The notes under the pieces are model-generated. The model saw only the letters and a list, made by a program, of their open reading frames with translations, was not told the DNA's origin and did not search any database. Positions 1 to 64,000 of a DNA stretch of 64,000 nt are shown in pieces (positions within the stretch are counted from its first letter, which is position 1; every line of letters starts with the position of its first letter). Source of the DNA: Cylindrospermum stagnale PCC 7417 (GTDB lineage Bacteria > Cyanobacteriota > Cyanobacteriia > Cyanobacteriales > Nostocaceae); contig NC_019757.1 in the NCBI RefSeq assembly GCF_000317535.1, positions 6,041,501-6,105,500 of the forward strand, given 5' to 3'. Made by a program: the position numbers and the translations under genes.

Positions 1-28
1 TTATTTACAGCAGTTTGCCAGTAAATAA
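1..28. terminator. Hairpin at window edge
   Basis: TTATTTAC at 1-8 pairs perfectly with GTAAATAA at 21-28 around a 12-nt loop. It lies downstream of the minus-strand gene at 114-863 and could end that transcript or one entering from the left. The stem is AT-rich, so it would be weak. Confidence 0.35.
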
Positions 29-113
29 AGTACAGCTATTAGCGGTTAAACTCTTGTGTTGTCGGACTAAAAACCCGCTCTTGTGTACCTTATTTTGATG
101 TCATTGGTAAAAT

Positions 114-863
114 CTAAACCTTGTCTTGTAATGACAAATTCAGCAGAGAGTCTAGCTCAGAAGCTAGCCAACGTTGAAACATATTATTGAGAATTTCTTG
201 ATACCTTTCAGACGTTAATTCTGCTGGTAGGAACTCATCAACCAGAAAAAGATGATAACCTTGATCAGTTTTCAGGGGAGGAATTAACTGTTTAGCTGGT
301 GTACTAAATACAACAGCAGCTATATCTGGCTGGAGAGCAAAACGGTAAATCTTACCTTCATAACCGCACTTGTATCTGCGATGTTCATCAATATCATAAA
401 GGTGAGCAGCATGATAAAAACTTATTTCCCCTTCTTCTATTTGATAAAAAAGCTCTTGAGCAAATTTTTCATAAGAAACAATAATTTGATAGAGAACAAC
501 TTCCTCAAACTCTAGACGATTTTGAAAAAAAACTTTTTTGACTTCTTGAGCAAACAAGAACTCAGCTAACTTTTGTGACAGCAGACTAGCATGAATTCCC
601 GCTTCCCAATCTTCAGGGGTAATTAATTGATCTGCTAACCATGCCATTGTATCAGCAGCTTTTTCTAAGCGCTTATTTCGGCGCATATTATTCGCTTGAG
701 CCTCGATTTCTTCTGCTGTGACAGTTATGCCTCTTTCCTGAGCTACGTGGAAAATAATTCTTTGAAATAGAACATTCTGGTATACTTCCTTAAAATCCAT
801 TTTGCTCTTAAGGAAGTTAATAATCTCCTCTGGTTCAACAATTATATTTGAAAGGTTATTCAT
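114..863 (-). CDS. PpiC/SurA-like peptidylprolyl isomerase family protein
   Basis: A 249-residue protein without signal peptide. The N-terminal half is helical and resembles the SurA-type chaperone region. Around residues 130-215 it has a parvulin-like stretch including the GYHLF element and the segment TPAKQLIPPLKTDQGYHLF, which matches the conserved end of PpiC rotamase domains. In heterocystous cyanobacteria, proteins of this kind often lie near C39-peptidase ABC exporters and are thought to assist export; here the exporter-like gene hetC lies 4 kb away on the same strand. The start is the ATG at 863, followed by a well-formed N-terminus. Family assignment is by pattern only; the substrate is unknown. 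Confidence 0.6.
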   Translation of the reverse strand: MNNLSNIIVEPEEIINFLKSKMDFKEVYQNVLFQRIIFHVAQERGITVTAEEIEAQANNMRRNKRLEKAADTMAWLADQLITPEDWEAGIHASLLSQKLAEFLFAQEVKKVFFQNRLEFEEVVLYQIIVSYEKFAQELFYQIEEGEISFYHAAHLYDIDEHRRYKCGYEGKIYRFALQPDIAAVVFSTPAKQLIPPLKTDQGYHLFLVDEFLPAELTSERYQEILNNMFQRWLASELDSLLNLSLQDKV

Positions 864-1034
864 GGTATTTATTTCTTTTTAATAACCTGCTACTATTGAA
901 ATATTTGGTTATATGTTTCGATAAGTATAAAGTAAAAAATACAAGTTTTGCAGAAAATTTTCAAAAAAAATCATTAATTTTTAACATAACTGAACTGAAG
1001 AGACTATTTATTAATTAATCTTTAGTAGGGTGTG

Positions 1035-1178
1035 TAATAGCAAATTAATATGAAGTTGCATAGAATAAGATATGAAAAAGAATTAACCGCAGATAAACGC
1101 AGATAAAGATGGATAATTAAATTGATTTCATCATTCTATGCAGCTTCACATAAAATTGGTATAACGGCTTTGCTATTA
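1035..1178. repeat. MITE-like inverted-repeat element
   Basis: The ends TAATAGCAAA (1035-1044) and TTTGCTATTA (1169-1178) are perfect inverted repeats. Inside them, TGAAGTTGCATAGAAT and ATTCTATGCAGCTTCA form a second nested pair. The centre carries a direct repeat of GCAGATAAA. No coding potential is visible. The structure suggests a miniature, non-autonomous dispersed element. Confidence 0.55.
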
Positions 1179-1309
1179 AGCACCATATTATAGCGGTGCG
1201 TTAGTGCCTCTTGCCTCTTGCCTTTCTCCTACCAGCAAATTCACAAATAAAATAGGACTGCAATAAAAAAACTCTACAGTTATTTGATATTTGCTTTAAT
1301 TTTAAACAT

Positions 1310-1348
1310 AAAAAAACTGGAAGCTGTTTAAGTGTTTGAGCTTCCAGT
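1310..1348 (-). terminator. Rho-independent terminator, minus strand
   Basis: ACTGGAAGCT (1316-1325) and AGCTTCCAGT (1339-1348) form a perfect 10-bp stem. On the minus strand the stem is followed directly by a run of T. It would end a minus-strand gene coming from about 1371-1700, where only a decayed reading frame is now visible. Confidence 0.7.
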
Positions 1349-1370
1349 ATTTGCTAGATAAATTGCCAGT

Positions 1371-1665
1371 TTATTTAGCAGAAATAATCCTATTTGGGAG
1401 GAATCGGATTATCATAGTTGAGAGAAAAGCGTATGAGCTATAAGTTCTACCACCCATAACAACGATTTCACCGTAACCTTTCAATTTCCATACCTGCTTT
1501 TGGTGCTAAACCTAAGTTTTTTAGACTAAGGTGACATCAACCACGGGACAAAAAGTTTTATAGATATTCAAAGTTTGATTAGAGAAAGCCACTACTCCAA
1601 TCTCTCTTTGCTCAGACTTCCTGGGAAAAGGAACCACCATTAGCAACAGTTACATCGTCAGTCTT
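1371..1665 (-). pseudogene. Decayed minus-strand gene of unknown function
   Basis: Protein-like stretches appear in different minus-strand frames: DDVTVANGGSFSQEV near 1620-1665, EIGVVAFSNQTLNIY with its continuation at about 1526-1610, and GEIVVMGGRTYSSYAF near 1371-1490. Each is cut by stops or frame changes. An intact terminator follows at 1310-1348, which fits a former gene that has lost its reading frame. No family was recognised. The alternation of V/T/G residues suggests a beta-rich protein. Codon content alone supports this call, so it is tentative. Confidence 0.3.
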
Positions 1666-2039
1666 GGTTTAGAAGTTATCTAATCCATGAGATACTGACT
1701 GCTTTAGCAATCAGTTTGATATATTGCATGGTTAGAAATTAAGAGTGATTTTATTGGTGAAAATGAATCTGCTTGCCAGGCACCTCGGTTTAGGTTGTTA
1801 TTTATAATTTATAATACTTTTTCTGTGTATAATTGCCACTTTGGCAGATTTCTCCGGGTAATTTATTACTCCCTTCCTGCTGCAAGATTTCCTATTTATT
1901 CAGGGCGATGTATCTAGTCTTAATGTAACAAAAGTTTGAATTTCCCTATACTCAGTGAAATTTAAGTATAATTACTATGTAGTCTGTTCGCATTCCGTCC
2001 GCTCAATGTTTAGCCTGAAATTAGAAAGGTGAGTAATTA

Positions 2040-2633
2040 ATGAAGAAACAAACACTACTTGGTATCACAGCAAGCTTAACAGTTTTAGGTGTAAACTTCC
2101 TACCAGTTAAAGCTCAAAAAACAACAGCCAATCAACCAAATTTTAAACTGGTCAATGCAATCACAGAGACTATTCACAAAGAATTTGCAGATGCTGATTT
2201 AAATGAGATTAAAAAAGATATTACATTTCAATATACTGAACTAGATTTAAACCAAGATGGTATCAAAGAAAGTCTTGTTAGCATTCAACAGGGATTTCCC
2301 TGCAATAATCGTCATTGTCCTGTCTATATTTATCAAAAAGTCGGTAATAATTATCGCTTCATTTCCTATGTATTTACCTCACGCGGTGAACTGGAAGTAG
2401 CTGTACTTCCAAATCGAAATAAAGGCTGGATTAATATTGCTGCTCCTGTGTTCACTTATGAACCAAGAGAAATAGCTTGGAGAGTATTCAAATTTGATGG
2501 AAAACAATATCAGCTTACTTCCCAAAAATTGAGATTTAAGCCTAAGCAAATTGTCCTGAGAGAAAATCTTGTCCCCATATTTAATCTAGCAGATTTCCCA
2601 GAAACGAATCAAAGCTATAGCGATCCTAAATGA
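2040..2633 (+). CDS. Secreted hypothetical protein
   Basis: A 197-residue protein with a typical signal peptide: positive MKK start, hydrophobic core, and likely cleavage after VKA at about residue 25. The mature part has DLNQDGIKE near residue 75, an acidic loop of the kind seen in calcium-binding or FG-GAP-like repeats. It also has two nearby cysteines (CNNRHC) that could form a disulfide in the periplasm. A Shine-Dalgarno-like AGAAAGGTGAG precedes the ATG. It converges on hetP across a hairpin at 2699-2734. The function is unknown. Confidence 0.65.
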   Translation: MKKQTLLGITASLTVLGVNFLPVKAQKTTANQPNFKLVNAITETIHKEFADADLNEIKKDITFQYTELDLNQDGIKESLVSIQQGFPCNNRHCPVYIYQKVGNNYRFISYVFTSRGELEVAVLPNRNKGWINIAAPVFTYEPREIAWRVFKFDGKQYQLTSQKLRFKPKQIVLRENLVPIFNLADFPETNQSYSDPK

Positions 2634-2698
2634 GTCGTGAACACATTTTTTATCATCGAATATTACTTGAATTCTATTGAACACTAAATTGTAAATAA

Positions 2699-2734
2699 CC
2701 AGCCATGCTAAAGATTTTGAATCAGCATAGCTGG
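2699..2734. terminator. Bidirectional hairpin between convergent genes
   Basis: CCAGCCATGCT (2699-2709) pairs with AGCATAGCTGG (2724-2734) with one mismatch. It lies between the plus-strand secreted protein gene and the 3' end of hetP and could terminate both. There is no strong T-tract. Confidence 0.45.
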
Positions 2735-2787
2735 CTATGATGTACTCAATCAAAGGTGGTGCAGCGTCTATTGAGGCAATAGACTTT

Positions 2788-3258
2788 TTAAATAAAATCA
2801 CAGAATTTCAAGGAAACATCTTGAGTTTTTTCTGGGTTTAATTGAGATTTTATTGGTTGAGATTCAGGAAGTTGTTTTACTAACCAATGTTCCATGTTAC
2901 CACCACGAACTTCTACTTTTTGCTTGCCCACCACCTCAAGATAAGCTAAATCTTTAATTTTGCTTAAACAGCTTGGGGCAAGATTTTTCTCAGTTCTTTT
3001 CTCAGCAACTTGGTTGGCAATTGTTATATTTTCATTGTGCTGCGAGTTTGAACGGCTCATGCGGGAGTTTTCTTTGAGTAACCGGTTGTAAGTGCGGTAG
3101 GGAATGTAATGTAGAGGATTGTAGCCAACAAACCGCAGCATTAAAACACATGCCCAGGAATACTTGCCGGCAAGGATGGCTTCTACGACTTGGTCAAATT
3201 GTTCAGGATGCATTTTCTTATCTAAGTTGCTACTAATGCCAGGAATGTCTTGATTCAT
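2788..3258 (-). CDS. hetP: HetP-family heterocyst commitment protein
   Basis: A 156-residue protein. The N-terminal half holds the hallmark of the HetP family: [20 protein letters not shown] followed by [23 protein letters not shown] (residues about 18-65). The rest is variable and basic, as in other members. HetP works downstream of HetR in the commitment of a vegetative cell to become a heterocyst; its biochemistry is not settled. The gene lies downstream of the hetC-like gene on the same strand, as hetC-hetP does in Anabaena PCC 7120. No clear Shine-Dalgarno precedes the ATG. Instead another reading frame ends 4 nt upstream, so translation may be coupled. A HetR-type palindrome lies about 840 bp upstream. 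Confidence 0.85.
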
Positions 3259-3262
3259 AGTG

Positions 3263-3728
3263 TTAGTTGTCTTGGATGAAGTAAACTCGTCCGGTTTCTT
3301 CGAGTGTGAGTGTTTTAATTAGGGTTGACAAACTGCGGAAAAAGAGGTTAGTTTCGGCAATTTTGGCTAGTTTTCTGGGTAATTTTCTCTTTGGCTGGTC
3401 GCAGACTACTAGCTTTAGCCGCTATGGGGACAAATGCTGCAAGAGGTTGAGGAGTTAGTGGAGTCTGAGTCATCAAAGCTATGATTTGCCGAGATGGGGT
3501 GTGACTGACTTTTTCAATCTTTGCTGTACACACCCAAACTAGCTGGGGATGCAAATTATCATGGTTCATCCCTGAACTGCGGTTTTGGCTCGAAATTTTG
3601 ACTCTTATAGACATGATGATCATTTCCACTCCTCTAACCTTTGATTGAAAACTTGACTGTTTTGAATCAAGTCTGTTTACTGCATACCATAATTTCCCTG
3701 ATTCCCTCCGTGGTTCCACAGCCCTCAC
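3263..3728 (-). pseudogene. Frame-disrupted ORF in the hetP leader
   Basis: Two minus-strand frames join here. One is open from 3728 to 3348 and contains MTQTPLTPQPLAAFVPIAAK. Another is open from about 3421 to 3263, has no start codon of its own, and reads very protein-like (KLPRKLAKIAETNLFFRSLS, then [19 protein letters not shown]). A single frame change in the 3348-3421 overlap would fuse them. The second frame stops with TAA 4 nt before the hetP ATG. It may be a frameshifted gene, a gene read by recoding, or a leader peptide. No family was recognised. Confidence 0.4.
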
Positions 3729-4097
3729 CCACTGGGATTGGTTGCTAGGGTTGCCACCCCCTATTGGTTACTACTAGGTGTGGCTCTTGGTAGATGCAGT
3801 TTTGCCCTGAAGAAAATTTCCTAACCCCTAATTCAATTACTTTCCCTGATTATTTGTTGTGTAAGTTATTGCTAATAAAATCTGAATGTTTTCAGTGAAG
3901 TTGCATTTTTATTAGCTTGTCTGGAAAATATATCCCCACCCTGAATCTCAAAACTTACACTTTTATTTATACTATTTTTCGCTGCTCATGTCATCCGGCA
4001 ATTTTATAGGCTTATAAGTTAATTTTAATCAACATCTTTAGTTAATTCCTGATGTAATTTATCTCTTTATTTTATGCCTTAATATTTAATATGAAAC

Positions 4098-4114
4098 AGG
4101 GGGTAACACCCCTC
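4098..4114. promoter_or_regulatory. Putative HetR-binding palindrome upstream of hetP
   Basis: On the minus strand the sequence is GAGGGGTGTTACCCCCT, an interrupted palindrome with GGGGT and ACCCC arms. The HetR site known upstream of hetP in Anabaena PCC 7120 is GAGGGGTCTAACCCCTC; 13 of 17 positions agree. It lies about 840 bp before the hetP start codon, which fits the long hetP leader reported in that species. Binding is inferred from similarity and position. Confidence 0.7.
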
Positions 4115-4468
4115 ATGCAATCTATTTTAAAGTTATATTTTTCTCAAGTTACTAGGAAATTTTGCTACTAATTTTGCCTGCAAAACCTTACCATACAAGC
4201 ATTACAGATGCTATCTGCGAAATCTGACTAGACTATATTTATTGAAATTATTTTTTATATATCATTGATTAAATGTTGTTATCTATCTGAGTAAAATATG
4301 TTGTATGGAAAGATTGTTAGCTTTCACTTATCCGCATAAATTACAGTAAAATTATTGTGTTTATTGCAGAGTTTTTTGCCAGTAATTACAAAGAAAAAAC
4401 TTATAATAATTTTTGAAATATGGTATAATCTATTAACTTTATAGAGGCTAAAAAATAAATATAAAAAT

Positions 4469-4483
4469 ACCCCTTGAGGGGGC
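4469..4483 (-). terminator. GC-rich hairpin after hetC
   Basis: The minus strand reads GCCCCCTCAAGGGG and then a T-rich stretch (TATTTTTATATTTATTT). It lies 150 bp past the hetC stop codon, so a rho-independent terminator is the simplest reading. Its CCCC/GGGG arms also resemble half-sites of the HetR palindrome 370 bp away. Confidence 0.5.
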
Positions 4484-4630
4484 ATTATGAAAATAAACTG
4501 TAGCAGGTTTTACTAATCTAAATTAGATTTTTTATAATTAATAATTAGTTATTTTCTAGAGAATGTTGCTCAGTTAATTTACTAATAATTTTCCTGATTT
4601 TCGGGGTCTGACTGACTAAGCTAGGTGAGA

Positions 4631-7600
4631 TTACAGCGGCAATTGCTGTTGAGCTAAGTGGGAATAAAAACCGCCAATTGCTATTAGTTCTTGATGAGTA
4701 CCTTGCTCAACGACGATACCTCGGTTGAGGACAAGGATACAGTCGGCATGGTACATGGCACAAAGACGCTGGGAGATGATGAAGGTGGTACGATACAGAC
4801 TAATGCGGGTTAAGTTTTCGTGAAAAGAGCGTTCTGAATCGGCATCTAGGGCGCTTGTCGCTTCATCCAAAATCAAAATTCCTGGATTTCTGATCAGTGC
4901 GCGAGCGATCGCAATTTTTTGTCTTTGTCCACTAGAAAGCTGGAAACCGCCAGCGCCGACGGGGGTGTTGTATCCCAAAGGCAGCGCCTCGATAAAGCTG
5001 TGTGCTTCTGCTAACTTCGCAGATGCGATCGCACCTTCAAGACTAAATTCCGAGCTATACAAAGTGATATTGTCTAAAATCGTGCCGGAAAACAGAAAAC
5101 ATTCCTGTGAGACAAACCCTAACTGACTTCGCAACGACTGGGGCGAAACCTCAGCAATATCATGCCCATCAATCAAAATCCGCCCAGTGTGGGGACGATA
5201 TAAACCAGTCAGTAAATTAACTACAGTGCTTTTACCAGAACCACTTTCACCAACAATGCCAATAGTCTGCCGGGGTTTCACCTTAAAAGTCATATTTTGT
5301 AAGGTGTTGCGCTCTTCCGAGGCATTGTAACGAAAAGAGACATTCTCAAAACGCACTTCACCGCGAATTGGGGGCAGGGCTTTTTGGGGATTTTCTTCGG
5401 GTACAGAATCCAAAACATCGTTCAGCCTCTCCAGAGAAATCAGTACCTCTGGCAACTCATTCCCCAATTCCACCAAAGCCAAAACGGGATTAACAACATT
5501 ACTGGTGAGCAGATTAAAAGCCACAAACTCACCCAGGGTCATCTCTCCACCCATCACCAAACTCGCCCCGAACCACAACACCATTGTGTTACCGAGGTGC
5601 AAAAGTAACCGGTTAGCTAGTTGTAATTTATTAGCTAGCTTCTGCCCACGCAACCGCACCTGCACCATACTCATAAACCGCTCCTGCCAACGATTCTGCA
5701 TTGACGCCTCAGCCCCTGCGGTTTTAACTGTGGCCACACCAGTGATCATTTCTACTACCGAGGCATTTTGTTGTGCTGATGAGAGCAGAATTTCCTGGGA
5801 TACTTTTTTCAGGAAGGGACTGACTCCCAAGGTCAAAAGCACAATCGGTAAAATCCAACCCAGGACTAAAAGAGTCAGTTGCCAGTTGTAATAAACCATC
5901 AACCCCAAAAAAATCACCACCATCACAGCGTCTAAGGCAGCACCAAGCACTTGATGGGTGAGAAATATCTGAATTTTGCGGTTTTCCTGAATACGGCTAA
6001 TAATGTCTTCCACTTGGCGCGAGGCAAAAAACTGCAACGGTAACTGTAATGTGTGACTGATAAAACCACTCATTAAGCTGAGGTCGATGTGGTTGGCAAA
6101 ATAGTCCAGCAGAAATTGACGCCCGGCTGTTAAAGCTATGCGCCAGATGCCTAAGATGAGGAAGCCGACAGCAAAGATATTTAGAGGAACAAAGCTTTGG
6201 AGGGGGATGACGCGGTCAAGAACAATCTGAGTAAATAGGGGAGTAGCCAGTCCCAAAACTGAACCCAAGACTGAGGCGAGAATGATTTGCTGGAGTAATT
6301 GACGATGAGTCTGGAATAACTGCCAATAGCGATTTAGAGAAACTTCCTCACTTTGGAGGGCGTCGAATCGTTCCGTGGGGTTTAAAATCAGGGCGTATCC
6401 TGTCCAGCCGGCTTCAAACTCAGAACGCGAGAGCCAGCGTTTACCTCTAGCTGGGTCGGCAATTAAAATGCTCACGCCTTTGACTCGCCAAACAACTAGA
6501 TAATGAATTCCTTGCCAATGAGCCACCCACGGGTTAGGATTGGATTCCAGCTTATCCAAACTCGCCCGCACAGGTAGCACATCATAGCCTAAAGTTTGGG
6601 CGGCAGCGGCTAAACCCTGGAGCGACGCACCCATCCGATCTACTGCCGCTAAATTTCGCAGACTGTTGAGGCTCAAACGTTTGCCCCAATATTGGCTAAT
6701 CATTGCCAAGCAGGCTGCCCCACAATCGGAGTAACTCTGCTGCTGAATAAAAGGATAAGTACGCCAGAATCTACCTCTGGGTGGAGGTTGAGGAAAATCA
6801 AGATCTTGTAAACTGTGTAGACTGTCTGTCAGGGAATGGTTAGGTAGCGGATCAATTACCTGGGAAACAGGATTTGGAGATATTTGCCAGTTATGATCAA
6901 ATTTCTCCTCTTTGATTGGTGGCAACTTGTGAGGAAATAGCTGCGGTGCTAAAGCTGTTGCTAATTCCCAATGTTCTATCGGCAAGTGGTAAACTGACAA
7001 CTCCGTGGCGGCAATGCCCTCGATTGGTGTGACATCAGGATATCCCCAGCTTTGAGCTACAACTGCTGAGGTTTGAATTTTTCCCCTCGCCAGCCAAAAG
7101 CGTCCTGTTGTTGGCGGTGCTGCTTCTACCAAAGACGAACCAGCGTTGATTTTGCTCTCTCGGATATGGGGTAAAAATTGCTTGATAGTTAAGCTGGGCA
7201 ATGAGCGCAACTCAGTGTAACTTTTGAAGAAAATTAGTGCTTGTCGCTCAACAGTTAACTGAATCAGATAATTTTCTAGCTTAGGTAGGCGCTGCAACCA
7301 AAGTTTGAGGGTACCGAGGGGAATTTGCGCCACCACACCCGCACTAGATGCGATCGCGCGGTATGAGAAAGGTTGAGTGCAAAAGAGATGGTCGCCGCCA
7401 AAGATTTGTTCCGCCAACAGCAACTGAGTAGAAACTTCTCGCCCAGCAGTGGCATCAAACGCCAGCAACCGCACACGACCTTGGCAAACTAAGTAAATAT
7501 TATTGTCGCTGTCTTGATTTTGCCCCCCTAAACAGTAGCTCGTTAGTTCGTCACCTAGTTGAAATTCCCGTAAAACCCAAACTTTCCTAAAGTCTGATGC

Positions 7601-7723
7601 TAGACTTGTATCCCCGGCAAGTAAATTTAAAAGTTTAATAATAGCCGCATTGGGAGTGGGAAACTGGGAATTACTTGTATATTTCCGCTCTCCCTCGACT
7701 CTTAACGACGAAGAGGAGTTCAT
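4631..7723 (-). CDS. hetC: HetC-type ABC exporter with cyclic-nucleotide-like and C39 peptidase domains
   Basis: A 1030-residue protein. The N-terminal 260 residues contain one clear and one weaker cyclic-nucleotide-binding-like domain. A C39 peptidase follows (about 320-450) with the catalytic Cys in YSDCGAACLAM, a His in QGIHYLVVW and an Asp in IADPARG. A six-helix ABC exporter membrane domain spans about 470-740. The ATPase domain has Walker A GESGSGKST near 822, signature LSSGQRQK near 930 and Walker B ILILDEATSALD near 950. The H-loop His is replaced by Gln (IISQRL). Length, domain order and the following hetP fit HetC, which is needed for heterocyst differentiation. A substrate peptide is not known. 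The start is the ATG at 7723, preceded by GGAAAT. Confidence 0.8.
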   Translation of the reverse strand: MNSSSSLRVEGERKYTSNSQFPTPNAAIIKLLNLLAGDTSLASDFRKVWVLREFQLGDELTSYCLGGQNQDSDNNIYLVCQGRVRLLAFDATAGREVSTQLLLAEQIFGGDHLFCTQPFSYRAIASSAGVVAQIPLGTLKLWLQRLPKLENYLIQLTVERQALIFFKSYTELRSLPSLTIKQFLPHIRESKINAGSSLVEAAPPTTGRFWLARGKIQTSAVVAQSWGYPDVTPIEGIAATELSVYHLPIEHWELATALAPQLFPHKLPPIKEEKFDHNWQISPNPVSQVIDPLPNHSLTDSLHSLQDLDFPQPPPRGRFWRTYPFIQQQSYSDCGAACLAMISQYWGKRLSLNSLRNLAAVDRMGASLQGLAAAAQTLGYDVLPVRASLDKLESNPNPWVAHWQGIHYLVVWRVKGVSILIADPARGKRWLSRSEFEAGWTGYALILNPTERFDALQSEEVSLNRYWQLFQTHRQLLQQIILASVLGSVLGLATPLFTQIVLDRVIPLQSFVPLNIFAVGFLILGIWRIALTAGRQFLLDYFANHIDLSLMSGFISHTLQLPLQFFASRQVEDIISRIQENRKIQIFLTHQVLGAALDAVMVVIFLGLMVYYNWQLTLLVLGWILPIVLLTLGVSPFLKKVSQEILLSSAQQNASVVEMITGVATVKTAGAEASMQNRWQERFMSMVQVRLRGQKLANKLQLANRLLLHLGNTMVLWFGASLVMGGEMTLGEFVAFNLLTSNVVNPVLALVELGNELPEVLISLERLNDVLDSVPEENPQKALPPIRGEVRFENVSFRYNASEERNTLQNMTFKVKPRQTIGIVGESGSGKSTVVNLLTGLYRPHTGRILIDGHDIAEVSPQSLRSQLGFVSQECFLFSGTILDNITLYSSEFSLEGAIASAKLAEAHSFIEALPLGYNTPVGAGGFQLSSGQRQKIAIARALIRNPGILILDEATSALDADSERSFHENLTRISLYRTTFIISQRLCAMYHADCILVLNRGIVVEQGTHQELIAIGGFYSHLAQQQLPL

Positions 7724-8527
7724 GATTTTATTTCCGTGGTTTTAGTCAACTGGTTAACTTTTACGCTTATGAGCGATTACGGGAGAACAACGTTGGCAAT
7801 TACTTCACTGCTTGGATTTAGCATCATTCCCACCACCTCTGGAAAACGCAATTATTTGTGTTTTGAATCACCAATTGCTGAGGTCTCATTTTTCAGTGGC
7901 TTTTTTTAAGTGAAAGTTTGCGAAACAAGATAGAAAAAGGCAAAACCCAATTTTTGTTTACACCAGACTCTCAGTCACTGCTGATGCATGCTTGTAAAAT
8001 CTACACATTACCTCAGGGTTGATCAAAATTTTATTCGGTGTTCATTTGCGTAAGTTGCTCCTTTGCGTAGTTTTAAACACATTTAATTTATAAAATCAAC
8101 AGTTAAATAATCCAGTAGATTTGGGGATATTTTTTTTACGCTATAACTTAGAAACTTGATATCCACGAAAAATCTCATAATAATAAAATCTTTCTTGAGA
8201 AAAGATTGTTCATCGTGAACATAAAGTTAGTAAGTTTTATGGCTAACCCTGGCAGTATGGGCATTTTTGAACACTTTGTTTTCAGTTTTAAATCTTTCAA
8301 CTCTTACCATTACTTATATTTTCCTACGATTCCGGAAACAACCGGAAAATACAATCACAAATGGAGATATCTGCTTACTGGGTAAAAAGTGGGACATTAG
8401 CTAGGGCGAATTTTAAAACAACACTGCGTTTATGAATGTATCTTAAGTTGCAAATTGAAAATTGGGTTGCCCAATAATTGATTAGACATAGCAGTGAAAA
8501 TTAAATATGCATTATGCAGAACCCAAG
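7724..8527. other. hetC upstream region
   Basis: About 800 bp without a gene, AT-rich. It should carry the hetC promoter. I looked for a perfect GTA-N8-TAC NtcA box, expected from hetC of Anabaena PCC 7120, and found none. TGTAAAATCTACA near 7993-8005 is the nearest dyad but has the wrong spacing. Confidence 0.4.
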
Positions 8528-8555
8528 GTAGAGACGTTGCATGCAACGTCTCTAC
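8528..8555. repeat. 28-bp perfect palindrome, dispersed repeat
   Basis: The arm GTAGAGACGTTGCA is followed by its exact reverse complement. An identical copy lies inside nifB (50805-50832) and a diverged copy at 16439-16466. Here it sits just past the stop codon of the GH116 gene, where its RNA hairpin could protect or end the transcript. Confidence 0.85.
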
Positions 8556-8563
8556 ATTCTTTG

Positions 8564-11014
8564 CTAGGACTTGGATAAGTTCTGAACCAAGTAAATTGCC
8601 CAAATAGCCATTGGCCGCAGGTAAGTACTAGCGCGGAAAGTACCAGTGGTGGTGATGGCTTCAGGAGTGCGGAATTGCAACCCATTGTCGTAAATTTGGC
8701 TTACCACAGCTTGTGTTAACCGCAATGCTTCATCCTGCATTCCCATTTGCACGAGAAAAGCTGCCAGTCCAAAGTTAATCCCCGTCCAGACTTCTAGGGG
8801 ATGAGTAGCATTAGGATTTTCCGGGACACCATCGGGACGCACACCGTTAGCAGCACCAAACTGACCATCGAAGAATTTTAAGAAACAAGCATCATATACT
8901 GTTTGTAAAGCAGAGAGAGCGCGATCGCATTTTACAATATCTGGTAATCCCAACAATCTAGCGTAGAACTGCCCACACAACTGATCTGCCATTACCACTT
9001 CAGTTCCACTTTCACTATCCAGACGGTAATATTGGCCATTCCAAAGCTTCTCCTCATACACAGTCAGAGATTGCGCCAACCAAGCCCCATAAATAGACCT
9101 TTGCGTCTCCAAATTCTTGGCGTTCTTGGCGTCTTGGCGGTTCGTTAATAAAATATCACAAATAGCGATCGCACATTCCAAAGCCGCCAACCACAACCCC
9201 CCACAATAAGCACTCACACCCTGCAACCGCCAATCATCAAAAGTTTGGTCAGGTGCGCCAGAATTTTCCGGAATCCCATCCCCATCTTTGTCGAAACCTT
9301 TCAAATAATCAAGAGTCTGCACAATCGCATCCCAACAATCTGCGAGAAATTCCACATCATCAGCACCCGTAAACAGAAAATCTCGGTATACTTGCAACAC
9401 AAAATCACTGCCCAAATCCTTCCACAAATTGCAATCTTGATAGCAGGTATAGTTAGTTTTTTCCCAGACGTGTTCATTGGGTGCGCCCAAATCATGGGGT
9501 GTCGCCCCGGCAATTTTGCGGACTGCTGTGGTAGTATCTGCCCCAATGGTGTAATAGTAGCCAATAATCCGCTGATGATCATCACTCTGGGGAATTGCCC
9601 GTGCAAAAGCCCGAATTACCGACTTTTCCAATTCGGGAAATAACATCAGCAAAGCGAAGGAACCGTATAACCGCACATCGAGACTTTCATACCAGCGGTA
9701 ATCTAAGCATTCTAATACTGCAAACTGACCGAAGGGGTCAAGTTCTGAGGCTGCACTCCAGAGAGTCCCGCCGCTGGTAAGGTCGTAAAGCTCATTAAAT
9801 AGAGCCATTTTGAACCAGGGAGGTAAATCTTCGCGGACAAGAATCGGTTTTTGCCAGTTTTGAATCTGCGATCGCCAATTTTGGTATTCTTGTAGAGATA
9901 GAAATGCGATCGCCTCAGCATTTTGACCACTGCGCCCAAAAAAGTCTGTATATCTGCGATAATAGTTAACTCCCGCCGCAAATTCCGTCACCGGAAAATC
10001 CCAAGCCAGCACAAAAGGAACTTCTAAACATTCCCCAGGTTGCAGAGTGAAACGCACAGCCAGCGCCGCCCCAATTCGGGTATTCTCTGCGGCCGCTGTC
10101 TCATCTACATAATTAGGCAAAGAACCATCAGCAGCAAAGCTTTGCCACACCTCATCACCCGTACCAACAGGATTCCATCGAGTGTGGTGAAATACCTCAA
10201 TCAGGGGATGTTTGCGAGTTGCAATACACCAAGTCCCGTCCCCTTCCTGCACAGGTGCATCACTAGCCACCCGACCTAAAACACAACCAACTTGTTGAGT
10301 ATTTTCAATTAACTGATGATAATTTCCTTGACTTTTTCCCAACCGTGGCTGATATTCATAAACCGGACTACCATCATCCCGTATCTGCACTTTGGGAGAT
10401 TTCAGGGCATTAGTAAACCAACCTACCATATTTTCCCAAGTGAGCATAATACTGAGAGTGATAGGTGCATCTGTCGGGTTATGTGCTTTCCAGTTAAACA
10501 CCGCCACAGGGTAGCTAGTTTCTTGGTAATTATTCGCCCAAACCGGGGAAAATTGCTCACAGCTTAACTGTGCTTGAAATACATTCTCATAAACAAACCA
10601 ACTACGCGGATACAAAGCGTGATATGTGCCTGTATCTTGTGGGGTGGGCATCTTGCCCGCCTTTGATTCTGCACTACGCGGATACCATTGCCAAGCAGAG
10701 AGAGTGCCATCTTCCGGGGGTTCGGTAGATAAAGCGTAAGCCTGAGAGGAGGCGCCATGAGACTCAAAAACGCTAAATTGACAAGCAGGGATATTTTTGA
10801 AAGTATGTTCACCGCCGTCAATATGCCACAGGTTAAAGTCTCCCCGTGAAGAACGACCAATGCAACCAGCACCAAAGCCACCTAAAGGCATCCCATGCCA
10901 CGGGCCATCATCAATATTGCTAGGGTAGCGGACTGTATAGGGTTTGTCCCAGCCGAGTCCAATGGGACGGTTCCAAGTGCAAGCGGGAATTTCCGGGGAG
11001 GGTAAAATAGTCAT
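8564..11014 (-). CDS. GH116 family beta-glucosidase/glucosylceramidase-like protein
   Basis: An 816-residue cytosolic-looking protein. The N-terminal part has GMPLGGFGAGCIGRSSRGDF and IDGGEHTFKNIP, typical of the GBA2-like N-terminal beta-sandwich. The C-terminal (alpha/alpha)6 domain contains ELYDLTSGGTLW, PDQTFDDW and PFGQFAVLECLDYRWYESLDVRLYG cut into conserved pieces; the family's nucleophile Glu and acid/base Asp are expected in the first two. GH116 enzymes cleave beta-glucosides, including glucosylceramides; the cyanobacterial substrate is unknown. Near residue 630 the segment NRQDAKNAKN is a translated dispersed repeat inserted in frame. The gene is preceded by repeat-rich DNA and followed at once by the 28-bp palindrome. 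Confidence 0.85.
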   Translation of the reverse strand: MTILPSPEIPACTWNRPIGLGWDKPYTVRYPSNIDDGPWHGMPLGGFGAGCIGRSSRGDFNLWHIDGGEHTFKNIPACQFSVFESHGASSQAYALSTEPPEDGTLSAWQWYPRSAESKAGKMPTPQDTGTYHALYPRSWFVYENVFQAQLSCEQFSPVWANNYQETSYPVAVFNWKAHNPTDAPITLSIMLTWENMVGWFTNALKSPKVQIRDDGSPVYEYQPRLGKSQGNYHQLIENTQQVGCVLGRVASDAPVQEGDGTWCIATRKHPLIEVFHHTRWNPVGTGDEVWQSFAADGSLPNYVDETAAAENTRIGAALAVRFTLQPGECLEVPFVLAWDFPVTEFAAGVNYYRRYTDFFGRSGQNAEAIAFLSLQEYQNWRSQIQNWQKPILVREDLPPWFKMALFNELYDLTSGGTLWSAASELDPFGQFAVLECLDYRWYESLDVRLYGSFALLMLFPELEKSVIRAFARAIPQSDDHQRIIGYYYTIGADTTTAVRKIAGATPHDLGAPNEHVWEKTNYTCYQDCNLWKDLGSDFVLQVYRDFLFTGADDVEFLADCWDAIVQTLDYLKGFDKDGDGIPENSGAPDQTFDDWRLQGVSAYCGGLWLAALECAIAICDILLTNRQDAKNAKNLETQRSIYGAWLAQSLTVYEEKLWNGQYYRLDSESGTEVVMADQLCGQFYARLLGLPDIVKCDRALSALQTVYDACFLKFFDGQFGAANGVRPDGVPENPNATHPLEVWTGINFGLAAFLVQMGMQDEALRLTQAVVSQIYDNGLQFRTPEAITTTGTFRASTYLRPMAIWAIYLVQNLSKS

Positions 11015-11513
11015 CGCCTGATATCACAGATTTACGCTAATGAACACTAGCGCGATGTGTGACTTTTCTCAAGTCATCGGTGGGGCGGCATTTTTTTTCA
11101 TCACTCACAATAAAAACAGCTTGACTTAGCCGAAAATTATTTTCTATTTACTCATTTGCACCAATAATCACCTCAGAATTCATTCTGAGGCTAATAGCAG
11201 AAGTCGTCTAAAAACGACTGATAAAGGATTTCAGTCCGTTTTAACTCATATCTTGCACCTAGCCCTAACGACTGAAAGTCGCGGCTATAAAAACGTTCGC
11301 GTAGCGTCCCGTAGGGATAGTCTACCGACCTGGCCTAATCAAAAATAAAGAATTTTGAAGCCTGCGTAGGCAGGCTTTGTTCTGGTAGCCGCGATTTTAA
11401 TCGTCTGGTGCAAGATATTAGTTTTAAAGGACTTTGGCTATAAGAGGAGGGAATTCATTCTCAGGCGGGTTAGGAAGGCTTAATAAGAATGGTACAAAAT
11501 ATAACTTTTAAAG
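11015..11513. repeat. Non-coding mosaic of dispersed repeats
   Basis: About 500 bp without a gene. It contains short inverted pieces around AGTCGTCTAAAAACGACTG and the GCGTAGCGTCCCGTAGGGA motif common in Nostoc intergenic repeats, followed by GCCTGCGTAGGCAGGCTTTG, which forms a strong small hairpin near 11362-11380. It looks like stacked miniature elements. Confidence 0.5.
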
Positions 11514-12224
11514 TTAGTTATTGCTTGATGTGTCTTTATCATACTCGATGTTAATCTTATTCATTTCTGTGATGAGGGTAGCTTTGTATTCATCATCAAG
11601 ATTTGCCTCTGGGGCACACTTTTTTTGTAACAAGAGCAGTTGTTCTAAATCGACTTCTCGCTTGGCAAAACATTTCGTCAGCAAGCGATAAAGTTGCTCC
11701 TCCGCCTGATCAGCAAATATTGAAACGCCGTTGTTGTACCATACATAGTCATAGATCCATTTTTTTAGAATTTCCACGTCATCCCAGCGCCATGTTGTAA
11801 CGCGAGATATCGCTGATAGAGGAATCGCGCCAATATAACAACAGTTACCCATTTGTTGAAGGCTGTCTTTCCAAAGATACTGGTAGGACTCTAAATTTTC
11901 ACTGAAATATTTTGTACGTTCTGTTATCTCTTTTCCGACTTCCAAATCTAGGTTTGAGTGTGCTAAGAAGTCTTCATCAGGGTAGAAATTATGTTTTTCT
12001 ACTAAATCAATATCTATTTCGATTAAGGCTCCCATCCAGATTTTCATTTTGAGGACACCGCACATGTGAGCATAGTATGGTGCATAAGCATCACTTAAAT
12101 AAACAGCGTCGGGTCTTGACTTATACTCATCAAACCAATTGCCATTTTCAGAGGCTCTGGGTAACAATCCCTGACTTAAAATGCCGGGAACATTTTCAAA
12201 ACACGTACCGTGGTAAAGCAACAT
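11514..12224 (-). CDS. Hypothetical protein with ART-like N-terminal motif
   Basis: A 236-residue protein. It begins LLYHGTCFENVPGILSQGLL, the pattern (YHGT, then I-x-x-x-G-L) shared by proteins of the ADP-ribosyltransferase/RNA 2'-phosphotransferase fold, where the His and later Tyr/Ser residues hold NAD. It is followed by AVYLSDAYAPYYAHMCG, which fits the second strand of that fold. No convincing catalytic Glu motif is seen. It stands alone between repeat-rich regions and close to a toxin-antitoxin pair. It could be an NAD-using toxin or RNA-modifying enzyme. I do not know a characterised close relative. Confidence 0.5.
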   Translation of the reverse strand: MLLYHGTCFENVPGILSQGLLPRASENGNWFDEYKSRPDAVYLSDAYAPYYAHMCGVLKMKIWMGALIEIDIDLVEKHNFYPDEDFLAHSNLDLEVGKEITERTKYFSENLESYQYLWKDSLQQMGNCCYIGAIPLSAISRVTTWRWDDVEILKKWIYDYVWYNNGVSIFADQAEEQLYRLLTKCFAKREVDLEQLLLLQKKCAPEANLDDEYKATLITEMNKINIEYDKDTSSNN

Positions 12225-12388
12225 TAGTCTATTTCTAGAACAATAATCTTAGTATACTCAGTATTTCAGTAATAGGCGATCCATACACTAAATTATAAAA
12301 GTGATATCTAGGACGGGCTACGCCTACACCATTTCTACTAAACCATGCTCTAGGTAATTGCCCACCCTAACATCATCAAAAATGTTTA

Positions 12389-12814
12389 TCATTTTGGATT
12401 TCTGCCCCGTTCTAAAGCTTTTGATGCTGGTGGTGGTTCAGGTAGCTTTTGAAGGATTTTAATAATTGCAGTAATGACTTCATTGATTTTTTCAAAGTTC
12501 AATTTACCGATATGTCGAATAACATTACTTTTATCAATCGTGGCAATAATGTTAGGGCGAATATAACAAGGACTTAAATTTAATTTTCCAGATATGAAAT
12601 CTTGGTCTTCTAATTTAATTTCATAGTCTCTACCTGGTTTGCTGGTAATAGGACAAACGATAATATTATTAGTATCTGATTCAGCTATTACTAACGCAGG
12701 TCTTCTTTTAGTAGCAGATGCGTCAGAAAATGGAAAAGGTACAGAGATGACATCACCTTTGACAAGATGTTCTATAGATCCTTCCAAGCTTCGTCTTCCT
12801 CTGTATTTAGCCAA
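12389..12814 (-). CDS. PemK/MazF-like toxin
   Basis: A 141-residue protein. The core from about residue 18 reads VKGDVISVPFPFSDASATKR followed by RPALVI and VCPITSK, the usual start of the MazF/PemK SH3-like barrel of mRNA interferases. The first 15 residues may not be translated, because the reading frame starts within the upstream antitoxin gene with a 43-bp overlap. Such overlap is typical of toxin-antitoxin operons. The C-terminus is basic and proline-rich. The activity is inferred from the family. Confidence 0.75.
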   Translation of the reverse strand: MAKYRGRRSLEGSIEHLVKGDVISVPFPFSDASATKRRPALVIAESDTNNIIVCPITSKPGRDYEIKLEDQDFISGKLNLSPCYIRPNIIATIDKSNVIRHIGKLNFEKINEVITAIIKILQKLPEPPPASKALERGRNPK

Positions 12815-13050
12815 ACTTTACTCAGTGATGACTCACTCAATTCCAGAAAATCTTTTACTAGTGTTTGAGAATTTTCTAAATCGCTAGCTTGCAAATTCTG
12901 AACTTTTTCAAGTGGTAATCCAGTTAATTTTGCTACTAAAGCTAAATCAATACCTTCCCGCAGCATATTGAGTGCAACTTGGGTTAAACCATGCTGCAAA
13001 CCTTGCTGCCATGCATCGCGTAACGTTTTAGTTTGAATTGCTTCCGTCAT
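12772..13050 (-). CDS. Antitoxin-like small protein upstream of the MazF-like toxin
   Basis: A protein of about 92 residues from the ATG at 13050 (MTEAIQTKTLRDAW). An in-frame ATG at 13077 is also possible. It contains REGIDLALVAKLTGLPLEKV, an HTH-like motif also found at the C-terminus of Rpn-type proteins, and an acidic tail (NTEEDEAWKDL). Its end overlaps the toxin start, so the pair is probably co-translated. It is not a classical MazE, so the antitoxin role rests on position. Confidence 0.6.
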   Translation of the reverse strand: MTEAIQTKTLRDAWQQGLQHGLTQVALNMLREGIDLALVAKLTGLPLEKVQNLQASDLENSQTLVKDFLELSESSLSKVWLNTEEDEAWKDL

Positions 13051-13221
13051 GATGATTAATATTCCCGCAATAGACAATCTCTATGCTGATTCTAGGAGCG
13101 TTTGAAACCCGCGCAGGCGGACTTCCCGGCGGGAAGTCGCTACGCGTCTTGTCTGTGTAGTTGCAGTTTCTAATTGCCGATTTAACTTAACAAGTGTCCC
13201 TGAACTCTCGTGACGCCTGTT

Positions 13222-14436
13222 CTACGAAGCGTTTTGCAACTCAGCGGTGCGGACTGAAATCTGCTGTGTCTGATTACCCCGTTGCACTTTCACCTGCAAC
13301 GCTTGACCAAGGCGACTATCTTCCACAATGCTTTGCAACTGTTCGGCGGTGGTGATTGGTTCTCCATCAATTTGGAGAATCACATCGCCGCGTCGAATAC
13401 CGGCTGCTGCTGCTGGCGAATTGGGGACAACTCGCATCACCAAAACCCCATTAACTTCAGGAATGACGATCGCCGAATTCGGGTCAGTGTTATTCTGTTT
13501 TGCTAGCTGGGGCGTTAATGTCACCATTTGCACGCCTAAATAAGGGTGAGCAACTTTACCGTCACGTTGCAATTGCGATGCGATCGCTTTAGCTTTATCA
13601 ATAGGAATCGCAAACCCAATCCCCATCGCATCCGCCCGAATCGCTGTATTAATCCCAATCACCTCACCTCTACCGTTTAATAATGGCCCCCCAGAGTTAC
13701 CAGGGTTAATCGCAGCGTCGGTTTGAATGAATTCCAAGCGTTTATCAGTAATTCCCACTTGGGCGCTGGAACGTTTAAGAGTGCTGACAATGCCCAAAGT
13801 AACGGTGTTATCAAATCCTAAAGGATTACCAACTGCGATCGCCCAATCTCCAACCTGCACATTATTAGAAGAACCCAAAGGCGCCACAGGTAAATCATTC
13901 CCAGCGTTAATCTTCACCACCGCCAAATCTGTCACTTCATCAATCCCTTGCACCTTACCTTCAAAGGTGCGACCATCTTTGAGGCGGACTGTCACCTTAT
14001 CAGCCTGATCCACTACATGGGCATTGGTGAGAATTAACCCACTCTTGTCAATAATAAAACCAGACCCCAAACCGCGTAATTGCTCCGTGGGTGACTGTTG
14101 GGGCAAACCTTCACCAAAAAACCGCCGGAAAATCGGATCTTCCAAAAATGGATCAACACGGCGAGTAATAGTACGCTCCGTATCAATCCGTACTACTGCT
14201 GTTCCCACACGGTTCACTGCATCTGTCACAAAACTACTAGTACCGATAGCCGCCGTTGCAGGTGATTGCCTTTGAGCAACGAGTCCCGGTGCTTCTGCTA
14301 TCGTCAAGCGGGGCGCAGATTCTGCTTGGGAAGGTAACACCCACAAACTACTAACCGTGAGCAAAACTCCGAAAGCAACTGCTAAAACATAAATACTGCG
14401 TTGGCGTATAGACTGGGATATTTTGGGAATTTGCAT
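13222..14436 (-). CDS. HtrA/DegP-type serine protease (Hho family)
   Basis: A 404-residue protein with an N-terminal membrane/signal segment (about residues 13-35). The trypsin-like domain carries all three catalytic residues: His in LTNAHVVD (about 138), Asp in TDLAVVKI (about 170) and Ser in GNSGGPLL (about 249). A C-terminal PDZ domain follows (about 300-395) with GVLVMRVVPNSPAAAAGIRR. It degrades or refolds damaged proteins in the periplasm or thylakoid lumen. Cyanobacteria have HtrA, HhoA and HhoB; which one this is cannot be told from the sequence alone. It stands alone on the minus strand. Confidence 0.9.
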   Translation of the reverse strand: MQIPKISQSIRQRSIYVLAVAFGVLLTVSSLWVLPSQAESAPRLTIAEAPGLVAQRQSPATAAIGTSSFVTDAVNRVGTAVVRIDTERTITRRVDPFLEDPIFRRFFGEGLPQQSPTEQLRGLGSGFIIDKSGLILTNAHVVDQADKVTVRLKDGRTFEGKVQGIDEVTDLAVVKINAGNDLPVAPLGSSNNVQVGDWAIAVGNPLGFDNTVTLGIVSTLKRSSAQVGITDKRLEFIQTDAAINPGNSGGPLLNGRGEVIGINTAIRADAMGIGFAIPIDKAKAIASQLQRDGKVAHPYLGVQMVTLTPQLAKQNNTDPNSAIVIPEVNGVLVMRVVPNSPAAAAGIRRGDVILQIDGEPITTAEQLQSIVEDSRLGQALQVKVQRGNQTQQISVRTAELQNAS

Positions 14437-14831
14437 AATGATCTAGAAGCCTAGTTTTTACTTAGTCGTGACAAATCTATCTACACTTATTTTTACAGCT
14501 TGGTTGGAAAACCCTCAGTCATGGAAGTTTGCACTCTACTACAGGTTTCCTCACCTCGTCCCCAGGTTTGATTTAGGGCATAGCGCCAGTTACCTATAAT
14601 CAACTTAATGGAAGATTGAGCTACAAAGCTATTATGGAGATTCACCCTTAAAAGGTTCGGGTTTTACCCATTAATCAAGATTTTCGATTCTTGGTGGGTC
14701 AGTGACAAGTAGTGATAAAATACACAATTTACTACTTAAGACAGATGATAAAATAACTGACAGCACCCATTACCCCTGAATCATTGCCTCCCTTGCTAGG
14801 ATCTTAATTAATACCAGAACCTTGATCACCC
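14437..14831. other. Divergent promoter region, no gene
   Basis: About 395 bp between the htrA-type gene (minus) and the metal-sensor gene (plus). No coding potential. The sensor probably binds an operator near its own start, but I cannot identify a clear G-tract palindrome of the CsoR/InrS type. Confidence 0.35.
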
Positions 14832-15233
14832 ATGAATAGCTCAAACCGATTAGCTAAAGAATCCTTGCCAACATCCCAGCAAGCAGAACACACCCACGAT
14901 CACGATCTAGACCACAACCACACAGATCATACTCCTGGGACTGGAGAATCGGCTCATCCTCACGTCCATAGTCAAGAGTCTTTGCGGCGAATTGTCAATC
15001 GGCTGTCGCGGATCGAAGGACACGTTCGTGGCATTAAGACAATGGTGCAGCAAAGTACCCCTTGTCCTGATGTTTTATTGCAAATTGCCGCTGTTAGAGG
15101 CGCATTGGATCGGGTAGCGCGAATTGTATTGGATGAACATTTAACTGAGTGTGTTGCCAGAGCTGCCAAAGAAGGCAATATGGAATTTGAAATTGAACAA
15201 CTTAAAGCTGCTTTAGATCGGTTTTTACCTTAG
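14832..15233 (+). CDS. CsoR/RcnR/InrS-family metal-sensing repressor with His-rich N-terminus
   Basis: A 133-residue protein. Residues 18-48 are unusually rich in His and Asp (HTHDHDLDHNHTDH, then HPHVH). The helical repressor core follows: RIVNRLSRIEGHVRGIKTMV, CPDVLLQIAAVRGALD and EHLTECV. The Cys-His-Cys pattern expected for metal binding is present in CPDVL, DEHL and TECV. The layout resembles the nickel-responsive InrS of Synechocystis, which controls a nickel exporter. No exporter gene lies beside it in this window. The metal is inferred. Confidence 0.8.
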   Translation: MNSSNRLAKESLPTSQQAEHTHDHDLDHNHTDHTPGTGESAHPHVHSQESLRRIVNRLSRIEGHVRGIKTMVQQSTPCPDVLLQIAAVRGALDRVARIVLDEHLTECVARAAKEGNMEFEIEQLKAALDRFLP

Positions 15234-15470
15234 CGGAAGAAAAAAGATAGATCTTATTACTACAAGTATTTTAGTGATTTTGCTGGATTATTCTGGTTTT
15301 TAGTGCCATAATTCATACAATTGTCTCACAATCTTTAGCGATAGTTTGGGCATCTGGATATAAATTATACGATGAGCGCTATCTCATTGAAAGGAGATTA
15401 TCAAGTGATAATTCTCAGTAACTAAAGCATAATACCCAAATTTAACCGAATCTTGCCTAAATATTTCTTT

Positions 15471-15620
15471 GACCAATCCATCAGTTACCAAATTGTTGTT
15501 GAAGAACATAATGGGCAAATACGGTGTATTGCCAATTCCAGACAAGATACAGAATTCCTAATCGAGATTCCTAGTATCTATCATGGCGCCAAATATGATC
15601 CTAGAAAACTATCAATTTAA
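15471..15620 (+). pseudogene. Histidine kinase C-terminal remnant
   Basis: One plus-strand frame reads SISYQIVVEEHNGQIRCIAN and then SRQDTEFLIEIP before stopping at 15618-15620. This is the last part of a HATPase_c domain (normally GLGLSISYQIVVEKHGG..., then GTEFxIEIP). Everything upstream, including the phospho-accepting His and the N and G1 boxes, is missing. Its end overlaps the start of menH in another frame, so a deletion joined a kinase tail to the menH promoter region. Confidence 0.65.
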
Positions 15621-16407
15621 CTATTCTTTAATTGCTAAACAAGATAAACCATTAATTCTTTTTTTACACGGATTTATGGGTAACATCAATGAATTTGATC
15701 AAGCCATAAAATTATTATCTGATGATTTTTCTTATCTAACACTTGACCTCCCCGGACATGGCAAAACTCAAGTTTTCGGTGGGGATGAATACTATAAAAT
15801 GGAACATACTGCTCATGGTTTAATCAACTTATTGGATGAGTTAAAAATATCTCAATGCTTTTTAGTTGGTTATTCAATGGGGGGTAGATTAGCTTTATAC
15901 CTCACCCTAAACTTCCCGGAACGTTTTCTAAAAGTTGTCCTAGAGTCAGCTTCCCCAGGTTTGCCAACAGATGCAGAACGATTAAACCGCATTAAACTAG
16001 ATTCCCAAATAGCCAGAAAATTAACTAGAAGTGTTGCTAAAAATGACTTTGCTGCTTTTCTAGACAATTGGTACAATCAGCCAATTTTTGGTGATATCAA
16101 AAATCACCCAGAATACGCTCGCATGGTAGCCAGCCGTTTAGAAAATAATCCACGGGAATTAGAGAAATCACTGCGCTTTATGGGCACTGGCTACCAACCC
16201 TCTTTGTGGGAAAAGCTAGAAGAAAATAAAATTCCTTTGCTTTTGCTAGTTGGCGAATATGATAATAAATTTATAGCTATTAACACACCAATGGTTAACA
16301 GATGTGAGTTTGCCCAGCTAAAAGTAATTAGTAATGCTGGGCATAATATTCATTTTGAAAACACTTCGGCTTTTGTGCAAAATGTCAGAAATTTTTTGAT
16401 GCAGTAA
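15583..16407 (+). CDS. menH: MenH-like alpha/beta hydrolase (SHCHC synthase)
   Basis: A 274-residue alpha/beta-hydrolase. It has LFLHGFMGNINEF near the oxyanion region, the nucleophile Ser in VGYSMGGRLALY (about 107), the acid in LLVGEYDNKF and the base His in ISNAGHNIHFE. The GYSMGGR and HGFMG forms are typical of MenH, which makes 2-succinyl-6-hydroxy-2,4-cyclohexadiene-1-carboxylate in phylloquinone synthesis. menD is not adjacent here. The second Met (15595) gives MILENYQFNYS and may be the true start; neither start has a clear ribosome site. General hydrolase function cannot be excluded. Confidence 0.75.
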   Translation: MAPNMILENYQFNYSLIAKQDKPLILFLHGFMGNINEFDQAIKLLSDDFSYLTLDLPGHGKTQVFGGDEYYKMEHTAHGLINLLDELKISQCFLVGYSMGGRLALYLTLNFPERFLKVVLESASPGLPTDAERLNRIKLDSQIARKLTRSVAKNDFAAFLDNWYNQPIFGDIKNHPEYARMVASRLENNPRELEKSLRFMGTGYQPSLWEKLEENKIPLLLLVGEYDNKFIAINTPMVNRCEFAQLKVISNAGHNIHFENTSAFVQNVRNFLMQ

Positions 16408-16438
16408 GTTATATGATGTCCGGTAAATCACCCATAAT

Positions 16439-16466
16439 GTAGAGACGTTACATGCAACGTTTCTAC
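16439..16466. repeat. Diverged copy of the 28-bp palindrome
   Basis: It reads GTAGAGACGTTACATGCAAC and continues GTTTCTAC, with two changes from the perfect copies at 8528-8555 and 50805-50832. It lies shortly after menH, again just past a stop codon. Confidence 0.75.
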
Positions 16467-16562
16467 ATCGGTTAGCAGCTTTTTTATTATGGTCAATTAA
16501 ACGGACATTATATTAGCGACTATAGCCGTTTTCAATCCTATAGAATACAGTCTATTTGTAGG

Positions 16563-16800
16563 GGCACAGCATTGCTTGCCCTTCATTGGTGTCAACTTAA
16601 CGTGAAAACCTGGTAAAAACTAAGTTTCATCTAAACCTTTCTCGTTCCCATACTCTGTATGGGAATGAATTCTATTCGGCTCTGCCTTCAATGACAGCAG
16701 AAGAGGTAGAGCCTCTGTGATGACATTCCCAGTCGGAGACTCTTAACGAGATATAGTAAGAATTTGAGCTTAAGTTGACACTCATGAGCAATGCTGTGCC
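16563..16800. repeat. MITE-like element with nested inverted repeats
   Basis: GGCACAGCATTGCT (16563-16576) and AGCAATGCTGTGCC (16787-16800) are perfect inverted ends. Inside, GTGTCAACTTAA (16589-16600) and TTAAGTTGACAC (16770-16781) form a second perfect pair. The 238-bp unit has no gene. It abuts the 3' end of the lysozyme-like gene. Confidence 0.65.
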
Positions 16801-16801
16801 T

Positions 16802-17419
16802 TTACTTCTTAGATTTTAGTTTGCTGGTAGGTGTAGGTGTCAACTTTGGTGATGCTGGTTGATTAGCTGCGGTTAATTCTTCTTGCAAGACATTCTGATA
16901 AACCTTAGGTAAATAACGAGTGTTGGAATTAGTTTCTATCCCATATCCCAAACTTGTCCAAGTGGGAGACAGTCGCCGCAAAACTTCATTTAACTTTCCC
17001 TGACGCAGCAGTTGAGAAATGTCAGTTTCCCAAACTCGTGAGTCACTCAACCAGCGGTGAACCACCACATCTTGATACTCTGGTTCAAAACTATAACCAG
17101 TCCAAAACATTAACTGCGTCGGTTTTGGGTGATAGCGGGGGGCGATATGATACCAAGTAGTATTGATGATTTGATATCTGCCAGCCGCCGTGGAACAATT
17201 ACCAGTGTTCGGGCCTGTGACAATGGTGACGCATATCTCCGGATGACGGCTGAGGTCATTGACTTGCTGTCCGCCATATAACAAAGAATAAGGACGGTTC
17301 CCACTGGCCTCACTTGCTGAGATGGTTCGCATTAAAGCACGGATGTAAGGATCACCGCCTTTCATCACTAAGGGAAGCTGTTTTCCCCCAAGAACAGGAT
17401 CAGTAGGCGATCCTCCCAA
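16802..17419 (-). CDS. Lysozyme-like muramidase, probably membrane-anchored
   Basis: At least 205 residues. PYIRALMRTISASEASGNRP followed by STAAGRYQIINTTWY matches phage-lambda-type endolysin/muramidase relatives, with the catalytic Glu in SEASG and the SxAGRYQ motif. The C-terminus is Pro/Lys-rich. Only a TTG at 17419 can serve as start in this segment, but the frame stays open to 17557 and encodes KLIGPIAALLGFVYLFQWYV and FDDWRFGPIP, an obvious membrane anchor without any ATG, GTG or TTG. The real product therefore probably starts near 17524 (CTG or ATT), or the start codon was lost. It likely acts on peptidoglycan. Confidence 0.7.
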   Translation of the reverse strand: MGGSPTDPVLGGKQLPLVMKGGDPYIRALMRTISASEASGNRPYSLLYGGQQVNDLSRHPEICVTIVTGPNTGNCSTAAGRYQIINTTWYHIAPRYHPKPTQLMFWTGYSFEPEYQDVVVHRWLSDSRVWETDISQLLRQGKLNEVLRRLSPTWTSLGYGIETNSNTRYLPKVYQNVLQEELTAANQPASPKLTPTPTSKLKSKK

Positions 17420-17648
17420 GGGAATCGGCCCAAATCGCCAATCGTCAAAAACATACCACTGAAATAGATATACGAAGCCGAGCAGCGCAGCTATTGGGCC
17501 AATCAGTTTTTCAACGCCTTTCAGATTTAGACTCCTGCTTACAATTTGCTCTCTTAGCTAACAACAATCATCGACGCACTCTTGGAGGCAAAGTTCGCGT
17601 AATATAAGAACGTTGCAATGCAAGGTCTCAAGTTCTATATTTATTCGC

Positions 17649-18308
17649 TCAGGCGACGTTAGCAAATAACTCGCCAAAGCTTTTAGAGGTAGCCTCAGGT
17701 TTAGCTATAATCTCAACAATTTTATTACGTGCGGCTGATTCAAACAGGGACTCAATACAAACTTGGGCGACTTTTTGCCGGGGAATGCTACCATCGAACA
17801 ATGTATCAGCGCTCTGCATCACTATCGGGTTGAGATCATCTTCATTCTTCAAACCCCCAGGTCGGACAATTGTATAAGTCAGTCCACTTTTCTGAAGATA
17901 CTCTTCAGCTTGTTTTTTCCACAGCAAAATCAGCCAAAACAAGTTTAGCGGATGAAATAACTGGGAGGTACACAAAGAAGAAACAAGGACAAAATGCTCA
18001 ATTCCCTTTGTCTTAGCCGCATCTACTAAATTTTTAGTACCTTCAAAATCTACTTTGTAGGGGCCAGTGGGGTCAAAGCTGGGTTTCGCACCAGTGGCAC
18101 ACAGCACAACAGTGCTATCACCCAAAGCAGCAGACAGGCTTTCTGGTTGTAATATGTCGCCTACAAACAACTCGACTTCAGGAGACAAAATACCCCTAGC
18201 TTTCTCTAGATCGCGCACCAAGGACCGGACGGGAATATTCCGCGCTATCAGTTCTTGCACAATCCGGCGACCTGTTTCACCTGTTGCACCTGCTACAAAT
18301 GCTTTCAT
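17649..18308 (-). CDS. NAD(P)-binding atypical SDR protein
   Basis: A 219-residue Rossmann protein. It begins MKAFVAGATGETGRRIVQEL with the GxxGxxG nucleotide site, then VLCATGAKPSFDPTGPYKVD and HFVLVSSL. The pattern fits the NmrA/Tic62-like atypical short-chain dehydrogenases common in cyanobacteria and plastids. These often lack the catalytic Tyr-Lys pair, and no clear YxxxK is seen here. The role may be redox sensing or isoprenoid/chlorophyll metabolism; the substrate is unknown. Its start is well separated from the divergent DUF1997 gene. Confidence 0.8.
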   Translation of the reverse strand: MKAFVAGATGETGRRIVQELIARNIPVRSLVRDLEKARGILSPEVELFVGDILQPESLSAALGDSTVVLCATGAKPSFDPTGPYKVDFEGTKNLVDAAKTKGIEHFVLVSSLCTSQLFHPLNLFWLILLWKKQAEEYLQKSGLTYTIVRPGGLKNEDDLNPIVMQSADTLFDGSIPRQKVAQVCIESLFESAARNKIVEIIAKPEATSKSFGELFANVA

Positions 18309-18487
18309 GATAAACGCTATCCTGAGAAACTAATATGTGTTTGTTTCGTTTTTTATTTTAGTGATTTTCTGAAGATTATGACAGATTGTTGAGGTTTCCG
18401 TCAAAATGGAATCTTAGTGCGAAAAATCCCGCCCAACCTGGGAATTATTAATGTAGGCAAACGCCAAAGTATATAGGAAACGCATTT

Positions 18488-19177
18488 ATGCTGGCAAGAA
18501 AGGGCGAATATCAATCTTTAGAAATAAAAGAAGCAATTTTACCAGTGGTGTCAAGCGTCGCAGAAGACGAGAACCAATTAAAAGAAGTAAATGTATCTAC
18601 GACAACAAAATTTTATGGTCATTATCAAGACTTTATGGAAATGCATGCCCCGATAGAGGTGGTTGCTGAGTATATTGGTGCTCACCAATCATGGTTTTAT
18701 CGCTGCGCTGAACCCATGAAGGTGCAACCATTAGGGGAAAATGGCTATGCTTTAGTAATTGGTCGTTTTGGCTCTTTTGGTTATGAAGTAGAGCCGAAGG
18801 TTGGTTTGGAATTATTGCCCGCAGATGCAGGTATATACCGCATCCGTACTATCCCCATACCTGACTACCAGCCACCTGGTTATGATGTGGACTATCGGGC
18901 ATCGCTACAGTTAACAGAAAATCTGGCTAGCGATGTATCTACTAATGTTGGTGAGATTACACGAGTGGAATGGGATTTGGATTTGACGGTTGATCTGCAC
19001 TTTCCCAGATTTATTCAGCGATTACCCCAGTCTTTAATTCAATCTACTGGCGATCGCTTACTTAACCAAATTGTTCGCCAAGTCTCCCGTCGCTTAACTA
19101 AAAAAGTCCAGGAAGATTTTCATCAATCTTTGGGTATACCGTTTTCTGTCGAATCTCAAAAAAAGCGCTCTCATTAA
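18488..19177 (+). CDS. DUF1997 family protein
   Basis: A 229-residue soluble protein. From about residue 35 it follows the DUF1997 pattern conserved in cyanobacteria and plants: FYGHYQDFMEMHAPIEVVAE, a central beta-rich part with LVIGRFGSFGYEVEPKVGLE, and a C-terminal helix near LNQIVRQVSRRLTKKVQEDF. The fold is expected to be SRPBCC-like, a cavity for hydrophobic ligands, but no function has been established. It is monocistronic, divergent from the SDR gene. Confidence 0.8.
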   Translation: MLARKGEYQSLEIKEAILPVVSSVAEDENQLKEVNVSTTTKFYGHYQDFMEMHAPIEVVAEYIGAHQSWFYRCAEPMKVQPLGENGYALVIGRFGSFGYEVEPKVGLELLPADAGIYRIRTIPIPDYQPPGYDVDYRASLQLTENLASDVSTNVGEITRVEWDLDLTVDLHFPRFIQRLPQSLIQSTGDRLLNQIVRQVSRRLTKKVQEDFHQSLGIPFSVESQKKRSH

Positions 19178-19182
19178 TGTCA

Positions 19183-19268
19183 TTAGTCAATAGCTAATGA
19201 TCGTTCGGCTGAGGCTGACGGCGAAGCCAATGACTAATGACTAATAACCAATGACTAATGACTAATGA
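19183..19268. repeat. Heptanucleotide tandem repeats (CATTAGT/ACTAATG)
   Basis: Several ACTAATG and ATTAGTCA units in both orientations surround a small GC-rich hairpin. This is the short tandemly repeated repetitive (STRR) type known from heterocystous cyanobacteria. The same family appears at 28225-28258 and 52937-52961. Confidence 0.8.
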
Positions 19269-19739
19269 CTATGCTTTACTGAGAATTCTTTGGACAATTT
19301 CCACCCCAGAGACGGCCTGCCACACGAAAAGCCCCAGAAGCCCAAAATTAAGCAGAATGTGCGTCACCCGTGCCCAATTTGCCCCTTTTTGCATATAAGG
19401 AGATAAGGCAGCAGAAAAAGCAATTATACAAGTCATCCCAAGTCCTGCTAGCAGGTGAGACGAGACAAACAATTTACCATTATTGATGTAGGTGACAGCC
19501 ATCCCTCCAATGGCACCTGCAACCATCAAAGCTAAAAGTATCGACCCGATTTGGTGGTGTTTGAGGCTATATCTACCTTTAATCAGTTCTTTCTTTTCTT
19601 CGCCTTGAGCATTTCTGGTACGCTGTATTTGCAGCCCCAGGTACGCAGCGTAAATTGAGACTGCTAATAGCACCCACATCATCAGCGGGTGAAAAAAGGT
19701 AAGCACAAATTTCACCGATGGGGAAAGTTCTAGACTCAT
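19269..19739 (-). CDS. DUF4079 membrane protein
   Basis: A 156-residue protein with four hydrophobic segments (about 15-33, 65-85, 92-112 and 130-150). LTFFHPLMMWVLLAVSIYAA and LKHHQIGSILLALMVAGAIG, with paired His residues facing the membrane, are typical of DUF4079, a cytochrome-b561-like family of cyanobacteria and plastids. Heme binding is plausible but not shown. It is a single gene, convergent with the DUF1997 gene across a repeat. Confidence 0.8.
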   Translation of the reverse strand: MSLELSPSVKFVLTFFHPLMMWVLLAVSIYAAYLGLQIQRTRNAQGEEKKELIKGRYSLKHHQIGSILLALMVAGAIGGMAVTYINNGKLFVSSHLLAGLGMTCIIAFSAALSPYMQKGANWARVTHILLNFGLLGLFVWQAVSGVEIVQRILSKA

Positions 19740-19867
19740 CGTGCGTGTTCTCTTCTAATTATTAAATCTTCATAAAATTTAGTATACCTTGATTTTGTGT
19801 GCCTAAAGCGCGGTAGGGGGTAATAGTTTTTTCCGGTTACTTATTACCCGTTACCCATGACCAACGC

Positions 19868-20335
19868 TTAATAATTTTTCATTGCCCGTTGAATATCGCG
19901 CTGATCTTGGCGTCGTTTCAGGTCTTCGCGTTTGTCGTGGAGCTTTTTACCTTTACCAAGGGCGATACTCACTTTCACCCAGCCTCGTTTGAGATACATT
20001 TTCAAAGGGACTAATGTTAAACCTTGCTGTTCCACCTTACCAATTAGCTTGCGGATCTCCTGGCGATGTAGCAGCAGCTTGCGCGTGCGGCGCGGTTCAT
20101 GATTAAAATATTGTCCACTGGCGTTGTAAGGCGAGATATGCATATTGATTAACCATGCTTGGCCATCGCGAATTAAGGCATAGCCATCTTGGAGATTGAC
20201 TTTACCCTCGCGGATCGACTTCACCTCGGTTCCTGTCAACTGAATTCCAGCTTCGTAGGTCTCGAGGATTTCGTACAGATAACGAGCTTGTCGATTGTCG
20301 CTAATAACTTTGTAACCGTCGTTCTGATCGCTCAT
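19868..20335 (-). CDS. smpB: SsrA-binding protein SmpB
   Basis: A 155-residue protein. It contains NRQARYLYEILETYEAGIQL, TEVKSIREGKVNLQDGYA and the C-terminal basic tail KREDLKRRQDQRDIQRAMK, all hallmarks of SmpB. It binds tmRNA and carries it into stalled ribosomes for trans-translation. The length is normal. The ssrA RNA gene is not in this window. Confidence 0.97.
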   Translation of the reverse strand: MSDQNDGYKVISDNRQARYLYEILETYEAGIQLTGTEVKSIREGKVNLQDGYALIRDGQAWLINMHISPYNASGQYFNHEPRRTRKLLLHRQEIRKLIGKVEQQGLTLVPLKMYLKRGWVKVSIALGKGKKLHDKREDLKRRQDQRDIQRAMKNY

Positions 20336-20398
20336 TGAAAATTTTGCTTGTGTTATGTATGTATGCCTAAAAAATTATTTAGACTGGCTTTTGACCAT

Positions 20399-20576
20399 CC
20401 CACGCCCTAAAGTCGTGGGATTCTTGATTTAGTGACATCCTGCCACACCAAAATCTTTTCTTTGGTGTCAGATCTCTCCTAACTTCACCTGCACTAATGA
20501 CAAATTTCGTTTTCTGGTATTTGATACTCTAATATTTTACCCGTTTGACATCCTCACCGGGCTAAAGCCACGGTGA
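20399..20576 (-). repeat. IS200/IS605-type right-end hairpins
   Basis: CCCACG/CGTGGG (20399-20419) and TCACCG/CGGTGA (20554-20576) each enclose a CTAAAG-containing loop. Such hairpins mark the transposon ends just downstream of TnpB and, in active elements, belong to its guide-RNA region. Both lie just beyond the 3' end of the TnpB remnant. Confidence 0.6.
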
Positions 20577-20585
20577 TTCCAAAGA

Positions 20586-21098
20586 TCACTCTTTGGGCTT
20601 CCTCTTTCCACGACTCGGCTTAGATTGAGGAGTTTCCCCACCAATGCAGAGGTCGATGTCTCCAGAGGCGTTAAGCGTTCCCGTGTGCCCCACGGTACGA
20701 AGTCCAAGTTCTAAGATATTCCAAGCGGCGTTCCAGTCTCTGTCCAGCACAAACCCACAATGATGACATTTATGAGTCCTTGTACTCAAAGATTTCTTGA
20801 CGACTTCCCCACAGTTAGAGCAATTGGCACTGGTGTAGTGAGGCGGAACGGCAACCGTCGCCACGCCAAACACTTTGCCAAAATATTCCAACCAATCTCG
20901 AAAAGCCGACCACGCAGCGTCAGAAATGGACTTGGACAGCTTTTTGTTTTTGACCATGTTCCGCACCATCAAATCCAGCCTTCGGCACGGCGAAGCGCCT
21001 ACATAAGCAACCAAGTCGCTAGATTGGATAACGCATCTTGCCAACTTCACGGCAAAATCTTGACGCTGCCTACTTACTTTGAGGTGTTTCCTACTCAA
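20586..21098 (-). pseudogene. TnpB (IS200/IS605 OrfB) C-terminal remnant
   Basis: About 170 residues of the C-terminal third of TnpB. The zinc finger is intact (CSNCG and CHHCG), as is the last RuvC Asp in DRDWNAAWNI. The first half, with the RuvC-I Asp, is absent. Where the RuvC-II motif should read like AYEDLKVRNMVKN, the protein reads AYVGASPCRRLDLMVRNMVKN, so a short GC-rich repeat has been inserted in frame and the conserved Glu is lost. The nuclease cannot be active. No TnpA gene is present. Confidence 0.8.
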
Positions 21099-21169
21099 GC
21101 GATTCCGGTACCTTGGGCTGTTGGTGATTCAGGAAGTTGATTGGTGTTGGCAGGGTTTGGGGAATCCTG

Positions 21170-21234
21170 GACAAAACCGGACAACCTTGCCAAAAATTTA
21201 TTCGCTACGCTAGTAAACCCTGTCCGGTTTTGTC
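21170..21234. repeat. 14-bp perfect inverted repeat
   Basis: GACAAAACCGGACA (21170-21183) and TGTCCGGTTTTGTC (21221-21234) flank 37 bp. It lies in the 540-bp gene-free stretch between the TnpB remnant and the response regulator, otherwise without recognisable features. It may be an end of the decayed insertion or a miniature element. Confidence 0.5.
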
Positions 21235-21638
21235 TAGATAAAATGAAGCGGCGATACTCGAAGGGTGAAAAGAAAGCTGTCTGAGAGCGAGTCACGGGAA
21301 TAGGAGTCCCCAGATTTTTGGAAATAGATGAGCGTAGCTTTGCTATTTTTATTTGCGGAGTGTCAAAGGATGGTGAATATTTACGCCATTTAAGTGATAA
21401 GTTGTTACGAATTACAAAACTCTCTGCACCTAAGAAGCACAGAAGTCGCAGGTGCGTTACACTTCTTAAACACTTCCTGAGGATTTAAGATTTTCTTTAT
21501 AAATCACCCCTTAGGCAGTCATTAGCTGGTAATCCTGTCATAGTATGAAACATAAGAACACTATTATTGTCTGTGTTCATTGATAGTGTTCATAGAAGCA
21601 AATTTCTTAGTAAAAAAAATGCTAGGGGTGTACTGTCC

Positions 21639-22322
21639 ATGCCCTTGACGATCCTTGTAGTGGATGACGACCTGGGCACTCGTCTGTCTATTAGCGATTA
21701 TCTTGAACTGTCTGGCTACTCGGTGATCACGGCTGATGACGGTCAAGAGGCTTTGGCAATGGTCGAGGAGTACCATCCTGATTTGATTGTCACTGATATT
21801 GTCATGCCACGGATGAACGGCTATGAATTAGTGCGCCGGGTGCGTCAACAACCAGCGTTTCGTTTATTGCCTGTAATTTTGTTAACAGCACGCACAAAGA
21901 CCCAGGAAAGAATTCTCGGCTACCAATCAGGATGCGATTTATACTTGCCCAAGCCTTTTGAACTAGAAGAGTTAGCCGCAGCGATTCGCAATCTTCTAGC
22001 GCGATCGCAAATCATTCAATCAGAGTACCGCTTTTCTCATAAAGATAATTTGGGCACTTCCATCTCAACAAAAGCAGTGGATGCCCATAATCCTCCGTTC
22101 ACTCAGATTCACGAATCCCAGATGCTGTCCTCACTGACTTCCAGAGAACAGGAAGTCCTAGAGCTATTGACTCATGGTCTATCTAATGCCGAAATGGGTC
22201 ATCAGCTACACCTAAGTCCACGAACAGTGGAAAAGTACGTGAGCAGTTTATTGAGAAAAACCTCAACTAACAACCGAGCGGAACTGGTACGTTTTGCGAT
22301 GAAGCATGGTCTGGTCGAATAA
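21639..22322 (+). CDS. NarL/FixJ-type response regulator
   Basis: About 227 residues from the ATG at 21639. The receiver domain begins LTILVVDDDLGTRLSISDYL, with the phospho-acceptor Asp in DLIVTDIVMPRMNGYELV and the conserved Lys in YLPKPFELEEL. A linker follows, then a LuxR-type HTH (LTSREQEVLELLTHGLSNAEMG cut into SREQEVL and LSPRTVEKYVSSLLRKT). It resembles the Ycf29-type regulators of cyanobacteria and red-algal plastids. No kinase gene is adjacent, so its input is unknown. The frame is open for 24 codons upstream, but the ATG at 21639 gives the standard receiver start. Confidence 0.88.
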   Translation: MPLTILVVDDDLGTRLSISDYLELSGYSVITADDGQEALAMVEEYHPDLIVTDIVMPRMNGYELVRRVRQQPAFRLLPVILLTARTKTQERILGYQSGCDLYLPKPFELEELAAAIRNLLARSQIIQSEYRFSHKDNLGTSISTKAVDAHNPPFTQIHESQMLSSLTSREQEVLELLTHGLSNAEMGHQLHLSPRTVEKYVSSLLRKTSTNNRAELVRFAMKHGLVE

Positions 22323-22329
22323 CAGCTAA

Positions 22330-22845
22330 TCACTCACTTGGTTGCTGTTGCTGGCTAGTAACATATTTCAGCAGACCTTCACAAGCATCAACGAGTAGAT
22401 CAATCACCTGATTAAACCCCTCTGTACCGCCATAATAGGGGTCTGGAACTTCCTTGAGGGTGTGTTTTGAGCAAAAATCACACATCAAATGGACTTTATA
22501 GTGATATTGCCGAGAGTGGTCAACAGAGAGAATATCCTCATAATTGTCTCGATCCATCGCCAAAATCAAATCAAACTCTTGAAAGTCTGACTTTTGAAAC
22601 TGGCGAGCTTGACCACGCAGTTTAAATCCCAGCTTCGTAGCCGCCGCAGCACTCATGCGGCGGTCAGGTGAGCTACCAATGTGATAGCTAGATGTACCAG
22701 CAGAGTCACAGAGAATGCGTACGCCTTTGGCGTCGGCGCAGCCATTGCTCACGCCAGCTTGCTCAATCAGATGATTCATAATATTTTCTGCCGATGGCGA
22801 TCGGCAGATGTTACCCAAGCAGACAAACAGCAGCTTGTAAGGCAT
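22330..22845 (-). CDS. Low-molecular-weight protein-tyrosine phosphatase
   Basis: A 171-residue protein. The catalytic P-loop is at the N-terminus (LLFVCLGNICRSPSAENIM, C-x5-R-S) and the general acid Asp is in VPDPYYGG. The length is typical. It dephosphorylates tyrosine on proteins, with arsenate reductase activity known in some relatives. It is convergent with the response regulator at a distance of 7 bp and lies downstream of the YbaB gene on the same strand. Confidence 0.93.
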   Translation of the reverse strand: MPYKLLFVCLGNICRSPSAENIMNHLIEQAGVSNGCADAKGVRILCDSAGTSSYHIGSSPDRRMSAAAATKLGFKLRGQARQFQKSDFQEFDLILAMDRDNYEDILSVDHSRQYHYKVHLMCDFCSKHTLKEVPDPYYGGTEGFNQVIDLLVDACEGLLKYVTSQQQQPSE

Positions 22846-22940
22846 AAATATTTCACTTCGTTTATCAGTTGTCAGGTGTCAGTTGTCAGTTGTTTTTTCT
22901 ACTGACAACTGACCATTGACCACTGACCATTGACCATTGA

Positions 22941-23288
22941 CTAAAATCCAGGAAGCTCCAATCCACTGGTTAATTCTTCCATCCGTTCCCGCATTGTGGC
23001 AGTGGACTTGATGTAGGCGTCTTTCATTGCCACTGTCACCAGATCGGAAAGTACTTCTGCACCTTCTCCTAGAGCATCTGGAGAAATTTCCACTCGCTTG
23101 GGTTCTTGATTGCCACTGACAATCACCTTGACCAGACCACCGCCAGACTCTCCTTGAATCTCCATCTGCTCCAATTCTTCTTGGAGTCGCTTTGCACCTT
23201 CTTGAACTTGCTGTGCTTTTTTAAAAGCTTCGGCCAGTTCTTTCATTTTTCCCAAGCCAAAGCCAAAACCCTGTCCTTTTCCTGTCAT
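22941..23288 (-). CDS. YbaB/EbfC family nucleoid-associated protein
   Basis: A 115-residue protein. A glycine-rich start ([12 protein letters not shown]) is followed by [20 protein letters not shown] and the conserved [19 protein letters not shown], the YbaB core. It forms a dimer that binds DNA and affects chromosome organisation and gene expression. It lies downstream of murC-murB, as in many cyanobacteria, with short TGACAACTGAC-type repeats separating it from the phosphatase gene. Confidence 0.92.
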
Positions 23289-23473
23289 AATTGATTGTTC
23301 GCTTGTGCGTTGAATAACAAATCAAATTCAATTATAGATGCGGTGGGTAATTTGCCTCTTCTGTTGCCAATAATTAATGCACTATCTGCGGGATCTGTCG
23401 AGCATTGGAAGAAGGCAAAATTTCCCATTTTCCAGTTTCTATACACCATTTTCCGGACAATTTATGGAAAGTT

Positions 23474-24475
23474 TCAACAATTTGCAGCTTGAAACTCGCC
23501 GATCATTTTCACTTCTGGCTCTAACCAAATTGACCAACGTTCTTGTACTTGGTATTGGATATGACGAATGAGGCAAAAAATATCACTAGCCTTAGCCCCA
23601 CCACGATTAACGATAAAATTGGCATGCAGTTGTGCTACTTGTGCTCCACCAATTTGGTAGCCTTTTAGACCAGTTTGTTCAATTAACCAGCCAGCGGTGT
23701 AAGGTGTGGGATTACGGAATACACTGCCGCAGCTGGGGAAGTTATAGGGTTGGGTGGACAGCCGATGCTGCTTGTGCTGTTTGGTTGCCGCTAAAACTTT
23801 TACTGGATCAGCACCTGGTTGAAGTTGTAAGGTAGCTTGAGTAACTATGCGACTGCCACCTTGCAGTAATGAACTCCGGTATTGGTAACCTAACTGGTCA
23901 GGGGTGAGAGTTTCCAGTGTACTTTCGGCTGAAAGCACTTGGGCGCTGACTAACATATCTGCAATACAGCTATTATGTGCCCCTGCATTCATCACCACAG
24001 CCCCACCGACGGTTCCAGGGATACCAACAGCCCACTCCAATCCTTCCCACCCCCTATCTGCTGCTTCCCATGCCAAGCTGGGAATAGATTCTCCCGCAGC
24101 GACGGTTAATTGACCTGTTTGGGGGTCGAAGTAGTTAGAGCGGAAATGACGAGTAGCGATGACTAAGCCGGGTATACCCCGATCGCTTACCAATAAGTTA
24201 GAACCCGCCCCTAGTATTGTTACTTTTAAAGCCTGTTCTTTTGCATACTGAAGACTTGCTTGTAGCGCTTCTAAGTTTCGGGGGGCAACGTACCATTCAG
24301 CTGCTCCGCCGACCCTATAGGAAGTAAACGCTGACAAGGAAGCCTGGGACTTAATCACACAATCCGTACTGGGTAAGTAAATTATTTCACTATCGACAGA
24401 ATTAGCTGTTTCCTGTTTCTTTGTAGTCAAAGCAGAAACTGTGCAAAGGTTTCCAGCTGCCTGGGAGGTTGTCAT
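23474..24475 (-). CDS. murB: UDP-N-acetylenolpyruvoylglucosamine reductase
   Basis: A 333-residue FAD enzyme. [12 protein letters not shown] marks the FAD domain, [20 protein letters not shown] the cofactor loop, and [15 protein letters not shown] the substrate region; SCGSVFRNP carries the catalytic Ser. It reduces the enolpyruvyl intermediate to UDP-MurNAc in peptidoglycan synthesis. It lies 126 bp downstream of murC on the same strand, as is usual in cyanobacteria. Confidence 0.96.
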
Positions 24476-24601
24476 CTTTACTTCAAATGATGAATTTTTT
24501 ACTTTTTATTTACCGTATAGATACGGTAAGCTTATTAACTAATGGAAGCATTGCTAGTTGGGTACTTTGCTCAGAAACAAAACCTAGCAAGTCTCGTTAA
24601 C

Positions 24602-26059
24602 TTAGGATGTAGCTTTAGCTGGCTCGCGAAGTGTCGCCATGACTTCAGGAATCGCCTGATTCAAGTTTCCGGCTCCCAGAAACAGCGCCAAATCTCCAGG
24701 ACGCAGTGTTTGCAACAAGAAATCGCACACTGCGGATAAAGTTGGTTGATAAACTACCTGCGGGTGCTGTTTAGCAATTTCCGCCGCCAGTTGCTCACCA
24801 CTAATCTGGCCTAAATCAGGTTCCCCTGCACTGTAAATGTCAGTCAGCACGACCAAGTCAGCATGACCAAAGGACTCAGCAAATTCTTCTAAAAAGGTCA
24901 GTGTGCGGCTGTAGCGATGGGGTTGGAAAATAGCAACGACTCTTTGTCCTGGTCTGGCCTGAAGGCGTGCTGCGGCAAGAGTAACGCGAATTTCACTGGG
25001 GTGATGAGCGTAGTCATCGATGAAGGTAATACCATCGACTTCACCCCGGAACTCAAAGCGGCGTCTTGCACCTTCAAAGGTGGCGATCCCTTTGGCGATC
25101 GCGCCAAATTCTAAACCCAGGGCGCGTCCCACAGCCACAGCTGCTAGGGCATTACTCAGGTTGTGGCGACTCAGCAGCCGCAAATTCAACACACCTAAGG
25201 CTTTACCTCGTTCCCAAACAAGAGCCGTAGTGCCATCAGCACGATAGTCAACATTGGTAACTGTGTAGTCAGCTTCTGTATCTGGGTATAAGCTATAGCT
25301 AATTTCTGGTTTTAGGCGATCGCGTACTGTATGACAATCAATACTACCAACCAAAATTTTGCAACCCTGGGCAAATTTTTGGAAGATGTCAACTACTTCC
25401 TCTAATGTGTCGTAGTGGTCAGGGTGATCCAGTTCAATATTAGTAATAATGCCAATTTCTGGAGCGTGTTTTACCAGTGAGCCATCTGATTCATCTGCCT
25501 CTGCGACTAGATATCGACTTTCTCCCAGTCGCGCATTGCCAGACCAAGCATTTACTTCACCACCCACCAAAATTGTTGGGTCTAGACCAGCTTGCAGTAA
25601 CATATAACCAATCATGCTACTAGTCGTTGTTTTGCCGTGGGTTCCGGCTACGGCAATGCTGTAGTAATCAGCAATCAAGGCAGCTAGTACATCTGAACGA
25701 TGTAGGATTGGGCAGCCTAATTCTAGGGCTGCTGCGTATTCGGAATTATTTGTGTTAATAGCTGTTGAACAAATTACTTGGGGCATTACTGACTTGAGGG
25801 CAGGTAATTTCTCTTGTGAGTTTAATACTCCATTCGGCGATACCTGAGTCAGAAAGAATTCCAAATTGCTTGCTTCTTGCGTACCAAAAATATGAGCTCC
25901 GATAGATTCCAACTTTCGTGTCATCTGGTTTGGACGCAGATCCGAACCGGATACTGGTAATTGACGCTTTGCCAGAACGTATGCCAGAGCAGACATCCCG
26001 ATACCGCCAACCCCAATGAAATGAAATGGTCTACCGCTAAAATCTATAGAATTACTCAT
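24602..26059 (-). CDS. murC: UDP-N-acetylmuramate--L-alanine ligase
   Basis: A 485-residue Mur ligase. It begins with the Rossmann motif HFIGVGGIGMSALAYVLAKR, has the ATP loop VAGTHGKTTTSSMIGYM and the ligase motifs EADESDGSL and DDYAHHPSEIRVTL. It adds L-alanine to UDP-MurNAc. It forms a murC-murB unit transcribed leftwards. The length is normal. Confidence 0.97.
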   Translation of the reverse strand: MSNSIDFSGRPFHFIGVGGIGMSALAYVLAKRQLPVSGSDLRPNQMTRKLESIGAHIFGTQEASNLEFFLTQVSPNGVLNSQEKLPALKSVMPQVICSTAINTNNSEYAAALELGCPILHRSDVLAALIADYYSIAVAGTHGKTTTSSMIGYMLLQAGLDPTILVGGEVNAWSGNARLGESRYLVAEADESDGSLVKHAPEIGIITNIELDHPDHYDTLEEVVDIFQKFAQGCKILVGSIDCHTVRDRLKPEISYSLYPDTEADYTVTNVDYRADGTTALVWERGKALGVLNLRLLSRHNLSNALAAVAVGRALGLEFGAIAKGIATFEGARRRFEFRGEVDGITFIDDYAHHPSEIRVTLAAARLQARPGQRVVAIFQPHRYSRTLTFLEEFAESFGHADLVVLTDIYSAGEPDLGQISGEQLAAEIAKQHPQVVYQPTLSAVCDFLLQTLRPGDLALFLGAGNLNQAIPEVMATLREPAKATS

Positions 26060-26130
26060 TGTTTGCTCCTCTTATACCACACCACACCATAATCACAAAT
26101 GACACGCGTATCATAACAGGATTTTGATTT

Positions 26131-26313
26131 TTACCGATACATCTCCTGCATTATTCTTATATCTGATAAATGGTTGATTTTTTCACTCTGGTTTTGCTGG
26201 TTCAAAAAGATTTTACCTCTGTGGGAGGTTTTTTCAATTTCTGACCTGTTTTTATGATTATTCTGTAAATTTCTGCCACGTCGGGAAAGAAATTCTTGTA
26301 ATGTCAAATACAT
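26131..26313 (-). CDS. Possible small hypothetical protein upstream of murC
   Basis: A 60-residue frame rich in Lys, Asn, Gln and Arg (MYLTLQEFLSRRGRNLQNN). It sits on the same strand 70 bp upstream of murC and is preceded by AAGGCGACC. There are no recognisable domains. It may be a leader ORF or chance. Confidence 0.25.
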   Translation of the reverse strand: MYLTLQEFLSRRGRNLQNNHKNRSEIEKTSHRGKIFLNQQNQSEKINHLSDIRIMQEMYR

Positions 26314-26348
26314 ATTTTTGGTCGCCTTACTGGTAATGCCTACAAGAT

Positions 26349-26444
26349 TACATTGGTAGTGAAACTGATTTTAAATTGCATAAACTCTAGCTGTGAATTG
26401 ACTACAATAGTACATTGGCAGTGAAACTATTTTTCAATTGCATA
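26349..26444. repeat. 34-bp direct repeat upstream of nadD
   Basis: Two 34-bp copies (26349-26382 and 26411-26444), starting at 62-bp spacing, share TACATTGG, AGTGAAACT and AATTGCATA with four differences. The second ends 20 bp before the nadD ATG. They could be tandem operators or duplicated promoter segments. Confidence 0.6.
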
Positions 26445-26464
26445 GAGAGCTATGGCGTGACTGG

Positions 26465-27091
26465 ATGCAGCAGCTAGCAATTTTTGGTGGCACATTTGAT
26501 CCAATTCATTGGGGACACTTACTCGTCGCTGAGACAGCTTTGCATCAAGTACCCCTAGAACAGGTCATTTGGGTGCCATCCCTAAATCCTCCTCACAAAC
26601 AAGCGGCTTTGTTTGAGCATCGGGTAGCAATGCTGAAACTAGCCACAGAAAACAACCCAGCGTTTAAAGTCTCACTAATTGAGATCAAACGCTTTGGGAT
26701 TTCCTATGCCATCAACACCCTGATCGACTTATCTGCTTTGCACCCAAATACTCACTGGTACTGGATTATTGGTTTAGATGCTTTCCAAACCTTACCCCGT
26801 TGGTACCGTGGACACGAACTAGCACAAATGTGTGATTGGTTAATCGCACCCCGACTGCTAGGTGGTGAGACTATAGCTCAAAGTGAGTTAATCTGCAAGC
26901 AAGTGGAGAAAAAACTTAGAGAGCAGTCATTTAGCATTAACTGGCAATTCCTGGATATACCGTTAGTAGGCATTTCGTCAAGTCAGATCCGCAAGCTTTG
27001 CCGCGAACGTCGGTCGATTCGTTATTTACTGACGGAACCGGTCAGATCGTACATTGCCGAACACAACCTCTACACCAACAATTCTGAATAA
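26465..27091 (+). CDS. nadD: Nicotinate-nucleotide adenylyltransferase
   Basis: About 208 residues from the ATG at 26465. The nucleotidyltransferase start is clear (LAIFGGTFDPIHWGHLLVAE), as is the C-terminal ISSSQIRKLCRERRSI motif. It makes deamido-NAD from nicotinate mononucleotide. The more upstream in-frame ATG (26438) would add nine residues that relatives lack and would overlap the direct repeat. Confidence 0.93.
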   Translation: MQQLAIFGGTFDPIHWGHLLVAETALHQVPLEQVIWVPSLNPPHKQAALFEHRVAMLKLATENNPAFKVSLIEIKRFGISYAINTLIDLSALHPNTHWYWIIGLDAFQTLPRWYRGHELAQMCDWLIAPRLLGGETIAQSELICKQVEKKLREQSFSINWQFLDIPLVGISSSQIRKLCRERRSIRYLLTEPVRSYIAEHNLYTNNSE

Positions 27092-27207
27092 ATTGTGTTT
27101 TTTTTTTTTGATCTAACACTTTAAGGTTAAAAGTACTCCCCCCCTTTGCGATATGATTGGGGTCAACGATATCAACTTATAAGCATAAATACAGAGGGCA
27201 AGACACT

Positions 27208-28221
27208 GTGATTAGAGTTGCAATCAACGGTTTCGGGCGCATTGGACGTAACTTTGCACGCTGCTGGGTGGGAAGAGAGAATAGCAATATCGACCTAGTT
27301 GCTATCAATGACACATCAGACCCTAGAACTAATGCTCACCTGCTGAGATATGACTCAATGCTAGGTAAGTTAAAGAATGCTGACATTAGCGCTGATGATA
27401 ACTCAATCACCGTTAATGGCAAGACAATTAAGTGCGTATCTGATCGCAACCCAGAAAACTTGCCCTGGAAAGACTGGGGAATTGACCTGATTATTGAAGC
27501 AACTGGTGTTTTTACTAGCAAAGAAGGAGCGCTCAAGCATGTTAATGCCGGAGCCAAGAAGGTACTGATCACCGCTCCTGGTAAAAATGAAGATGGCACA
27601 TTTGTCATGGGTGTGAATCATCACGACTATGACCACAACATACACAACATCATCAGTAACGCTAGCTGTACCACCAATTGCTTGGCTCCCATCGCCAAGG
27701 TGTTGAATGATAAATTTGGCATCATTAAAGGTACGATGACTACCACCCACAGCTACACTGGTGACCAGCGGTTATTAGACGCTTCTCACCGTGATTTGCG
27801 CCGGGCGAGGGCAGCAGCGATTAACATTGTACCCACCTCCACCGGTGCGGCAAAGGCAGTAGCATTGGTAATTCCAGACCTCAAAGGTAAGCTAAATGGG
27901 GTTGCTTTGCGCGTACCCACCCCGAACGTTTCCATGGTAGATTTCGTGGTTCAGGTTGAGAAGCGTACTATTACCGAAGAAGTTAACCAAGCCCTAAAAT
28001 CTGCTGCTGAAGGTGAACTCAAAGGCATTTTAGATTACAGCGAACTAGAGCTAGTATCATCCGATTATCAAGGTTGTGACGCTTCTTCGATTGTTGATGC
28101 CAGCTTAACTTTGGTCATGGGTAATGACATGGTCAAAGTCATGGCGTGGTATGACAACGAGTGGGGTTATAGCCAACGAGTTCTAGATTTGGCAGAATTA
28201 GTAGCCGTGAAGTGGGCTTAA
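27208..28221 (+). CDS. gap2: Glyceraldehyde-3-phosphate dehydrogenase, Calvin-cycle type
   Basis: 337 residues from the GTG at 27208, placed 8 nt after [25 protein letters not shown] is the cofactor fold, [16 protein letters not shown] holds the catalytic Cys, and [20 protein letters not shown], the NADP-accepting type, matches Gap2 rather than the glycolytic Gap1. It reduces 1,3-bisphosphoglycerate in photosynthetic carbon fixation and works in gluconeogenesis. It follows nadD but with its own 116-bp leader. Confidence 0.93.
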
Positions 28222-28224
28222 TAT

Positions 28225-28258
28225 TTAGTCATTAGTCATTAGTCATTGGTCATTAGAA
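28225..28258. repeat. STRR heptamer array after gap2
   Basis: Four to five tandem TTAGTCA/CATTAGT units lie just past the gap2 stop codon, followed by ACTGACTACTGACTACTGAC. They are the same repeat family as at 19183-19268. Confidence 0.75.
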
Positions 28259-28281
28259 AAAAATTAACAACTGACTACTGA

Positions 28282-29310
28282 CTACTGACCAAAATGTTGA
28301 AATCCCTGGCTAAGACTCAGCACTTTGTCGGGGAATTTTTCGTGTTCATCGTGCAATATTACTGTTGACCCTGGTGTAATTGTGCCCACAATTGCTGCGC
28401 CTTGACCCAGTTTTTGCACTAAATCAGATGCTGGCTGTTGTGGTAAGCACAGCACTAATTCAAAGTCTTCGCCACCATGTAGGGCATATTCTAGCGATCG
28501 CTCTTTTGTCAACCAGTGGTCAAAGCTTGTTGCTAAGGGAATTTGCCTAGTTTCTAAGATAGCACCGACACCACTGGCGTGGCAGATTTGCACCACAGCG
28601 TCTGCTAAACCATCGCTGCTATCCATTCCAGCAACGGCAATTATAGATTGGGATTCTAAAATTTCCCACAAAATGGGTAGGACATCTAAACGTGGGTTGG
28701 GACGCTGATGTGCTTTGATCAGAAACTGCTGTTCTTCAGCGTTGAGGTTTTGTCCTAATTCGGGATGCAACAGTAATTCTAAACCTGCACGGGAGGCTCC
28801 GTGGATACCTGTGACAACGATCGCCTGACCTACAGTTGCAGTAGAGCGGTGGATAATCAAATTAGGGGTAGCTTGACCGAAAGCTGTGATGGCTAGAGTA
28901 ATGATCGGCGATCGCACAAGATCACCACCGACAATTGAGGTGTTGTACTTATGCAGGCATTCTGTCATTCCTTGGTACAAGCGCTCAACCCAACTCACCA
29001 TCACTTCCCCAGGGAGTCCCAGTCCAACAGTAATTCCCAATGGCTTCGCACCCATTGCCGCTAAATCTGATAAATTAGCAGCAGCAGCTCGCCAGCCAGC
29101 ATCTTCTGGGGAAGTGGTGAGATTACTAAAATGCACACCATCAATTAGCATATCTGTAGTGACTACCAAAGATTTCTCCGGTGCAGTCAACAGCACTGCT
29201 GCATCATCCCCAATAATTTCTGGAGGACAAAAACGCTGCAATCTTTCTAAAAGACCTTGTTCGCCAATATCTTGAATTTTCAGGGAAGATAAATCACTGT
29301 TCACAGGCAA
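28282..29310 (-). CDS. thiL: Thiamine-monophosphate kinase
   Basis: A 342-residue protein. IQDIGEQGLLERLQRF, GDDAAVLL, TTDMLIDGVHF and AAANLSDLAAMGAKP are the ordered motifs of ThiL; VGGDLVRSP and GMDSSDGLADAV complete the ATP and Mg sites. It phosphorylates thiamine monophosphate to the active diphosphate. It is convergent with gap2. Confidence 0.95.
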   Translation of the reverse strand: MPVNSDLSSLKIQDIGEQGLLERLQRFCPPEIIGDDAAVLLTAPEKSLVVTTDMLIDGVHFSNLTTSPEDAGWRAAAANLSDLAAMGAKPLGITVGLGLPGEVMVSWVERLYQGMTECLHKYNTSIVGGDLVRSPIITLAITAFGQATPNLIIHRSTATVGQAIVVTGIHGASRAGLELLLHPELGQNLNAEEQQFLIKAHQRPNPRLDVLPILWEILESQSIIAVAGMDSSDGLADAVVQICHASGVGAILETRQIPLATSFDHWLTKERSLEYALHGGEDFELVLCLPQQPASDLVQKLGQGAAIVGTITPGSTVILHDEHEKFPDKVLSLSQGFQHFGQ

Positions 29311-29527
29311 TTTTCCGCAGAAGAATAGTGCTAAGAAGAAGTTTAAAAGTTAACAAGAATGCCGAACACTATAAAAAGGTCAAGTCGCTTCGCTCCAATT
29401 CAAAATTCAAAATTAAAGACAATTAGTGGGAGCTACTTTTCATTAAATTAAAATTTTTGGAAGCCTAAAAAATTAAATATCCCTCTTCTGTCACTTTCGC
29501 CAGAGCCAAATCTAAAACCATTATTTA

Positions 29528-29592
29528 TCAAGGTTTTAGCGATTTAATAACATTTTAAATTTTTGGTGATAAATAAAATGTTGAAACCTTGA
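29528..29592. repeat. Nested double palindrome between thiL and the cyclophilin gene
   Basis: TCAAGGTTT (29528-29536) pairs with AAACCTTGA (29584-29592), and inside it AACATTTTA (29549-29557) pairs with TAAAATGTT (29574-29582). All four arms are perfect 9-mers. The surrounding 29311-29731 stretch has no gene. Confidence 0.5.
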
Positions 29593-29643
29593 AGACATCT
29601 GGATTTCAAAACTAGGGAATTGTTTTTTCTTCCCACTCTGACA

Positions 29644-29669
29644 AAAAAGGGATATTAAGTTCCCTTTTT
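29644..29669. terminator. Bidirectional rho-independent terminator
   Basis: AAAAAGGGA (29644-29652) pairs with TCCCTTTTT (29661-29669) around an 8-nt loop, giving a T-tract on either strand. On the minus strand it ends the cyclophilin transcript, 63 bp past its stop. Confidence 0.65.
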
Positions 29670-29731
29670 GAAAAAAATCTGAATGAATTTTAGATTTCAG
29701 ATATAATCCAAAATCTAAAATCTAAAGTTGA

Positions 29732-30838
29732 TTATGTTGCTTGCGGCTCGACTAAATTTTCTATGCCCTGAACCACAGATGCGGATTCAATTTTGTCACC
29801 TGCCGTCAGTTTATCCAAAACTTCTCTGCCTTCAGTGAGATAGCCAAAAACGGCATAACGACCATCCAAGAGATTACGTCCGGCTGGGGTCAATTCTGGT
29901 TCAAACAGGAAGAAGAAAAATTGCGAAGAACCCCCATTCGGTTCGCTTTCAGGACGAGCCATGACTACGGCACCGAAGGAAGAGAAAGGTAGAACTGGCA
30001 TATCGAGGTAACGACCAGCTTCTTCTAGAGTAATGCCGTAGGTAGGTTCTTTGTCACCTTCGGCTAAGATTTCGAGGGGAACGGCGCGATATTTGCCTGT
30101 GCTGGGGTCAATAAAACCCACCTCTTTTCCTGGTGGATCTCCAGTTTGCACAAAGTAAGATTCTTCAGAACGGGTAAATTCTAAGCCATTATAAAAACCC
30201 CGTTGCACCAAATCGACAAAGTTACCAGCGGTCACAGGGGCGCTGTAGCCGTCTACTACCAAGGTAAGATTGCCTTTGTTAGTTTTCATTTCGATGGTGG
30301 CACGACCTTTAAGCTGGGGCAGGTTGCTGTACTCGGCAGGTACTTCAAAGGGGTATTCCTTCACCATTGACTCTTCTAGCAGAGTCACGAGATTTAGTAG
30401 TTTGGCTCTGCCTTGGAGAATTTGTTCTTTATCTTTGACTTTCACCGATTCTTGGACAGCAACTACACCAGATTTCAACTCAGCTAACCAAGCTTCGGCT
30501 TGGGGTTGGCGTTCTTTGGGTACGCTTGCTAAGATTTGGGAAGGTTTATCGAGAATCCGTGATGCTTTGCTGAGGTCATTGGCGATCGCACCCCAGCGCC
30601 GATTTGCCCGCAGTTGGTTAGAAATATCTTCTAAACTGGCTTGCAGTTGCCTTACAGGTTGATTATTGATCGGGAGTGCATACCGCAACAAAGCTTTGCC
30701 GTCGGTAATGGCGTTTCCGGCTGGTAGGGCGGCATTACTGGAGGGAGTCCACCCAGATGCACTGATGCCTAAAAATATTGTTACCAGCAGTATTGTCATG
30801 AGGCTGTTTTTCAGCCAGGACTTTAATGAGTTAAACAT
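29732..30838 (-). CDS. CYP38/TLP40-like lumenal peptidylprolyl isomerase
   Basis: About 368 residues from the ATG at 30838; an in-frame ATG at 30886 would only add a poor N-terminus. A signal/membrane segment (about residues 10-30) leads to the lumen or periplasm. A helical region follows (about 50-160), then a cyclophilin domain with TNKGNLTLVVDGYSAPVTAG and GSSQFFFFLFEPELTPAGRN. This layout equals plant CYP38 and its cyanobacterial relatives, which help photosystem II assembly. Isomerase activity is doubtful in this group. It is divergent from efp, a conserved arrangement. Confidence 0.85.
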   Translation of the reverse strand: MFNSLKSWLKNSLMTILLVTIFLGISASGWTPSSNAALPAGNAITDGKALLRYALPINNQPVRQLQASLEDISNQLRANRRWGAIANDLSKASRILDKPSQILASVPKERQPQAEAWLAELKSGVVAVQESVKVKDKEQILQGRAKLLNLVTLLEESMVKEYPFEVPAEYSNLPQLKGRATIEMKTNKGNLTLVVDGYSAPVTAGNFVDLVQRGFYNGLEFTRSEESYFVQTGDPPGKEVGFIDPSTGKYRAVPLEILAEGDKEPTYGITLEEAGRYLDMPVLPFSSFGAVVMARPESEPNGGSSQFFFFLFEPELTPAGRNLLDGRYAVFGYLTEGREVLDKLTAGDKIESASVVQGIENLVEPQAT

Positions 30839-31125
30839 GGGATAAATCAAAAGCAGCATCAAATTGTTGAGAAGGAAGTAACCCATCTATAATCTTCCCA
30901 CAGTAAGAGTGCTGAAGAGCCACTGCATCGGCTCCGCCGACTTGTTAGCGTAGCACTTGGAGCAAGGGGCAGCAACTGGCGTTGCTGAGTGTTAAGTTTT
31001 TTATCAGTAGTTGGTTGCTGGTAATCAATCACTTCTTAATTTGCGACTGACAACTGACAACTGACCACAGACTACCTTTGAAGGGTACAATAAATGCCGA
31101 TTGTCTTCCAAAAATTGAAAGTTTC

Positions 31126-31683
31126 ATGATCTCTAGTAACGACTTTCGACCCGGTGTTTCAATTGTCTTAGATGGCTCTGTTTGGCGAGTGATAGATTTC
31201 CTCCACGTTAAGCCAGGCAAAGGTTCCGCTTTTGTGCGAACCACACTAAAAAATGTCCAGAGTGGGAAAGTACTCGAAAAAACTTTCCGGGCTGGGGAAA
31301 CTGTGCCCCAAGCTACTCTGGAAAAAATCACGATGCAGCATACCTATAAAGAGGGCGATGAGTTGGTCTTTATGGATATGGAAACCTACGAAGAAGGTAG
31401 ATTGACCGTAGCGGAAATTGGCGATCGCGTAAAATATCTCAAAGAAGGTATGGAAGTCAACGTTATTCGTTGGGGTGAGCAAGTGCTAGAAGTAGAATTG
31501 CCCAACTCTGTAGTTCTGGAAATCGTGCAAACAGATCCAGGCGTAAAAGGTGACACGGCAACAGGTGGTACTAAACCAGCAATTGTCGAAACTGGGGCAA
31601 CTGTCATGGTTCCCTTGTTTGTTTCCCAAGGAGAACGTATCAAAATTGATACTCGTGAAGACAAGTACTTAGGCAGGGAATAA
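31126..31683 (+). CDS. efp: Translation elongation factor P
   Basis: 185 residues from the ATG at 31126. It has [39 protein letters not shown] with the modifiable Lys/Arg loop, and the C-terminal OB domain with [19 protein letters not shown] relieves ribosome stalling at polyproline. accB follows 112 bp downstream, a classic gene pair. Confidence 0.97.
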
Positions 31684-31795
31684 TTTTCATCTCGCAGGAG
31701 ATGCTTGCTCGCGATTTCAATCCCTTATCTAGAGGGATTAAATCCCTGCCAGACTTCAAATTCTAATTTTATGAATAGGTCGAGGTAAAAAAACT

Positions 31796-32314
31796 GTGCC
31801 ATTGGACTTTAATGAAATCCGCCAGCTACTGGTAACTATAGCCCAAACAGATATTGCTGAAGTAACGCTCAAAAGCGATGAGTTTGAGCTAACGGTACGT
31901 AAGGCTGTAAACGTCAGCAATCAAGTGGTATCGGTAGGTCAAGCAGCGTTAAGCAGTGTGGTTAGTACAACATCACCTACGGCCAACCAGACGCTAGCCA
32001 CGCCGTTACCAGAAGCGGCGACAGGCCGAGCCTTTGATAATGCCGTTTTGTCAGTTAATACCCCCTCGGCAAGATTAGTAGATGTTCCTTCCCCGATGGT
32101 GGGAACATTTTATCGCGCCCCGGCTCCAGGTGAAGCGGCATTTGTGGAAGTAGGCGATCGCGTTCGTAGTGGTCAAACAGTCTGTATCATTGAAGCCATG
32201 AAGCTGATGAACGAAATCGAAGCCGAAGTTTCTGGACAAGTGATGGAAATTCTGTTGCAAAATGGCGAACCTGTAGAATATGGTCAGCCTTTAATGCGAA
32301 TTAACCCTGATTAA
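31796..32314 (+). CDS. accB: Biotin carboxyl carrier protein of acetyl-CoA carboxylase
   Basis: 172 residues from a GTG start. An N-terminal helical region ([20 protein letters not shown]) is followed by an Ala/Thr/Pro-rich linker and the biotinyl domain with [20 protein letters not shown] and the biotin Lys in [13 protein letters not shown]. It carries CO2 for malonyl-CoA synthesis. It is probably co-transcribed with efp. Confidence 0.96.
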
Positions 32315-32371
32315 GTATTAATCTATATATCAGTCATTGTTAATACTCTCAGTTTTTGTGGGTTAATCCTG

Positions 32372-32719
32372 ATGAAACAAGCGTTGCCTGTACCACCAGA
32401 AGTGGTGCAACAAGTAGCCGAATACTTCAGCCTGTTAAGTGAGCCGATGCGCCTGCGGCTATTGCACTTACTGAAGGATGAAGAAAAATGCGTGCAAGAG
32501 TTGGTAGAGGCAACACAGACGTCTCAGGCAAATGTGTCTAAACACCTGAAGGTAATGTGGCAAGCAGGCATCCTTAGCCGCCGCAGTGAAGGAACTTGCG
32601 CTTACTACCGGGTGGAAGACGAAATGATCTTTGATTTGTGCAATCGGGTTTGCGATCGCCTGGCCACCAGGCTAGAACAGCAAGCCCGTAGCTTTCGTGT
32701 GTTAAATAGCAAACGCTAA
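32372..32719 (+). CDS. ArsR/SmtB-family HTH regulator
   Basis: A 115-residue winged-helix protein. LLSEPMRLRLLHLLKDEEKC and QTSQANVSKHLKVMWQAGIL form the helix-turn-helix, and AYYRVEDEMIFDLCNRVCDR the C-terminal helix. A Cys stands in EKCVQEL where SmtB/ArsR members bind metal at the alpha3 helix, and two more in DLCNRVC could serve as ligands or redox switches. It lies 57 bp after accB on the same strand. The target and effector are unknown. Confidence 0.85.
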   Translation: MKQALPVPPEVVQQVAEYFSLLSEPMRLRLLHLLKDEEKCVQELVEATQTSQANVSKHLKVMWQAGILSRRSEGTCAYYRVEDEMIFDLCNRVCDRLATRLEQQARSFRVLNSKR

Positions 32720-32793
32720 GTCAGTAGTTAATCGTCAGTGGTCAGTGGTCTATCAATTTCGCAAGCAACTGACAACTGACAACTGACATCTGT

Positions 32794-33405
32794 CTAAAGT
32801 GGATAGTTTTGCTTAAAGCTTTCACGAGTCAGCGGCTGATCGAGTTCCACTCCTTCGCCACCTAAAACATCCAACTGCTTACCATTCACCTCAATGTACA
32901 CCTTGGCATTAGGATTTAAAGTTGTCGCAGTGTAGACAACTTGTCCCACCCGACCCATCATTGAGGTACTACCACCACCAGTGGTAAAATCTTCTGATAA
33001 ATTAACGTGGACTTCATTATTATCCATTTTCAGCCCCAGCAACTTGGTGTCTTTAGGAATGGTTGTTGATTCTGTCCCCTCTGTGGGGCCTGCTAACAAA
33101 GTTTGGAAAGCGGCTTCTAAAGCTTGGTTGGGTTGTGTAGCGGCGATTTTTACCGGCTGGGGAACCAAATCAACGCCTTTTTCAGTTGGTTTCAGCCAAT
33201 AGATATTAGCTGTTTGCTCATTACTTGGTGGTGTTGCTACTACCTGTCCCGGCTGCTTGATAATTTGAGTGGTGTTTGGCGGTGCAGGTGCATTACCAGA
33301 TTGCGAAGCAACCCAAGCCGCACCGCCACCTACCGCTACAACCGCAGCTGAGACTGCTGCTATCACTCCTGAAGAAATACGGTTAGATCCTTGTTGGCCT
33401 TTCAT
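32794..33405 (-). CDS. GerMN domain protein
   Basis: A 203-residue protein with an N-terminal membrane anchor or signal (about residues 12-32, AVSAAVVAVGGGAAWVAS), a Pro/Thr linker and a GerMN domain (about 65-195) with LEAAFQTLLAGPTEGTESTT and MGRVGQVVYTATTLNPNAKV. GerMN domains occur in spore germination lipoproteins and in cell-envelope proteins of many non-sporulating bacteria. Its role here is unknown, probably cell-wall related. Confidence 0.8.
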   Translation of the reverse strand: MKGQQGSNRISSGVIAAVSAAVVAVGGGAAWVASQSGNAPAPPNTTQIIKQPGQVVATPPSNEQTANIYWLKPTEKGVDLVPQPVKIAATQPNQALEAAFQTLLAGPTEGTESTTIPKDTKLLGLKMDNNEVHVNLSEDFTTGGGSTSMMGRVGQVVYTATTLNPNAKVYIEVNGKQLDVLGGEGVELDQPLTRESFKQNYPL

Positions 33406-33835
33406 AATGTAAAACCTGCTTGACTGTGGGCTGAAATGGTATTTTTTATGAGGAGCAGCCTGGTTAAGGACGATACTGACGTGCGGAGAGTTTCCGGAAA
33501 CCTGGAGATGCCTTGATTTAACGAAAATGTTGCTAAGTTGAATATTGCCTGTTTAATACCAATTTTGGATTTTAAATTAGGAATCCTCTTCGTTAGGCTA
33601 TTTCAGCAATTTGTTATCCCGCTCCCATAGTCACTTTATCTCATCTTTAATTTTAGGTTGACAGTTCTAGTCCGTCACCCGAACCTTGATGTAAATATAA
33701 TCGTTTCTTGAAATACGGTTACTAAGAGGGGGGAGGGGAAGATATTTAATACTCTCCATCCTCCCAGATGTCTGTAGTATCTAAACCTTTCCGTACCTCT
33801 GCGTTTAATTTTTATCCTTGCCTGCTACATGAATT

Positions 33836-34072
33836 TACTCCACTGTCAGAATCAGGATTTACAGGATTTGAGGATGAGCAGGATTTTATCTTTGGTTTGG
33901 ATGACTCATTAATCCTAATATTCTCCACTGTCAGAATCAGGATTTATCAGATTACAGGATGAACAGGATTTTATCTTTGGGTTAGCTAACTCCTTAATTC
34001 TTAGATTCTCAGATTTTCATCATCCTCTTCATCCTCAAATCCTGTAAATCCTGATTCTGACAGTTATATTTT
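33836..34072. repeat. Direct and inverted repeats before proS
   Basis: Two copies of a block beginning CTCCACTGTCAGAATCAGGA and ending near GGATTTTATCTTTGG lie at about 33837-33900 and 33925-33980. An inverted copy (CCTCAAATCCTGTAAATCCT, then GATTCTGACAG) follows at about 34030-34068. The gene-free stretch 33406-34082 otherwise shows nothing recognisable. The block is a dispersed repeat that has been duplicated and inverted. Confidence 0.65.
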
Positions 34073-34082
34073 GTCGTTAATT

Positions 34083-35891
34083 TTACCGTTCCGTGGCGGC
34101 TTTAACCCATTGTTTGAGGGTATTTACGACTTCATCAATGGCAATTTCTTGAGCTTCGCGGGTAGCGCGTTTGACAACTTCTACTTTGCCATTAGCGATC
34201 GCTCTCCCTGTGACTATTCTAAACGGAATGCCAATTAAATCAGCATCTTTGAATTTTACCCCCGCCCGTTCGTCGCGGTCATCTAGCAGGGTTTCCACAC
34301 CGGCTTGATTCAGTTCTGTGTAGAGTTTTTGGGCTACTTCGAGTTGTTGTGCGTCCTTAATGTTGGGGATGGTGACGATCGCATGATAAGGTGCGATCGC
34401 AACTGGCCAGATAATCCCATCTTTATCGTAAGATTGCTCTACCGCCGATTGTGCCAAGCGGGACACACCCACCCCATAGCAACCCATAAATAAAGGTTTC
34501 TCTTCACCCTGTTCATTGGTATAAGTTGCACCCATCGCTTCGGAGTACTTTGTGCCGAGTTGGAAAATGTGACCGGCTTCGATTCCCCTAGCGCTTTGTA
34601 GGGTTTGTTCTGGGTTGTGAATTGCGCGATCGCCTGGTCTTGCTTTGCGGATATCTACTGAAGTGGAAGGTACGTTAAATTGCTCACCCCAATTAGCACC
34701 AACTGAGTGAAAACCCGATTCATTGGCACCGGTGACAAAGTTCTTTAACTCCACGGCTGTTTTATCCACCAACCGCACAAACTGGGAATGTACCGTTTTA
34801 CTACCAACGATATAGTCATCAGCGATATCGGTTGCAATGTAGCCTAAAGGTAGAGATTTCGCCGCCCAGGTTTGTTGCGCTTCTTCATTGGGTACAGTTA
34901 AAGAGATAATAGTTATAGCACCGAATTGAGGAGCAATTTTGGTCAATTCATTTTGCAACTTGACCTCATTCACTTCTTGATCACCGCGAATGCTTACCAA
35001 AACTAACACCGTCAACCCATTGTCATAAACAGTCTGGTAAAGGACATTTTTCACAACTTGGGTAGGAGAACAATTGAGTAATTTACACAACTTCTCAATT
35101 GTGTCAGTTCCCGGTGTTGCTTGTTTTTCGTAACTTGTAAATCTTGAATTTTCAGCATCAGCAGCTAAAGAAACCGCCTTTTCAACGTTAGCGGCATATT
35201 TGCCATCTTCGGTGTAGAGAACTTCATCTTCTCCAGCTTCCGCTAACACCATAAATTCTGTCGAACCAGAACCACCAATTGCACCAGAATCAGCTTCAAC
35301 TGCGCGAAAAGCCAAACCAGAACGCCGCAGCATATTACTGTAGGCTGTGTACATATCTTGGTAAGTTGCTTTCAAGCTTTCTTCATCAGTATGGAAAGAA
35401 TAACCATCTTTCATGATAAATTCCCGTCCGCGCATCAAACCAAAGCGGGGACGAATTTCGTCGCGGAACTTGGTTTGAATTTGGTAGAGATGCAGCGGTA
35501 GTTGACGATATGAGCGAATCATATCACGGGCAACAGTTGTAATTACTTCTTCATGAGTGGGGCCTAATCCTAATTGTTGCTCACGACGGTCAATTAGGGA
35601 AAACATAATTCCCTCAGCTTTAGTGTAAGTGTCCCAACGTCCTGATTCTTTCCATAATTCAGCCGGTTGTAATTGGGGTAACAGACATTCTTGTGCGCCG
35701 GTGGCGTTCATTTCTTCCCGGACAATTTGGGAGACTTTTTGCAGTACCCGCCACATCAGCGGCAGATAAGCATAGATACCGCTACCGATGCGACGGATAT
35801 AACCTGCACGGAGTAATAATTTATGGCTGGGAATTTCCGCATCAGCAGGATCATCCCGTAGAGTTACAAATAACATTTGTGACAGTCGCAT
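34083..35891 (-). CDS. proS: Prolyl-tRNA synthetase (bacterial type)
   Basis: A 602-residue class II synthetase. [20 protein letters not shown] and [20 protein letters not shown] give motifs 1-2, the insertion/editing domain spans about 225-400, and [20 protein letters not shown] and the anticodon-binding domain close the protein. It charges tRNA-Pro. The length and domain order are those of the bacterial ProS with the editing domain. Confidence 0.96.
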
Positions 35892-35944
35892 CGTTTTTTA
35901 CCTTTCCAGAATCGCTAATTTCTAAAATTGTTTAAGTCTAAAAT

Positions 35945-37366
35945 GTGTCATCACAACTTCAGGAGCAAACTACCTTGTCCGATGTAATGTATCAGGCACA
36001 ACCACCCCTTGAGTTTATCCCGCCGGCGTTTAATCCTTTATTTCTGCGATTTTTTCATCTTTTGCTACCGAACTTGATCCGCTGGCAAACACCTATCAGC
36101 GAAATTGAAGCAGACAATGTCGAAGAGTTGGTGGATCTTTATCGCCAGTTTCAGGAGGGTAAAATCCGGTTTATGCTGGCATTTCGCCATCCGAAAACGG
36201 ATGATCCATTTGCTTTAACCTACTTGTCTTCGCAACTCGTACCCAAGATAGCGCGATCGCAAGGTATAACGCTACAGTCTCCGATTCATGCCCATTTTAT
36301 CTACGATCGCGGAATTCCTCTATGGGCGGGTAGCTATGTTGGTTGGGTGGCTTCTCGCTTGGGTGGTACTCCCATTCAGCGGGGTAAGGCTGACTGGACG
36401 GGGTTACGTTCAGCGCGGGATTTGTTTGCTAATGGCAAATTCCCGATGGCTGCGGCCCCAGAAGGTGCAACTAATGGTTTATCGGAGATTATCAGCCCTT
36501 TAGAACCGGGAATCGCCCAAATGGGTTTTTGGTGCGCTGAAGATTTACTGAAGGCTGGACGCTCTGAGCAGGTTTTAATTGTACCAGTTGGGATTAAATA
36601 TAGTTACGTGGATGCGCCTTGGGATGCGATCGCTAATTTGTTAAGCGAATTAGAAGCCGCTAGTGGTTTACCTGTAAATCAAGGTAATGTCCCTTCTATG
36701 GAGATACTTTATCCCCGGCTGTTGACTTTGGCAGAGCATTTATTATCTTTGATGGAACAATTTTACACCCGTTTCTATCATCAAAAACTGCCAGATGCCA
36801 AGATTACAGATAAAGAAATTACCGATAGAAATGAAGCTTTAGCCCATCGATTACAAGCTTTAATGAACGTAGCCTTATTTATCTCAGAGCAGTATTTTGA
36901 TTTACCATCAAGAGGTAATTGGACAGACCGTTGTCGGCGGGTAGAACAAGCGGGATGGAATTATATATTTAGAGAAGAGTTTAAGGATATTACAGCATTA
37001 TCTCCCATCGAGAAAGCTTTAGGCGATCGCATAGCTGAGGAAGCAAATTCTCGAATGTGGCACATGAGGTTGGTAGAAAGTTTTGTGGCGGTTTCTACTA
37101 ACTATATCCGCGAAAAACCAACAGTTGACAGGTTTGCTGAAACAACTTTAATTTTATGGAATATGGTAGCTAAAATTCAGGGACATAATCCTACCCCGCG
37201 TCCGCAATTGGGCAAGCAAAAAGTCAAAATAACTGTGGGTAAACCGTTATCTGTTTCTGACCGTTTTCCAGGTTATAAAGCTAATCGCGTCGGTGCTAAA
37301 CAAGCTGTGGCTGAGTTAACAAATGATTTGCAGCAAGCTTTAGAGGCAATGATTACTAAGGAATGA
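35945..37366 (+). CDS. PlsC-like acyltransferase family protein
   Basis: A 473-residue protein from a GTG start; the first ATG is 14 codons further on. The H-x4-D motif is seen as FRHPKTDDPF (about residue 80), and the later blocks GIPLWAGSYVGWVASRLGG, GTPIQRGKADW and AAAPEGATNG match the substrate-binding blocks of glycerol-phosphate acyltransferases. The long C-terminal extension (about 250-473) is typical of a cyanobacterial group annotated as 1-acylglycerol-3-phosphate acyltransferase. The exact substrate is uncertain. Confidence 0.75.
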   Translation: MSSQLQEQTTLSDVMYQAQPPLEFIPPAFNPLFLRFFHLLLPNLIRWQTPISEIEADNVEELVDLYRQFQEGKIRFMLAFRHPKTDDPFALTYLSSQLVPKIARSQGITLQSPIHAHFIYDRGIPLWAGSYVGWVASRLGGTPIQRGKADWTGLRSARDLFANGKFPMAAAPEGATNGLSEIISPLEPGIAQMGFWCAEDLLKAGRSEQVLIVPVGIKYSYVDAPWDAIANLLSELEAASGLPVNQGNVPSMEILYPRLLTLAEHLLSLMEQFYTRFYHQKLPDAKITDKEITDRNEALAHRLQALMNVALFISEQYFDLPSRGNWTDRCRRVEQAGWNYIFREEFKDITALSPIEKALGDRIAEEANSRMWHMRLVESFVAVSTNYIREKPTVDRFAETTLILWNMVAKIQGHNPTPRPQLGKQKVKITVGKPLSVSDRFPGYKANRVGAKQAVAELTNDLQQALEAMITKE

Positions 37367-37660
37367 TAGGGGTAATTATTCTAACCTGATCATTTTATGT
37401 AGTATAATAAATAGCTAGTAATCATGAGGTAGCCACAGCATTATTGTGACTACCTTAATTTTGGCTAACCAAGCTAGCTTGAGAGGTTTAGCATTGCTAA
37501 TTTGCAAGCTTACTCAATGTGATTTCACTCAACCAGGAATATAGGATTGTATGCAAACTTTAAGGAAAATTGGCGAATAGCTAAAGAGATGACTTTAGAA
37601 GAATTAGAAGCAACAGATTTGGGTAAATTCCTCAAAGAAAAAGTATGCAACCTATAGGGA

Positions 37661-37888
37661 ATGAGGAAAATTTATATGGCTTCAGATTTTCATGAACAGC
37701 AGCAAAATTTTATCAGTGACATGAAAGCGGATAAAGAAGAAAAAACCTATATGCGTAGTGATGAAATTAGGGCAGGTTCAAGCGAGATGATGACTCATGC
37801 TCAAAGGCAAACTTTTTTGAAAACATCATCTTTGGGAAAACTCTTCGGAGTTGCACATTTACTTCCTGAAGTAAAACTAGGCAATTAA
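37661..37888 (+). CDS. Small hypothetical protein
   Basis: A 75-residue hydrophilic protein, MASDFHEQQQNFISDMKADK from its second Met, with many charged residues and Met. No domain is recognised. Only weak AGGGAATGAGG precedes it. It could be a remnant of a mobile gene, since a 22-codon frame (37589-37657) with a similar Glu/Lys-rich style lies just upstream. Confidence 0.35.
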   Translation: MRKIYMASDFHEQQQNFISDMKADKEEKTYMRSDEIRAGSSEMMTHAQRQTFLKTSSLGKLFGVAHLLPEVKLGN

Positions 37889-37963
37889 ATACTACCATTA
37901 TAATGGTAATAGTACGTAAACATACTATTGCAAAGTTCTGCTAGTACAGATTATCGTAAGTAA

Positions 37964-37984
37964 GGGCACAACAATGTTGTGCCC
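37964..37984. repeat. 21-bp palindrome
   Basis: GGGCACAACA-A-TGTTGTGCCC is a perfect palindrome around one central base. A related sequence (GGGGCACAGCAGTGCTGT) occurs near 47580, and both are followed by ATTTACCTGAAAA, so a dispersed element of some 60 bp is likely. Confidence 0.6.
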
Positions 37985-38039
37985 CTACCCGTGTACTTCA
38001 TTTACCTGAAAAATGCTGTATTAGCCAGGGTTTCATAAT

Positions 38040-38615
38040 TTACCCCGGAAACACTTTAGATAAATCCAGAACTAAATCAGGGAAAGATGGCAGATTAACT
38101 GATTCATTAGGTAGAAAAATTAACTTGCGGCGATAGCCAAATTTACCTTGTGAATCTTGATAAGGTTCGCTGTAACACTCTAGACATTTATTTAATAAAT
38201 TAAATATCCAATAATCAGAAATACCTGCTTCTGCATAAAGAGGTAATTTCACCTCTTGGTCATATTTTAAAGAGGAATCTGCAATTTCAATTAAAAGTAA
38301 TATATCAGCAGGGCTGGGATGATTTGCCAGATAGTCATCAGGATGATTTTGCACAATCGCCAAATCAGGTTCTGGTTCACTGTTGTCAGAAATAATAATT
38401 GGTTCTTGTCCTCTAATAGTCGCCTTTTCTACGACTATCTTGAATAACTCTCGATACAAGCGAGTATTGCAAACAGAATGCGGTCTACCTTTTGCAACCA
38501 TCTGAATTATTTCCCCCTTAATTAGCTCAACTCGGTCATTCTCCTCAAAGAAGCCGAGTTCTGCTAGACGGTGATATTCAGATATGGTGAAGCGTTTAGC
38601 AGTGACTACAGTCAT
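38040..38615 (-). CDS. Uma2 family endonuclease-like protein (DUF820)
   Basis: A 191-residue protein. FTISEYHRLAELGFFEENDR, VELIKGEIIQM, PEPDLAIV and LLIEIADSSLKYDQEVKLPL are the ordered motifs of the Uma2/DUF820 PD-(D/E)xK fold, with the catalytic D...ExA elements in place. The family is hugely expanded in cyanobacteria and its function is unsettled. Three further members lie in this window (two intact, one broken). Confidence 0.88.
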   Translation of the reverse strand: MTVVTAKRFTISEYHRLAELGFFEENDRVELIKGEIIQMVAKGRPHSVCNTRLYRELFKIVVEKATIRGQEPIIISDNSEPEPDLAIVQNHPDDYLANHPSPADILLLIEIADSSLKYDQEVKLPLYAEAGISDYWIFNLLNKCLECYSEPYQDSQGKFGYRRKLIFLPNESVNLPSFPDLVLDLSKVFPG

Positions 38616-39039
38616 AAGAACTATGGGAGTACAGAGCTATTGATATTTTAACTGTTGCAACCATTCAATGGAGTATTACTAATATTGTAGGTTGGATAGA
38701 ACGAAGGGATACGCGTAGCGTGCCGGAGGTATAAACCAAAACGGGAGATGTTGGTTTATGGCTCCTGCTCCCCTTAGGGATACGTTCCTCAACCCAACCA
38801 ACTTAGGCTGTAATTTCTACGACAAAATTTGCCTGAAACCTTGATGATTGCTGGATATTCAACGTCTTAGAGCCTCCGCACTTAGTTATGGAGTTGACAT
38901 TGTATATTTTGTGTGAGATATTGTTTGAAGGTTAAGTGGAAGTTGAGTGCTGTACGCACATACTAGTGCTTGATCAAGAAAGCCAAAAGTAACAATCTTC
39001 TGCGAAACCTTAGTTATAAAGACTTAACAAGAGGTCTAG
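38616..39039. other. Gene-free stretch with a repeat hairpin
   Basis: ATAAACCAA (38731-38739) and TTGGTTTAT (38751-38759) form a hairpin within a GCGTAGCGTGCCGGAGG repeat context. Otherwise nothing is recognised. Confidence 0.4.
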
Positions 39040-39726
39040 ATGTCTTTAGCACCAGAGTATTCTGAGTTATTAGATAAATTAGCACAGGGATGTGCTGATC
39101 AAGATTGGCAAAGCATAGCAGGACCACCGGCTCCTACAGGGATTAACCAATTTCCCCTTACGCCTCCACCTGAAGTGGTATCTAGAAGACGCTTACCAGA
39201 CCGAATCTTAGTTGAAGATAAGTATGAAGGCCAGATTACCAATCAGGAGAAATTGACAAATCAGTGCTTAATAGTAATGGCGCGGTACAATAACTTTTTG
39301 AATGCTACCGCGTCGCCAAGTACGCCTTTTAGTCGAACATACAGCATAACGGTGGGTGCAGAAGAGACTACAAGTTTTTCGCTTGCTCTTGAACTGTCGA
39401 TGGGAGTAAGTATTGGCGGAATTGGTGATTTAGGCGCAACCCTGACTACAACCTTTGCAAGAGAGATAAAACTATCTACATCAACAACAATAACAACGAC
39501 TTTCAGCCTAGCGCCTCCAAGTGGTGAAATTTCAGCATCTTGGTGGCAAGCAGAGTATGTATATTTGTTGCGATCACAGAAGGTCACTACATTTTACGGT
39601 GAAACGACAACAGAGGAAATAGAAGAACAGTTCTACGACCGAGCCGAGACGTATATTCCAACACAATATCCTCCTGTTTCTAAGAGCGATGGTTCGCTCT
39701 ATATTCTAGAGCCTGGACATTTCTAA
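39040..39726 (+). CDS. Hypothetical protein with beta-pore-forming-toxin-like pattern
   Basis: A 228-residue protein without signal peptide, preceded by AAGAGG. Residues about 100-165 form a long alternating Ser/Thr/hydrophobic stretch (SYSITVGAEETTSF-like, then GGIGDLGATLTTTFAREI and STSTTITTTFSLAPP). Two such amphipathic strands around a Gly-rich turn are the pattern of the insertion hairpin in aerolysin/ETX-MTX2-type pore-forming proteins. The N-terminus is Pro-rich and the C-terminus aromatic. No close family was recognised; the toxin idea is inference from strand pattern only. Confidence 0.55.
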   Translation: MSLAPEYSELLDKLAQGCADQDWQSIAGPPAPTGINQFPLTPPPEVVSRRRLPDRILVEDKYEGQITNQEKLTNQCLIVMARYNNFLNATASPSTPFSRTYSITVGAEETTSFSLALELSMGVSIGGIGDLGATLTTTFAREIKLSTSTTITTTFSLAPPSGEISASWWQAEYVYLLRSQKVTTFYGETTTEEIEEQFYDRAETYIPTQYPPVSKSDGSLYILEPGHF

Positions 39727-39962
39727 CTCTGAATAGGTAATTTTTCAACTACTAAGGGATTGATGCAATTAACATTACGCCGAGTTTAGAGATAAACAAG
39801 GTATTTAATGTTTAGTTGATACCTGCATTCATACTTCATCTCCAAGTCAGAAAGAAGTCTAATTTCTGATGGTTAACCATGGTTCAGAGAGTCCTGTCCT
39901 CTCTGAAGACAACGAAAAGCGCCAATTGCAAGCACAACTTAATCATTTAGAAGGTTCCAATC

Positions 39963-40391
39963 ATGACAAACCCAGTTGCACCAAAAAGAGTAAGTATGAT
40001 TCAGCAAGTGCGAACAGTAATTAGCATATTAGTTCTAACCGCTGTGATATTTGTTAGTTTCAACGCCCCATCATATGCTGTGGACAGTCGATGTGCATTG
40101 ATAGTGAGCCAACCACATCCACAATCGGGTCAAAACAATAGATCAAGCGGAAACTTCTCGGCACAGGATTGCCCAGGGCCTAGACTTAAGTGGAGAGTTC
40201 CTGGTAGCATCAAATTCAAGGTCATGGAAGACAAATCTGGAACAGATCTATTGATTCATTCTAATGTGGATAACGGTAAAGTAACCAGAAAACACTCATC
40301 AAGAAGTCTCTATATTGCAAATCCTGAAAATGCAACAGCAGATTTTCAAGTTGATGTGTATAACACTGAAGATCCACTATCTCAATACTGA
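39963..40391 (+). CDS. Small secreted hypothetical protein
   Basis: A 142-residue protein. A signal peptide (about residues 18-38, VISILVLTAVIFVSFNAPSY) ends at SYA-VD. The mature part of about 100 residues has two Cys (RCALIV, AQDCPGP) that could pair, and a basic Ser-rich middle. The 3' end carries a tandem duplication of ACTGAAGATCCACTA across the stop codon (40367-40401). A strong terminator follows at 40554-40590. It lies 240 bp after the beta-rich protein gene on the same strand, so the two may act together. Confidence 0.6.
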   Translation: MTNPVAPKRVSMIQQVRTVISILVLTAVIFVSFNAPSYAVDSRCALIVSQPHPQSGQNNRSSGNFSAQDCPGPRLKWRVPGSIKFKVMEDKSGTDLLIHSNVDNGKVTRKHSSRSLYIANPENATADFQVDVYNTEDPLSQY

Positions 40392-40553
40392 AGATCCACT
40401 ACCTAAAAATGGGAGTACGAAGAAATAGTACTTTCAGGTAGAGTCTTTGCATACACAATGAAAGCTTCTGGCTCCAATTGCCAAGTTATGACTCGCCAGT
40501 GCTTCTGATATGTTTATCCTTTCAGAGTAACGCTTGTAGAAGCTATTGAAACG

Positions 40554-40590
40554 CACCCCGACTAAACTTAGTTATAGTCGGGGTGTTTTT
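40554..40590 (+). terminator. Rho-independent terminator
   Basis: CACCCCGACTA (40554-40564) pairs perfectly with TAGTCGGGGTG (40575-40585) and is followed by TTTTT. It ends the plus-strand unit of the small secreted protein. Confidence 0.85.
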
Positions 40591-40663
40591 GAGTAAGTAA
40601 TACATCACCTATGACGAATCTGGCAGCGATCGCGCAGCTAGACTTGTTGCAAAGACTGTATAG

Positions 40664-41203
40664 TTAAGTCAAATGATTTTCTAGCAAAGATGCGATCGCA
40701 GCTGGTTGAATCTTCTTGTACTCCTTTTTACCAATGGTCAAAACGCAGTTAGGGGCGCTGCTGCAACGTTTTTGGCAATCGGTATGCTCAATTGTGACTT
40801 TGTCTAACAAACCGCGATCGCACAAAGTCTTCTCTAATTCTGATAATAACCCTTTACCACCCCGCTTCAGGCAACCGGATTTTTGACATACCATAATCCT
40901 GGCTTTGGGTTGCGGTGCTAGATTGTCAACTGGACAAAAACCAATTTGATTTACCCGCGAAACTTCGAGTTTTATTTCACTTGTGCGTGGGTTTAACTTA
41001 CTAAGACCACAAACCGTAACTTGCTCACCAGGCACTAAAGATAAACCCAGAGATAAGCGTAACTCTTTAGGCAATTTAATCAGCACATTTCCTGAGGGAA
41101 TCGCCAATTGCAAGTATTTATATTTTCCAGGCTTATCTCCCACAAAACCGAGAAACTGCCCCTCGATGTTCAACTCCGATAACGTCAAGTACTTTTGACT
41201 CAT
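40664..41203 (-). CDS. (2Fe-2S) ferredoxin-domain protein
   Basis: About 179 residues from the ATG at 41203 (MSQKYLTLSELNIEG). The N-terminal half is a beta-rich, OB-like domain. The C-terminal half is a thioredoxin-like 2Fe-2S ferredoxin domain with Cys in CQKSGCLKRG, TDCQKRC and PNCVLT. It lies directly after nifVZT on the same strand and may deliver electrons or Fe-S clusters in nitrogen-fixing cells; this is inferred from position. Confidence 0.8.
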   Translation of the reverse strand: MSQKYLTLSELNIEGQFLGFVGDKPGKYKYLQLAIPSGNVLIKLPKELRLSLGLSLVPGEQVTVCGLSKLNPRTSEIKLEVSRVNQIGFCPVDNLAPQPKARIMVCQKSGCLKRGGKGLLSELEKTLCDRGLLDKVTIEHTDCQKRCSSAPNCVLTIGKKEYKKIQPAAIASLLENHLT

Positions 41204-41340
41204 GTTCAGCAACTCAAATTCCAAATAGAAAATAATAAACCCCACTCTAATGGGGTGATGTTGCTCATCTAGAGGAAGAAGGAAGAAGTAAAAATCTTTT
41301 TTTACCTTTTACCTTCTCTCTTTATTGTCGTGTCGGGATT

Positions 41341-41544
41341 TTATGCGAGGCGTTTAGCTTCTACAGTTTGGGGTAAATTTTTAGATTCTGGCAAATTGGC
41401 AAATTCTAATTCCCAACCATTTGCTAAAGTTAAAATCTTCCCTTGTTCACAGTCTGTTTGTTTGACAACTTCTTCTTCTAGGTCTTTTTTGGCAACGTAG
41501 ACAACCAAAGTACCAGCATCATTCATCCGTAGCATTACTTTCAT
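41341..41544 (-). CDS. nifT: NifT/FixU family protein
   Basis: A 67-residue protein. [20 protein letters not shown] and LEEEVV followed by a GKILTLANGWELEF core are the NifT signature. Its start overlaps the nifZ stop by 4 bp (ATGA), so translation is coupled. NifT is a small accessory protein of unclear function. Confidence 0.93.
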   Translation of the reverse strand: MKVMLRMNDAGTLVVYVAKKDLEEEVVKQTDCEQGKILTLANGWELEFANLPESKNLPQTVEAKRLA

Positions 41545-41807
41545 GGAGTTTCCTCAACAGATTCTATTTCTTTCTTTTTACAACCGACAACGAACCCTGT
41601 ATTTAAGAAATGCACGGCATAAATATAGGAACTCTGCAAATATGTGCCGATACTCGCTACATAGCCAATTTCTCCTTTTTTCGCTAAAACTGCCCCAATT
41701 TCTTGACCGGGAAATGTCCCATCATTTTTGATCAGCTTGCGAATTCGGACTTTTTGACCGATTTCAAAAGCGGGTGGTAAGTCTAGTTCTAATTCATCGC
41801 GTTGCAT
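41541..41807 (-). CDS. nifZ: NifZ family nitrogenase maturation protein
   Basis: An 88-residue protein. [40 protein letters not shown] and VGCKKKEIE match NifZ, which helps P-cluster assembly on the MoFe protein. Its start overlaps the end of nifV by 14 bp and its end overlaps nifT. Confidence 0.93.
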
Positions 41808-42927
41808 GAGAAAACCTCTGTTCTCTTACTAAAGTCAACAGTTCTTCTGTAGTGAGGCAGCGTTTTTTTAGTACCGACTCTTGGCGCACTACATCTAACA
41901 CAGACTGAGTTTCTTCTGGGTTCAAAAAGATGCCGTGCTGTTCTAGCAAATTAGAGATTAAATGCCTACCAGAATGCTTACCCAGCACTAAACGCCTTTC
42001 CCAACCTACTTCTTCAGGAGCAAAGGGTTCATAGGTGACGGGGTTTTGCAACACACCATGAGCATGAATACCAGACTCGTGAGCAAAGGTATTTTCTCCA
42101 ACAATTGCTTTCCAAGGTGGAACGTTAGCACCTGATGCAGCAACAACTAATTGAGAAAGTTCTAATAAGCGCGGAGTATCAATGCCTAAATCGATACCAT
42201 AGATGCGTTTCATCGCCATCACAACTTCTTCTAAAGCTGCATTTCCAGCCCTTTCTCCTAACCCGTTGACGGTGGTATTTACAGATGTAGCTCCACCTTT
42301 AATACCCGCTAAAGCATTAGCAGTTGCTAGACCAAAATCGTTATGGGTATGAATTTCTAAAGGAATCGATAAAGCTGATACTAATCGCTTGACTTTTGTT
42401 AGGGTGCTGAAGGGGTCAAGTACTCCTACAGTATCGCAGAAACGAAACCTTGATGCACCCCATTCTTGAGCATTTAGTGCTACATCTAAGAGAAAACTTT
42501 CATCGGCTCTAGAAGAATCTTCACCGCCTACAGCTACCCAAAGACCATTATCAAGAGCGAAGTGAATACAGTCTTTTAGTTTTTGTAAACTTACCCGCCA
42601 TTGACCATGAAATTTAGCAGCAATTTGGATACCAGAAACGGGAATAGCAATATGTACACGCTGGAGTCCGCAGGCGATAGAAGCTTTAATATCTGACATC
42701 ACGGCACGGTTCCAGCCTAGGAGTTTGGCTTCTAAACCTAAGTCGGAAATTGCCATGATGGCGTGTTTTTCTGCTTCACCCATTGCCGGAATACCGACTT
42801 CTAATTCGGGAATGCCAATAGCATCAAGAAATTTGGCGATCGCTACTTTTTCTTGTAAGGTAAAAGCAACGCCTGCTGCTTGTTCACCGTCACGTAATGT
42901 AGTGTCATTAATTGTGATTTGATTCAT
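41794..42927 (-). CDS. nifV: Homocitrate synthase
   Basis: 377 residues from the ATG at 42927 ([20 protein letters not shown]); an in-frame ATG at 42957 would add ten residues. The TIM-barrel metal and substrate motifs are present ([50 protein letters not shown]). It condenses acetyl-CoA and 2-oxoglutarate to homocitrate, the organic ligand of FeMo-co. It is the first gene of nifV-nifZ-nifT. Confidence 0.94.
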
Positions 42928-43109
42928 GCCAACCATCCCTTTGTCGGAATTATTCATAATAGGTTTTTTCTCTACAATTCCTAGTAATGTAGATGCTTAA
43001 TCAAATGCTAAAATTATCACCATGCCTAATGCATGATTTTTCATTCTTAAATATTACCCAATTAAGTAATGCTACATCTGTATGACAAAGAACAAAAAAT
43101 TGGTATAAT

Positions 43110-43229
43110 TTACGAATGGTTTTGAGAAGGAGGTGTCGGAATTTCTGCGAGTAATAAATAGATGGCGTAGCTATTAGTAAATCCCAGAAAAACTAAGATG
43201 CTCAGTCCAGCAATTAAGTTAGAAATCAT
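43110..43229 (-). CDS. 39-residue membrane protein in the nif region
   Basis: A short but convincing gene. GAGG is placed 8 nt before the ATG, and the product starts MISNLIAGLSILVFLGFTNS and continues YAIYLLLAEIPTPPSQNHS. Almost the whole chain is one hydrophobic helix, with a short Pro/Gln tail. It lies between the DUF2949 gene and nifV on the same strand. The function is unknown; it could be a small subunit of a membrane complex or a peptide of heterocyst membranes. I do not recognise it as a photosystem or cytochrome small subunit. Confidence 0.65.
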   Translation of the reverse strand: MISNLIAGLSILVFLGFTNSYAIYLLLAEIPTPPSQNHS

Positions 43230-43304
43230 ATTAGTAGCCTCGTATTTTTTTTGTCGTTAATGTGTAGATCAACAATTTACCTAAAAGTTTGACTTGTAGC
43301 TCAA

Positions 43305-43502
43305 CTAAGGGTGGTCTGCTAGCCAATCAAATATTCGCTCAAGCTGCTCTAAATTAACGAGACCATACTGCCAGAGGAGCATTGGCAAAGGGCCATTTTC
43401 TAACTCACGGTGTCGCAATGCTACAGCAATATCAGCATTTGAAAGTTCGAGTTCGTTGTGCAAAAAATTGATTAATTTTATATTGCTGTTACGATGTACC
43501 AT
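43305..43502 (-). CDS. DUF2949 family protein
   Basis: A 65-residue protein. INFLHNELELSNADIAVALR, HRELENGPLPMLLWQYGLVN and LEQLERIFDWL match the small, helical DUF2949 family found in cyanobacteria. Its position between the cysE-type gene and nifV on the same strand suggests a link to nitrogen fixation. No function is known. Confidence 0.75.
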   Translation of the reverse strand: MVHRNSNIKLINFLHNELELSNADIAVALRHRELENGPLPMLLWQYGLVNLEQLERIFDWLADHP

Positions 43503-43704
43503 AATCGGACGTTTAAATTTATTGATTTAAGAGAACACTAAATAATTGAAATTCCAAGTTATACTTGCTAGTTCGGCCTTGATCAGGAAAGATATGTGAG
43601 AAAATTTTTAGATTCAGCAGAGTGGATGAAACCCAAGATTAGACTAACTATCTGCAATCTGCAAGCGAATTTATGAGTGAAGATTAACTTCAGTTTTTCA
43701 GGAG

Positions 43705-43730
43705 AATAAATCATACTTGCATGATTTATT
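43705..43730. terminator. Perfect 10-bp hairpin
   Basis: AATAAATCAT (43705-43714) and ATGATTTATT (43721-43730) flank a 6-nt loop. It lies 100 bp after the 87-residue gene and may end the cysE transcript. The rest of 43503-43830 shows nothing. Confidence 0.45.
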
Positions 43731-43830
43731 TTGCTCTGATATTCTGTTGATGAAGTCTTCTAAAAAGACTAATGTGCTATCACTCACGCAAACCTCAAAA
43801 CACAAGATTTTGACCTTTTCTAGTTCACAC

Positions 43831-44094
43831 TCAAAACTCAGCACTGTAATTCCAGCAATACTCTAGCCAGTCTAGTAATTCCTGGCGAGGGGCAAGAAAT
43901 TGCATAACTGTACTGCAAACAAGAATTGCTGCTAACCAACTATTTACCTGTACGTGCAAAGAACCATCAGGGAGACAGGAGGAGGGAATCATCAACTCTT
44001 GCAACCGATGATGTATTGAATAGCGATCGCATAAAGGAATCTGCAAAACTTGCTCACCGAGGGCAACATAACTACAATTTGGGTACATACTCAA
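43831..44094 (-). CDS. Small hypothetical protein coupled to the serine acetyltransferase
   Basis: An 87-residue protein. MSMYPNCSYVALGEQVLQIP and SLHVQVNSWLAAILVCSTVM suggest a small alpha/beta fold with a hydrophobic segment around residues 50-65, and four Cys. Its ATG overlaps the stop of the upstream acetyltransferase by 4 bp. A gene in the same place exists beside nifV in Anabaena PCC 7120, as I recall. The function is unknown. Confidence 0.65.
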   Translation of the reverse strand: MSMYPNCSYVALGEQVLQIPLCDRYSIHHRLQELMIPSSCLPDGSLHVQVNSWLAAILVCSTVMQFLAPRQELLDWLEYCWNYSAEF

Positions 44095-44858
44095 CGATCC
44101 TTTACCAAAGGTGCTTGATCCTGTTGATTACGCTTCAGGGTTTGCAGTTGTTTTTCTAGTTGCTCAATCCGAGAAAGCAGAGAACTGATCACAGTTGCTT
44201 CCAAATCGGGTAGCAATGCATGTTCTAGGGGACAGAGTTGATCATTTTGTTTCCGGGAAATGATTCGTCCCGGAACCCCGACTACAGTGGAATCTGGGGG
44301 GACATGCCGCAAGACAATGGAACCTGCGCCAATACGGACGCGATCGCCAATTTGCAGATTACCCAAAACCTTCGCACCCGCTCCCACAATCACGTTTGCG
44401 CCCAAGGTAGGATGACGTTTACCGCTTTCTTTCCCAGTCCCCCCAAGGGTGACACCCTGATAAATTAGTGTATAGTCTCCCACAATGGCAGTTTCACCAA
44501 TCACAACACCCATCCCGTGGTCGATAAACACACCTTTACCAATCTCTGCACCAGGGTGAATTTCAATTCCTGTCAAAAAGCGCCCCAAGTGAGAAATTAA
44601 GCGGGGGATAAAACTCACTCCCCCCAGGTGTAACCAGTGAGCAAGACGATGCAAACAGAGTGCATGGAATCCAGGGTAGCAAAACACCACCTCTAACCAA
44701 TTGCGTGCGGCTGGATCTCGCTCAAAAATGATGTAAAAATCGCTCAAGAATGGCTGAAAAAAACTGCCAGTGAGTAGATTTTTGATCAGGGAAGTAGGTG
44801 CTAAATCCTGAATTTTTGCTGTTTGGGTTTTACTGTCACTGTCTAAAGACTGTTGCAT
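44091..44858 (-). CDS. cysE: Serine O-acetyltransferase (NifP-type)
   Basis: About 255 residues from the ATG at 44858 (MQQSLDSDSKTQTAK). The left-handed beta-helix is clear: IEIHPGAEIGKGVFIDHGMG, VVIGETAIVGDYTLIYQGVT and GGTGKESGKRHPTLG, with the catalytic His-Asp pair. It makes O-acetylserine for cysteine, which feeds NifS. A copy beside nifV is usually called nifP. The C-terminus is a coiled coil (LLSRIEQLEKQLQTLKRNQQ). Confidence 0.9.
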   Translation of the reverse strand: MQQSLDSDSKTQTAKIQDLAPTSLIKNLLTGSFFQPFLSDFYIIFERDPAARNWLEVVFCYPGFHALCLHRLAHWLHLGGVSFIPRLISHLGRFLTGIEIHPGAEIGKGVFIDHGMGVVIGETAIVGDYTLIYQGVTLGGTGKESGKRHPTLGANVIVGAGAKVLGNLQIGDRVRIGAGSIVLRHVPPDSTVVGVPGRIISRKQNDQLCPLEHALLPDLEATVISSLLSRIEQLEKQLQTLKRNQQDQAPLVKDR

Positions 44859-45456
44859 CGTTACTGTCTGGGTAAAAAAGCTATGTGCTATTTTTATGCT
44901 TATATCAGGCCACTCCAAACTGGACAGTACATCAGATGCTGATTGGATTTATTGGATTAATTAAGGTTGTACTCAACCACCTTAAACCCCCGCTCCAAGC
45001 ACATTTAAAATTTGCCTTGGGGTAGGGGTGCTAGCTTTTTAAAATAGGGGTACTAGCTTTTATCGGGTGGGGGGTTCAGAATTTATGTACTCAACACTAA
45101 AACCTTTGTCTACTAGAGTTTGCAGTGATTTAGCCAAGATATTTTGCGATATATTAAGCTGTACTCATTTGCCCGGAACTCGAATGTAGACAAGACTACA
45201 ACTAGCAATTCTGTATACTCAGCTACGATTGTTATTTTATGATTTTGGTAGTTAAAAAACTATTTTAGTTATTTTGTTTTAGGGTTTTTTGGCTGTATGC
45301 AGAGATACATAATTTATCAGTCTCATATCTCGGACTTCTTAGAGAATTTGGGGATTTTTTCTGTGTGATACAGAATAGAATTCACTAGCTCTACAAACGA
45401 TGACCAATTAACCTTTGACAATGCTAAAATGAAATAGTTTAAAATCATACATAGAC
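44859..45456. other. Intergenic stretch without genes
   Basis: About 600 bp between the minus-strand acetyltransferase gene and a plus-strand antitoxin. It holds short repeats of GGGGT(A/G)CTAGCTTTT near 45027-45060 and AT-rich dyads. No gene or RNA is recognised. Confidence 0.4.
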
Positions 45457-45708
45457 ATGACTACAAAAATTACATTTGACATTGATGAAGCTTTGATCAA
45501 AAAGGCAGAATGTTGGGCAAAGCAACAGCAACTTTCACTTTCTGATGTGATTGCAAATTTACTCCGTCAGTTACCAGAACCTGATGTAATACCCCAAACT
45601 GAACATCCTTTAGCCAAGTTTGCTGGGATTTTGAGTGATTCTGAAGCTGGAGAATTGCAGCAGGTAATTGCAGCAGAGTTTGAGCAGGTGGATACCAATG
45701 AATGGTGA
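45457..45708 (+). CDS. Antitoxin-like protein (RHH type), orphaned
   Basis: An 83-residue protein. MTTKITFDIDEALIKKAECW and AKQQQLSLSDVIANLLRQLP form a short strand and two helices as in ribbon-helix-helix antitoxins of VapBC-like pairs; LAKFAGILSDSEAGELQQVI is the usual C-terminal tail. The toxin gene overlapping its end is broken after 13 codons. Confidence 0.75.
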   Translation: MTTKITFDIDEALIKKAECWAKQQQLSLSDVIANLLRQLPEPDVIPQTEHPLAKFAGILSDSEAGELQQVIAAEFEQVDTNEW

Positions 45709-45739
45709 AATAGCTTTAGATACTTCTGTTGCAGTGTAA
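45698..45739 (+). pseudogene. VapC-like PIN toxin, truncated to 13 codons
   Basis: An ATG overlapping the antitoxin end by 11 bp starts MNGEIALDTSVAV and then meets TAA. That sequence is the first strand and first catalytic Asp of a PIN-domain toxin. Nothing PIN-like follows beyond a few codons, so most of the toxin gene is deleted. Confidence 0.7.
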
Positions 45740-45840
45740 TTCTTGAAAATTTACGTATTTTTTCTGTTTACTAATATTATAGTTAGCATTAATAAAAACA
45801 CAAGTGGATATTAGCAGAGAATTAAGGAATACAGAAAACT

Positions 45841-46036
45841 CTCTAAGAGGATGTCTGAGAAGTTGTTAGTGATAAATCAAACACTGGTAGATCCCCCTAA
45901 ATCCCCCTTAAAAAGGGGGACTTTGACTCTTGTTCCCCCCTTTTAAGGGGGGACTTTGACTCTTGTTCCCCCCTTAAAAAGGGGGGTTAGGGGGGATCTC
46001 GATCAATTTTGATACTTTTCAGACATCCTCTAAGAG
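45841..46036. repeat. MITE with 23-bp inverted ends and internal G/C tracts
   Basis: The left end (45841-45863, CTCTAAGAGGATGTCTGAGA...) and right end (46014-46036) match as inverted repeats with two mismatches. The interior contains CCCCCTTAAAAAGGGGG hairpins and two direct copies of GGGGGACTTTGACTCTTG. It is 196 bp long with no gene, a non-autonomous element of a familiar Nostoc kind. It sits just past the broken toxin. Confidence 0.8.
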
Positions 46037-46187
46037 ACCTATTCAGTTATATAATCTTGATAGCGTTACGTTCGGATATGAAGTTCTCCCTCCTATCCCT
46101 CCTAAATGATAATACTAACAATGGTTTGCAGCATGCGTTGTCACAAAGCGCAACGCACCATAATCAAAATTATCTAGTCTGACTTTC

Positions 46188-46592
46188 CTAACTTTTATTG
46201 GCTGCCCAAAGAATAGCAGTGTCTTTATACTCTCTGAATATTGAATCGGCACTAACGAGGGTCATGTCTTCCATCTGTGCCTGTGCAATTAGCATTCTGT
46301 CGAAAGGATCGCGATGATGTAAGGGTAAAGTGGCCGTTCGTAGTGCATGTTTAGTTGTAATTTCCAGATAACTAGCACCCAACCGCACCATGCGGCTAGA
46401 AATGTAACTGTCCAGTGCTTCTGGTAATGGCAACTTACCAATTGAAACTTTTATTCCCATTTCCCAGACACTAGCAACAGAAAGCCATATTTCGTTGCTT
46501 TCATTGGCGATTTGCGTAATTACCTCTTCATTCAAACGCTCTGGTTGGGCAAACCACCATAACCAACACTGGGTATCTAATAAAAGTTGCAC
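46188..46592 (-). CDS. VapC-type PIN-domain toxin
   Basis: A 134-residue PIN protein. LLLDTQCWLWWFAQPERLNE supplies the first catalytic Asp, IWLSVASVWEMGIKVSIGKL the Glu, and HHRDPFDRMLIAQAQMEDMT the Asp cluster near the end. It is an RNase toxin by family. Its start overlaps the antitoxin gene by 16 bp. Confidence 0.92.
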   Translation of the reverse strand: MQLLLDTQCWLWWFAQPERLNEEVITQIANESNEIWLSVASVWEMGIKVSIGKLPLPEALDSYISSRMVRLGASYLEITTKHALRTATLPLHHRDPFDRMLIAQAQMEDMTLVSADSIFREYKDTAILWAANKS

Positions 46593-46834
46593 TCCTCATT
46601 GCCCTCAAATGCCGCCAAAATGTCTTCTGGTAAGGGGGCATTAAAGTCTTCTGGTACTACAAACAGTCCTCGATCTTGCCCTAAACTATCCCGTCTATTA
46701 GATGAGACACTAAACGGAACTAGCTTGGCGATAGGAACACCCCGGTTAGAAATAACGATTTCTTCGCCAAGTTCTACACGAGATAAGAGGCTTGAGAGAT
46801 TTGTTTTAGCTTGATGGATATTTACAGTTTCCAC
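46577..46834 (-). CDS. Phd/YefM-type antitoxin
   Basis: An 85-residue protein. METVNIHQAKTNLSSLLSRV and GEEIVISNRGVPIAKLVPF are the DNA-binding core of Phd/YefM antitoxins; the acidic C-terminus (LPEDILAAFEGNEE) would bind the PIN toxin. It forms an operon with the toxin and probably represses it. Confidence 0.92.
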   Translation of the reverse strand: METVNIHQAKTNLSSLLSRVELGEEIVISNRGVPIAKLVPFSVSSNRRDSLGQDRGLFVVPEDFNAPLPEDILAAFEGNEECNFY

Positions 46835-46897
46835 AGTTTTATAGCTAAGTCTATAAACTAAGTTTAATTTAATTTTCAGATTGGTGCAAGATGTCAG

Positions 46898-47471
46898 TTA
46901 CCCAAAATCAACACCGCGATAAATTTCTGCCATTGGTAATTCAACACCAACTGATTCTAAAGAAATAGATTTTTCTAAATCGTTAAAATCACTGAGTAAC
47001 CAACCTTGGGGTTGCTTACTATAACTTTCTATAAAAATTTCATCTTGCTCGACTAATAAATATTCATTCGCAAAAACTAGGAATTGATCGATACATCCGA
47101 AAGTTACTTTGGCGGTTGTAATCTGCTGTTGAGGGGGAGAGAACTTCAACAATTAAGATAGGATTTAAAACTTCATCTAAGCGATTATCATTTAGTTGTG
47201 GTTCACCCTCAAAAACCATCACATCTGGATATACTCCGCGTTGATGTTCAGGAATCCATAGCCGTAAATTGCTGTTAATTGGCTCAAATTTAGTATCTCG
47301 CAAAAGATAGGTAAGATAGGTCAAAATATTCCGACCAATACGGCTGTGGGTGAGTGATCCTCTGGGCATTGGTACAATTTCTCCATTACGATATTCGCTG
47401 CGTCCTTCTGCTTTTTCTTCTATGGCGCGATATTCTTCTAAAGTGTAGCGACGCTTAACGGTGGTAATCAT
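46898..47471 (-). pseudogene. Uma2 family protein, broken by frameshift
   Basis: The N-terminal part (47064-47471) carries YTLEEYRAIEEKAEGRSEYR, RNGEIVPMP, YPDVMVF and LIVEVLSPSTADYNRQSNF. The C-terminal part, FANEYLLVEQDEIFIESYSK and beyond, is in another frame down to 46898. Both join near 47060-47080 by one frame change. The PD-(D/E)xK elements are split, so the protein is probably inactive, unless this is a sequencing error. Confidence 0.8.
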
Positions 47472-47682
47472 GGGTTGTAACCAATTACATTGGCTGTATG
47501 TATGACAAGGAAATTTAATTTTTAATTTTTAATTGCCAATTTTTAGCAGTTTTCATCTATTTGAACCATATTTCTTGTAGGGGCACAGCAGTGCTGTCTA
47601 GCGCGTGGTCTATTTACCTGAAAATCGCTGTAAGACAAATTATAACTAAATTAAACGGACATGATATTAAGATGCTGCCAAA

Positions 47683-48630
47683 TCAAATGGGATTAATGGC
47701 GATCGCAATTTTTCCAGAAGCATGCTCCGTTTCGCTATAAGCATGGGCTGCGGCTAGTTCTTGCAGGGGATAGGTGCGATCAATCACTACACGGATTTTG
47801 CCCGCTTCAATCAAATCTTTTAAATAAGCCAAGTCTTGACTATTGGGTTTTTCCAAGACCAGTTTAGCTTTTTGACCGGGGAAAAATGCGGTGATCAGGG
47901 TTTCTATAACGCTTTGTGGCGTAGGTAGGGTGCTGATGTAGATGCCGTTGGCTTTGAGGACACGTTTGCATTGAGATAGCGATCGCTTGCCTACCGCATC
48001 AAAAATCAGATCGTACTGCACATTACCGTTTGTAAAATCCTGTTGCGTATAGTCAATCACAATATCTGCGTTCAGAGATTTCACCAAATCGACATTTTTA
48101 GTACTGCAAACTCCCGTCACCTCTGCCCCCAAAGCTTTGGCAATTTGCACGGCAAAACTGCCCACACCGCCTGCTGCGCCATTGATCAATACCGCTTGAC
48201 CTGATTTGATGTGACCTTGGTCGCGCAGGGCTTGCAGAGCCGTTAGTGCCCCGCCTGGAACAGCAGCAGCTTCTTCATAGGTGAGGTTGCTGGGTTTGAG
48301 AGCTACTAAATTTTCGGCGATCGCGGCATATTCTGCATAAGCTCCCCCAGGTAAGCCAGTGCTGCCATAAACGGCGTCTCCTGGTTGAAAGCGCGTGACT
48401 TGAGAGCCAACTTCCACCACATCACCTGCCAAATCAAACCCCAGAATTTTCGGGAATGCGCTGCCTGTAATCAAGCTCAACATCCCCTGGCGGATTTTCC
48501 AATCAATGGGATTAACACTACTGGCGCGGACTTTGACGAGTAACTGGTGAGGCTTAATTTTTGGTGGTTCCACATCTTCATACTGCAACACCTCAGCAGA
48601 GCCATACTGCCGGATCACAACTGCTTTCAT
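47683..48630 (-). CDS. Zinc-independent MDR oxidoreductase (quinone-reductase-like)
   Basis: About 315 residues from the ATG at 48630 (MKAVVIRQYGSAEVLQYEDV). ASSVNPIDWKIRQGML, PKILGFDLAGDVVEVG and VLINGAAGGVGSFAVQIAKA are MDR-superfamily motifs, with the GxGxxG-like NADPH site. The structural Zn Cys cluster is missing, as in quinone oxidoreductase relatives. The substrate is unknown. Confidence 0.85.
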   Translation of the reverse strand: MKAVVIRQYGSAEVLQYEDVEPPKIKPHQLLVKVRASSVNPIDWKIRQGMLSLITGSAFPKILGFDLAGDVVEVGSQVTRFQPGDAVYGSTGLPGGAYAEYAAIAENLVALKPSNLTYEEAAAVPGGALTALQALRDQGHIKSGQAVLINGAAGGVGSFAVQIAKALGAEVTGVCSTKNVDLVKSLNADIVIDYTQQDFTNGNVQYDLIFDAVGKRSLSQCKRVLKANGIYISTLPTPQSVIETLITAFFPGQKAKLVLEKPNSQDLAYLKDLIEAGKIRVVIDRTYPLQELAAAHAYSETEHASGKIAIAINPI

Positions 48631-49715
48631 CGCTTTTCCTCCTGCCACCCTGTTTGATTTGTTGGTCATAATTACAGTTTAGCGATCGCGCCAGGTTCAC
48701 GGTCAGCAATTGTGGCACTTTCACCGGAAAATCAGCCGTTCGGTAGAGCCTAGAAACAAGGAAGCAGACGGTATCAGCTTCTAGTATTTATTCCTAGGCA
48801 GTAGCCCCAGAACAAAAAAAAGAGCAGTGAAAAATTAAATTATGTGAAAATCATCTGCATCAATGCACCTATTTATGGAGCGTGAAAACCTTATGCAGCA
48901 AAGCTTGTAACTGCCATTGAATAGCATGATTAAACCAAAAATTAAAAAATTATGAATTGCATTTTTCCCCAAAATAAAATGATATGTTGGATACAGAATT
49001 GAATTTCGCGAGTATCTGGAGTGGCACGACTGAGAACGCTCCAGTTTTCCCCCCTTAAATCCCCTATAAATTATTTCTCCGAGCGGGATTAAGGCATATC
49101 TGAGTACAGGCTAGCAGATACAAAAAACAGCCAAAATAAAGCTCAATCCCTTGTTGGTATTGAGTTTTAAATGAGTACAAAGAAATCCTGAACCCCTTTC
49201 CATAAATACTCGTACCCCAAGTAGAAAATACTAGAACCCCTACCCGAAAAAATATTTTTTAATTCTTGTAATGCCTAAATAAGGAGGGTTTCAGTTTTTG
49301 AGTACAAGCTTAATATATCCAATAACTTCTAGCCCAGATAGATAAGTCGCCTAGCAATTGATGGCTGATATAAATCTTATATCGCCAATCACCCAACGCT
49401 CTAATCCAAAAAAAGAAAGCGACAAGTGAGTGGAGGGATGAGATAGCACTATGTTTCTGTGAATAGAAGTTGCGGCTGTACACACAAATTCTACCCAAAA
49501 CCCAAACGTTGACACACACCAGCCGACGGTTCTCAAAGATTTTCAGCCTGCCCTACTCTGCTAGTCACCCTCATCAGGTGCCTACGCTATCGCTCCAGGG
49601 TTATCACACCTCAGGGCAGAGTGAGTATCAGAGGTGACTTCAATTCACGAGCATAGGGAGTAGCAACGGCATCTCCCACAGTGGCAGCCAGCCCACCGAA
49701 CTTTTGCGAAATTCA
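48631..49715. other. Long leader region upstream of nifB
   Basis: About 1.08 kb without a gene before the nifB ATG. Cyanobacterial nifB has a strong developmental promoter, so the promoter should lie here. I cannot pinpoint it and saw no clear HetR or NtcA box. Copies of AAAACCCAAACG-like and CCCCTAAAT stretches are present but not conclusive. Confidence 0.4.
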
Positions 49716-51185
49716 ATGACACTACCGGCTACAGGACTCCTCACATCTGATAATCAGGAACCAATAGTAACCCAAGCAAAATCCGGTGGTTGCGGTTGCG
49801 ACAGCAACACTAGCGCCACCGTGGAAAGGGACGAAAGGCTCCTACAACGCATCGCCCAACATCCTTGCTACAGCGAAGACGCGCATCATCACTATGCCCG
49901 GATGCACGTTGCAGTTGCGCCAGCTTGTAACATTCAATGCAACTACTGCAACCGCAAATATGATTGCGCCAATGAAAGTCGCCCTGGAGTAGTTAGCGAA
50001 TTGCTAACGCCAGAAGAAGCCGCACACAAGGCTTTGGTAATTGCCGGCAAGATTCCCCAAATGACAGTTTTGGGAATTGCTGGACCTGGTGATCCTTTAG
50101 CGAACCCAGAAAAAACTTTCCGCACCTTTGAGTTGATTGCAGACAAAGCACCAGACATTAAGCTTTGCTTATCAACCAACGGCTTGATGCTAACTGAATA
50201 CATTGATCGGATCAAACAATTAAATATCGACCACGTTACCATCACCTTTAACACCATAGACCCAGAAATCGGCGCCCAGATTTATTCTTGGGTTCACTAC
50301 AAACGCAAGCGTTACAGAGGCGTTGAAGGTGCTAAGATTCTGCTCGAAAAGCAGATGGAAGGATTGCAAGCTTTGAAAGAAGCCGACATCTTGTGCAAAG
50401 TCAACTCGGTAATGATTCCGGGAATTAACGACCAGCATTTGGTGGAAGTGAATAAATACATTCGTGAGAATGGTGCATTTCTGCACAACATCATGCCGCT
50501 GATTTCTGCACCAGAACACGGCACACACTTCGGTTTAACCGGTCAACGCGGCCCTTCACCCAAAGAATTAAAGGACGTACAAGACAATTGCGCCGGTAAC
50601 ATGAAGATGATGCGCCACTGTCGCCAGTGCCGAGCCGATGCTGTAGGATTGTTAGGAGAAGACCGCAGCCAGGAATTTACCAAAGATAAATTCTTGGAAA
50701 TGACTCCAGAATATGACCTAGAACAACGCGCTACAGTTCACGAAGGCATTGAGAAGTTCAAAGAAGAAATCAAAGTAGCTAAAGAAAAGGCGAAAGCATC
50801 TGCTGTAGAGACGTTGCATGCAACGTCTCTACAAAACAATCCAAAAATCTTGGTGGCAGTAGCAACTAAGGGCGGTGGATTGGTTAACCAACACTTCGGT
50901 CATGCGAAGGAATTCCAGATTTATGAAGTGGATGGTAACGAAGCTCGCTTTGTCAGTCACCGCAAGATTGACCAGTATTGTCAAGGTGGATACAGCGAAG
51001 AAGCCACCTTTGAAGGTATTATGAAAGCGATCGCCGATTGCAAAGCAGTTTTAGTCTCCAAGATTGGTAACTGTCCTCAAGAAAAACTGCAAGAAGCTGG
51101 CATCCAAACCATTGAAGCTTACGACGTAATTGAGAAGGTTGCTCTCGAGTTTTACGAGCAATATGTCAAAGAACTAGGGAAATAG
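49716..51185 (+). CDS. nifB: NifB, FeMo-co precursor radical SAM protein with NifX domain
   Basis: About 489 residues from the ATG at 49716; a TTG four codons upstream is unlikely. The radical-SAM cluster is [14 protein letters not shown] (about residues 72-85), followed by [16 protein letters not shown] and [16 protein letters not shown]. The C-terminal NifX/NafY-like domain starts near residue 375 ([20 protein letters not shown]). It fuses two 4Fe-4S clusters into NifB-co. The linker contains a translated 28-bp dispersed palindrome ([11 protein letters not shown]). It is the first gene of nifB-fdxN-nifS-nifU. Confidence 0.96.
50805..50832. repeat. 28-bp palindrome inserted in the nifB linker
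   Basis: Identical to 8528-8555 (arm GTAGAGACGTTGCA). It keeps the reading frame and falls in the flexible linker between the radical SAM and NifX domains. The mRNA can form a 14-bp hairpin here. Confidence 0.85.
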
Positions 51186-51333
51186 GGAATAGGGAATGGG
51201 TACTGGGTATTGGATTCTGGGAAAGAATCCAACCCAAAGACAAATCAACTATTAACTAAATATTCCCAATTCCCAATCCTTAATACCCAATTACCAATTC
51301 CCAATTCCTCATCCCCAAAAAAGGTAAATAATC
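51186..51333. repeat. Short tandem repeats between nifB and fdxN
   Basis: TAGGGAA units (AATAGGGAATAGGGAATGGG) are followed by the complementary CCCAATT/CCAATTCCC series, so a long imperfect hairpin can form in the nifB-fdxN mRNA. Confidence 0.75.
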
Positions 51334-51678
51334 ATGGCTTACCAAATCACTAGCCAGTGTATTTCCTGTGATCTTTGTCTGTCTGCCTGTCCCACCAATG
51401 CAATTAAGATAGTTGACGACCAGCGCTGGATTGATCCTGAACTTTGCACAAACTGCGTTGGTAGTATTTATACCGTACCTCAGTGTAAAGCTGGTTGTCC
51501 CACCTGCAACGGTTGCGTTAAACAGCCCAGCGATTATTGGGAAGGTTGGTTTGCCAATTATAACCGCGTCTTAGCCAAGTTGACCAATAAACAAGATTAC
51601 TGGGAGCGTTGGTTTGACACTTATTCCCAGACATTTTCTGAGCAATTACAAAAACGTCAACGCCAAGTAGCAGCTTAA
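51334..51678 (+). CDS. fdxN: Ferredoxin-like protein of the nif cluster
   Basis: A 114-residue protein. The first 4Fe-4S site is CISCDLCLSACPTNAIK, and the second has the extended form CTNC...CKAGCPTCNGC typical of nif-region bacterial ferredoxins. The C-terminus (about 65-114) is an extra tail with aromatic repeats (DYWEGWFANYNRVL, DYWERWFDTYSQTF). Here the gene is intact, unlike in Anabaena PCC 7120, where a large element interrupts it. Confidence 0.93.
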   Translation: MAYQITSQCISCDLCLSACPTNAIKIVDDQRWIDPELCTNCVGSIYTVPQCKAGCPTCNGCVKQPSDYWEGWFANYNRVLAKLTNKQDYWERWFDTYSQTFSEQLQKRQRQVAA

Positions 51679-51734
51679 TCAAGCATTGGGCGGGGAAACC
51701 CCTACATGGCCCTTGTGAAATAAAATTGGAAACA

Positions 51735-52940
51735 ATGCAAAAGAACTGCATCTATCTCGATAATAATGCCACCACCCAGGTAGACCCAGTAGTTGTAGAG
51801 GCAATGCTGCCTTACCTGACGGACTTTTACGGTAATCCCTCTAGTATGCATTCCTTTGGCGGACAAGTCGGCAAAGGTGTAAAAACAGCAAGAGAACAAC
51901 TTGCAGCCCTCCTGGGAGCCGATGAATCAGAAATTATCTTTACCAGTTGCGGAACTGAGGGAGATAACGCCGCTATCCGTGCAGCATTGCTAGCACAGCC
52001 AGATAAGAGACATATCATCACCACCCAAGTAGAACACGCAGCGGTGTTGAATGTCTGCAAACAACTAGAAACCCAAGGTTATAGTGTTACCTATCTTTCG
52101 GTGAATGCTCAGGGACAGTTGGATCTAAATGAATTAGAAGCCTCCCTGACAGGTAACACCGCCTTGGTGTCGATTATGTATGCGAATAATGAAACTGGTA
52201 CGGTTTTCCCAATTGAGCAAATTGGGTTAAGAGTTAAAGAACATGGCGCGATCTTCCATGTCGATGCGGTGCAAGCAGTGGGAAAAATCCCGCTGAATAT
52301 GAAGACTAGCACTATTGATATGTTAACTCTGTCTGGTCACAAGCTGCACGCACCCAAAGGTATTGGTGCTTTGTATGTGCGACGCGGGGTAAGGTTCCGT
52401 CCTTTACTGATTGGGGGACACCAAGAACGGGGACGCCGTGCGGGAACAGAGAATGTCCCAGCAATTATTGCTATGGGCAAAGCGGCGGAACTAGAGATGC
52501 TACATTTACCCGATGCGACCAAGAGAGAAAGAAAATTGCGCGATCGCCTAGAAAAAACTTTACTCGCCGCAATTCCCCACTGCGAAGTTAACGGTGATCC
52601 TCAGCACAGACTGCCAAACACCACCAATATAGGCTTTAAGTATATCGAAGGTGAAGCAATTCTGCTTTCCTTAAATAAGTACGGTATCTGTGCTTCCTCT
52701 GGTTCTGCTTGTACTTCTGGCTCACTGGAACCTTCCCACGTCCTTCGGGCTATGGGCTTACCATACACCACTTTGCACGGTTCCATTCGCTTCAGCCTGA
52801 GTCGCTACACCACAGAAGCTGAGATTGATCAAGTTATCGCCGTCATGCCTGAGATTGTTGAACGTTTACGCGCCCTTTCACCCTTCAAAAATGACGAGGC
52901 GGGTTGGTTACAACAACAGTCAGTCGTCGCTAGTCATTAG
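51735..52940 (+). CDS. nifS: Cysteine desulfurase NifS
   Basis: About 401 residues from the ATG at 51735, preceded by GGAAACA. IYLDNNATTQVDPVVVEAML, the PLP Lys in LSGHKLHAPKG and the catalytic Cys in SGSACTSGSLEPSHVLRAMG identify NifS. It supplies sulfur for nitrogenase clusters on NifU. Confidence 0.97.
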   Translation: MQKNCIYLDNNATTQVDPVVVEAMLPYLTDFYGNPSSMHSFGGQVGKGVKTAREQLAALLGADESEIIFTSCGTEGDNAAIRAALLAQPDKRHIITTQVEHAAVLNVCKQLETQGYSVTYLSVNAQGQLDLNELEASLTGNTALVSIMYANNETGTVFPIEQIGLRVKEHGAIFHVDAVQAVGKIPLNMKTSTIDMLTLSGHKLHAPKGIGALYVRRGVRFRPLLIGGHQERGRRAGTENVPAIIAMGKAAELEMLHLPDATKRERKLRDRLEKTLLAAIPHCEVNGDPQHRLPNTTNIGFKYIEGEAILLSLNKYGICASSGSACTSGSLEPSHVLRAMGLPYTTLHGSIRFSLSRYTTEAEIDQVIAVMPEIVERLRALSPFKNDEAGWLQQQSVVASH

Positions 52941-53100
52941 TTATTAGTCATTAGTCAGTAGTAAATCATAACTAACCAGGACTTACGCATAACCTTCCAT
53001 TTCTTGGCGTTCTTGGCGTCTTGGCGGTTCGTAAAACTCCTATTTGTAAGTCCTGCTAGCTACTGACTAATCTTAAATCCAAAATCTAAAATCCAAAATC
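52937..53100. repeat. STRR units and small inverted-repeat element between nifS and nifU
   Basis: TTAGTCATTAGTCAGTAGT units come first. Then AGGACTTAC (52979-52987) and GTAAGTCCT (53047-53055) enclose CTTGGCGTTCTTGGCGTCTT, the same repeat that is translated inside the GH116 gene near 9117-9145. Last is a CTAAAATCCAAAAT tandem. Confidence 0.75.
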
Positions 53101-53111
53101 TAAAATCGACC

Positions 53112-54023
53112 ATGTGGGACTACACAGATAAAGTATTAGAGCTGTTTTACGATCCCAAAAATCAGGGAGCAATTGAAGAAACAGGCGAAGCTGGAGTTAA
53201 GGTTGCAACTGGAGAGGTAGGAAGCATTGCTTGTGGTGATGCTTTGAGATTGCACCTGAAAGTTGAAGTACAATCTGACACAATTCTCGATGCACGCTTT
53301 CAGACATTTGGTTGCACCAGTGCGATCGCATCTTCGAGTGCATTAACCGAAATGATCAAAGGCTTAACCTTAGATCAAGCCCTGAAAGTCTCCAACAAAG
53401 ACATTGCAGATTACTTAGGCGGACTACCAGAAGCCAAGATGCACTGCTCAGTCATGGGACAAGAAGCCCTAGAAGCAGCCATCTACAATTACCGAGGCAT
53501 TCCCCTAGCCACCCATGATGATGATGAAGGTGCCCTGATTTGTAGCTGCTTTGGTATTAGCGACTCCAAAATTCGCCGTGCAGTTTTAGAAAATAAACTC
53601 ACCAGTGCGGAACAGGTAACAAATTATGTAAAAGCTGGTGGCGGATGCGGTTCTTGTTTAGCCAACATTGATGATATTATCAAAGAAGTACAGCAAGAAG
53701 TCGCCACATCACTCCTCAACAACAATGGCGTGAAGACCACTACAGATATCTCGACTTCTGGAAAGCAAAAACCGCTGACCAATGTGCAAAGAATTGCCCT
53801 AATTCAAAAAGTACTTGATGAAGAAGTCAGACCTGTATTGATCGCCGACGGGGGAGATGTAGAACTTTATGACGTAGAAGGCGATCGCGTGAAGGTTATC
53901 CTTCAAGGTGCTTGCGGTTCTTGTTCTAGCAGCACTGCCACACTCAAGATTGCCATCGAAGCCAGATTACAAGATCGTGTTAGCAAAAACCTTGTAGTCG
54001 AAGCAGTTTCGCCCTTGCTGTAG
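53112..54023 (+). CDS. nifU: NifU Fe-S cluster scaffold protein
   Basis: A 303-residue three-domain NifU. The IscU-like part has Cys near 40, 65 and 109 (GSIACGDALRLHLKV, TFGCTSAIASSS, KMHCSVMG). A central permanent 2Fe-2S domain (ICSCFGIS and GGGCGSC) and a C-terminal Nfu domain with GACGSCSSS follow. It assembles clusters for nitrogenase with NifS. The length is normal. Confidence 0.97.
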   Translation: MWDYTDKVLELFYDPKNQGAIEETGEAGVKVATGEVGSIACGDALRLHLKVEVQSDTILDARFQTFGCTSAIASSSALTEMIKGLTLDQALKVSNKDIADYLGGLPEAKMHCSVMGQEALEAAIYNYRGIPLATHDDDEGALICSCFGISDSKIRRAVLENKLTSAEQVTNYVKAGGGCGSCLANIDDIIKEVQQEVATSLLNNNGVKTTTDISTSGKQKPLTNVQRIALIQKVLDEEVRPVLIADGGDVELYDVEGDRVKVILQGACGSCSSSTATLKIAIEARLQDRVSKNLVVEAVSPLL

Positions 54024-54211
54024 AAAAAACACTCTTTACGAAGATACATTTATCTGTATCAGCCAGGAACTGCAACTAGGATTTGACCTAGATAATTCTC
54101 AACAATCAAGACTTCAGTCCTGCTAACAACAAACAGCATCTAAGCGGAAAAATTAAACGCTTAATTGCAAGTTTCACCATCCAACTCGCTTCACAGGAAA
54201 GGAGAAAGATT

Positions 54212-54565
54212 ATGGGTTTATACGACAAAATCGGCGGACAAGCCACAGTTGAAAAAGTCGTTGATGCTTTCCACAAAAACATCATGGCAGACAGCAGCGT
54301 TAGCGGTTACTTTGCTAAAACAGATATGGCAAAACAACGCGCTCATCAAATTGCTTTCTTCTCTCAAATTCTGGAAGGACCAAGCCAATACGCTGGTCGT
54401 CCAATGGAAAAAACCCACACAGGCATGAAGCTACAACAAGCTCAGTTTGATACTATCGTCAAACACTTGAACGCTGCAATGACCGCAAGTGGTGTATCAT
54501 CTGCTGACGCAGCCGCTGCAATGGCTAACGTTGAAGCTTTGAAAGGCTCTATTTTAGGCAAGTAG
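54212..54565 (+). CDS. glbN: Cyanoglobin (truncated hemoglobin group I)
   Basis: A 117-residue globin. YDKIGGQATVEKVVDAFHKN and MADSSVSGYFAKTDMAKQRA carry the distal region, and YAGRPMEKTHTGMKLQQAQF the proximal His. AGGAGA precedes the ATG. A glbN gene between nifU and nifH is known from Nostoc commune, where the protein binds oxygen tightly at the membrane. It may buffer oxygen for nitrogenase or respiration. Confidence 0.95.
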   Translation: MGLYDKIGGQATVEKVVDAFHKNIMADSSVSGYFAKTDMAKQRAHQIAFFSQILEGPSQYAGRPMEKTHTGMKLQQAQFDTIVKHLNAAMTASGVSSADAAAAMANVEALKGSILGK

Positions 54566-54653
54566 GACTAAACCATTGATTGTTGACGAATTACTTCGTC
54601 AAGTCCTACCTATCTCTACAGGCTGTTGCATATTTCGGTGTATTTGTAAAGTG

Positions 54654-54685
54654 CCTAAGTTCTTTGTTCCCACAAGGGACTTAGG
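54654..54685 (+). promoter_or_regulatory. Stem-loop upstream of nifH
   Basis: CCTAAGT (54654-54660) pairs with ACTTAGG (54679-54685), and inner bases TTTGT/ACAAG extend the stem. It lies 180 bp before nifH in a 298-bp gene-free stretch. It could be a processing or stabilising element for the abundant nifH mRNA, or a terminator for glbN. Confidence 0.5.
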
Positions 54686-54788
54686 GTAAACATAATTTTA
54701 TCTAGGAAAATCAATGCTTTCAACCACAATAGTTTTGGCGGTAGAGCGATCGCCTCCCGATACGTTCTACAAATACTCACTGCTGTAG

Positions 54789-55757
<969 letters not shown>

Positions 55758-55930
55758 GTTGCTGCTAAGAAATAAAACTCTAGCAACAGGAAAAAGGCAG
55801 AGAGTGCCACATCATTGCTCTCACCTTTGACCAACATTTCTTCTATCCCTTAAGGGGACTTTAAGTCCCCAACCCCACAGGGGAAAACCCCTTCCCTATT
55901 CCCGTTCCTTAGGAGCAAGAGAGACAGAAA

Positions 55931-56872
55931 ATGACTCCTCCAGACAACAAGAAAATCATCGAAGAAAGAAAAGAACTAGTTAAAGAAGTTCTCAAAGCTT
56001 ATCCCGAAAAAGCTGCTAAAAAGCGGGAAAAGCACCTCAATGTATATGAAGAAGGTAAGGCTGACTGCGGCGTTAAATCTAACATCAAATCTTTACCAGG
56101 TGTGATGACCGCTCGTGGTTGTGCTTACGCAGGTTCCAAGGGTGTGGTTTGGGGTCCTATTAAGGACATGATTCACATCAGCCACGGGCCTGTAGGTTGC
56201 GGTTACTGGTCTTGGTCTGGTCGTCGTAACTACTACATCGGTACCACAGGTGTTGATACCTTTGGTACCATGCACTTCACCTCTGACTTCCAAGAACGGG
56301 ACATCGTTTTTGGTGGTGACAAGAAACTAGTCAAATTGATTCAAGAACTAGACGATCTTTTCCCTTTAAACCGTGGTGTTTCCATTCAATCTGAATGTCC
56401 CATCGGTCTAATTGGAGATGACATCGAAGCTGTTGCTAGAAAGACCTCCAAGGAAATTGGTAAGCCAGTTGTTCCCGTTCGTTGCGAAGGCTTCCGGGGT
56501 GTTTCCCAGTCTTTGGGTCACCACATCGCTAACGACATGGTTCGTGACTGGGTTTTCACCAGAGCAGACCAAGCGAAGAAAGATGGTACACTCAAGTTTG
56601 AAGGTACCCCCTATGATGTAGCCATTATCGGTGACTACAACATCGGTGGTGATGCTTGGGCTAGCCGCATCCTGTTAGAAGAAATCGGCTTGCGCGTAGT
56701 CGCTCAGTGGTCTGGTGATGGCACCATCAACGAAATGTTGATGACCCCCAACGTGAAGATGAACCTCATCCACTGTTACCGCTCGATGAACTACATCAGC
56801 CGTCACATGGAAGAAGCTTATGGTATACCCTGTACAGAATATGATTTAATGTGTTTTGAACCCACGATTTAG
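55931..56872 (+). pseudogene. nifD: nifD, 5' part only, interrupted by a DNA element
   Basis: A 313-codon frame. The authentic sequence runs to about residue 303 and then changes from ...EEAYGIP(W) to [13 protein letters not shown] and stops; the last codons are element sequence. The P-cluster Cys are present ([29 protein letters not shown]), as is the FeMo-co Cys in [11 protein letters not shown]. The C-terminal 170-odd residues, with the FeMo-co His, are missing. The gene is normally about 480-500 codons. It is presumably restored by site-specific excision in heterocysts, since the recombinase gene lies just beyond. It is not dead in the usual sense. Confidence 0.93.
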
Positions 56873-56920
56873 TCCAGGCTTGACTTTGCTCAATTCAAAC
56901 ATTGTTCCAAATGGACTAAA
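56868..56920. repeat. 9-bp inverted repeat beside the nifD junction
   Basis: TTTAGTCCA (56868-56876) and TGGACTAAA (56912-56920) are perfect inverted repeats spanning the end of the truncated nifD frame and the recombinase leader. They could be arm or core sites for the recombinase, or a transcription terminator. The true junction is near 56830. Confidence 0.5.
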
Positions 56921-56943
56921 TTTTAAGCCAAATTTAAGACACA

Positions 56944-58347
56944 ATGGAATTTAGCAATCAGGACGTTTTCGGCGATTTCACACCGCCAGCATCTACCGAT
57001 GGCAGCTATCTAGGGAATCGGGAACAGATGAAAGCGACTCGGCAGCATTTAGAGAAGAAGTTTGAGAAAGGTTTGGCTGAGGTTAAGGCTCGGTTGAAGG
57101 CAGGTAAGGTTAAGGTCGGGCTTGTGGTGGCTGGGGATACTATTCAATTGCAGGCATCGCTACCAATTAAGCCTGGGGACACCGACACCAAGGGGACTGG
57201 GGACAAGCAATACAAAATCTCGCTCAACATCCCTGCAAACTTGGATGGACTGAGGACGGCTGAGGAGGAAGCACAGGAGTTAGGCAGGCTGATCGCCCGT
57301 AAGCAGTTTGAGTGGAATGATAAATATTTGGGTAAACTCGCCAAGGTGGAGAACGGGCCACAAACTGTTGGTGAGATATTAGAGGAGTTTGAAGTTGAAT
57401 ATTTTAAAACTCACAAGTTGACAGAAAAAAGTAAGCATACTTTCTCTTATTACAAAGACCATTTAAAAAGACTGGTTGGCACTGACACGCTATTAAGTCA
57501 GGTTTCTATAGATAAAAAGATTGCAGAGATAACTAATGATTCTGCAAAATATCACGCTGTTAAAAGTTTGAAGGTATTAAGGTCAACTCTCAACCTGACT
57601 AGCTTTAGCCTGGATGGAATCAAGAGTACACAGCCCAAGAGTCAGGTTAGAGATATCCCCAGTGATGAAGATATAGTCAGGTATTATGAATCGTTTCACA
57701 ATTATTCGTTGTCTAGAAGTCTAACAATTAAGAAGGATTGCATAGATAGCTGGAAGATGTGGGAATGGGTCTATGGGATGCTTGCAACCTATGGCTTACG
57801 ACCGAGAGAACTGTTTGTTAATCCGGGGATTGATTGGTGGTTAAATCCTGAGAATAAGGATAATACTTGGAAGGTTCACCCAGATACTAAGACAGGATAT
57901 AGAGAAGCCTTACCGCTCCATCCTGAATGGGTGGAGTTGTTTGATTTAAAGAATCCCGAAGCTTTGCAGATGTTGAGATCGCAAACTTACGACAGAACGA
58001 GTTTTACGGAAATCAACACGATTCGGGTCAACTGTTCGTCATGGTTTAGGCGGGTAAAGATTCCGTTTACTCCCTATGATTTGCGTCACGCCTGGGCAAT
58101 TAGAGCGCACATGATGGGTGTGCCGATTAAGGCGGCGGCTGATAATTTGGGGCATTCAGTGGAGATTCACACTGAAATTTATCAGAAGTGGTTCAGTTTG
58201 GAGAACCGGAAGAAGGTAATTAGGCAGGCGGTGGATAAGAAGGATGATATTGAGGCGTTGAAAGAAGAGAACGCACGTTTAAGGGCTGAGGTTGAGCGAC
58301 TTAAACATGCGTTGGCACGGAAGCAAATTTCAGAGGTTCTGTTGTAA
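56944..58347 (+). CDS. XisA/XisC-family site-specific tyrosine recombinase
   Basis: A 467-residue protein. The N-terminal third (LPIKPGDTDTKGTGDKQY, NIPANLDGLRTAEEEAQELG and RKQFEWNDKYLG) and the catalytic region (YGLRPRELFVNPGIDWWL, DLRHAWAIRAHMMG, AADNLGHSVEIHTEIYQKWF) match the excisases of heterocyst elements. The Arg, His-x-x-Arg, His and Tyr (in IYQKWF) catalytic residues are present. The C-terminus is a coiled coil. It should excise the element from nifD during heterocyst development. It starts 72 bp after the truncated nifD frame. I cannot tell xisA from xisC by eye. Confidence 0.9.
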   Translation: MEFSNQDVFGDFTPPASTDGSYLGNREQMKATRQHLEKKFEKGLAEVKARLKAGKVKVGLVVAGDTIQLQASLPIKPGDTDTKGTGDKQYKISLNIPANLDGLRTAEEEAQELGRLIARKQFEWNDKYLGKLAKVENGPQTVGEILEEFEVEYFKTHKLTEKSKHTFSYYKDHLKRLVGTDTLLSQVSIDKKIAEITNDSAKYHAVKSLKVLRSTLNLTSFSLDGIKSTQPKSQVRDIPSDEDIVRYYESFHNYSLSRSLTIKKDCIDSWKMWEWVYGMLATYGLRPRELFVNPGIDWWLNPENKDNTWKVHPDTKTGYREALPLHPEWVELFDLKNPEALQMLRSQTYDRTSFTEINTIRVNCSSWFRRVKIPFTPYDLRHAWAIRAHMMGVPIKAAADNLGHSVEIHTEIYQKWFSLENRKKVIRQAVDKKDDIEALKEENARLRAEVERLKHALARKQISEVLL

Positions 58348-58944
58348 AACTTCTTTGGCGGTCAGGCGTAATTCTGGGAAGGTTGGAGATACTATAAAAT
58401 CGTCTCCCCTAAACTGGGTTACTTGATATTCACCTTCAGTCAAGGAATAAATTGATAGTGTGGGTAACTTGGGATTGCCGATAAATCTTCTGCCGCCTAC
58501 TCCCAGGTAATCTATGATCCAATATTCAGGAATTCCTATGGCTTCATAGTCACTAACTTTATTCCCGTAATCAACGCCCCAATTAGAGCTAACAACTTCG
58601 GCGACGAATGGAACTGATGCGGCTTGGCTGACGGTTGACTGTTTCTGCCACAAGGGTTCATTGGCCAAGTTGTCTAGATTTAACAGCAGGATGTCGGGGC
58701 AATAAGCTGTTTCCGTTGCTGGGGTTTTAACAAAGGCATTTTTAGAGATGACGTAAGGCCGGTTTCTCCTAACTATCTCTGCTGTTAAGTTGCGACTTAG
58801 TAGGGCGATGATGAGTTCATGTTCCCCTAATGGCTGGTTCATTTCGACAATTGCTCCGTTGTGCAGTTCGTAGCGTAATCCTGTGTCGGGGTACCATTCT
58901 GCAAATTGTTCAAAGGTTACTGGTTTTGGTAAAGCTTGAACCAT
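58330..58944 (-). CDS. Uma2 family endonuclease-like protein
   Basis: A 204-residue protein. VTFEQFAEWYPDTGLRYELH, GAIVEMNQPLG, YCPDILLLNLDNL and FVAEVVSSNWGVDYGNKVSD are Uma2/DUF820 motifs. It overlaps the recombinase 3' end by 18 bp in convergent orientation. This family is often carried by mobile elements of cyanobacteria. Confidence 0.88.
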   Translation of the reverse strand: MVQALPKPVTFEQFAEWYPDTGLRYELHNGAIVEMNQPLGEHELIIALLSRNLTAEIVRRNRPYVISKNAFVKTPATETAYCPDILLLNLDNLANEPLWQKQSTVSQAASVPFVAEVVSSNWGVDYGNKVSDYEAIGIPEYWIIDYLGVGGRRFIGNPKLPTLSIYSLTEGEYQVTQFRGDDFIVSPTFPELRLTAKEVLQQNL

Positions 58945-59051
58945 AGTTCGCCCTCTTGTGCGATCGCTTTTATTTTACTCGTTGCCATCATTTCTCTACC
59001 TGGTGCAATGAAGGGGGGCTTTGGGCTAATGCAACGCTAGCGGCTGGAAAG

Positions 59052-59290
59052 GTTGAAAACTAAATTCAAGGATTCTAAAACTTTTGGTCAAAACACCGTT
59101 ACCCCCGGCACACCCGGCACAGCCTTACCAGACAAGGATTGCAGCCGTGTCACCTCTGTGCCGGGCGGTGGCACACCCGGTGCAGAGTTAGAAAACAGTT
59201 AACCATCTGTTACGGCAGTTACGCTACCTGTAACAGAGGTGTAACAGCCACAACCCTTACAGCAAGCCGCTGTTACACCTGTTACGGGTG
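59052..59290. repeat. Left arm of a 239-bp inverted repeat
   Basis: Matches 59911-60149 in reverse complement with only about three mismatches. The outer part encodes the same peptide as the right-arm ORF (FKDSKTFGQNT, then Thr/Pro/Gly-rich), but here it has lost its start. The inner part is made of GGCACAC/GTGCCGGG words and then GTTAC/GTAAC words. Confidence 0.9.
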
Positions 59291-59360
59291 TGACGCCCCC
59301 CTTGAGCAAGAAGTTAAAAGTTTTGAATTTTAATATCCGTCGTCAGCGATCGCCTATAAA

Positions 59361-59395
59361 AATAACCCCCGACCAATGACCAGGGGTTATCTCTG
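59361..59395 (-). terminator. Terminator of the KilA-N gene
   Basis: ATAACCCC and GGGGTTAT form an 8-bp stem near 59362-59390. On the minus strand TTTTTA follows. It lies directly after the stop codon of the gene at 59410-59859. Confidence 0.75.
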
Positions 59396-59409
59396 AAAAC
59401 TTGGAAGCT

Positions 59410-59859
59410 TTAATCAATTAGTGGCGGCGTTGGACAATCTTCTGTTGGTACAAAGTTGAAACGTCTGGCACTCCAGAAGTATTTACTTTTAAATTTCTGC
59501 TGATCCGCCTCATTCATCAAAGGATAGGTGTTGGCTATGGCAAGGTCTTTGACGATGGATATTGCGTCCCGAACACCAATATCGATTTTAAGTTCTAGTG
59601 CAAGGCTGATTTCTGACCCCGTGATTTTTACGCTCTCAAAATTTGACACACCCGCCTGGGGTGTGTGAAAAATCTCAGAGTTTGACACACTATTTTTTAG
59701 GGTGTGAGAAAGATCGTCTGCTTTTGCTTTTGTCTCCGGTAACTGTTTCCATTTATCCAATCGGGAGCCAAAAGCCTTACACCACTTTGTAGCGTTGATA
59801 TAACCGTCGCCGCGCTGGGCATCTTGCACCAATTCACTAAACTTTTCTATTTCTGACAT
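59410..59859 (-). CDS. KilA-N-like domain protein
   Basis: A 149-residue protein. RGDGYINATKWCKAFGSRLD, followed by KWKQLPETKA, matches the KilA-N/APSES DNA-binding domain, common in large DNA phages and plasmids. The C-terminal half is probably helical (SEISLALELKIDIGVRDAIS). Flanked on both sides by the 239-bp inverted repeats, with its own terminator, it forms a cassette that could be flipped as a unit. Confidence 0.75.
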   Translation of the reverse strand: MSEIEKFSELVQDAQRGDGYINATKWCKAFGSRLDKWKQLPETKAKADDLSHTLKNSVSNSEIFHTPQAGVSNFESVKITGSEISLALELKIDIGVRDAISIVKDLAIANTYPLMNEADQQKFKSKYFWSARRFNFVPTEDCPTPPLID

Positions 59860-59910
59860 GGGCTAAACTCTTGATAGTTGAATTTCTTTCTTTTGAGTTA
59901 AAGCAGCCAG

Positions 59911-60149
59911 CACCCGTAACAGGTGTAACAGCGGCTTGCTGTAAAGGTTGTGGCTGTTACACCTCTGTTACAGGTAGCGTAACTGCCGTAACAGATGGTT
60001 AACTGTTTTCTAACTCTGCACCGGGTGTGCCACCGCCCGGCACAGAGGTGACACGGCTGTAATCCTTGTCTGGTAAGGCTGTGCCGGGTGTGCCGGGGGT
60101 AATGGTGTTTTGACCAAAAGTTTTAGAATCCTTGAATTTAGTTTTCAAC
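59911..60149. repeat. Right arm of the 239-bp inverted repeat
   Basis: The mate of 59052-59290. This arm is probably the original, since the small ORF in it has an intact start (60181) coupled to the upstream gene. The 620 bp between the arms hold the KilA-N gene. Confidence 0.9.
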
Positions 60150-60181
60150 TTTCCCCGTCCCCCGTCTTCAATCAAATTCAT
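59999..60181 (-). CDS. Small Thr/Pro/Gly-rich protein
   Basis: A 60-residue protein (MNLIEDGGRGKLKTKFKDSK, then TPGTPGTALPDKD). Its ATG overlaps the stop of the upstream frame (TAATG). The repeated TPGTPG arises from the CCCGGCACA words of the inverted repeat, so the DNA structure rather than the peptide may be what is conserved. Confidence 0.4.
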   Translation of the reverse strand: MNLIEDGGRGKLKTKFKDSKTFGQNTITPGTPGTALPDKDYSRVTSVPGGGTPGAELENS

Positions 60182-60686
60182 TAGGCAGAAGTAGAGATTT
60201 CCTTGATAAATGCGTCGATCGCCTTTCCCGCTGTTGACTGCCTCCCCACCTTCAGCTTTTTCAGCACCTTATCCCGCGCCGCATCATAATCTACTGGTTG
60301 CCTCAGAGATTGGGTGTTATCTCTCAGGCGGTCAACTCCCCCAGGCGTTCATCTAACTCCCGCCTAACATCTGCGATCGCGCTTTCCACTTCCCGCTTAA
60401 CCAAATTCTGGATGTCCACGTCGTTTAAAGCAGTATTAGTAGACTCAGCTAGAATACGCTCTACTTCTTGCTTAACCAATTCCTGTGTAATTACGGTGTT
60501 TATGGATTTATTGCCATTCGACGGAAATCCCAAAGCACCCATTAACAGCCTTTTAGCTGTGAGATTCAGGGAGTCTTTATCTTCCGGTGTCTGCTGCAAT
60601 TGCAATGCCTCAACCTCAAAATCTTGGAGACGGAATGAGAATAGCTTGCTAGTGCCACTACCCGCGATTACTGGCTCCCAATTCAA
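60181..60686 (-). pseudogene. Frameshifted helical protein of the element
   Basis: The main frame (60324-60686, only a TTG start; it stays open upstream to about 60795 without ATG) gives RLLMGALGFPSNGNKSINTV and a coiled coil ending RRELDERLGELTA-stop. A shift of one frame there continues RLRDNTQSLRQPVDYDAARD, KVLKKLKVGRQSTAGKAIDA and FIKEISTSA to a stop at 60181. So the gene has a frame change near 60330 and an unclear start. It may be a broken partition/replication-type protein. No family was recognised. Confidence 0.55.
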
Positions 60687-60847
60687 ATCAGGTTCTAACA
60701 GGTCTATTAGGTTTGCCTCTAATGCAGGTAACTCATCTTCAGTGATGGCGTACTGGATCGGGGATACCGTACAAATGGTTTTGGCGTACTATTGTCACCC
60801 AGACGTTACAGCTGCAACGTGTCCTGACTTTTTAACTTTAGCGATCA

Positions 60848-61060
60848 ATTCTGAACCGCTGAACCGCCAGATAAATTACTGAAAACAAGTTCTGGCATTG
60901 ATTACAAGTCCTTTCACCCGCCTGAACCCAGTTCAGACACTCCTGAACCGCTGAACCAACGGACTGACAAGGGTTAGGCAAGAAATGTGAACCAGTTCAA
61001 ACACGCCACCAAGCTTACTTATGAGCAGTGCTTGCATCTGATTAACTTCTGAACCGAACA
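60848..61060. repeat. TGAACC word cluster
   Basis: About seven TGAACC copies with a few GGTTCA-type or AGTTCA partners (e.g. GAACCCAGTTCAGAC, GAACCAGTTCAAAC). There is no coding potential. It is the first of three such word blocks in the 0.8-kb gap before the arm-domain gene. Confidence 0.7.
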
Positions 61061-61077
61061 AGAGGGGGAACTTATCA

Positions 61078-61216
61078 CCGGAACAAAGGCAGAAGGGTAC
61101 AGATTACCCGCTTAGAGCCGGAACACGGAACAATCAGGAACAGACGGAACAGCTTACTGTGTCTTGTTCCTAGCTGTTCCGGGTTTGTTCCGCACTTGTT
61201 CCAGGCGGAACAAAAA
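61078..61216. repeat. GGAAC/GTTCC word cluster
   Basis: Five or six GGAAC copies (CGGAACACGGAACAATCAGG...) are followed by four GTTCC copies (TTGTTCCTAGCTGTTCCGGG...), then another GGAAC. The direct-then-inverted order lets the block fold into a long imperfect hairpin. Confidence 0.75.
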
Positions 61217-61297
61217 AGCGATCGCGTTTAGGGGAATGCGATCAGCATCTGTTGTCTGGCTGCATTCACACCCAAACTATTAAAATCAGCAAAATTT

Positions 61298-61512
61298 AGA
61301 CAACAGACAACAGACAACAGAACCAGGCAGAATCCTTATGTATCAATGCACAGAGACAGACAACAATTGGACAACACACAGACAACAAAAAGCGATCGCG
61401 TTTCTTAGGGAGTGCGATCGCTTTTTTCATTAACTTCTCTCCCATTACTTGTTGTCTGTCTAATCTCTGTCTGTTGTCTAAATTCTGTCTATTGTCTGTC
61501 TGTGTCTGTCCA
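61298..61512. repeat. GACAACA/TGTTGTC word cluster
   Basis: GACAACAGACAACAGACAAC and further GACAAC copies fill the left half; TGTTGTCTGTCTAATCTCTG and further TGTCTG copies fill the right half. A GCGATCGC hairpin sits in the middle (61387-61427). Shorter copies continue to about 61596. Confidence 0.8.
61387..61427. terminator. HIP1-built terminator hairpin
   Basis: AAAAAGCGATCGC (61387-61399) pairs with GCGATCGCTTTTTT (61414-61427). A T-tract is available on either strand, so it is a bidirectional terminator formed from two GCGATCGC sites at the axis of the GACAACA block. Confidence 0.7.
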
Positions 61513-61597
61513 TTGACCTGTAAGGATTCTGTCTATTTCTGTCTAAAATTCGTCAATTTCAATAGTATTTGCATCAACCCAGACAGACAGACCCACG

Positions 61598-62404
61598 CTA
61601 GGTTTCAGAATCCACAGGTCTAACAACCAGTAATTGAGTCAGCGCGAATTTACCCGTTACAAAACCGTTACGCCTATTTGGGTCAACGACAGGAACAAGT
61701 ACCATCCGTTCCTCTAGCTCCACTGTTGCCCCTAGTGCTAGTGGTTTGTCAATTACTGCGTCGCTGGCTGGCTTGTCTAGTTTTGGTTTGTGAGTTTTGT
61801 AGCGGGATAGTGTCGAGTCAAAGTCACCCGTCCAAATATCGTCTTTTATCTCATCCCTAAGCGATCGCGCCTTCTCGCGGTTAGCCGGGGTATCTTCTAG
61901 CCCAGTGCGTAGAAAGAACTGTTTATCAAATCCCTTCACCCTAAACCGCAGGGCCAACAGGTTAGACCGTGAGTCGATACTTATCCATTTATCCTCTTTT
62001 GTCCGCTGGTCAATCTCTTGCTCATCTTGAGCGAGGGGAGTTACTTCACTGGCATCAACAGTAATTGGTTCCTCTACTTCACTGGCATCAGCGGTAATTG
62101 GTTCTTCTACTTCACTGGTGAGGGGAGTCACTTCACTGGCATCAGCAGTAATTGGTTCCTCTACTTCACTGGCAAGGGGAGTAATGGGGTTAGCTTTACT
62201 GACAGTTTTGAGTTTCAGGCACTCTCTTAAGTCACCTAGCAACTCTTTAGCCTGGTAGTACTCCATTGGTAGGATACCTCTAGGAGATTTCTTGACGACA
62301 TAGTCAAAGATGTCATCCCAGCTATGAACAATTTCTTCTATTCGTTTAAGCCTGGACAGTCCATCTTTAATTGAATCGGCGGTTTCTTCAGGTACTGACA
62401 GCAT
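61598..62404 (-). CDS. Stand-alone integrase arm-binding-domain protein
   Basis: A 268-residue protein. Residues 1-70 are helical. A repeated acidic linker follows (SEVEEPITADASEV three times). Then (about 140-210) comes ISIDSRSNLLALRFRVKGFD, QFFLRTGLEDTPANREKARS and EIKDDIWTGDFDSTLSRYK. This last part is the N-terminal arm DNA-binding domain of phage-type tyrosine integrases (DUF3596-like). No catalytic domain follows; a different beta-rich tail with VVDPNRRNGFVTGKFALTQL ends the protein. It could bind the element's ends as a directionality or repression factor. Confidence 0.65.
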   Translation of the reverse strand: MLSVPEETADSIKDGLSRLKRIEEIVHSWDDIFDYVVKKSPRGILPMEYYQAKELLGDLRECLKLKTVSKANPITPLASEVEEPITADASEVTPLTSEVEEPITADASEVEEPITVDASEVTPLAQDEQEIDQRTKEDKWISIDSRSNLLALRFRVKGFDKQFFLRTGLEDTPANREKARSLRDEIKDDIWTGDFDSTLSRYKTHKPKLDKPASDAVIDKPLALGATVELEERMVLVPVVDPNRRNGFVTGKFALTQLLVVRPVDSET

Positions 62405-62518
62405 CGTGAACAGTGTCTATGGTATAGTTATATACTATTATATAAATTGATTGAATATCTAGATACGATAGATTTGTATTATTGTTAACCGTCAGGGTTG
62501 CATCTGGGGACTGGCAAT

Positions 62519-62562
62519 AAAAATGCGATCGCATTTCTGGGGTGAAGTGCGATCGCTTTTTG
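62519..62562. terminator. HIP1-built hairpin
   Basis: AAAAATGCGATCGC and TGCGATCGCTTTTT enclose TTCTGGGGTGAA. It sits between the arm-domain gene and the small membrane protein gene. The 180-bp gap shows nothing else. Confidence 0.6.
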
Positions 62563-62586
62563 TTACTAGCAGCAAGTGCTTCATGT

Positions 62587-62865
62587 CTACTCTGAATGTT
62601 TTTTGTCTATGCCCAGAGTAATTTTTATTTCAAGAATATCTCGACTCAATATATTAAAATCGCTTTTAACCTCCTGCAACAGGTCATTAATTGCGTTGGA
62701 TATTTGCAATTGATTATTTTTAAGGTGATTAAAATCTCTTTCCGCCGCATATTTTTTGCGCTCAAAAGATTTTTCATTACCAATGTACCAGACAAGAACC
62801 AAAACCCCTTGGGTTATAACAGTAAACGCCAGTGTCCCAATTGCAATTCTATCTGAGGTATTCAT
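62587..62865 (-). CDS. Small membrane protein with coiled coil
   Basis: A 92-residue protein with one N-terminal membrane helix (about residues 8-28, IGTLAFTVITQGVLVLVWYI) and a charged helical tail (AAERDFNHLKNNQLQISNAI). The shape resembles phage holin/spanin-like or plasmid membrane proteins. It pairs with the next gene, which has the same design. Confidence 0.55.
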   Translation of the reverse strand: MNTSDRIAIGTLAFTVITQGVLVLVWYIGNEKSFERKKYAAERDFNHLKNNQLQISNAINDLLQEVKSDFNILSRDILEIKITLGIDKKHSE

Positions 62866-62889
62866 GAGGTTTTACTCTCAACAAGATTG

Positions 62890-63213
62890 CTACTCCTTTT
62901 CATTAAGCCTGACAGTAAAATCAGTTGTCTTTGAAAGAAATGCCTGTATGTCTTTGATGGCGCTATTCTGCCGTCTGTTCTCCTCCTCCAGACTTAATGT
63001 CAAAGTGTCGAACCTTAGCTTTGATAACTCGCGCTCATATTTGTATTCCAGAACATGAGCATCCAGTGAACTAGCTAAATTTTGCATTCCAATTGTATGG
63101 TGTTTGTCAATGTCACTAATTGCCCTTAATATTGAATTAAGGTAATTAGCAACAACCCACCCGCCGCCGCCCAACACAGCTAAAATTGCCACCATCAATT
63201 CTTTGGTAATCAT
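62890..63213 (-). CDS. Small membrane protein with coiled coil
   Basis: A 107-residue protein with an N-terminal helix (about residues 5-25, ELMVAILAVLGGGGWVVANY) and a long charged helical tail (LSKLRFDTLTLSLEEENRRQ). Only 24 bp separate it from the gene at 62587-62865. The pair fits a phage lysis or tail module, but this is inference. Confidence 0.55.
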   Translation of the reverse strand: MITKELMVAILAVLGGGGWVVANYLNSILRAISDIDKHHTIGMQNLASSLDAHVLEYKYERELSKLRFDTLTLSLEEENRRQNSAIKDIQAFLSKTTDFTVRLNEKE

Positions 63214-63313
63214 CTTAAGAACACACTAACTGAACACTTTAATCTGAGGATGTGGCGCTATCCTCTAACAAATCCTTGATAGCTGCTACACCTGATTTAA
63301 TCCTAGTCAAGCC

Positions 63314-63685
63314 TTAGCTAGGATTATTATCATTTCCTGTAAACTCCCAAATGCTTACAGTGCAGTCCCTAAAATATTTTGGCGTTTGAAACGAAACTTT
63401 GTAGGGAGGGGAAAACAACAGAAATTTAATTATTTTAGGAGTGTAGAGAGGGATAAACAGCCTTTCTCCCTCTGCCATGCCTGCTATCCCTAGCGGCGCA
63501 TCTAAAACCTGGCTTAAATACCCGCCTTTAATCCAGGTGTCACCTGCTGATGCTGAAATTACTTGGATGCCAATAATTGAAGAAGTAAAAATGTGTAAAG
63601 GCTCGATTTCAGGGATTGGATTATTAAATGTTCCACTCAGAGTATTAGAAAATATTAAAATCCAATCAAAGCTATTTTGAAACAT
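63314..63685 (-). CDS. Hypothetical protein, possibly phage-like
   Basis: A 123-residue protein without membrane segment: NSFDWILIFSNTLSGTFNNP, IIGIQVISASAGDTWIKGGY and EGERLFIPLYTPKIIKFLLF. The beta-rich, Gly/Ser-rich style fits a structural protein. No family was recognised. The minus-strand orientation matches its neighbours. Confidence 0.5.
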   Translation of the reverse strand: MFQNSFDWILIFSNTLSGTFNNPIPEIEPLHIFTSSIIGIQVISASAGDTWIKGGYLSQVLDAPLGIAGMAEGERLFIPLYTPKIIKFLLFSPPYKVSFQTPKYFRDCTVSIWEFTGNDNNPS

Positions 63686-63744
63686 TTTTAATCCAAGGAC
63701 TTAAGAAACAGCAAGAGTTACAGTAACACCATTACTATCGTCCG

Positions 63745-64000
63745 TTAGCCCGGTGGTGTTATTGGTGGTGATACAGTTTCAGGCAACAAGACAGCTATAA
63801 TGTCTTTGATGTCCAGCTTGTCCGAAAAAGTTTCATCATCTTTTGGAAATCTAATATGAGCACCTTCCCCCCATTCGTCCTGCGAAAAATATCCATATTT
63901 AGAAACTATTTGTTCTACTAAAAGCCGCCATTCTGGCAGTTTTTGTAAATACCCATAAGCGGTCTCACTAATCCAGTATCTCCTAGCTTCCTTGTCAACC
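63745..64000 (-). CDS. Hypothetical protein, C-terminal part, runs off the window
   Basis: An open frame of 84 codons to a TAA at 63745-63747: KEARRYWISETAYGYLQKLP, YGYFSQDEWGEGAHIRFPKD and DIKDIIAVLLPETVSPPITP. It is coding in style, with a Pro-rich tail. The start lies beyond 64000. A second frame overlaps its end (NNTTGLTDDSNGVTVTLAVS, stop near 63701) and may be the tail of another protein or a frame-change product. The function is unknown. Confidence 0.6.
   Translation of the reverse strand, partial: VDKEARRYWISETAYGYLQKLPEWRLLVEQIVSKYGYFSQDEWGEGAHIRFPKDDETFSDKLDIKDIIAVLLPETVSPPITPPG

Follow-up and report, generated by a model that had tools for sequence, protein, structure and literature searches.

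A nifD-895 type element in Cylindrospermum stagnale PCC 7417, and tandem repeats proposed as arm sites of XisA-family recombinases

The nifD gene of Cylindrospermum stagnale PCC 7417 breaks off inside its coding region and is followed almost at once by a recombinase gene, which raises the questions of what kind of insertion lies here, whether the gene can be made whole, and how the recombinase would recognise the correct ends. The locus was analysed in a stretch of 64,000 nt (contig NC_019757.1, positions 6,041,501 to 6,105,500, forward strand), called the window; positions on the contig itself carry the prefix C2. The truncated nifD open reading frame (ORF; window 55931-56872, + strand) encodes 313 aa, of which P300 is the last normal residue, followed by 13 foreign codons and TAG. 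A gene for a XisA-type tyrosine recombinase starts 71 bp past this stop and reads with nifD. A preliminary description of the same DNA had the arrangement right (normal NifD, foreign codons and a recombinase just after the stop), but placed the last normal residue at about 303, with ten foreign codons and a distance of 72 bp.

The missing parts of nifD were located by a whole-genome nifD model search. They are found on the same contig, to the right of the window, at C2:6106943 and C2:6116725. The element at nifD nt 896 has a length of 8,617 bp, with one TACCCTG at C2:6098326 and another at C2:6106943, and the window covers its left 7.2 kb. The nifD 3′ part and a short direct repeat at both junctions, for which the preliminary description pointed to the right-hand sequence, are thus both present. 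A second element of 9,321 bp (C2:6107404-6116725) is bounded by TACTCCG repeats at nifD nt 1357, the classical Anabaena site. When the flanks of both elements were joined by script, a single open NifD frame of 502 aa was obtained. Excision of the 8,617-bp element alone is insufficient, and the classical-site element must also go to give NifD. The features of the first element are collected in Table 1.

Table 1. Coordinates of nifD and of the element features in the window
Feature	Window position	Strand	Remark
nifD 5′ part (complete to codon 300, plus two bases of codon 301)	55931..56832	+	
Left 7-bp overlap TACCCTG	56826..56832	+	right copy C2:6106943, would-be window 65443
Element left end, 13-codon tail of truncated NifD	56833..56872	+	
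GAATATGATTT	56837-56847		similar to GAGTATAATTT, the nifD sequence that was displaced; read as one half-site of the core
ATTTAGTCCA	56867..56876	+	half of inverted repeat kept in most nifD-895 left ends
TGGACTAAAT	56912..56921	-	other half of ATTTAGTCCA inverted repeat
Proximal arm-like pair TTTAAGCCA-AA-TTTAAGACA, period 11	56922..56941	+	ends 2 bp before recombinase start codon
XisA/XisC-family tyrosine recombinase, 467 aa	56944..58347	+	nifD-895 clade
Uma2-family putative endonuclease	58330..58944	-	cargo
KilA-N domain ORF	59410..59859	-	cargo
ORF with Arm-DNA-bind_2 domain only	61598..62404	-	cargo; looks like integrase remnant

The nifD model gave seven matches in the genome, with none over the curated cut-off, and no other complete nifD was found. 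Three of the matches are the nifD pieces, C2:32558 is NifE, C2:6119370 is a NifE-like ORF after nifK, and two are weak. It should be noted that C2:32558-33790, close to where the chromosome record begins, represents a second nifE (over the NCBIfam cut-off) with a NifN-like ORF after it. Between nifU and nifH the window has a small globin-like ORF (54212-54565), presumably cyanoglobin GlbN, with no NCBIfam match at 0.001. In the Arm-DNA-bind_2 ORF inside the element a catalytic domain was not found. The classical-site element carries its own recombinase, of 445 aa, which reads against nifD and is about 50% identical to that of the nifD-895 element; a band-7/HflK-like protein and a RecF/OLD-like ATPase are also encoded there.

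The 8,617-bp element is of the already described nifD-895 type, with nothing different in site or plan. Its repeat begins at nifD nt 896, where assignment takes 895 ± 1 (± 10 for the variant); an exact direct repeat is present at both ends, and joining restores the frame. The preliminary description implied that the site was new, which does not hold, as position 895 (± 1) is one of four published nifD element variants (Hilton, Meeks and Zehr 2016, PMC4874684). The accessible text of that paper describes six genomes for nifD 895; in four, among them Cylindrospermum stagnale PCC 7417, the recombinase gene opens the element and has the direction of nifD, and the present element is probably the copy listed there. 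The exact repeats were used by those authors only as markers of the element ends, and the terms "arm", "inverted repeat" and "binding site" are absent from the accessible main text (PMC4874684).

Of 192 family genomes, 27 encode a recombinase at least 70% identical to the one described here, and in all 27 it sits just after the nifD break; below these, the best match reaches 59%. The preliminary description allowed for an assembly artefact at the junction; this is ruled out, since the nifD-recombinase junction is also found in the relatives, where 27/27 upstream stretches align. Lengths of the nifD-895 elements range from 1,821 bp (G136) to about 75 kb (G131), so that the recombinase and two ends can be the whole element. 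An apparent in-frame fusion of NifD and recombinase in G136 (a 1088-aa open frame) was rejected: nifD ends at a stop, the recombinase is in another frame, and the element is simply the small one of 1,821 bp. In Dolichospermum sp. UHCC 0259 (L197 2501-4439) the recombinase match spans 1,939 bp for 466 residues, which may point to some 540 bp inserted in the gene. Other nifD pieces in family genomes end near model positions 219-220 and 246-253 (e.g., G068, G095; G122, G071, G021, G097, G132, G088), which are further nifD break sites besides 227, 895 and 1355.

In a quick tree the recombinases of nifD-895 (27 rows), nifD-1355 (23) and nifH (9) form one clade per target. The nifD-895 clade has an SH-aLRT of 100, and the assignment of the present recombinase is by these 27 rows. 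The nifD-895 site also has four recombinases in reverse orientation, which the same quick tree places next to the forward clade, though its support for this is modest (SH-aLRT 87).

The two copies of the overlap are identical over 7 bp in 26/26 genomes (24/24 together with G088 and G164; G099, whose right end was not found, was dropped). The sequence itself differs between genomes: TACCCTG is found in 15, TTCCCTG in 10 and TACCTTG in one. The A/T wobble changes six times on the recombinase tree, on each side, and a phylogenetic pair test of it gave four supported independent pairs (p 0.125). At the flanking positions compared (-20 to -3 and +5 to +13 of CCCTG), agreement between the copies does not exceed what their base composition would give. 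The comparison sets the length of the overlap at 7 bp, and in it both copies change in concert. Identical overlaps are what an exchange inside a 7-bp overlap requires, which suggests that the sites are in use or under selection.

The recombinase protein gave a sub-threshold phage integrase domain only with Pfam, and integrase with PHROGs; in a Foldseek search of the full-length model, XerA and lambda Int are among six matches with E up to 0.001. Membership in the XisA/XisC family is indicated by the blocks GLRPRE, YDLRH, LGH and YQKW, present in 27/27 aligned proteins apart from small substitutions. The catalytic pattern is R..YxxR..H..Y with a tyrosine in place of the box II histidine, a substitution reported for the XisA/XisC-type recombinase in PMC3610870.

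Between recombinases of different targets (231 pairs), mean identity is 69% in the N-terminal domain (residues 56-130), 55% in the catalytic domain and 33% in the core-binding domain. The full-length structure model is of moderate quality (pLDDT 74.5, pTM 0.44), and predicts residues 56-118 as strand-strand-strand-helix. Three strands and a helix is the order given for arm-binding domains (PMC8138268). In a Foldseek search with the N-terminal model nothing matched at E up to 0.001, and the best 50 matches included no recombinase; hmmsearch against PDB sequences gave no arm-binding domain and four unrelated weak matches; and hhalign of the N-terminal domain with the window ORF that has Arm-DNA-bind_2 gave a probability of 0.3%.

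Directly upstream of their recombinase gene, XisA-family elements have a period-11 tandem repeat (here TTTAAGCCAaaTTTAAGACA). It resembles the arm sites of lambda Int and is a putative binding site of the recombinase. A pair matching the left one, TTTAAGCCA-AA-ATTAAGCCA, is found at the right end at -83 (C2:6106862-6106881, outside the window). In the relatives, TTAAGNCA is at -82/-83 in 19/25 nifD-895 right ends, and also in G164; the remaining right ends comprise four with TTAAGNCA near -157 to -168 and two that are degenerate. Of the four occurrences of TAAGNCANNNNTAAGNCA in the Cylindrospermum genome, two are at the ends of the 8,617-bp element, one is at the left end of the classical-site element and the fourth is at another place; the reversed control occurs once.

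A scan of 184 family genomes with TTTAAGNCANATTTAAGNCA gave 27 places, against one for the reversed control, and every one of the 27 is beside a XisA-family gene or a nifD piece. The pattern had been derived from nifD-895 left ends, and these account for 17 of the places; the other 10 are outside that clade, eight of them at nifD-1355 left ends. A looser, shorter pattern gave 64 places over 31 genomes against 49 for the control, 33 of the 64 being at element ends. The word TAAGCCATTGCTAAGTCA is found once each, away from nifD, at G053:C2:1899850, G087:C12:412025 and G088:C1:6724878, probably in a shared gene.

A more general pair, TARGNNANNNNTARGNNA, which was written after the clades had been seen, is present between -250 and +20 of the start in 45 of 70 recombinase genes, and does not occur when the pattern is reversed, on the opposite strand, or far upstream where the sequence reached that far, these being the three controls. 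By clade, it is found in 19/27 nifD-895 forward, 14/22 nifD-1355, 6/9 nifH, 3/3 recombinases without assigned target, 3/5 singles and 0/4 nifD-895 reverse genes, and many of the misses are one base off. The nifH version occurs as an exact pair before the recombinase in all nine nifH elements; at one mismatch its total count is 67 against 66 for the control. Five of the nine also have a one-mismatch nifH pair some 143 bp in from the opposite end, and in 9/9 a pair that agrees in 11 or 12 of its 14 bases is present 142-145 bp in from that end, the stretch scanned for this distal pair having likewise been chosen after related sequences were seen. At further left (distal) ends of nifD-1355 elements the general pair is absent in 19/20. 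A single half-site, TAGCCTAAAT, is kept in 17/21 nifD-1355 left ends; period-11 self-similarity is weak there (5/21 with at least 8 of 9 bases, compared with 4/21 for period 15). Arm-like repeats are thus found at both ends of nifD-895 and nifH elements, and partly in nifD-1355 elements.

Taken together, the locus is with good probability a developmental nifD-895 excision element, for whose recombinase a bivalent, lambda-Int-like mode of action is proposed. In vegetative cells the element splits nifD. By analogy with XisA, excision would take place in heterocysts, where the element's own tyrosine recombinase may join the two 7-bp TACCCTG overlaps and remove an 8.6-kb circle. The joint expected after excision is GGTATACCCTGG, with one TACCCTG kept by the circle, and loss of the second element at the classical site would also be needed before nifD is restored. 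The repeats and the domain conservation suggest that the conserved N-terminal domain may recognise the correct ends by binding tandem arm sites of the TTTARGNYA type (period 11), which lie close to each of them. The core-binding and catalytic domains would act on the element ends, with the diverged core-binding domain setting the target gene. Binding at the proximal arm pair could also limit expression of the recombinase, because this pair touches the start codon. The forward recombinase gene could in addition be read from the nif operon, because no terminator-like site was found after the truncated nifD; upon excision it would remove itself from that operon. A consensus scan of 56700-57100 revealed no NtcA-type site or promoter before the recombinase gene.

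The role of the tandem repeats may be read differently: in an otherwise ordinary nifD-895 element they could be an operator that controls the recombinase gene, recognised either by its own product or by some regulator of the host. The proximal pair is directly before the start codon, or overlaps it, in several clades; neither a sigma-70-like promoter nor a terminator was found between nifD and the gene, so that its control may be unusual; and the fold searches do not confirm an arm-binding domain. Against an operator speak the related pairs that are found, a long way from the recombinase start, at a constant spacing from the opposite end (nifD-895 19/25, some nifD-1355 with 8 ends, nifH 9/9), and the fact that, where both ends could be read, the sites at either end have one and the same orientation with respect to the recombinase gene. 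An operator is thus held to be rather unlikely.

Two further explanations concern the element as a whole. With excision predicted from sequence, the element could in principle be dead and nifD a pseudogene, as the preliminary description allowed in considering an intact nifD elsewhere. This is very improbable: the recombinase is intact, an exact 502-aa NifD reads through two junctions, the overlaps are kept identical in all 26 genomes, and the genome has no other complete nifD. Still more remote, and practically negligible, is a single classical nifD element moved to a new site. Both recombinases do belong to one family, but separate elements occupy both sites in the same genome and each site has its own recombinase clade. 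The preliminary description had offered either a separate insertion in nifD, at a non-classical site and with a recombinase of the XisA/XisC family, which is borne out by the element's own repeat at nt 896 and by the separately occupied classical site, or the same recombinase family with a changed target, which is true of the family as a whole, each target being one clade, and not of the classical element.

With the arm-site interpretation retained, a broader proposal, towards which we lean with less assurance than in the case of the single element, is that the XisA/XisC/XisG heterocyst elements form one bivalent system. The near-constant N-terminal domain would read the arms, exchange of core-binding domains would retarget the recombinase to new codons in nifD, nifH and other genes, and the arms would explain how the right 7-8 bp pair is found. 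The element itself adds little, its site and type being published, and the comparison of relatives matters more. Tandem sites are found near the ends of several element types; if the proposal is true, they explain how one recombinase family came to act on several genes, and they would be of use in detecting elements for which the interrupted gene has not been named. The tandem sites, the co-changing overlap and the conserved N-terminal domain are the part worth following; no description of them was found in the literature searched, which left most subscription papers uncovered. Arm-type or arm-binding sites were likewise not found in heterocyst or xisA papers among the matches listed, most subscription papers being outside that search, and their absence from print is not claimed.

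Among known systems, the closest is the nifD 895 element of Hilton et al., which shares the site (895 ± 1 there, 896 here), the short direct repeat and a tyrosine recombinase at the start reading with nifD (PMC4874684). The classical nifD element with XisA of Anabaena PCC 7120 (nifD 1355) is alike in recombinase family, excision plan and the period-11 tandem before the recombinase gene. It differs in its site (TACTCCG, nt 1357 here), in a recombinase at the right end that reads against nifD, and in a protein only about 50% identical. The proposed arm sites inside the element, with core sites at its ends, are a likeness to lambda Int and Tn916 Int (PMC8138268); unlike in those, neither fold nor sequence searches linked the N-terminal domain of the recombinase to a solved arm-binding domain. 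XisA does not occur in the accessible text of that tyrosine recombinase classification (PMC8138268). The nifH1 element of Nodularia spumigena CCY9414, with XisG, has a XisA/XisC-type recombinase with the same tyrosine for the catalytic histidine, and is likely the same variant as the nifH elements compared here. It differs from the nifD element in gene and repeat, and its excision is reported as shown (PMC3610870), that of the present element being predicted. The 8-bp repeat of the Nodularia element occurs 111 times in the genome, and how the recombinase picks the right one is called an open question by its authors (PMC3610870). Arm sites of the kind proposed here could provide an answer.
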